From positions 1 to 29,387 of the IMG/VR virus record IMGVR_UViG_3300024517_000084: 29,387 bases of DNA. One strand, given 5' to 3'. The position numbers and the translations under genes are program-made. The DNA comes from a virus. Below the pieces are notes generated by a model. It did not search any database. It was given only the letters and a program-made list of their open reading frames with translations, and was not told where the DNA came from. Shown here piece after piece: positions 1 to 29,387 of this stretch; position 1 is the stretch's first letter; each line of letters begins with the position of its first letter.

Positions 1-1
1 A

Positions 2-709
2 GAAGCGTATACTCCTACACAGAATCATACTATTATAGAAACCATGCAAGAAATTGCTGGTCAAAATAATTTAGAAATAGTAAAAGCAGTACCTTTTAAC
101 GAAGGGAGAAAAGTAATGATACAGATGAAACGTCCTAATAACCATGTAGTTATAGGAGGCCAAGATACTGAACAATACATTTATGCTATTAATAGTCATG
201 ATGGGAGTTCTAGTCTTAAGTTTGGATTTATGAATACAGTTGTATTCTGTCAAAATCAATTTGGATGGTTAAACTCTAATGCTATATCAGGTTATAGACA
301 TACACAGTCTATACAAGATAAAGTAAAAGAACTACCAGCTATAATTAATTTTACAGCAGAAGAAGAAAAGATTGCAGAACTACAACACTTTAGTGGTCAA
401 TCAATTGGTAGAGATGCTATTGAAGAAATGTTATTTAGTCTTACTAAAATTGATAGAGCTATGAGTCCTAGAGAATTAGAAAACTTTTCTACAAGATCTA
501 AGAATATATATAATGACTTACAGAGTTGTATAATAGAGGAAACATCTAGGGTAGGATTAACTAAATGGGGTTTATTTAATGGTGTAACTAAGTATACTAC
601 ACATATGAAATCTGCACCATTAAGAAATAACGGTAGGCAGGAAAGTATTATTACTGGATCTGCTGGTAAAATGAATGAGAAAGCTTATAACTTCTTATTA
701 AATTATTAA
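2..709 (+). CDS. DUF932 family phage/plasmid protein, 5' end outside the window
   Basis: The frame is open from base 2, so the gene begins upstream of the window; the first internal ATG is at 44. The sequence matches the DUF932 (phage/plasmid-like TIGR03299) pattern. It has a TPTQNH-like segment before the internal ATG, a central part with the NSHDGSSSLKFGF stretch, a VVFCQNQ segment (family: vRvvC.N), an RHTQS segment, and a C-terminal KWGLFNGVTKYTTH block followed by a GSAGKMNEKAYNFL ending. The biochemical role of DUF932 is not established; in phages and plasmids these genes often sit near replication or accessory genes. The reading frame ends just before a strong terminator, so this gene closes a transcription unit. 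The family call is from recall of its pattern and is fairly secure; a function is not assigned. Confidence 0.8.
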   Translation, partial: EAYTPTQNHTIIETMQEIAGQNNLEIVKAVPFNEGRKVMIQMKRPNNHVVIGGQDTEQYIYAINSHDGSSSLKFGFMNTVVFCQNQFGWLNSNAISGYRHTQSIQDKVKELPAIINFTAEEEKIAELQHFSGQSIGRDAIEEMLFSLTKIDRAMSPRELENFSTRSKNIYNDLQSCIIEETSRVGLTKWGLFNGVTKYTTHMKSAPLRNNGRQESIITGSAGKMNEKAYNFLLNY

Positions 710-721
710 ACAACTTGAGAT

Positions 722-748
722 GGGGCTTATCAGCCCCTTTCTTTTTTT
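722..748 (+). terminator. Rho-independent terminator after the DUF932 gene
   Basis: A perfect 6-bp stem, GGGGCT paired with AGCCCC (722-727 and 732-737), encloses a TATC loop. It is followed by TTTC and seven further T residues ending at 748. It lies 13 bases after the stop codon and separates the DUF932 gene from the small-gene cluster that starts at 774. Confidence 0.9.
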
Positions 749-773
749 ATAACTAACAAAAAAAAATAAAATT

Positions 774-1118
774 ATGGGAGCAACAAATTTCGGAGATCTA
801 GCAGTAGGTAGATACAAAAACGCCACAGAAGCTTATAGCGACTTGGTAGAGGACGCATTACATGATTATGGTCATGATAGTTACAATGGTACAATATCAA
901 CAACATCGGGCTTTAAAATGCGTGATGATAATCCACGATATGGAACTAAAGCATTTCGTAAGTGGGAAGATAATATGCTTGAATTTGCAGAAAAATGGGG
1001 AAATTGTATTTGTATAGAATTAACAGGAGCAGTATTAAAAAGAATGAAAGAAGATAGAGGCTATAAAGGCAAGAAAGGTATTAAGGCTTTTTACTTTATT
1101 GGATGGGCAGCACAATAA
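774..1118 (+). CDS. Conserved-type small phage protein, function unknown (114 aa)
   Basis: First gene after the terminator. The start has the A-rich context aaaaataaaattATG and no Shine-Dalgarno sequence, as expected in Bacteroidota. The product begins MGATNFGDLAVGRYKNATEA and resembles small phage proteins that share an N-terminal GATNFG segment and a middle part rich in Tyr, Asp and Gly. No catalytic motif, membrane segment or signal peptide is visible. The next gene's ATG follows 13 bases after the stop. I recognise the type but not a function. Confidence 0.75.
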   Translation: MGATNFGDLAVGRYKNATEAYSDLVEDALHDYGHDSYNGTISTTSGFKMRDDNPRYGTKAFRKWEDNMLEFAEKWGNCICIELTGAVLKRMKEDRGYKGKKGIKAFYFIGWAAQ

Positions 1119-1131
1119 AAATAATAAAATT

Positions 1132-1359
1132 ATGAAAGAATTTAATCTAATGCGACTAATGGATAGTTGCTGCATAACAATAGATATAGAGTATTATGAT
1201 GAATTATTTGATTATCTAATAGAATTAGATGTTGATTTAAACGAATTAAACATTGATGACTTAGTAGTAAATGGAGTACAATTCATAGAAAGTGGAGCTC
1301 AAGCTTTACAAGATTTCTATGTTTTAAAAGAAACCGACACTGGATGTTGGGTAATATAA
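1132..1359 (+). CDS. Small acidic protein, unknown (75 aa)
   Basis: I chose ATG 1132 over an in-frame ATG at 1099. The later start has the same aataaaattATG context as its neighbours and does not overlap the preceding gene. The product is acidic, with repeated Asp/Glu-Leu stretches (for example DVDLNELNIDDLVVNG), and has two Cys side by side near residues 12-13. There is no membrane segment and no recognised family. It is probably one of a run of accessory early genes co-transcribed from upstream. Confidence 0.7.
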   Translation: MKEFNLMRLMDSCCITIDIEYYDELFDYLIELDVDLNELNIDDLVVNGVQFIESGAQALQDFYVLKETDTGCWVI

Positions 1360-1367
1360 AATAAATT

Positions 1368-1547
1368 ATGGAAACAATAATAAAAAATTATAAAGAAAAA
1401 TATGGCTATTCCCCCACCATTTTTGAAATATATAATTTATATAAAGAGGGAAGTTTAAGTTTGTCGGATAAAGAGGAAAACGCTTTAATAATAGAAACTT
1501 TAAAAAAGGTCGTATTGATAAAAAAAGAATTAGGAACTAATAAATAA
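1368..1547 (+). CDS. Short unknown protein (59 aa)
   Basis: This short frame fills the gap between its neighbours and starts in the same context, aaataaattATG. It stops 3 bases before the next ATG. The translation begins METIIKNYKEKYGYSPTIFE and is Lys/Glu rich and probably helical. The segment YKEKYGYSPTIFEIYNLYKEG resembles short helical LexA/HTH-like N-terminal regions (KYGYSPT), but this is too short for a firm call. Position and start context make it likely to be a real gene. Confidence 0.6.
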   Translation: METIIKNYKEKYGYSPTIFEIYNLYKEGSLSLSDKEENALIIETLKKVVLIKKELGTNK

Positions 1548-1550
1548 ATT

Positions 1551-1811
1551 ATGAAAGTAAAAATTGGAAACCTCTCAGTCTATCATAGATTTACTGAGAT
1601 AGAAATTGAAATTCCTCAAATAGATGATGAGGAAGTTAGTAGATACTTATATGAAAATGAAGATAAGTGGATTGACAAATTAGACTCTGAAGTAAATAAA
1701 AGTACTACTCAGTTTACATCAGGTAAAGGAGAGTATGATGGATATGATGATGGCTCAGAGTCAGAAACAAGATTTGATATTGTAGGTAAACAATATGGAG
1801 GACATTTATAA
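1551..1811 (+). CDS. Small acidic protein, unknown (86 aa)
   Basis: Starts at aaataaattATG, 3 bases after the previous stop. The product is acidic, with alternating charged residues in EIEIEIPQIDDEEV and a Gly/Asp-rich C-terminal part (GEYDGYDDGSESETRFD). No membrane segment, Cys cluster or known motif is seen. It lies within the small-gene run after the first terminator. Function is not recognised. Confidence 0.7.
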   Translation: MKVKIGNLSVYHRFTEIEIEIPQIDDEEVSRYLYENEDKWIDKLDSEVNKSTTQFTSGKGEYDGYDDGSESETRFDIVGKQYGGHL

Positions 1812-1828
1812 ATTAAATAAATAAAATT

Positions 1829-2086
1829 ATGGAATACAAAATTGAAGGAAAACCAGTAGAACAATACTGGACAGAAAAAATTGCTAAACGTTTAGTTGGC
1901 AAGAAAATAACAAAAATTGAATATATGACTAGGCATGAAATGGAAGATAATATGTGGTATAAACGCCCAATAGCCATTCAGTTAGATAATAAATATTGGT
2001 TAGTACCAATGATGGATGATGAAGGTAATGATGGTGGAGCTATATCTACTACCTTTAAAGATTTATCAATAATACCAGTAATATGA
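1829..2086 (+). CDS. Small phage protein of a recurrent type, unknown function (85 aa)
   Basis: The start context is aataaaattATG. The product pattern is a polar N-terminus, then MWYKRPIAIQLDNKYWLVP, then MMDDEGNDGGAISTTF. It resembles a recurrent type of small phage protein with a Trp/Tyr-rich strand followed by a DDEGNDGGA turn. It looks like a small mixed alpha/beta protein without catalytic residues that I can name. The stop overlaps the next ATG (ATGA), indicating translational coupling with the following gene. Confidence 0.75.
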   Translation: MEYKIEGKPVEQYWTEKIAKRLVGKKITKIEYMTRHEMEDNMWYKRPIAIQLDNKYWLVPMMDDEGNDGGAISTTFKDLSIIPVI

Positions 2087-2379
2087 ATAAACTACATAAA
2101 TTAGTTAGACAAATATTAAATATATCTAAAGCAGCTAAAGATGATGATAGATCATTATGTGTTCAAGTATGGCTACATCAAATGCCTTTAGATATAAAAT
2201 TAGAAGACTTCTTTGAAACTTATTTAAGTAATAAAATACTGTCTACTGCCGACTCTATAACAAGAGCTAGAAGAAAACTACAAGAGGTTGATAAAACTCT
2301 TAGAGGAAAAAAATGGTACGAAAGACATAATCGTGCTGAAGAATACAAGCAAGAGATAGTTAACTTTAAATACGAATAA
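2083..2379 (+). CDS. Small basic phage protein with helical C-terminus (98 aa)
   Basis: Overlaps the previous gene by ATGA. The product is basic and mostly helical. The segment STADSITRARRKLQEVDKTL followed by LRGKKWYERHN resembles a motif seen in many short phage proteins (SI.RaRRkLQe..p.LRG..W..R), which looks like a helix-turn-helix type nucleic-acid contact. The exact role is unknown. Its place directly before a zinc-ribbon protein and the replicative helicase suggests a DNA-metabolism role, which is inference only. Confidence 0.7.
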   Translation: MNKLHKLVRQILNISKAAKDDDRSLCVQVWLHQMPLDIKLEDFFETYLSNKILSTADSITRARRKLQEVDKTLRGKKWYERHNRAEEYKQEIVNFKYE

Positions 2380-2380
2380 T

Positions 2381-2632
2381 ATGTTAGTAAGTAAATGTTG
2401 TGGATCAGAATATGAGGAGAGTACCGTAAGTTGGTGCTGCTCCGCTCAAATATCAGACTCAGGAATATGTTATGAATGTAAAGAGCATACGGAATCAGAG
2501 GGCTACGAGTGTACAGAGTGTGGTGATTGGCTAGACGAAATAGATTTAGAGTCTTTAGACGAGTATAATAATAGAATGAGAGAAAATGCATTAGAAGATA
2601 AAGCTGACGCTAAAAGAAAATACAAAGAATAA
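2381..2632 (+). CDS. Cys-rich zinc-ribbon-like protein (83 aa)
   Basis: Starts 1 base after the previous stop. The N-terminal half has several Cys pairs: SKCCGSEY, VSWCCSA, ICYECKEH and YECTECGDWLDE. The CxxC knuckles near residues 30-33 and 44-47 fit a small zinc-binding domain. The C-terminal third is a charged helix (Glu/Lys/Arg rich). Such small zinc ribbons occur widely in phages and their partners are unknown. It sits immediately upstream of the helicase gene. Confidence 0.7.
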   Translation: MLVSKCCGSEYEESTVSWCCSAQISDSGICYECKEHTESEGYECTECGDWLDEIDLESLDEYNNRMRENALEDKADAKRKYKE

Positions 2633-2666
2633 TATATGTATATTCGCTCTTCCTTAAAATTATATT

Positions 2667-3962
2667 ATGACTAATTATGAAATAGAAGAAACACTACTAG
2701 GCAAACTAATAGTAGAAAAAGAAGTATATGATAAATATGCTAATGTTATACATGAAGGATTATTTAACACTCCATTCCATAAGTCAGTATTTCTAGCGAT
2801 GGAAAAACAAATAGAAAGAGGAGAAACAGTAGACATTTTAACTTTAGGTAAACTTATAAAGGGAGATGATGTAGTCCTAAAACTATCAGAAATAACAGAA
2901 GAAGCATACTCTTTTACAGAGGCTAAGACTTGTATTGCAATCTTAACTGAAGAATTTCAAAAGAGAATTTTGCTTGGTATTGTTTCTGACGTAAACAATC
3001 AACTCACAGAAAGAGAAGAATTAGAAGTTATAATAGGAGGTATGGAAAAACAAATCTCTAAACTTAATCTATCTAAAGGAGAGGAGCTTGCTGATCTTAA
3101 AAAACAATTAAGATTAATGCTCGATGATATTCAAGTAAGAATGAATACTGAGGGACTTATGGGAGCCCCAACAGGATTTAAAGAAATTGACAGATTTACA
3201 GGAGGTTGGCAAGAAACTGACCTTATAATTGTAGGAGGCGCTTCATCTATGGGTAAAACAAGCTTTGCTTTAGCACTAGCGCTTAACGCTGCTAAGTATG
3301 GCGATGTACCTACAGTTATATTCTCTTATGAAATGAGTAGCTTACAGCTGTTAAAAAGATTAATCTCTGTAGAATCAGAAGTTAGTAATAACTATATAGC
3401 AAACGGAACTCTTAATGATGAAGAATTAAGAAGAATACATGATGCTACCGCAACAATAGAAAGCATACCTATTAATATAGATGAATGTAATCTTACATCT
3501 TTAAATTATTTAGTGTACAGAATCAAAGAATATGTTAAAAATAAAGGTGTTAAGATAGTTATGGTAGATTATCTTCAATTAGTTTCATATACATCTAAAG
3601 GATTATCTAGAGAGCAAGAAGTTAGCAAGGTTGCTAGAAAATTAAAAAACCTAGCTAAAGAACTTAGTATAACTATTATTGCATTAAGTCAGCTTAATAG
3701 AGGTGTAGGCATGAGAAACAATAGCAAGCCAACATTATCAGACCTTAGAGAGTCTGGCGAGATAGAACAAGCAGCAGATGTAGTTATGTTAATCTACAGA
3801 CCTGAATACTACGGATTAGAATATGATGATAATGGTAACAATTCAAAAGGTATTGCTAGTATTATATTTGCTAAGGGTAGAAACATCGGTGTAGGCGAAA
3901 TAACACTGAAATTTATAAGTGAATTAACTAAATTTGAAGATTATGAAAAAGACTATTCTTAA
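2667..3962 (+). CDS. dnaB: Replicative DNA helicase, DnaB family
   Basis: A 431-residue DnaB-type hexameric helicase that unwinds DNA at the phage replication fork. The N-terminal DnaB_N region spans about residues 5-65. The linker TGFKEIDRFTGG (169-180) leads into the RecA-like core. Walker A is GASSMGKTS (191-199, K197, T198), the catalytic Glu lies in SYEMSS (E222), and Walker B is VMVDYLQLV (D301). The SQLNR motif (341-345) and SDLRESGEIEQAADVV (358-373) are typical of the DnaB C-terminal domain, as is the basic AKGRNIG near 402-408. The length is close to the family norm and no motif is missing. It is the only replication-fork enzyme recognised in the window. Its end overlaps the next small gene by 20 bases. 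Confidence 0.96.
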   Translation: MTNYEIEETLLGKLIVEKEVYDKYANVIHEGLFNTPFHKSVFLAMEKQIERGETVDILTLGKLIKGDDVVLKLSEITEEAYSFTEAKTCIAILTEEFQKRILLGIVSDVNNQLTEREELEVIIGGMEKQISKLNLSKGEELADLKKQLRLMLDDIQVRMNTEGLMGAPTGFKEIDRFTGGWQETDLIIVGGASSMGKTSFALALALNAAKYGDVPTVIFSYEMSSLQLLKRLISVESEVSNNYIANGTLNDEELRRIHDATATIESIPINIDECNLTSLNYLVYRIKEYVKNKGVKIVMVDYLQLVSYTSKGLSREQEVSKVARKLKNLAKELSITIIALSQLNRGVGMRNNSKPTLSDLRESGEIEQAADVVMLIYRPEYYGLEYDDNGNNSKGIASIIFAKGRNIGVGEITLKFISELTKFEDYEKDYS

Positions 3963-4095
3963 AAAATACCCACTGCTAATTACAATAGCACTTTCAGTGC
4001 TTATTTTATACATAGCACCAGTGTTGCTTTATATATTTATAGCAATATTAATAGCACTACCTATTTATTTAGCTGTTCGATTGTTTGGAGGATAA
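3943..4095 (+). CDS. Small membrane protein (50 aa)
   Basis: A short frame starting inside the end of the helicase gene (ATG 3943; 20-base overlap) and ending at 4095. The product has a basic N-terminus (MKKTILKKY) followed by almost continuous hydrophobic sequence, enough for two short transmembrane helices separated near a Pro. The basic start predicts a cytoplasmic N-terminus. It fills what would otherwise be a 120-base gap in a tightly packed operon. Function unknown. Confidence 0.6.
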   Translation: MKKTILKKYPLLITIALSVLILYIAPVLLYIFIAILIALPIYLAVRLFGG

Positions 4096-4114
4096 TAAAT
4101 ATTTTGTATATTTG
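4084..4114 (+). promoter_or_regulatory. Candidate Bacteroidota-type promoter (TTTG-N19-TATATTTG)
   Basis: TTTG at 4084-4087 and TATATTTG at 4107-4114 match the Bacteroidota -33 and -7 elements with 19 bases between them. Transcription would begin near 4120, shortly before the ATG at 4136. The site lies over the end of one small gene and upstream of the HU-like, Rad52-like and SSB-like genes, so it could boost the recombination set separately from the helicase. Confidence 0.45.
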
Positions 4115-4135
4115 GCCTCTAAAGTATTGAAAAGC

Positions 4136-4366
4136 ATGGGAATATTAACAGTAGCAGGATTTACCGCAATAGGATATTATATAATATTGCACAAAATACT
4201 AGGAAGAAAAACTCTAGTAAAAACACAAACCATTTGGGATTTAGTATTCACTATAGGGATACCTATTTTATTTATAGGAACATTTAGTGGACTAGCAACA
4301 GCAGTGATAGCGGGAGTAATATTCTCCTTGCTCACTGCAATAACACCAAAGCCTGATGGAAAATAA
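4136..4366 (+). CDS. Small membrane protein (76 aa; alternative start 4085)
   Basis: The product is hydrophobic, with a first membrane helix near its start (GILTVAGFTAIGYYIIL), a basic loop (KILGRKTLVK), and two further hydrophobic stretches around FTIGIPILFIGTF and TAVIAGVIFSLL, so two or three transmembrane helices. I prefer ATG 4136 because the candidate promoter at 4084-4114 would start transcription upstream of it. A TTG at 4085 would give a 93-residue form that overlaps the previous gene. No family recognised. The stop lies inside the next gene (11-base overlap). Confidence 0.55.
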   Translation: MGILTVAGFTAIGYYIILHKILGRKTLVKTQTIWDLVFTIGIPILFIGTFSGLATAVIAGVIFSLLTAITPKPDGK

Positions 4367-4589
4367 AAGTAATAGATCATATTTAAAAGATATTGTAAAT
4401 GAAATATCTCACGATCTAGGAATAAATAAATCTGTTGTAAAGAAAGTATTAACAGAAGCGTTTAAAGAGATTGCTTTAATACTAATCCTTAAAGGAAAAC
4501 CTGTAATGATTAGAAGATTTGTAAAATTTGTAGTTGCATTAAAGACTATAAAAATAATTAAAGAACAATTAGAGAGTAAAGAAAAATGA
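4356..4589 (+). CDS. Truncated HU/IHF-like protein (77 aa)
   Basis: Residues about 10-60 follow the N-terminal half of bacterial HU/IHF. There is KDIVNEISHDLGINKSVVKK (two helices with the family's xIGLSK-type turn), then an amphipathic helix, then KGKPVMIRRFVKFVV, which corresponds to the HU segment with the GxFGxF strand. The long beta-arm that wraps DNA in HU is missing and is replaced by a Lys-rich helix. It may dimerise like HU but bind DNA differently. It is embedded by overlaps between a membrane protein and the Rad52-like gene (ATGA). Confidence 0.55.
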   Translation: MENKSNRSYLKDIVNEISHDLGINKSVVKKVLTEAFKEIALILILKGKPVMIRRFVKFVVALKTIKIIKEQLESKEK

Positions 4590-5059
4590 AATTAGAAAAA
4601 CTAAAAGAAGAACTTCCTTTTAAATGGAGAGTACAGTCATCTAAATACGGCAAGACAACTTGTGTTGCTTATATAGATGCTAGAGATGCTCAAGATTTAT
4701 TAGATAAAGTTTGTGGGCCAGAGAATTGGCAAACACTTTACTACGAAGAGAATGGGTTACTATTCTGTAAGGTAGGTATTAAAGTGAAAGATGATTGGGT
4801 TTGGAAATCAGATACTGGTTCTGAGTCTAATGTAGAGAAAGACAAAGGGCATGTTTCAGATGCCTTTAAAAGAGCTTGTGTAAATTGGGGTGTAGGAAGA
4901 TTCTTATATAGACTACCAATACAAACACTACAAAACAAGCAACATACTAACGGTAAGGAATATCCTTATATACCAGAAAAGAATAAATTAATCTTTGATG
5001 GAGGGACATTAACAAAATATATTAACTGGAAATTAAATAAAGAAAAAAAAAGTAAATAA
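4586..5059 (+). CDS. Rad52/22-type single-strand annealing protein
   Basis: A 157-residue Rad52-superfamily single-strand annealing protein, the phage counterpart of Rad52 and Red-beta type recombinases. Typical segments are an N-terminal PFKWRVQ, then AYIDARDAQDLLDKV, GPENWQTLYY, a GIKVKDDWVWKSDTGSES strand pair, and the signature SDAFKRACVNWGVGRFLYR. It lacks the long C-terminal region of eukaryotic Rad52, as usual for phage forms. It overlaps the previous gene by ATGA and the SSB-like gene by TAATG. This ties its translation to the SSB, its likely working partner on single-stranded DNA. A RecE-like nuclease lies about 1.5 kb downstream. Confidence 0.88.
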   Translation: MKLEKLKEELPFKWRVQSSKYGKTTCVAYIDARDAQDLLDKVCGPENWQTLYYEENGLLFCKVGIKVKDDWVWKSDTGSESNVEKDKGHVSDAFKRACVNWGVGRFLYRLPIQTLQNKQHTNGKEYPYIPEKNKLIFDGGTLTKYINWKLNKEKKSK

Positions 5060-5658
5060 TGAAAGTATTACCATTTGACTTAAGTGTCACAACAACAGGG
5101 CCTGCTAAGGGCGAAAGACTAGAATTTATAACTCCTGGAGCTCACCCTTGTGAAGTAACAGGAATAAAAACATCTGATCAATTAGATAATTATACTGGAA
5201 GTCCGTTTATAGACTTCTTAGTGACTTCTAATGGAAGTGTAGGAAAGTGTAGGTTTTGGGCAGTAAAAGATACTGACAAACAATCATCTAAAGATTGGAA
5301 GATAAAACAATTAAAAGATTTCTTAATTAATTGCGGAGTAAAAGATTTCTCAGACGATAGTAAAGCAATGAATGAGGCTTTAGGAAAAAAGCTAATGATT
5401 ACATTTACATCTCAAGAATACACAACTATAGTTAAGACTACAAGTGAACCTGTAATCAGAACATCTGTAGGATATAGATGGAGTGCTAAAGAAGGAGGAA
5501 GATGTACTTACAATGCGGATATGAATCAAGTATTGGATACAGCTGCAAGAGTAGAATTTGCTAAAACTCATAAGAAATGGGCTGACGCAAACAATACAAT
5601 GGCTAATGAAGATATAGTATCAATGAGTACAGACTCTGATGAAGATATGCCGTTCTAA
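5059..5658 (+). CDS. SSB-like single-stranded DNA-binding protein with acidic C-terminal tip
   Basis: The product (199 aa) does not show a textbook OB-fold signature that I can name. It does have the layout of a single-stranded DNA-binding protein: a beta-rich N-terminal part (PGAHPCEVTGIK, GSPFIDFLVTS, GKCRFWAV) and an acidic tail ending TDSDEDMPF. That tail closely copies the SSB tip (DDDIPF) through which bacterial SSB recruits partner proteins. The gene starts within the stop of the Rad52-like gene (TAATG). Position, size and tail together support the SSB role. I infer that it coats DNA for the annealase and helicase. Confidence 0.75.
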   Translation: MKVLPFDLSVTTTGPAKGERLEFITPGAHPCEVTGIKTSDQLDNYTGSPFIDFLVTSNGSVGKCRFWAVKDTDKQSSKDWKIKQLKDFLINCGVKDFSDDSKAMNEALGKKLMITFTSQEYTTIVKTTSEPVIRTSVGYRWSAKEGGRCTYNADMNQVLDTAARVEFAKTHKKWADANNTMANEDIVSMSTDSDEDMPF

Positions 5659-5675
5659 ACAAATATAAATGAGAG

Positions 5676-5748
5676 AGATAACAAATCCCTAGAGTATTCG
5701 TCTAGACCGTCTAAACCAAGGGTGCAACTCTCAAATTTATTGTTATCT
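5676..5748 (+). other. Possible structured RNA or DNA element in the 97-base gap before the RusA gene
   Basis: This gap stands out in an operon with overlapping genes and holds no frame of useful length. A 9-bp perfect inverted repeat, AGATAACAA (5676-5684) and TTGTTATCT (5740-5748), encloses a small hairpin CTAGA/TCTAG (5689-5693 and 5701-5705, 7-base loop) and a CCC/GGG pair nearby. The outer stem overlaps the candidate -7 box at 5744-5751. It could be a structured leader, a protein-binding operator or an origin-related element. The role is unknown. Confidence 0.35.
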
Positions 5749-5751
5749 TTG
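5744..5751 (+). promoter_or_regulatory. Candidate -7 box (TATCTTTG) for the RusA-like gene
   Basis: TATCTTTG fits the Bacteroidota -7 consensus TAnnTTTG. No good TTTG lies 19-21 bases upstream (GGTG at 5721-5724), so the -33 element is weak. The ATG at 5756 is only 4 bases past the box, so a transcript from here would be leaderless or nearly so. Confidence 0.35.
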
Positions 5752-5755
5752 CAAT

Positions 5756-6121
5756 ATGGCAGAGATATTTATAGCAGGAAATGTCCCATCTAGTAAGAAT
5801 GGAAAACGATGGACAGGAAAGTACTTAATTCATTCTAAAACAACGATGAATTACATAAAAGACTCAAAAGAAGATTGGGTTAACAATAAAGAAAAGTTCT
5901 TAAAATTAATAAAAGAAAAAGAACCACCATATGAGGTGAGTTTTAAATTCTTTAGAAAGAGCAGAAGAAAATTTGATTATATAAATCCAGCTCAAACAGC
6001 ACAGGATTTAATGGTTAAATATGAATGGATAGAAGATGATAATTGTGAATTTATAAAACCTTCATTTGAAGATTATGTTTATGATAAAGAAAATCCAGGA
6101 GTAGAAATACGAGTATTATAA
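5756..6121 (+). CDS. rusA: RusA-like Holliday-junction resolvase
   Basis: A 121-residue RusA-family endonuclease, which cleaves Holliday junctions made during recombination-dependent replication. It has the family opening (FIAGNVPSSKNGKRW), a basic patch RKSRRKF, then FDYINPAQTAQDLM (D74, N77, D84) and WIEDDNCE (D94, D95), close to the family pattern with acidic residues in two clusters. In E. coli RusA the first cluster is DLDN; here the second Asp position is Ile (D74-Y-I76-N77). The active site therefore either follows a subfamily variant or is weakened. The gene fits the neighbouring Rad52-like, SSB-like and RecE-like genes as a recombination set. Confidence 0.8.
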   Translation: MAEIFIAGNVPSSKNGKRWTGKYLIHSKTTMNYIKDSKEDWVNNKEKFLKLIKEKEPPYEVSFKFFRKSRRKFDYINPAQTAQDLMVKYEWIEDDNCEFIKPSFEDYVYDKENPGVEIRVL

Positions 6122-6135
6122 TTTAAAATAAAACA

Positions 6136-6465
6136 ATGGCAAAAACAAAAACAAAAAAATCAACAAAAGCAAAAGCAACAAAAAAAATAGATATTAATAT
6201 TGGAGGAAAATCTTTTAAGGTTGACGAAAGTGTTAATGAAACATTAATGATTATGTCTAATGCATTACAATCTCACGAGGTTGCATTATTAACATGGGCT
6301 TATAAAGATTATGCTGGCAACGAACCAGATCTTGATACTTTTAGAAAGAGTTTAAATGAATACTGTTTAAGTATCCCTAACTCTAAGGATATTATGAAAA
6401 GAATGGAAGATTTAGATAAGCAAGCCGCAGAGGAAAAGGACGAAAGCAAGGAGTCTAAAGAATAA
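6136..6465 (+). CDS. Protein with Lys-rich basic tail and acidic C-terminus, unknown (109 aa)
   Basis: The N-terminal 17 residues are almost only Lys, Thr and Ala (basic, unstructured). A DINIGGKSFKVDESV strand and a helical middle part follow, then an acidic/lysine end (AEEKDESKESKE). The basic tail suggests nucleic-acid contact; no family is recognised. The start aaataaaacaATG is typical of the operon. The stop falls just before a hairpin with a T-run, so this may be the last gene of a unit. Confidence 0.65.
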   Translation: MAKTKTKKSTKAKATKKIDINIGGKSFKVDESVNETLMIMSNALQSHEVALLTWAYKDYAGNEPDLDTFRKSLNEYCLSIPNSKDIMKRMEDLDKQAAEEKDESKESKE

Positions 6466-6475
6466 CTTTGTGGTT

Positions 6476-6511
6476 AAAAGGCCTCGCCCTTTATTGGGCT
6501 TGGCTTTTTTT
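6476..6511 (+). terminator. Hairpin with T-run between the 109-aa gene and the RecE-like gene
   Basis: GCCC (6486-6489) pairs with GGGC (6496-6499) around TTTATT, and GCC (6481-6483) pairs with GGC (6502-6504) beyond a 2x2 internal loop. Seven T residues follow (6505-6511). It has the form of an intrinsic terminator but sits only 7 bases before the ATG of the next gene, so it may limit read-through rather than stop it. Confidence 0.6.
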
Positions 6512-6518
6512 GCTTATA

Positions 6519-7322
6519 ATGAAACTATTAAAAGATAAACTTACACATAACGACTACTACCAGAGCACTGAATATATCTCTAACAGTATGTTGAATAACT
6601 TATCAGGAAGATCCCCTGAATACTTTAGGTTTGCGATGGACAATCCACAACCTTCAACAGCAGCAATGAAATTTGGATCAGCATTACATATGAATGTATT
6701 GCAACCAGAAGAATTTAATAATAATTATGCAGTATCTCCTAAGTTTGATAAAAGAACTAAGATTGGTAAAGCAGACTATGCAGAGTTTCAAAAGAAGAAT
6801 TTCTTTAAAACTATTATAACAGAAGCTGAATTTGAAATGATTGAGCAGATGACTATGAAGCTAATGAAAGATACTACAATTAAAACATTACTCTCTGGAG
6901 GAGAAAAGGAAAAGATTATAACATGGCATAACGAAGCACACAATGTAGATTGTAAAGGTATGTTAGATTGTTATAAGCCAGGACCTAATATTATAGTAGA
7001 TTTAAAAACAACGCAGGACGCTTCTTATAATGGCTTTAGAAGATCTATAATGAAATATAAATATCATAAGCAAGCAGCATTCTATATGGATGCTATTGGT
7101 GCAGATGAATTTTATATTATAGCTATAGAAAAATCACCACCATTTAATATGAATGTAATTCAAATAGGTGAAGATTTAATAGAGGACGGTAGGTATATGT
7201 ATAACCAAGAGTTAGAGATATATAATTACTGTACAAAACATGACTACTGGCCAGGCCAAGGTTATGACTATCTGGATAAGGATTCAGAAAGAATAATTCA
7301 CGTAATGTCAAAAGAAATATAA
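6519..7322 (+). CDS. RecE-like PD-(D/E)XK exonuclease
   Basis: I start the gene at ATG 6519; an upstream in-frame TTG (6468) would translate through the terminator hairpin. The 267-residue product matches the RecE C-terminal / DUF3799-type exonuclease family. It has YISNSMLNNLSGRSPEYF near the start, then MKFGSALHMNVLQPEEF (H57), GMLDCYKPG (D150), IIVDLKTTQDAS (D161 and K163 of the D-x-K motif) and a YKYHKQAAFYMDA helix with conserved Gln and Tyr. These enzymes chew one DNA strand to make overhangs for an annealase. With the Rad52-like protein this forms a RecET-like or Red-like pair. Confidence 0.85.
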   Translation: MKLLKDKLTHNDYYQSTEYISNSMLNNLSGRSPEYFRFAMDNPQPSTAAMKFGSALHMNVLQPEEFNNNYAVSPKFDKRTKIGKADYAEFQKKNFFKTIITEAEFEMIEQMTMKLMKDTTIKTLLSGGEKEKIITWHNEAHNVDCKGMLDCYKPGPNIIVDLKTTQDASYNGFRRSIMKYKYHKQAAFYMDAIGADEFYIIAIEKSPPFNMNVIQIGEDLIEDGRYMYNQELEIYNYCTKHDYWPGQGYDYLDKDSERIIHVMSKEI

Positions 7323-7323
7323 T

Positions 7324-7716
7324 ATGAAACATTCAGTAGTATTTGAAGGAGGGATAGACAAGGTGTCTACTATGGCAGATAATTCATTAAGAGTTATCCT
7401 AGGTACACCAGAACTATCAAACGATACAGAAGCCTCTATTATGAGATTAAGAAAGAAGCCAGGTTACATACTGGTTTCTACTAAAAAAATATCTCAAGAA
7501 CAAATAGATGCAGTAGAGGGAGCGACTATAAACGCAGAGTTTAAAGAAAAAACACCATCACAAAGAATGAGGGCAGTCTTATTTAAGTTATGGGAAAAAA
7601 CACAGCCAAAGCAATTAAATGGCGAATCAGGACAAATGGAATATGTAGATTTTGATTTATTCTACAAAAGACAAATGAATAAAATTATTGATCACTTTAA
7701 AACTAAATTAGATTAA
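7324..7716 (+). CDS. Phage recombination-cluster protein, unknown (130 aa)
   Basis: Starts 1 base after the RecE-like gene. Pattern: a beta-rich N-terminal part (SVVFEGGIDKVSTMADNSL, RVILGTPELS), a middle part containing GYILVSTKKIS, then a helical PSQRMRAVLFKLWE block and a C-terminal DFDLFYKRQMNKIIDHFKTK helix. This order, a 'PSQRlR..Ly.lw' block followed by a 'fY...M.kiidh.k' end, recurs in proteins next to exonuclease genes in other phages. The function is not known to me. Its stop overlaps the next ATG by one base. Confidence 0.65.
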   Translation: MKHSVVFEGGIDKVSTMADNSLRVILGTPELSNDTEASIMRLRKKPGYILVSTKKISQEQIDAVEGATINAEFKEKTPSQRMRAVLFKLWEKTQPKQLNGESGQMEYVDFDLFYKRQMNKIIDHFKTKLD

Positions 7717-8036
7717 TGACGAATCACAATAAATATTATTATGAGAAAGGTAGGAATGGATTTATTCCTGAAGAACAAATAATAAATAAAAGAAAAATAA
7801 ACTATGAAAAAAATAAAACACCTAATTACTATATTGGGCAAGTATTTGGATACACCGCAAAAGACATTATTGAAGATTTTAATCTTTCTTATAATATTGG
7901 CACTGTTTGTAGCTATATACTAAGAAGTGGCAGAAAAGAAGAAGAAGGGTTAACATCCTCTGAGAAACAGATAGAAGACTTAATTAAAGCTAAGAATCAT
8001 ATAGACTTTGAAATAGAAAGATTAAAAAGAAAATGA
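7716..8036 (+). CDS. DUF3310 family protein
   Basis: A 106-residue protein. The C-terminal two thirds follow DUF3310: an NYYIG element, GYTAKDIIEDFNLSYNIGTV, YILRSGRKEEEG, then EKQIEDLIKAKNHIDFEIER. The family matches the nucleotide-kinase-like part of T7 gp1.7 and is common in phage nucleotide and replication gene clusters. Its own biochemical role in most phages is not shown. The N-terminal 30 residues are basic and extended. It overlaps the next gene by ATGA. Confidence 0.75.
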   Translation: MTNHNKYYYEKGRNGFIPEEQIINKRKINYEKNKTPNYYIGQVFGYTAKDIIEDFNLSYNIGTVCSYILRSGRKEEEGLTSSEKQIEDLIKAKNHIDFEIERLKRK

Positions 8037-8297
8037 AAAATAATGAAAAATTTGAAGAGCTATTAAATAGTGCATACCTGTTTACAGGTGAAGAACAGAT
8101 ATGGTGTATAATCAAACCATATGCCAGAGAAGACTACTCTCTTAGGAGAGAATATAAGGTTCAAAGAAGAAGTCCTGATGAAGAGAATTATCCAGATCAT
8201 ATTAATATTGAACTAAAAAAAGATGTATATTTGATGATTCCTACTAATATAGTAGAATCAATAGATAGAAGAAAATTTATAACTAAATACGATTTAA

Positions 8298-8314
<17 letters not shown>
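8033..8314 (+). CDS. Small protein upstream of the chaperonin genes, unknown (93 aa)
   Basis: Overlaps DUF3310 by ATGA and the GroES gene by 17 bases, so it is translationally coupled to the chaperonin pair. The product has an amphipathic N-terminal helix, an EEQIWCIIKPY strand, a central basic and charged segment (REYKVQRRSPDEENYPDH), and a VYLMIPTNIVESIDRRKFI end. No known family, membrane segment or catalytic motif is seen. Confidence 0.65.
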
Positions 8315-10280
<1,966 letters not shown>

Positions 10281-10281
10281 T

Positions 10282-10440
10282 ATGTTAATTTTTATAATAC
10301 TTTTAATTAGCTCTATAATTATAGGGTGCATGAGCCCTAAGCGCGGTAAAGAGAACGATTCACTTCGTAAAAACTTAGAAGAATTAGACAAACTAGAGTA
10401 TGATAAAATTAAAGAAGAATTAGATCATGGCAGAAAATAA
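10282..10440 (+). CDS. Putative small lipoprotein (52 aa)
   Basis: Starts 1 base after the previous stop. The N-terminus is a hydrophobic signal sequence (residues 2-15) with a lipobox-like end, IIGC at residues 13-16, so the protein would be cleaved before C16 and lipidated. The rest is a charged helix rich in Lys and Glu (NLEELDKLEYDKIKEELD). It could be a small surface or envelope lipoprotein, for example for superinfection immunity, but that is speculation. The stop overlaps the next gene by 14 bases. Confidence 0.5.
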   Translation: MLIFIILLISSIIIGCMSPKRGKENDSLRKNLEELDKLEYDKIKEELDHGRK

Positions 10441-10627
10441 TTATTTAAGCTATCTTAAAAGAACTAAGATGGATAAAGATATAAGATGGTTTATAAAAAC
10501 TACTCCTCAAGGTAAAATAAGAGAGGTGAAGCAAGTATATGATCCTGAAGATTATGTAAAAGGATCAAGAGCTAGAAAGCTTTTAACTCAAGATGAGCTT
10601 ATTAGTATTCTATCAGAACATGCGTAA
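10427..10627 (+). CDS. Small basic protein, unknown (66 aa)
   Basis: The last gene of the + strand block. The product is MAENNYLSYLKRTKMDKDIR followed by a basic middle (TTPQGKIREVKQVYDPEDYV), a KGSRARKLLTQ helix and a short acidic end. There is no Cys cluster, signal or membrane segment. The start overlaps the lipoprotein gene by 14 bases, as elsewhere in this operon. Function unknown. Confidence 0.6.
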   Translation: MAENNYLSYLKRTKMDKDIRWFIKTTPQGKIREVKQVYDPEDYVKGSRARKLLTQDELISILSEHA

Positions 10628-10629
10628 TA

Positions 10630-10709
10630 AGAGGTGATAATAAGACTCGAATGTCTTCGGGCGTGAAGGTTTAGATGTTATACTGCTGTATAATTAAATG
10701 GTGACCTCT
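10630..10709. other. Possible structured RNA at the convergent junction
   Basis: A 6-bp stem, AGAGGT (10630-10635) with ACCTCT (10704-10709), encloses two internal hairpins: AAGAC/GTCTT (10642-10646 and 10653-10657) and TTATAC/GTATAA (10678-10683 and 10688-10693, TGCT loop). A competing CTTC/GAAG stem (10655-10658 and 10665-10668) overlaps the first. The span holds no gene and lies right after the last + strand stop. It does not make a valid tRNA cloverleaf. It could belong to either strand. The rest of the 141-base gap (10710-10768) shows only an AAAGACT direct repeat. Confidence 0.4.
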
Positions 10710-10746
10710 AATGTAAAAGTATTTTTCATAAAACCTTAATCTAATC

Positions 10747-10770
10747 AAAGACTGACTAATAGGAAAGACT
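10747..10770. repeat. Short direct repeat AAAGACT x2
   Basis: AAAGACT occurs at 10747-10753 and again at 10764-10770, 17 bases apart start to start, next to the stop of the small zinc-ribbon gene. It is too short to call a function; chance occurrence is possible in A-rich DNA. Confidence 0.3.
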
Positions 10771-10948
10771 ATTTTTCTTTTTCCCATCTTTTGGGATCAT
10801 CAGCACACTCAGTTCCCTTTAAAGTGGTTTTCACTTTCATAAAACAACCACACAATTTACATTGTTTAGTTAAAGATGTAAGGTGCTCACATTCCTGACA
10901 TATCTTCCAGCGTTTATAACGCTCCTCTTTACTTGCTAATACTGACAT
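10769..10948 (-). CDS. Small zinc-ribbon phage protein (DUF6171-like, 59 aa)
   Basis: A short frame at the end of the late block. The product begins MSVLASKEERYKRWKICQEC, then KQCKLCGCFMKVKTTLKGTE with a C/W ending (CADDPKRW). The two CxxC pairs (C17-C20 and C30-C33, with C35) and the C...W end fit the small zinc-ribbon family common in phages (DUF6171 type). Its start overlaps the metallophosphoesterase gene by 20 bases, so it is the last gene of that unit. Function is unknown. Confidence 0.7.
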   Translation of the reverse strand: MSVLASKEERYKRWKICQECEHLTSLTKQCKLCGCFMKVKTTLKGTECADDPKRWEKEK

Positions 10949-12215
10949 TATAATTTAATATACCTTGTAGCCCGTTAGTTCTATGATATAGAAATGCTTG
11001 GGCTTTTTTAATGTTACCTATAAATCCTTTAGAGTCGTGCCAAAAATCTGTTGCTGACATAGAAGATAGATTTCTAACAGTAATACCGTTAAGCTCTTCA
11101 ATAGCCTGTAGTTTAACAGATTTATTAGTATGGAAATGACCTCTATGAACCTCAATAAAATCAACATCTGACCACGCATTCTTATATCTCTGAGAAATAA
11201 TGCCAGGAAGATTCGTTGCTTTAGGTCCGTCTCCATGATCTGATATCACCATATTCTTACCATACACTAACATTTTCATTTGACAATCTGAATTATCTAC
11301 AATAATATTTTCATTATTATCGTAATATAATTCTAACATATCACCTAAGTGCATTACAGATTCTCTGTCGTGATTACCAGGAACAACCATTACGTGTACA
11401 GGAGCTACTTCAGAAAGATAGTTAATACATTTAATTAAAAGCTTTCTGGCTGTCCTATACATATCTATACCATAATCAGTATTATACTGAGGAGTTCCTT
11501 TAGTAGTTGATACTATAGGCCAATCACCATCTGAGTTTAATAAATCCTGACCTACTATAAATAAAATCTTATCTACATGATAACCTTGAGCTCTATATAA
11601 TAAATGCTCTACAGCATCTACTAATCTATTAGAAGCGATAGTTAGACTATATTCGTCTCCTTTAATACCTATTTTACCTAAGTGTAAATCAAATGCAGAT
11701 ATCTCTAAAAGATATTTATCTTTTTTATCTCTTTGGTATTCTTTTCTTTTAACTAATGGTGAAAGATCTTTAAGGTCTTCTTTAAGTTCTTTAGATATTA
11801 ATTCTAAATTAAGATGAGCTTTAATAGGCTTGAACCAAGCCTTCATACGATACATAGTAACTGTAGTGGGCTTGTTATTAGTATCAAAACCTGTTACTTC
11901 ATAAGTACCTATATCAAATTTTTCTAACTCCCATGAGTTAGTATCTATATTAGCTGCTTCAATTAAATCGTCTATAGACTTTATTCTTGTAGATTTTTCT
12001 ATATTAACAATTTTAGAATTAGTTGTGTTAGATATATCTATTGATTCTTTTTCTGCGTCATTAGTTACATCCCCTAATGTTTTTCTAATTCTACGAGCTA
12101 TACCTCTGATCTGCTCATAATTAGTGTTAAATAATTCTGCGGTTTTAGCATAACCACTTCTTAATTTTGATGGATTTTTTAAAAGATATTCCTTTATCTT
12201 TTCATTGATTAACAT
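10929..12215 (-). CDS. Calcineurin-like metallophosphoesterase with N-terminal HTH
   Basis: A 428-residue protein. Residues about 1-50 read as a helix-turn-helix region (KTAELFNTNYEQIRGIARRI). The C-terminal part is a metallophosphoesterase with the metal-binding set DLHLG (D176, H178), GQDLLN (D224, N227), PGNHDRE (N281, H282, D283), an SDHGD segment (H327) and HRGHFH (H360, H362). The family hydrolyses phosphoesters in nucleotides, nucleic acids or proteins; the substrate is not clear from sequence. The type with an N-terminal HTH occurs in phages. It is in the late block, between unknown genes and the zinc-ribbon gene. Confidence 0.9.
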   Translation of the reverse strand: MLINEKIKEYLLKNPSKLRSGYAKTAELFNTNYEQIRGIARRIRKTLGDVTNDAEKESIDISNTTNSKIVNIEKSTRIKSIDDLIEAANIDTNSWELEKFDIGTYEVTGFDTNNKPTTVTMYRMKAWFKPIKAHLNLELISKELKEDLKDLSPLVKRKEYQRDKKDKYLLEISAFDLHLGKIGIKGDEYSLTIASNRLVDAVEHLLYRAQGYHVDKILFIVGQDLLNSDGDWPIVSTTKGTPQYNTDYGIDMYRTARKLLIKCINYLSEVAPVHVMVVPGNHDRESVMHLGDMLELYYDNNENIIVDNSDCQMKMLVYGKNMVISDHGDGPKATNLPGIISQRYKNAWSDVDFIEVHRGHFHTNKSVKLQAIEELNGITVRNLSSMSATDFWHDSKGFIGNIKKAQAFLYHRTNGLQGILNYNVSISK

Positions 12216-12226
12216 GGTTTAAAGTT

Positions 12227-12478
12227 TTAGTTATCGTCAATACCATATCCGTGTTGACTCTTGAGGACCAAGTTAGTAGCTTTTAGAGTTACTTTTTTAC
12301 GACCTCTTTTTAACTTATTAACGACTTTGTTAACAATATCTAAGTTATTGATAATATCATCCTCATCAAGTCCTTTAACTATAACGTTATATAGGTAGTG
12401 AGGTTTATTTTTACCATCTACAAATGTCCAATCGGACAGCCATATAGGTATATTATATTTATTTGTTGGTGTATTCAT
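12227..12478 (-). CDS. Small protein, unknown (83 aa)
   Basis: The product begins MNTPTNKYNIPIWLSDWTFV, continues with an HYLYNVIVKGLDEDDIINN part and a basic KLKRGRKKVTLKATNLVLK segment. No membrane helix, Cys cluster or known family is seen. Its start overlaps the end of the 180-residue gene by 20 bases and it is 11 bases upstream of the metallophosphoesterase gene. Confidence 0.65.
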   Translation of the reverse strand: MNTPTNKYNIPIWLSDWTFVDGKNKPHYLYNVIVKGLDEDDIINNLDIVNKVVNKLKRGRKKVTLKATNLVLKSQHGYGIDDN

Positions 12479-13001
12479 TTTTTACAACAGTTACATCTAT
12501 AGTTGATTCAGATGATGCTGCGTAAAGATAAATAGTTTTTTTGGGATTTGCAATTTTTAAGTCATTTAAAATTACACCACCACGATTTTTGCTTACGCTT
12601 ATTGATTGCGCAATAATGAAAAATGCATTTCCTTCAGTAATAGTAACTAGACCTGTAGATACAGTTGATGTTATACTTGTAGGATCTAAAAAACTCCATA
12701 ATAATGTAACTAAAGGATCGGTTCCCCCTCCATAATAACTTAGATTTATAAGATCTAAGATTTCACCAGGGTTAATAGTCCCTATATTAGTTAGATTATC
12801 TTGAGGTAATTTATATCCAGAAACACTTTGTGTACCAATTACATTAGAACTCTTCTCTTGAATCTCTTTAGATTGAGCAACTAACTTTTGATCTGTTGTT
12901 TCATACTGACTCTGAACCTGTGGGTTTTTAATAACCTGGTTCTTTCTAAGATATTTAGACCTAGCATGATCGCCTTTATATTTATCTTTTATTAATGGCA
13001 T
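12459..13001 (-). CDS. Probable virion-associated protein, unknown (180 aa)
   Basis: The N-terminal 60 residues are charged and extended (KYKGDHARSKYLRKNQ, then Gln-rich). The rest is beta-rich with Gly, Thr and Ser turns (NIGTINPGEILDLINLSYYG, SITSTVSTGLVTITEG, NAFFIIAQSISVSKNRGG). The C-terminus, KKTIYLYAASSESTIDVTVV, has the strand-turn-strand ending seen in the spike-base-like protein of this window (TTASNIVIV). This suggests a structural protein. No enzyme motif. It overlaps DUF5675 by one base (TAATG). Confidence 0.6.
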   Translation of the reverse strand: MPLIKDKYKGDHARSKYLRKNQVIKNPQVQSQYETTDQKLVAQSKEIQEKSSNVIGTQSVSGYKLPQDNLTNIGTINPGEILDLINLSYYGGGTDPLVTLLWSFLDPTSITSTVSTGLVTITEGNAFFIIAQSISVSKNRGGVILNDLKIANPKKTIYLYAASSESTIDVTVVKNEYTNK

Positions 13002-13465
13002 TAATAATCAGTATATATTATTTTAACTTTATTACCTCTTTCAAGCGCAGATGCAATTGGAGGATAAATTCTTTTATACGCTTGAGTGGACTTACCAATG
13101 AAACCATCTTTAACAATAGTGTTGTTGTGTTGCGTATCGCCCACGAGAAGGCACCCAGAAGTATGTTCGTCAGTGTTTCCACAATGTAATAAAATATACT
13201 CAAAGTTAGGAACATTAGTAATATGAAGCATGCCCCTATGGATATCACTAAATCTTTTAGAATATTTTTCATGGAAGCCACCAATTTTACGAAGAGCAAT
13301 TTCATATGCTCCTGCAGGTATTCTAGTTTCTCCTTTAATCTTGGTTTCTCTATACTCATCTTCTAATGTATAACATAAAAATTTTAATTTATCATCATCC
13401 TGTAAAAAAAGTAAACCAGAAGTACTATCCTTCTGGCTACTATATCTTATCACATGAAGGATCAT
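13001..13465 (-). CDS. DUF5675 family protein (possible wall-active enzyme)
   Basis: A 154-residue protein matching DUF5675: a CYTLEDEYRETKIKGETR entry, IPAGAYEIALRK, a MLHITNVPNFEYILLHCGN segment and TSGCLLVG. The paired His and Cys (H94 in ILLHCGN, C105 in TSGCLL) resemble the active-site layout of L,D-transpeptidases (HG...SxGC). A role on peptidoglycan is therefore possible, and the gene follows the holin and spanin candidates. That is inference; DUF5675 has no established activity that I can cite. No signal peptide is visible, so a holin would be needed for access to the wall. Confidence 0.8.
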   Translation of the reverse strand: MILHVIRYSSQKDSTSGLLFLQDDDKLKFLCYTLEDEYRETKIKGETRIPAGAYEIALRKIGGFHEKYSKRFSDIHRGMLHITNVPNFEYILLHCGNTDEHTSGCLLVGDTQHNNTIVKDGFIGKSTQAYKRIYPPIASALERGNKVKIIYTDY

Positions 13466-13466
13466 A

Positions 13467-13874
13467 CTATGCGTCTATAGCGTCACATAAAAGATACTCA
13501 GCTTTCTGCGCAGCAGTTGTCGCTGTTAAAGTTAAATCATCCCCAGAGCTATCTTCGTCCAGTGTAAGTGGAGAAAAGAACACCTCTCCTGGCTTTAGGT
13601 CAGCGATAACACCATCTTGTCCATTTGTACCAACAGCTATTTGGTAATCAGGATCTATATTTTTAACTATAACGAAAGTTCTATCGTTATTATGCAGTCT
13701 ACCACCAATAGCAACAGTACTAGTACCCACTAAAACCTGACCTGTAGATATTGATAAAGCAGCGCTATTAGAAATTGTACTAAAAGAAGGAGAGTAAGAA
13801 AATATAGCAACACCATTCTCATCTGTTAAAGAAAAAGAACCTGTTACGTTAAATGAAGTTGACATTGTAGCCAT
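13467..13874 (-). CDS. Beta-rich probable structural protein, paralogue 2 (135 aa)
   Basis: Ser/Thr/Gly-rich product beginning MATMSTSFNVTGSFSLTDEN. The C-terminal half (RTFVIVKNIDPDYQIAVGT, IADLKPGEVFFSPL) aligns with the corresponding half of the neighbouring upstream gene (VVYVRNLDETNYLTVYTG, IAILEPGEFFFTIL). The pair therefore looks like a tandem duplication. Low charge, no signal peptide and a strand-rich content suggest a virion (neck, tail or decoration) protein. It directly precedes DUF5675 in transcription, 1 base apart. Confidence 0.65.
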   Translation of the reverse strand: MATMSTSFNVTGSFSLTDENGVAIFSYSPSFSTISNSAALSISTGQVLVGTSTVAIGGRLHNNDRTFVIVKNIDPDYQIAVGTNGQDGVIADLKPGEVFFSPLTLDEDSSGDDLTLTATTAAQKAEYLLCDAIDA

Positions 13875-13893
13875 AATATATAAATGTTTTTAG

Positions 13894-14289
13894 TTATGCG
13901 TTAGTATCTATTTCAACTGCGAAATATTCTATTGTTAAAGCAGCAGTATTAGCCTTACCTACTACGGTGTTAGTGTTTCTTAATATAGTAAAGAAAAATT
14001 CACCTGGCTCTAATATCGCTATTGGATCTGCTGCAGAAGAAGCTCCTGTATAAACGGTAAGATAATTAGTTTCATCTAAATTTCTAACATAGACAACTTT
14101 ACCTATACCTGTGTCAGCAGGAGCAGCCATAATAACTGTGTCTGATGTGGCTATATCTTTTCTACCTGTCTCTACCTGATCAATACCAGTAAGATTTAAA
14201 GAAAAAGAACCTGATTGAGATTGGGAGTATCCAGTAGTAGATGTTGCTGTTCCTGAAATATTAGCGTTAAATGTATAATTTTTAGGCAT
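13894..14289 (-). CDS. Beta-rich probable structural protein, paralogue 1 (131 aa)
   Basis: Starts MPKNYTFNANISGTATSTTG, then a Gln/Ser-rich SQSQSGSFSLNLTG strand region, and a C-terminal part homologous to the next gene downstream (the VRNLDETNYL and LEPGEFFFTIL segments). Composition and strand-rich pattern suggest a virion protein. The upstream gap of 12 bases contains a weak TAAATTTG box (14305-14312) without a -33 partner. Confidence 0.65.
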   Translation of the reverse strand: MPKNYTFNANISGTATSTTGYSQSQSGSFSLNLTGIDQVETGRKDIATSDTVIMAAPADTGIGKVVYVRNLDETNYLTVYTGASSAADPIAILEPGEFFFTILRNTNTVVGKANTAALTIEYFAVEIDTNA

Positions 14290-14301
14290 TGTTTTATTTT
14301 T

Positions 14302-14577
14302 TTACAAATTTATGAAATTTTTCTCATATTCTCTAGTCTCTAGAGCAATTTTTAATTCTGAACATTTTTCGTATTCTTCTGTAGATATAAAGTAATTTAT
14401 TATTTCTGAAATATCACCTACAGTAATACTCTCTTTAGGATTAAAAGGAAGTACACATCCGTTGTATTCAAACAACTCTTCAAAGGTTAGTTTATCTGTT
14501 ATTATCAGATAAGCATTCTCCATTGATTCAATATATATGTCTTCATCGTCTTTCAAAAGCTCTTCTATAAAATCCAT
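14302..14577 (-). CDS. Acidic helical protein, unknown (91 aa)
   Basis: Strongly acidic product: MDFIEELLKDDEDIYIESME, then a KLTFEELFEYNGCVLPF part and a helical end (TEEYEKCSELKIALETREYE). It overlaps the holin gene by one base (TAATG). No signal, membrane helix or family was recognised. The acidic helix content could suit a chaperone or adaptor for neighbouring virion proteins, which is speculation. Confidence 0.65.
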   Translation of the reverse strand: MDFIEELLKDDEDIYIESMENAYLIITDKLTFEELFEYNGCVLPFNPKESITVGDISEIINYFISTEEYEKCSELKIALETREYEKNFINL

Positions 14578-14969
14578 TACTTTTTTATTTTTTCATAAGA
14601 CCTACCACCAAAGTAAGCTCCTATTACTGTTACTAATACTAATTGTAATAAGCTTTTCCATTCATCATCTACTATAAATTGAATTGTTCCTGAATCAATA
14701 AATATCATTAATACTGCACTAACCACTAGGAATATAAGTGTCATTGGTCTTACGTTTTTACTTAACCAAGAATCTGATTTCATATCTGACTCCCATCTAG
14801 CAGTTACTTGTCGCTCCATTTCTATCTCGTAATTAGATAAAAGTTCTTTTACTTTTAATTCAGCAGCAAGTTTCTCTTCTTTACTTGTATGAAGCTCATC
14901 TATAACTCCACCTACACCTTTCACTAACTCAGTAGCTCCGCTTGAAAATATTTTACTTAGTATGTTCAT
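14577..14969 (-). CDS. Holin, 3TM family
   Basis: A 130-residue protein with the layout of the three-transmembrane phage holin family: a helical N-terminal part (ELHTSKEEKLAAELKVKELL), a charged linker with RWESDMKSDSWLSKNVRPM, then two clear hydrophobic helices (LIFLVVSAVLMIFI and LLQLVLVTVIGAYFGG) and a short basic end (RSYEKIKK). The WLSKNVRP pattern before the helices is typical. Holins pierce the cytoplasmic membrane at a set time to release lytic enzymes. It is flanked by the spanin candidates, as expected in a lysis cassette. Confidence 0.85.
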   Translation of the reverse strand: MNILSKIFSSGATELVKGVGGVIDELHTSKEEKLAAELKVKELLSNYEIEMERQVTARWESDMKSDSWLSKNVRPMTLIFLVVSAVLMIFIDSGTIQFIVDDEWKSLLQLVLVTVIGAYFGGRSYEKIKK

Positions 14970-15379
14970 TATTTTTTCTTTTTAAATATATTAAAGAATG
15001 ATTTTTCTTTTTTATGTATACAGACAGGGCAAATTGAATCTGGAATTATAACCTTTACACTATCAACTATCTCACAAACTTCAATTCTATAATCATAAAT
15101 AATACTGTCTCTATTTACTAATCTCAAACTCCTAAGATCGTCTATACTATCCTTATAATAATCTCTCAAACGAACAACATCTAACAATCTTCTGTTTAAT
15201 TTTAATTGCGCGCTTTGAGTTTGTTCTTTTTTATTATTTAGATTTTCTATAGCTTCATCTGCTAACCTTATTAAACTATCTAAATCATTATTAATAACGA
15301 CCTTTGTTTCTTCCACTGGCTTTTCTAACCCAGAACAAGAAAATAAAATAAATAATAACGTATAACATATTCTTTTCAC
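14969..15379 (-). CDS. Lipoprotein, outer-spanin candidate (136 aa)
   Basis: The N-terminal 14 residues are a lipoprotein signal sequence with lipobox LFSC (cleavage before C15). The mature part is a long charged helix rich in Arg, Asp and Leu (residues about 35-100), likely a coiled coil. The end has CPVCIHKKEK and a basic tail (FFNIFKKKK). A lipoprotein with a coiled coil directly downstream of a small membrane-anchored coiled-coil gene (overlap ATGA) fits an o-spanin, although o-spanins are usually shorter. It overlaps the holin gene by one base. Confidence 0.6.
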   Translation of the reverse strand: MKRICYTLLFILFSCSGLEKPVEETKVVINNDLDSLIRLADEAIENLNNKKEQTQSAQLKLNRRLLDVVRLRDYYKDSIDDLRSLRLVNRDSIIYDYRIEVCEIVDSVKVIIPDSICPVCIHKKEKSFFNIFKKKK

Positions 15380-15588
15380 CTTATGTTTTTTAATGTCTCT
15401 ATAAATTTATCATTCAGCTTTTTATAGTCATCCCTAAGAGTTATAACTTCTGCTTGTAATACTTCAATCTGATTTGTTAATGTTGTTTTATTATCAATAT
15501 ATAAATAACCTATTGCTATTAAAGATAATAATAAAACTCCTGATATAGGATTGCTTGCAAAGTCTTTAAAGTTTATAATCCCTTTCAT
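15376..15588 (-). CDS. Membrane-anchored coiled coil, inner-spanin candidate (70 aa)
   Basis: The product has one N-terminal transmembrane helix (residues about 15-31, GVLLLSLIAIGYLYI), then a 35-residue coiled coil (TNQIEVLQAEVITLRDDYKK). That is the layout of an i-spanin (Rz type), though short. Its stop overlaps the lipoprotein gene by ATGA, so the pair is co-translated. Function is inferred from layout only. Confidence 0.6.
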   Translation of the reverse strand: MKGIINFKDFASNPISGVLLLSLIAIGYLYIDNKTTLTNQIEVLQAEVITLRDDYKKLNDKFIETLKNIR

Positions 15589-15589
15589 T

Positions 15590-15898
15590 TTACCAGAATA
15601 TTAATTTAACTATATAACCTATAACGGCTGCATACAAACCCCAAAGAGCTCTTGTCACTGTAGATTTCCATTTTTTCATATAATGAAAGTCACGAACATC
15701 CTTCATCCATCCAACTAGATTTTTATCTCTCTCGTCTAAACGTTCAGTATTCTTGTTAACCCTAACTACTAAACCCTCGTCTGGATCTAATAGTTTAATC
15801 ATTAACCTATCCATCTTCTTATTTAGTTCTTTAATATCTTCACTCAAAGTTTCTATATCTTTTTTCATTAACGCTATTTCTTGTGCTGCAGTTGCCAT
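15590..15898 (-). CDS. XhlA/holin-associated-like protein (102 aa)
   Basis: The N-terminal coiled coil (MKKDIETLSEDIKELNKKMD and onward, residues about 10-55) is followed by a basic and aromatic linker (DFHYMKKWKSTVTRAL) and a C-terminal transmembrane helix (WGLYAAVIGYIVKLIFW). This is the layout of hemolysin XhlA-type holin partner proteins. It overlaps the lectin gene by one base (TAATG) and starts the lysis cassette in reading order. Confidence 0.65.
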   Translation of the reverse strand: MATAAQEIALMKKDIETLSEDIKELNKKMDRLMIKLLDPDEGLVVRVNKNTERLDERDKNLVGWMKDVRDFHYMKKWKSTVTRALWGLYAAVIGYIVKLIFW

Positions 15899-16608
15899 TA
15901 GATACTATGTTTATCTTTAAGGTAAGTCATTAGACTATTTCTATCACTAGTGGTTAGTTCATTATCTATAAAAACAATTTCTTTCATATCTCCTCCAAAA
16001 TTAACAGAACCTCTTAATCCTAAACCAGATGATGCACCAGTACCACCGAATCCAACTAAGGTGTCGGTATCATTAGCTGTTCCTGATGGCGTATCATATT
16101 TAGTGTCTTGATATACATTTATAGTCCCGTCAGTTTCACCCAACCATTCTACCCCTAATATCATCCATGTGTCTGTTGAAAGAGTATTTGTTACAGATAT
16201 ATCGTTATTTCCAGCACTTCCTATTCTTACTCTAAATGTATCTTCATTTTGAATCCTAATGAAATTTTGAGAGTTATAATTAATAATTTCTTCGTTAATT
16301 ATAGAGCCAGCCGTAACTTTACAGACAAAATAAGCTGAAAAAGAACCAGGACTCCATAAAGGAAAGTCTAATTTTAAGCCACCAAAAGTTATAGTACCAG
16401 CGGAATAAAGGGGTCTTGTACCAGACTCAGACGTCATTTGATTACCACTTCCTATTTGACTATCCCAAGTTAATACTTTACTAGAACCATCAATAGTAAT
16501 ACCTTCATCATGTTTATACCAAGAGTGACCTCCAGATATATCGGCAGGTGTCCATTCAGCAAGACTAATTGAAGATTTAGAAATTGTATTTCCTATTCCT
16601 ATAATCAT
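15898..16608 (-). CDS. Concanavalin A-like lectin/glucanase fold protein
   Basis: A 236-residue protein with a jelly-roll (LamG/concanavalin-like) pattern: TPADISGGHSWYKHDEGITI, FSAYFVCKVTAG, a central TWMILGVEWLGETDG strand, TINVYQDTKYD, and the typical end GDMKEIVFIDNELTTSDR followed by YLKDKHSI. Such domains bind glycans and are found in phage tail and receptor-binding proteins. It overlaps the spike-base-like gene by one base. I infer a virion surface role. Confidence 0.75.
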   Translation of the reverse strand: MIIGIGNTISKSSISLAEWTPADISGGHSWYKHDEGITIDGSSKVLTWDSQIGSGNQMTSESGTRPLYSAGTITFGGLKLDFPLWSPGSFSAYFVCKVTAGSIINEEIINYNSQNFIRIQNEDTFRVRIGSAGNNDISVTNTLSTDTWMILGVEWLGETDGTINVYQDTKYDTPSGTANDTDTLVGFGGTGASSGLGLRGSVNFGGDMKEIVFIDNELTTSDRNSLMTYLKDKHSI

Positions 16609-16880
16609 TACCTAACTATAACTATATTGCTTGCTGTTGTAGAGGTAGCCATAACTCTTTTTACTCTAATAGGGTGTACTACACCAGCAGCTAATGCTGT
16701 GAATATAGTTTTATCCGCAGTAGCGGCAGTAACTCCATCTTCTAGGGATCTATCAGCCATTACAACTTGAACGTTTCCTGTTGTTCCTACATAAAGGAAT
16801 CCTGCTTCTACATTATTATCGTCATGTGCTGTAATTACTTCGGCTTTTGTCCCGTAAGTATCCGTCATATTTGTTGCCAT
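16608..16880 (-). CDS. Spike-base-like small structural protein (90 aa)
   Basis: The product begins MATNMTDTYGTKAEVITAHD, has AGFLYVGTTGNVQVVMADRS, and ends HPIRVKRVMATSTTASNIVI. The YVGTTGNVQV segment and the RV.AT.TTA.NIV ending resemble the small spike-base (Rcc01079-type) phage proteins. It is the first gene downstream of the 3950-residue gene, 40 bases later, with a candidate promoter in the gap. Confidence 0.6.
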   Translation of the reverse strand: MATNMTDTYGTKAEVITAHDDNNVEAGFLYVGTTGNVQVVMADRSLEDGVTAATADKTIFTALAAGVVHPIRVKRVMATSTTASNIVIVR

Positions 16881-16901
16881 ATTGTATATATTTAATTTTT
16901 A

Positions 16902-16909
16902 CAAAGTTA
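16902..16909 (-). promoter_or_regulatory. Candidate -7 box (TAACTTTG) before the tail/lysis genes
   Basis: On the minus strand the 40-base gap after the giant gene contains TAACTTTG (16909 to 16902), a perfect fit to TAnnTTTG. The ATG of the spike-base-like gene lies 21 bases further on. No clear TTTG is seen at -33, so the score is moderate. Confidence 0.4.
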
Positions 16910-16920
16910 ATAAATTTATT

Positions 16921-19900
16921 TTATCTTGCAGTCTCATCTGAAACATTTCCTGATTTACCTCCAGAATAAACGATATTAGCTATATCTTTTTTAAATTCCC
17001 CATAAGGAGTTACATCATACCTAAAAGTTTTAATAGCCTTAGAGTCTCCTGCATCACCATAAGGGCCTTTACGTTTAATCTCATCACCTCTTAATGCTTG
17101 AGCAAAACCATCAATAGTATTATTGAATGTGCTTATAGAGGAAGGAGGGACTCTATATTGTAAGAATCTTCTAACATCTGTTGTGGCAAAGATATCGGCC
17201 TGCAACTTCTTCATATATTTAACAGTCATTCCATATTGCTCATCATCATCACCCTCAGACATTGCAATTAAAGCCATTAAAGTTAATCCTAACGATACTC
17301 CACGTAAATAGTTTCTCATTTCCTCTTGTCTTTTAGGACTACTTTTATGGTATTCCTCTACTATAGACTGTAAGGATAACTCACCTTTATTAAATTTACG
17401 GAATAACTCATTAACATAAGCACCAGCAGCTCTATAAGAACCAACCTCAACTTCACCAAATCTATTGATATTTTCTTTTTGAAATCTATCTGCAATTAAT
17501 GTTACAAACCATTTCTTAAATTGTAATAATGATCTACCCCATGAATACATAGATAACATTCTTTGATCTAAAGCAGTGTACCCTTCACCATGTAATGTAG
17601 ATATCTTATGTCCTATTCCTCTAACTCTTTCGTCAGAAACAATACCAGTATTAAATTCTTCTTCAGTAAGCATTCCTAAGAAAGCAGACCCTTGAATATA
17701 ATGCTCTGTTTGATCCATAAATACAAATGATGCTTTTTCAACTTTACCCCAAACACCCTTAGCTTCTGATAAATGAACGAACTCATCAAAGCTATATTCT
17801 ATAATCCTATGTTTCTTAAGAATCTCTCTTGATTTTTTCCAGTGTTTCCAGAACCTAGTTTCACCTTTAATAAATTGTTTACCACCTCTCTTACGAAGTT
17901 CTTGGTATTTACCAGCAAGCATATTTCCTACACCTACACTTATATTAAATCCAAGTAGTCGTAAGGATGTGAGTCTTACAAATGTATCAATAATCTTATC
18001 AGCTTTTTTACCAAACACACTTTCTTGTTTTTTCTTTTCTAAGAAACTGTCCTTCCACCACTTAGTTAAATATTCAGCAGCATTAGGATTGTCTAGATTT
18101 TTATTGAAAGCAATAGCAGCATCTGTTAAGATAGCTAGATTTTTCATACCCTGGAATCCATCAGAAGACTGCTCTCCATCTTTAAATAATTTAGCTCTTG
18201 TAAATTCTAATAAAGAAGTGTGAATATCTCCAGAGAAATAAAACATGTCTTCACGTTTTCTTCTTACATATTCTTCAGCAACCTCTTTGTCTATGTCAGA
18301 CATATCACCACCTTCACCCCATATCTCAGAAAAACGTTTGCCATTACCTATTAAAGCATCCATCTCATTATTAGATAATAATATCTTACTACCATCTTCA
18401 TGCTTACCTAAAGGCTTAAGCTCCTTAGCTTTTTTACGAAGTGCTGTAAGCTCCATTATCTCTTTACCATTAACAGTGAATCCTTTTGTTCTGTTATTGT
18501 AAATATACACCTTCCATTCATGGAATGTTTTTAATTGCTTAGAGCCGTCTTTATCTGTACCAAAGACTTTAACACCGTGATAATCGTGATCATCTATACT
18601 TAGATTATATAAACCTAACAGCCCACTCTTACCAAGAGACTCAAGCTCCTGCATAGGAAGTCCTTCAAATTTATAATCATTTTTACCTACTAATGATCTT
18701 ACTACAGCCCTATAGTTAGAATAATAATCTTGCTCTTCTTTAGATAAACTATCCCAAATAGAGGCAATCTCATCTGAAGTTTTTAATCTATACCTACCAT
18801 TTCTCTCTACAGTAATATTACCGTATATTAATTTATACTTATCATTTATATTAAGAGCTTTTTTAATCCTCTCTATAAGAGATAAAGATTTCATTTTAGA
18901 CTTAACTAATGCTTTGTGAGATCCACTAACATATGACTTATGCTTTTTAAAGCTCCTCATATATTTCATGTATTCTTTTTCAGCTTGATTAATAAGATAC
19001 TGCATTTCAGGTCTCTTAGATGTCATGTTATTAGCACCCATCCATTTCCTGTAATTAGATATATCCTCTTGAGGAACTCCGTCTTCACCAGGGATATTAT
19101 AATCATGACCTTGTTCCTTTCCTTTTTGTTTTAAGAAATCTGCTTGCTCTTGGAACATTCTTTGTCCAATCTCAGATTCTAAAGTGTAAGCAAGTTGTTT
19201 AGTAGCAGAATTATCCATCTTTCTAAGATTAGCTACAGACTCCATTAATTTATTTAATGTTATATTAGACAGTCCCATCTTAAGTATCTTAGCTTTATAA
19301 GACTCTACTAATTTATGATCAGCTTTATATTCAGCATATCTATGTTGTAAGCTATTATATGTATTAGACTTAGGTTCTATTTTAGATAAATCAATTCCTT
19401 TATCCATAGACCAGTCAGAGAAACTAAGTAATTTATTTTCTTCTTTTAAATGAGATGTACTATGAATAGACTTTTTAGCATTAATAATCTTTTTAGCTTT
19501 CTTGATAGTTCTATCCTTCTTACCAGATTCTTTAATCTGATCCTCTAAAGATTTTTTATCTTTATTCTGAGTGATTTCTACAATAGCACTTTCTAATTCA
19601 TTAGTTATAAGTCCAGCTTTTTCAGCTTGCTTAGTTTGATTCTCTTCAATAATAGTAGCAATACCTCTGTTTATTCTATCAATCATATTTTGATCAAAGA
19701 AAGGGATTATAGACACACCAGATAATCCAAATTTATTTATCTCCTGCTCTACAAGTAATAAGGTATTTTGAGCATCTTCATCTAATTCGCTAAAGCTATC
19801 TTGAATCTGCTTAATCTTCTTTAATGAAGTTAATTCATTTATCTCAACCTTATTAATAGTTATGGCGGTAGTGCCATTTTTACGCTGTCTTAATTCTAAA

Positions 19901-22900
19901 ACTTTATCTACAAGTAGATTATCAGGAAAATCAACTTTCATTTGCTGTAAGTCTTCAGCTAATAATTCAGCAGAACTTGTACCTATAGCAACCTTTAACC
20001 TTGATGTTATATCGTTATATATAACTTGATTAATAATCTGAGATTTAAGATGTTTAATTTTTGGCTTAGACCTATTCGCCTGCTTGTCATTTAATCTTTC
20101 AACAGCATTTTCTGTAGATAATATACTCTGCATGTAAGGAGTAAATCTAATGTCAGTTCTTTGGGATCTACTAAGCATAGAGTCAAATAATTCTAAAGCA
20201 TGCGTTACAATAGGGTTATTCGCACTATCACCTATTTTATATTTAATCTCTAACTGACCTCCTAATTCTACAACTTCATTAGATATTCTTTTAATATCAT
20301 CTCGGATAACTTTTAATTCTAAAGGATTCTTTTCTATAGACTGGTGTATAGTAAATGCTTTAGAGAATGGTCTAATCACATCATTATTCCATTGGTCTAA
20401 AGTATATATCATTAATAGTGCATCTAGTTGAGCATTATTTAATTTCTTATTATTATTACCTAAAAGAGAAGTGTTAATAGATAGACCATCGTCAATTCTA
20501 TTTCTAATTTTATTCCATTTTCTTTGATCGTGGATTATATGCCCTTTATTACTTATTGTTGTTAGGTCAATACCTTCTGATTTTAGAAATTCTATAAAAA
20601 CACTAAATTGATTATCTTGTTTATTATTATAACGAGTATTAATATCATGTTCTTTAGATATAAAGGTTTTACCTCTACTCTTCTTAAATTCAATATATCT
20701 CTTAATAACTGGAGAGTTAAATATAACAGCTAATTGATCTAAAGAATAACCAAGTCTTCTTAATAATACATAAGGAAATACTGTATGTTTGTTTAATCCT
20801 AACTTTGAAGCATACTGATGTTTTGCATTATCAAGCACTATATTTAATAGCTGAGCAGCACCATACCAGTTACCTCCATTCTCTCCTTCAAGAGAAGCGT
20901 CATCAAACATAGTTGTTATTTCTTTACCATTAACATGTTTGTTATTATCTATCCTTAATCCTAACGGAAGTCTCTCGTTGTTATTAGATAAAATATTAAA
21001 TGATCTTTGTAGCGAAGCTACCATACCAACTAAATGCTTAGCAGGGACATTATTGTCAAACATCTCAGCATCTCCCCATGGAGTTAATTGAGAGCTTTCT
21101 TTTTCATTTATAGATAATGGCTCTAAAGCTTTTTCAGCTGAATCAACAAAATCAATATCAGCTTTAATTTCATTACCTTTAGTGGGATTACTAACAAGAC
21201 TCACATATAAATCAAAGAACTCATTAGACTTAGATTTCCATGCATTCTTTTTGCCCTTCATATCTTGTTCGCTCCATTTGAAATTCATATGAACTGAATC
21301 ACCATCTAAATCTGCACCCCAATATTTACTAACCCACGCAGGGATAGTTACATTAGAAGTAGGAGTACCTTCTATTTGCTCGTTAAAATCTTTAACTATA
21401 AATACCGTGGAGAGTGCTTTACCATGAGCAGGAACTCTTGTTCCTATAAATAAGTCTCCAACCTCTACTCCTTGTTTTTCTAAATATCCAGGAACATAAG
21501 ATTCTGATACTAACGTGTTAGGATTTTCATTAAACAACTCACCAAGCTTTAAGGCAAACTGACGATCTTTGTCGGTTTTAATCTCACCTTTATATTTACC
21601 ATTTTCAAAATAATCAGAAACTTTCTGATAAGACTGAAGTCCCATTCCTAAATCAGAAGATTGATAACCAATACTTCCTTTAGTAAACATCTTAGTACCC
21701 TTATTTATAATACGTCCATTAGCTACAGAATTATGTACAGGATTTAAGAAAGGATATCTTGGATCTACATTACCATATACAGACTCTGTTAATACACCAA
21801 ACACTTCTGGTGAAATAGAAGATTTAAAAGAGTCCTCTTCATTCATAACATCTTGCTCTGTTAGATTTTCTTTAAGAGCTAATCCTTCATTACGTAACAT
21901 ATTATTATCCTCCATCACTTCTTTACGAAGTTGATACATTCTTTGAACTATAGCAGACTCATCTTTAGATATGTTTGTTGCTAAGTTGTAGAATAATTGA
22001 GAAGGATAGAATCTTTCATTAGCTTGTTTATCTAATTCTAATTGAATACCTAGACCTTCACCAGAAAGACCATGATACTTTCTTATCTCATCTTCTAACC
22101 CACCTTCAAAATATAATTCGTCTTGTTTAGAGTTTATGTTGTCAATATCTACATCTCCTAGAATATCGTGTATATGATCATTAGAGCGTACTCCATCAAA
22201 ATCTTTAAATAGTTTTGCTGCTGATTCAGACGCTGCAATAATAAGGCCGCCATGATTAAATATACTATGATGATCTTCATTAAAGTCTTTTATGGTTGAT
22301 TGAGAAATATGCTTATGTCTTGCTCTCATTACATCTGCTATCTTTTTTAACTCTGGACTTTTAGATTCCATGTCAGGAGTTAATACATGAACAGCAAATT
22401 TAAGGTAAGTTGTTTTTCCTTTAAGAGTAGGATTATCTACTTCAGTGTAATGATATACAAATTTAAATACACTACCAACCTTCTGAACAGAACCATACTT
22501 ATTAGTTATAGCTTTAGCTTGTTCTGGCAAAATATACCCCATAGCGTCATTAGCAATAGCAGTGTCATTACTTTCCTTTATAGTAAGTTTACCATCTTTA
22601 TATACAAAATAATCTTTAAATATAATAGGCTCTACTTTAGTATTTCTATCAAATACAGTGTGACTCGCTATAGCCCCAGCAGCTCTTTTAGTATAATCAA
22701 TCTCATTCTTTGATTGTCTATGATCGTGTACAAGTGCTTGTTGCGCCATAAATCTATTTGAGATATATGATGTAAGGAACATAGATAGTCTTTTATCTGT
22801 CTCACCTTTCATAATAGCAATATCTCTATTACCTCTATATAAAGAAGGGTTCTTAGCCATATGAGATTTAAACTCCTTAACAAGATCTTTTATTTCAACT

Positions 22901-25900
22901 ATATAATAATTTCCTTTAGCGTCAGTTTCTATAGTGTAAGGGAATATTTCTTGTTTATCTTTTCCTGTATATTTAGCATTATAAGCAGGATTATTTTTAA
23001 CTCTTCTTAATAAAGCATTAGCCGTTTCTTTATTATGAGCAGCAGGAGCCTCTATATAATACCTCCTTCCTTTGTCTGAGAATACAGCTATAGGTTGGTT
23101 ATACATAATAACCCTATCACTATTCTTAATTCCTTTATTTAATCTACTAAGGAAACCAAAGAAATCAGAGGCCATTAATTCAGAAGGTTCTATATTAGAA
23201 ATAGTAGACGCTAACTTATCTTCAGATCCTCTCTCTAATGTATTCATAAGAGATCTCATAAAGCCTTGCTGTATAGTTATTCCTAAAGGATTGTATTCGT
23301 TTAATTTACCAGACTGTCTTTTAGATATGATTATTTCAGAGAAGATATTATTCTTACGATGTAAGATACTTTTCTTATCCATAGAGTCTGCATCTTTAGT
23401 TGATGCTACTAAATTCTTTACACTATTATGTAATCCATTCTCTTTATTAAATATACTAATACCATCTTGCTCTACATTATCCACCATAGATAAGTAGTTT
23501 TTAGGTCTAGATAAAACTAATCCTTCTGTAATGATTGATTTTAATAATGATTGACTACCACCAAACAAACCACTCTCTATCTTTACAGACTTACCTTTAG
23601 ATTTAACTTTACTCTCTATAGCCCACTTACCAGACTTTTGTATTAAAGCATAGTTAGATAATTGAACGTTAGTCCATTTCTTGCCATATCTTTCATGTTT
23701 TACAATCTTATGGTCAAATAAAATATCTCTAAGAAACTGTTGCTTACCTTTATATAGTATAGGGGTTGTTGCTAATTTCTTAATATCTATTAATCCTGCT
23801 TTAGCAGATTTGCTTAATACTACTCTTAAAACATCTTCAGCGGCATTCTGTTTATTTATAATATCGTCTGGATTGTCTTTAAATAACTTATCGTATATAG
23901 CAGCCACTTCTTCAAACACCTCTTTGTCATTTTTAACAGATTCTTTAATATCTTGTATGGCATTATTTTCTAAAGAAGAACTAATAGTTCTTTCTTGAGA
24001 CCAGAAGTGATCTGACTCTTTATCAAATTTCATAAGTACAGAATGACCATAAGTCTCTATATTTATTCCTTCAAATATTCCTTTCAATTCCATTAACTTA
24101 GCATCTGTCAATGCTGACTTACCTTCAAACACCTCATTATCAAGAACTTCTAACATTGCTTTAATATTGTGGTCATTAGAATTTCTTAGAGCTGGTATAA
24201 AGTTGTAAGGATCATACATCATATTTTTAGATATAGTGTATAATTGATATTGTAATTCTTTAAGATTAAGAGATAACTTATTCTTATTGTTATATATTTC
24301 TCTTATCTTTTTAAGGAAGTGAGTTGTTGTTTTAGGCATCGCTACAATACGCTCTTCCTCAATATACTTATCAGCTTCTGTTTCTAAAAAGTCATCTTCA
24401 TTCTTTACATCATAACCTAACTTAGAAAGGATTTTATCCATTTTAGAATCAGCCGCTTTAATTTCTTTTAAGCTATGGTTTTGTGTAGCAACCACCTCTA
24501 CATATTGTCTTATCTTAGCTACTTCGTCTTCAGATAACATATGATCATTTGTCATTTTAGAAACCACACTATCAGCCATCTCAGATGGAGTTAAGTTTCT
24601 ACCAGCAATATCACCTAAATAAGAATATACTAAAGAGAATCCTGTCATCTTTCTAGCTTTAGATGCTTTCTTTATAATACCATTAGCAGAGTTTTCTACC
24701 TTTCTATTACCAGAATTAAAGTCTAACAGAACATGCTTAATAGCAGCTTCTAATGTTAAGTCTTTAATATTCTCATCACTTAATTGTAGCATTTTTTCAG
24801 CTTCTTCTTTAGTGGCAAGATTCTTAGTTTCTTTATAAAACTCCATAAGATCAGATTTTAACTGAGCTTGTGCATCGGTGTTTTCTATAATAGAGTCTAG
24901 CGTTCCATATGAGAATGCTTCTAATGTACGTGTAAATGTTTCCTCTAATAAATGTATCTGTCTATCAGATCTTACTTCTTTAACTCCAGCGTCTTTTAAT
25001 TGAACTCTAAGTGAATTAAATAATTCATTCATTTTAGAACCATCTTTACCTTCAGCTTTATTAAGCTCTAAAACTATACTCAATAAATCACTTTCAATTT
25101 TTGAATTATGATTCATATCGTTTTTAATGATATTATATATCTGGCCTAATGTAACCTTCTGTCCTGCATAATTCATTAATATAAGCTCAGGGTATTCTCT
25201 TTTAGTTCTACTATATAAGTCTGTTTTATATAAAAGTTTATTTATCCTTTTCATTAAAGGAGTTCCTTGATGTATATGGTAAAAAACATGACCTAATTCA
25301 TGTATTAAATCAGTTTGCTTATAACCTTCTTCATTAATAAGAACAGTACCACCTATAGCTAAGGCAACAGATTCTTGCCCAAAATCATCCATTAATTTAG
25401 ACGATATAATAAACCCTCTCTTTCCAGGGAATTTTTTAGAAACTATACTTTGTGTTAATGCTGCTGGGCCAAATCCAGAATGTGTGTAATATTCTAAATA
25501 GAAATCTCCCATAGGGAAGTCTGAAGACTTAACATCACCATCAAATGAATTTGATAGATGTTTATCTAAACGACTAACAGCATCTTTAATTGAATCTTTT
25601 ATTTTACCTAGGGTAGTTCCTTTCTTAGCTTTTTTCTTAGCTTTTGTAAGAGGGGCTTTATAATCTCTGTAATCTATTTGACCAATTACTTTATCTCCAA
25701 TTTTAACCTCTACAATACTTTCATATACAGGAGCGCCTTGTTTAAATTGAAAGTAATATTTACCATTAACTTCTATGACGTTCTTACCGCCTTTAATTGG
25801 ATTTAACAAATGCAATTCAATATCATGCATAGTATCCATATACTTAAGGGCCGCACCATCATGGCTAAAGAATTTAATAGATTTTCCTTTAGATGTTTTT

Positions 25901-28773
25901 AAAGAGTATGTATTATATCCAGTCTCTTTTGATATAACGCTTAGTCCTAATTTTAATGCTCTACCTAGCTTTTTAAGACGTTCCTCTATTTTAGAATATA
26001 CAGTAGTTTTTGGTACTACTTCTGTTTTATCTTTTTTTTTTACAGACTCTGTATCTTGTTCAGACTCAGATTCCGATTCTTTCTTTTTGTTTTCTTCAGC
26101 TTTTTTTTGCTGTAATTCTTTTTTTACCATATCATACTCTTCTTGAGTATAAACATCGTCTCCTTTTCTCTCTTTTATTTCTTTTACAACCTCATCTTTA
26201 CTAACAATAATATTATTTGGATCTGTCTGATCTAAACCACTAAGCTTTTGAAATTTCTTTTTAGATTTTTCTATAGCTTCTTTTACATCTTTATTGTTAA
26301 TGATTTTATCTACACCACTACCAATAATTTTTAATGCAGCTTTAATACCTATTTTGCCAGCCTCTAAAGCTTCTATTAATTTAGCTTTAGCTCCACTAGT
26401 TATTTTTTTGGTATCATAATTTTTAACTTTATCTATAGCTTCTTTAACTTCTTTAGATTCAGTTTTTTCTTTAGCTTTACCAAACAATCCTTTAACTGAG
26501 CTAACAGCTTTGCCAAATGTTTTCTTAGCAAAGTCAGTAACACTATCTATAGTATCAGAAGTTTTATTTTTAGACAAACCTTTGTTTACGAATTTATTAT
26601 CGAATTGATCTAAATATCCTGCGCCATTTTTCTCTTCAACTTTAGCTTTCCATTTTTTAAATGATAATTTAGAGCCAGATAATTTATGTAATTTTTGCTC
26701 TCTCTCTGTTTGGTTCCATTCACCTTTATCTATACGAGACTTTTCTGCGGCTCCTTCTTGAGTGTATAAATCAAATTCCGTTTGAGACATACCTTTAATC
26801 TTATGTCTTTTATCTCTCTTACCAGTAGATTTTGCCGTAGGAGCATTATCTTTTTTACGAGTGTAAATAAACTCCATCTCTTGTCTTAAAGATGATTCTT
26901 CAGATTGCAACATTTCCATAACCGCATCATGCTCTGCTTGATCGCCAGCCAAAGCTTCTTTTAATTTAGTCTCATCTTGGATGATGTCTGCTTTCTTCTT
27001 TTTAACTGCTTCGAAATAATCATTCTGCATTTGTTGTTGCTTACTATTTCTTTTAAGTCTTGTCTCTCTAAAGAACGCTTGCTTAGCTCCAGCTTCTGTG
27101 AGTCCAGTATTAACAGAATGTTTTTCATAACTCATCTCAGCTTCTTCAATAGCTTCTATGTATTGATCGGCAGTCTCTTGAGGCATCTTACCTTCCTCTA
27201 CTTGTGTTTGAACATAAGATTTTAAACCAGAACCATCACCAGAATAATTCCATAATTGTTCTGCTATAATGTTATCCTGAATATACATTTCTGCTTCATA
27301 TATTTCTTCAGGAGTTTTAGCGTCTTGTAATCTTTTAAAGTTATCGTTAAGGTTTTGTGCTTTCTTATTATATAATCTATTTCTTTCGGCAACAGAATCA
27401 AAATAACCTCTAGTACCCCCCATACTACCACCTAAACCTACAGATGACCAAAATATATCCCTAATGTCAGACCTATATTCACCAGCATCATTCTTCACCC
27501 AAGTTAACATAGGCTCATAGTCTAGACCCTTACCTTCTTGAATATTAGTATATTTAATCCATTCTTGATAAACCTCTTGCATACCTTCTTCTATTCCTTC
27601 AAATCCTGCCATTGCTCCAGCAGGAAGAAGATGATTGGATACCTTGGATCCCATGAAATTCATAAGACCTCCTGCACTAGCTTTAAATGGAACTGGCTTA
27701 GGCATTTGTCCTGACATTTTTCTTACCAATGTGTTTTTCCCTAAACCTCCAAACAGCATACCGTTAGATACAATATCTAAAGCCATCCATTTAGCATTAT
27801 CAGTCATTACGCCAGCAGCAATATTAGATGCTTCTTTTGGGGTAAATAAAGGATTACCCTCACCATCTACTTCTGACATCATTTGATTATAAGCTTCTCC
27901 AGATAAATAAGCGCCCTCTGTAAGATTGGCAGCAATACCACCACCAAATATACGAGAATACTTTTCAGCTCCTTTAGTTAACTGGACACCTCCCCTACCT
28001 GCATTATAGAAAGTTGAGCCCATTAGTCCTTTTTTTACATTACCAAACTTAGACATCTTACTAGTAAGTCTAGCACTCTTTAAAGCATGCATACCAAATC
28101 TACCTAATAAACGAGCACCTAAACTTGCACCTCCAGCATAAGGAACTGCAAATGATAATGCATAAGGTAGAAGTCTTGACATTTTAGAAGTATAAAATTC
28201 AGGATTAAATAAATCCGTGAAAGTCATATCCTCTAAATCTTTAGATAGTACAATTAAATTATCATTTTGGAATTTTTCTCCTTCCTTTTTTAGCCAACTA
28301 CCCACTGAAGTTGTAGGCTCAACCTCTCCAGGTGTAACCCATGCTGATATAAAATCAATAGTATCACCAGTACCATAAACTAAGTCTCCCCATCCATGAG
28401 CAAAACCTCTAGCTGCTTGCTGTCCGTAATCACCAATAACAGCATTAGGGTCTAAAATCTCTCCTTGACCGTACTGAGTTTGATCTGCAACCTGATTACG
28501 CGCATCACCCATTTGTCTAGCACCTCTACCTTGCATAGCTCTATCAAAAGACGTCTCTTCTCTAGTGTCTAAATTACGAATACTAGTAGAGTTAAATATA
28601 TCATCTAATCCTGTAGGAGATTCAGAAGACTCAATAGCGCTAGGAGAATCCATAACGTTATCATATGTTTGTTGAATATCTTGTTCGGCTGATGGTAAAG
28701 CACCAGTTGGTTGAGCTTGACTTTGATTAAGCAACATGTCAAGTCCATCTAAATAATTATTCTTTTCTGCCAT
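16921..28773 (-). CDS. Giant virion protein with two-barrel RNA polymerase motif and zinc metallopeptidase motif
   Basis: A single uninterrupted chain of 3950 residues. The N-terminal 100 are polar and disordered. About 198-225 are hydrophobic (RLLPYALSFAVPYAGG), followed by a helical part with FEGIEEGMQEVYQEW (391-405). A Lys/Glu-rich coiled coil and linker spans about 560-930. HELGH at 1158-1162, with a Glu-rich helix EETFTRTLEAF at 1277-1287, fits a zinc metallopeptidase. R2446-x-P-x-H-G-K, then IPAWVSKYWGADLDGDSVHM with D2488, D2490 and D2492, fits the catalytic loop of the largest subunit in multisubunit RNA polymerases (NADFDGDQM). The C-terminus has hydrophobic parts near 3600-3620 and 3820-3835. 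I infer an injected virion polymerase; other parts are unassigned. Its start overlaps the upstream stop by one base (TAATG). Confidence 0.75.
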   Translation of the reverse strand: MAEKNNYLDGLDMLLNQSQAQPTGALPSAEQDIQQTYDNVMDSPSAIESSESPTGLDDIFNSTSIRNLDTREETSFDRAMQGRGARQMGDARNQVADQTQYGQGEILDPNAVIGDYGQQAARGFAHGWGDLVYGTGDTIDFISAWVTPGEVEPTTSVGSWLKKEGEKFQNDNLIVLSKDLEDMTFTDLFNPEFYTSKMSRLLPYALSFAVPYAGGASLGARLLGRFGMHALKSARLTSKMSKFGNVKKGLMGSTFYNAGRGGVQLTKGAEKYSRIFGGGIAANLTEGAYLSGEAYNQMMSEVDGEGNPLFTPKEASNIAAGVMTDNAKWMALDIVSNGMLFGGLGKNTLVRKMSGQMPKPVPFKASAGGLMNFMGSKVSNHLLPAGAMAGFEGIEEGMQEVYQEWIKYTNIQEGKGLDYEPMLTWVKNDAGEYRSDIRDIFWSSVGLGGSMGGTRGYFDSVAERNRLYNKKAQNLNDNFKRLQDAKTPEEIYEAEMYIQDNIIAEQLWNYSGDGSGLKSYVQTQVEEGKMPQETADQYIEAIEEAEMSYEKHSVNTGLTEAGAKQAFFRETRLKRNSKQQQMQNDYFEAVKKKKADIIQDETKLKEALAGDQAEHDAVMEMLQSEESSLRQEMEFIYTRKKDNAPTAKSTGKRDKRHKIKGMSQTEFDLYTQEGAAEKSRIDKGEWNQTEREQKLHKLSGSKLSFKKWKAKVEEKNGAGYLDQFDNKFVNKGLSKNKTSDTIDSVTDFAKKTFGKAVSSVKGLFGKAKEKTESKEVKEAIDKVKNYDTKKITSGAKAKLIEALEAGKIGIKAALKIIGSGVDKIINNKDVKEAIEKSKKKFQKLSGLDQTDPNNIIVSKDEVVKEIKERKGDDVYTQEEYDMVKKELQQKKAEENKKKESESESEQDTESVKKKDKTEVVPKTTVYSKIEERLKKLGRALKLGLSVISKETGYNTYSLKTSKGKSIKFFSHDGAALKYMDTMHDIELHLLNPIKGGKNVIEVNGKYYFQFKQGAPVYESIVEVKIGDKVIGQIDYRDYKAPLTKAKKKAKKGTTLGKIKDSIKDAVSRLDKHLSNSFDGDVKSSDFPMGDFYLEYYTHSGFGPAALTQSIVSKKFPGKRGFIISSKLMDDFGQESVALAIGGTVLINEEGYKQTDLIHELGHVFYHIHQGTPLMKRINKLLYKTDLYSRTKREYPELILMNYAGQKVTLGQIYNIIKNDMNHNSKIESDLLSIVLELNKAEGKDGSKMNELFNSLRVQLKDAGVKEVRSDRQIHLLEETFTRTLEAFSYGTLDSIIENTDAQAQLKSDLMEFYKETKNLATKEEAEKMLQLSDENIKDLTLEAAIKHVLLDFNSGNRKVENSANGIIKKASKARKMTGFSLVYSYLGDIAGRNLTPSEMADSVVSKMTNDHMLSEDEVAKIRQYVEVVATQNHSLKEIKAADSKMDKILSKLGYDVKNEDDFLETEADKYIEEERIVAMPKTTTHFLKKIREIYNNKNKLSLNLKELQYQLYTISKNMMYDPYNFIPALRNSNDHNIKAMLEVLDNEVFEGKSALTDAKLMELKGIFEGINIETYGHSVLMKFDKESDHFWSQERTISSSLENNAIQDIKESVKNDKEVFEEVAAIYDKLFKDNPDDIINKQNAAEDVLRVVLSKSAKAGLIDIKKLATTPILYKGKQQFLRDILFDHKIVKHERYGKKWTNVQLSNYALIQKSGKWAIESKVKSKGKSVKIESGLFGGSQSLLKSIITEGLVLSRPKNYLSMVDNVEQDGISIFNKENGLHNSVKNLVASTKDADSMDKKSILHRKNNIFSEIIISKRQSGKLNEYNPLGITIQQGFMRSLMNTLERGSEDKLASTISNIEPSELMASDFFGFLSRLNKGIKNSDRVIMYNQPIAVFSDKGRRYYIEAPAAHNKETANALLRRVKNNPAYNAKYTGKDKQEIFPYTIETDAKGNYYIVEIKDLVKEFKSHMAKNPSLYRGNRDIAIMKGETDKRLSMFLTSYISNRFMAQQALVHDHRQSKNEIDYTKRAAGAIASHTVFDRNTKVEPIIFKDYFVYKDGKLTIKESNDTAIANDAMGYILPEQAKAITNKYGSVQKVGSVFKFVYHYTEVDNPTLKGKTTYLKFAVHVLTPDMESKSPELKKIADVMRARHKHISQSTIKDFNEDHHSIFNHGGLIIAASESAAKLFKDFDGVRSNDHIHDILGDVDIDNINSKQDELYFEGGLEDEIRKYHGLSGEGLGIQLELDKQANERFYPSQLFYNLATNISKDESAIVQRMYQLRKEVMEDNNMLRNEGLALKENLTEQDVMNEEDSFKSSISPEVFGVLTESVYGNVDPRYPFLNPVHNSVANGRIINKGTKMFTKGSIGYQSSDLGMGLQSYQKVSDYFENGKYKGEIKTDKDRQFALKLGELFNENPNTLVSESYVPGYLEKQGVEVGDLFIGTRVPAHGKALSTVFIVKDFNEQIEGTPTSNVTIPAWVSKYWGADLDGDSVHMNFKWSEQDMKGKKNAWKSKSNEFFDLYVSLVSNPTKGNEIKADIDFVDSAEKALEPLSINEKESSQLTPWGDAEMFDNNVPAKHLVGMVASLQRSFNILSNNNERLPLGLRIDNNKHVNGKEITTMFDDASLEGENGGNWYGAAQLLNIVLDNAKHQYASKLGLNKHTVFPYVLLRRLGYSLDQLAVIFNSPVIKRYIEFKKSRGKTFISKEHDINTRYNNKQDNQFSVFIEFLKSEGIDLTTISNKGHIIHDQRKWNKIRNRIDDGLSINTSLLGNNNKKLNNAQLDALLMIYTLDQWNNDVIRPFSKAFTIHQSIEKNPLELKVIRDDIKRISNEVVELGGQLEIKYKIGDSANNPIVTHALELFDSMLSRSQRTDIRFTPYMQSILSTENAVERLNDKQANRSKPKIKHLKSQIINQVIYNDITSRLKVAIGTSSAELLAEDLQQMKVDFPDNLLVDKVLELRQRKNGTTAITINKVEINELTSLKKIKQIQDSFSELDEDAQNTLLLVEQEINKFGLSGVSIIPFFDQNMIDRINRGIATIIEENQTKQAEKAGLITNELESAIVEITQNKDKKSLEDQIKESGKKDRTIKKAKKIINAKKSIHSTSHLKEENKLLSFSDWSMDKGIDLSKIEPKSNTYNSLQHRYAEYKADHKLVESYKAKILKMGLSNITLNKLMESVANLRKMDNSATKQLAYTLESEIGQRMFQEQADFLKQKGKEQGHDYNIPGEDGVPQEDISNYRKWMGANNMTSKRPEMQYLINQAEKEYMKYMRSFKKHKSYVSGSHKALVKSKMKSLSLIERIKKALNINDKYKLIYGNITVERNGRYRLKTSDEIASIWDSLSKEEQDYYSNYRAVVRSLVGKNDYKFEGLPMQELESLGKSGLLGLYNLSIDDHDYHGVKVFGTDKDGSKQLKTFHEWKVYIYNNRTKGFTVNGKEIMELTALRKKAKELKPLGKHEDGSKILLSNNEMDALIGNGKRFSEIWGEGGDMSDIDKEVAEEYVRRKREDMFYFSGDIHTSLLEFTRAKLFKDGEQSSDGFQGMKNLAILTDAAIAFNKNLDNPNAAEYLTKWWKDSFLEKKKQESVFGKKADKIIDTFVRLTSLRLLGFNISVGVGNMLAGKYQELRKRGGKQFIKGETRFWKHWKKSREILKKHRIIEYSFDEFVHLSEAKGVWGKVEKASFVFMDQTEHYIQGSAFLGMLTEEEFNTGIVSDERVRGIGHKISTLHGEGYTALDQRMLSMYSWGRSLLQFKKWFVTLIADRFQKENINRFGEVEVGSYRAAGAYVNELFRKFNKGELSLQSIVEEYHKSSPKRQEEMRNYLRGVSLGLTLMALIAMSEGDDDEQYGMTVKYMKKLQADIFATTDVRRFLQYRVPPSSISTFNNTIDGFAQALRGDEIKRKGPYGDAGDSKAIKTFRYDVTPYGEFKKDIANIVYSGGKSGNVSDETAR

Positions 28774-29387
28774 TATGAATTAAAGTGTTTTGTCCAGTCT
28801 CTAGTTCCTTTAACTATATTGTTATAATCTTTCTGACTATATCTACCTTTTAACCAAGCAGCATAAGCTGTAGGGCCTTTTTCAATAGCTTCTTTTAAAC
28901 CAGCATCATTCCCATCTGTTAAAGCTTTTCTAATCATACGAGCTGAAACAGCCATATATTGTCCTGGGCTTTGTACGGTTGTACCATCTTTAAATGTAAA
29001 TGGATATGTTCTTGGTTGTTGCGAATTTACATATAAATTTGACATTATCAAAGGCATTGATGCTTGAATTTTACCTGTTTTTACACCAGCCATTTTTAAT
29101 CCGATAGTCATATTCTCATCATAAGCATTTGCAATAACCTCAAAGTTTTTACTGTCTCCTGCAGCCATTTGCACAGCAAGTTTTTGTTTAGACGCTTCTA
29201 TATTTTTGTTAGTACGAGCTCTTAGTTTAGATTTCTTTTCTAAATCAATTTCTTGACTTCTAGTTCTATCCATTGACTCTTTATCAACAACTTTATTTAA
29301 AGCTTCTGCTATTCTTGGGTTATTAGTATCAATTTCTTTATAGTAATAATCCCCTCCAGTAATAACGTCTCTCTCTACGAATTGAGC
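28773..29387 (-). CDS. Probable virion protein, 5' end outside the window
   Basis: The frame is open to the right edge, so the N-terminus is missing. At least 204 residues are visible. An internal ATG at 29273 would give 166. The part seen is charged and helical (RSQEIDLEKKSKLRARTNKN, KQKLAVQMAAGDSKNFEVIA), with a middle that includes SLPLIMSN-like and PFTFKDGTTVQSPGQYMAV segments, and a C-terminal helical end (AAWLKGRYSQKDYNNIVK). It ends one base into the giant gene, indicating coupled expression. It is probably another internal or ejected virion protein by context; no family recognised. Confidence 0.6.
   Translation of the reverse strand, partial: AQFVERDVITGGDYYYKEIDTNNPRIAEALNKVVDKESMDRTRSQEIDLEKKSKLRARTNKNIEASKQKLAVQMAAGDSKNFEVIANAYDENMTIGLKMAGVKTGKIQASMPLIMSNLYVNSQQPRTYPFTFKDGTTVQSPGQYMAVSARMIRKALTDGNDAGLKEAIEKGPTAYAAWLKGRYSQKDYNNIVKGTRDWTKHFNS

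Follow-up and report, generated by a model that had tools for sequence, protein, structure and literature searches.

The minus strand of the window (the whole 29,387-nucleotide stretch analysed, IMG/VR record IMGVR_UViG_3300024517_000084) encodes a giant protein that, as judged from its sequence, joins a crAss-type RNA polymerase (RNAP), a putative zincin and a gp49/gp65-like C-terminal domain in a single chain. We hold it very probable that this 3,950-aa protein is a crAss-type virion RNA polymerase, which would be packaged, injected and would transcribe early genes. An earlier note on this DNA had proposed a single-chain polymerase like those of crAss-like phages, and this is borne out by colinear profile homology, by a best structural match to 6vr4 (phi14:2 gp66) and by invariant Asp and R-x-P residues. 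The family to which the protein belongs is a new branch, giant RNAP fusions as such being already known.

The reading frame opens with an ATG and is free of internal stops over all 3,950 codons, and complete orthologues measure 3,698-4,100 aa. A hydropathy scan of the window protein found no transmembrane segments. The parts of the gene are listed in Table 1.

Table 1. Giant gene of the window, its predicted parts and its upstream neighbour
Feature	Coordinates	Strand	Description	Basis
Giant gene	16921..28773	-	3,950 aa, about 447 kDa	open frame and orthologues
N-terminal about 1,000 residues	25774..28773	-	conserved in family	family alignment
Putative gluzincin-like metallopeptidase region	24874..25476	-	residues 1100-1300	conserved HExGHxxY and EE
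Predicted RNA polymerase core	20629..22779	-	residues about 1999-2715	hhalign and 6vr4 structure match
Predicted first-barrel region	22294..22776	-	residues 2000-2160	hhalign alignment with phi14:2 gp66
Predicted catalytic loop	21280..21444	-	residues 2444-2498	motif, conservation, structure match
C-terminal domain	17068..18309	-	residues about 3489-3902	blastp, hhalign, HMM
3' part of next upstream gene	28773..29387	-	runs past window edge; 711 aa in G001	

The catalytic loop reads GTRVPAHGK ... WGADLDGDSVHMNF. The residues singled out by the earlier note (R2446, P2448, H2450 and the Asp triad D2488/D2490/D2492) are exact and, together with K2452, map to 21298-21438 on the minus strand, inside the interval it gave. 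The triad is predicted to bind metal within the second barrel. Taken alone, the combined motif is suggestive only, being rare though possible by chance: among 2,000 shuffled versions of the protein, RxPxxG followed by DxDxD within 15-70 residues arose 7 times, and DxDGD occurred at a mean of 0.075 per shuffle. A chance origin within an otherwise unrelated protein could moreover draw on the fact that about one DxDxD is expected at this length and composition. As composition alone leaves the motif possible by chance, independent evidence was sought.

Searches of Pfam, PHROG and PDB sequences with the full protein, family members or profiles returned nothing relevant, and the sequence similarity of the giant to any single known RNAP is very low. 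With residues 2150-2900 as a query, tblastn (E<=10) against 50,697 phages gave 51 records, all of them remote (E 0.1-5) and nearly all Crassvirales RNAPs. Scanning IMG/VR with the single sequence recovered no relatives. These were reached through an alignment of the giant with five crAss-phage RNAPs, which yielded 18 close relatives (44-55% identity) as well as more distant crAss-type giants, and rescanning with the family alignment as query brought the close relatives to 25 contigs (about 21 non-redundant at 97%). Relatives that keep the catalytic residues range down to 37-45% overall identity.

The signature GTR[IV]P[AS]HGK...WGADLDGD[SA][IV]HMNF is kept in 25/25 relatives, each on a separate contig. 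Hence the three Asp and the R-x-P, whose conservation in homologues the earlier note had named as a check, are invariant, and the Leu that it had seen in place of the first Phe of DFDGD recurs in all 25 as DLDGD. Since it is conserved in every one of these relatives, the motif is not a product of chance. The first-barrel KR motif (K2029/R2030) is present in 24 of the 25, the exception (L022) being N-terminally truncated; K2029/R2030 and K2125 align to identical residues of phi14:2 gp66, with K2125 opposite gp66 K1027. These data also bear on the idea that the protein descends from an RNAP but has lost catalysis and serves as an ejection or structural component, its fold being kept for packaging or pore formation. 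A large share of the chain does lie outside the polymerase core, which would suit such a role, but the Asp triad, the R-x-P-x-H-G-K residues and the first-barrel Lys/Arg are invariant, and conservation across the whole-protein family alignment peaks at the catalytic loop. Because loss of catalytic residues would be expected in a dead enzyme, we regard this explanation as highly improbable.

Comparison of a profile of 18 family cores with a profile of 27 crAss-type RNAP cores by hhalign gave a single colinear alignment (probability 99.9, E 4.5e-32, 634 columns) that spans both barrel regions, with the KR/K residues, R-x-P and DxDxD in register. Reversed or column-shuffled controls gave E>0.1, and after deletion of the motif region the E value was still 3.9e-25. 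The motif-deleted comparison rules out a chance motif, to which, given also the fold described below and the invariance in relatives, we attach next to no credence.

We modelled residues 1840-2920 with AlphaFold2, obtaining a model of moderate confidence (mean pLDDT 66.8). Its sole significant Foldseek match in the PDB was 6vr4 (E 1.4e-13), and a structural aligner (VIA) placed it on the same structure with Z 15.0 over 628 residues, followed by QDE-1 (Z 11) and plant RDR2 (about 10). The barrel region of the cellular RNAP beta-prime subunit was matched by model residues 520-700, that is, protein residues 2359-2539. The matches to 6vr4, QDE-1 and RDR2 point to two double-psi barrels in a single chain, a call based on whole-fold alignment of a moderate-confidence model and not on strand-by-strand inspection. 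The structure prediction that the earlier note had suggested as a check for such barrels thus came out with a two-barrel enzyme as its best match. Neither of the outcomes that the note had set against its own reading, a fold without double-psi barrels or homologues lacking the Asp and R-x-P residues, was seen, because the fold matches 6vr4 and the motifs are invariant. Of the traits that define membership in the phi14:2 gp66 family, R-x-P ahead of DxDxD, core-wide homology and a gp65/gp49-type partner were also found.

Another possibility is a two-barrel RNAP of a different lineage (P23-45 gp96-like, YonO-like or host-derived) that was joined to a tail protein. P23-45 gp96 too has an RNAP and a metallopeptidase together on a chain of 5,002 aa (PMC10770324), and its structure (8h2m) is among the matches of our model. 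However, it scores Z 7.4 against 15 for 6vr4, its RNAP is N-terminal whereas that of the window giant lies mid-chain, and the colinear profile homology to crAss RNAPs and the C-terminal gp49/gp65 domain both speak for a crAss-type origin. We therefore consider a different lineage very unlikely.

The C-terminal domain is homologous to the C-terminus of crAss001 gp49 and phi14:2 gp65: hhalign aligned 433 columns at E 4e-20, blastp against a small set gave E 8e-7, and the gp49 HMM matches the family member L022 at E 2e-19. In crAss001 and phi14:2 this protein is encoded beside the catalytic subunit. The polymerase does form part of a far longer chain, as the earlier note had put it, but the rest of that chain is not otherwise unrelated, its C-terminal part being homologous to an RNAP-adjacent crAss protein. 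The same domain was observed in the Leptolyngbya phage Lbo-JY46, which has a cyanobacterial host: a 2,748-aa protein (L011:4531-12777) with two HExxH motifs has a clearly crAss gp49-like C-terminus (E 2.7e-32), and the cargo domain is therefore not confined to Bacteroidota phages. At the other end of the giant, the N-terminal 1,000 residues or so had no matches among the 50,697 phage records; family-profile residues about 169-1072 are also conserved in a distant relative, L102 (HMM match).

The peptidase motif that the earlier note placed about 1,300 residues upstream was located as HELGH at H1158-H1162, 1,330 residues before D2488. It extends to HELGHVFY (1158-1165) and is followed by EE at 1277-1278, a candidate third ligand, so that the segment has the elements of a zincin motif and is probably a zincin. 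HE[x]GH[IVL][WYF]Y is found in 23/23 relatives covering the region, where it precedes the first loop Asp by 1,271-1,368 residues, and the EE is invariant in the alignment. A zincin fold search with an AlphaFold2 model (pLDDT 63.6) returned no significant structural match. Other crAss-type giants carry a HEAFH segment that precedes the RNAP loop by about 1,320-1,790 residues, and hhalign detected no similarity between it and the family HExxH segment. In one giant (L086:4025-16327) the conserved HExxH is preceded, at a distance of about 250 residues, by another (HETIH, residue 1058). In L102 (L102:3818-14675), a giant of at least 3,619 aa with the loop GSDHDGD, the N-terminal region and the polymerase are shared and the available part has no HExxH, and the peptidase-like segment may thus not be essential. 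L102 matches both the window family and crAss-type giants and bridges the two.

A close known counterpart is phi14:2 gp66, a virion component that makes early, rifampicin-resistant transcripts (PMC7886860, PMC10136315). Like it and other Crassvirales RNAPs (crAss001 gp50, CrAssphage ZA, cr128_1), the window giant has a colinear core with R-x-P about 40 residues ahead of DxDxD, a predicted single-chain, two-barrel fold and a gp65/gp49-type partner. Unlike them, it has DLDGD in place of DFD[VI]D, very low pairwise identity, and the partner domain and a zincin-like segment within the chain. The earlier note had known of no such fusion as described. There are precedents: CrAssphage ZA (4,091 aa) and cr127_1 (4,133 aa), like the IMG/VR giants L044 (at least 5,634 aa) and L047 (5,542 aa), fuse the RNAP to a gp49-type domain; cr1_1 of the Suoliviridae (QOR58537, 4,551 aa) has HEAFH 1,444 residues before DFDVD, compared with 1,330 here; P23-45 gp96 of a Thermus phage is a virion chain in which a two-barrel RNAP and a metallopeptidase are fused to the tape measure of a long tail (PMC10770324); and a review of Crassvirales gives RNAP genes of up to about 6,000 aa (PMC10136315). 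Each differs from the window giant. No HExxH was found in-chain in ZA, cr127_1, L044 or L047, the zincin of ZA being on a separate upstream protein; in cr1_1 the gp49-like partner is a separate 2,007-aa protein, and the HExxH segments of the cr1_1 group and the window family have no similarity detectable by hhalign. Among the sequences examined, HExxH, RNAP and gp49-like domain occur in one chain only in the window family. The virion RNAP of coliphage N4 has a T7-like single-subunit polymerase fold and not the two-barrel one. It is likewise a giant (about 3,500 aa), packaged and ejected polymerase chain (PMC12633501). A further long protein, gp33 of Flavobacterium phage Fpv20 (L070:34468-47727; 4,419 aa, annotated as a virion structural protein), shows an RNAP-like RTP...GLDYDID loop with a HEVIH motif C-terminal to it.

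Five related contigs (55-68 kb) share a gene order in which the giant is encoded on the structural strand. In one of them, G001, this order is terminase, portal, capsid, ..., 1,930-aa, 530-aa, 554-aa tail-lysozyme, 711-aa and giant genes, followed by small tail-fibre/lysis-type genes, while replication genes (DnaB, Rad52, PDDEXK and others) are on the opposite strand. The gene directly upstream of the giant has orthologues in 5/5 relatives compared, and its product is probably co-packaged or structural. This setting is relevant to the proposal that the polymerase is active but unpackaged, being made after infection for middle or late genes, for which P23-45, with both virion and non-virion enzymes (PMC10770324), offers a parallel. 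Yet the position on the structural strand, between tail/lysozyme and tail-fibre/lysis-type genes, is that seen in phi14:2, where the annotation records the detection of gp65-gp67 by MS/MS proteomics, and we judge an unpackaged enzyme to be very unlikely.

The relative G001 has a crAss-type capsid (Pfam PF23898 Crass_capsid, E 2.6e-36; outside the window) together with a related portal (phrog_6547, E 3.6e-118) and large terminase (phrog_6681, E 2.2e-90), the combination expected of Crassvirales and one that argues further against a polymerase of another lineage. The best organism-named matches of its terminase, with about 30% identity, are phages of Crassvirales, Suoliviridae among them. A TerL, portal and MCP tree, which is small (12 taxa), unrooted and with long branches, places the relatives between Crassvirales plus Fpv20 and Elemovirus/Pachyviridae. 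End genes of G001 recur at the opposite end with a spacing of about 65.3 kb, suggesting a unit genome of that size; contigs of the relatives reach 50-68 kb, compared with about 83-103 kb for the Crassvirales genomes compared. This phage group with genomes of roughly 65 kb is apparently undescribed. Cultured Flavobacterium elemo phages (60 kb in those examined, with GroEL and a 3,694-aa last structural gene) were considered as relatives and rejected, as the family HMM found no homology and their lone DxDxD has no RNAP context.

GTDB genome contigs scanned with the patterns used contained no relatives and hence gave no pointer to a host; counts in a Bacteroidota promoter scan were close to the shuffled expectation. 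A 780-aa protein of G001 (L052:13530-15872) carries at its C-terminus a sorting domain of the type IX secretion system (PF18962, E 8.6e-7), which points to a Bacteroidota host. The window also encodes GroES (Cpn10, E 3.6e-19) and GroEL (Cpn60, E 2.7e-73) at 8298-10132; GroEL is present in phi14:2 and the elemo phages too, and no homologue was found in the five related contigs compared. A small HU/IHF-like DNA-binding protein (4356-4589; PF00216, E 1.4e-5) is in the replication block; in crAss-like phages IHF is typically in the structural block.

For the virion polymerase that we favour, the analysis shows homology, colinearity, a fold match, invariant catalytic residues and, in relatives, a place in the structural gene block, whereas packaging, ejection, polymerase activity, the early-gene role and peptidase activity are what we infer, the packaged early-gene role by analogy with phi14:2; injection is a reasonable expectation from homology and gene position. 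The chain would be synthesised late, loaded into the head and ejected along with the phage DNA, and its two-barrel core, with Mg2+ on the Asp triad, would then transcribe early (replication) genes independently of the host RNA polymerase. What phi14:2 and crAss001 encode as separate proteins (catalytic subunit and gp65/gp49 partner) is joined in this group, with the upstream segment that bears the probable metallopeptidase, in one chain. More tentatively, and with considerable doubt, the group may have collapsed a multi-protein crAss cargo into a polyprotein of about 450 kDa that is ejected whole and possibly cut by its zincin inside the host, the pieces possibly being polymerase, partner and ejection parts.

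With these results, the range of crAss-type virion polymerases grows to include an apparently undescribed group of phages, which searches of Pfam, PHROGs and PDB sequences do not recognise. The group has a different catalytic loop (DLDGD), an all-in-one architecture and a bridging relative with DHDGD, and it adds new data points to the phylogeny of two-barrel polymerases in the phage/RNAi clade. Furthermore, the giant could serve as a compact model for two questions: how a chain of about 450 kDa is threaded through the tail of a phage, and whether it is processed by the metallopeptidase built into it.
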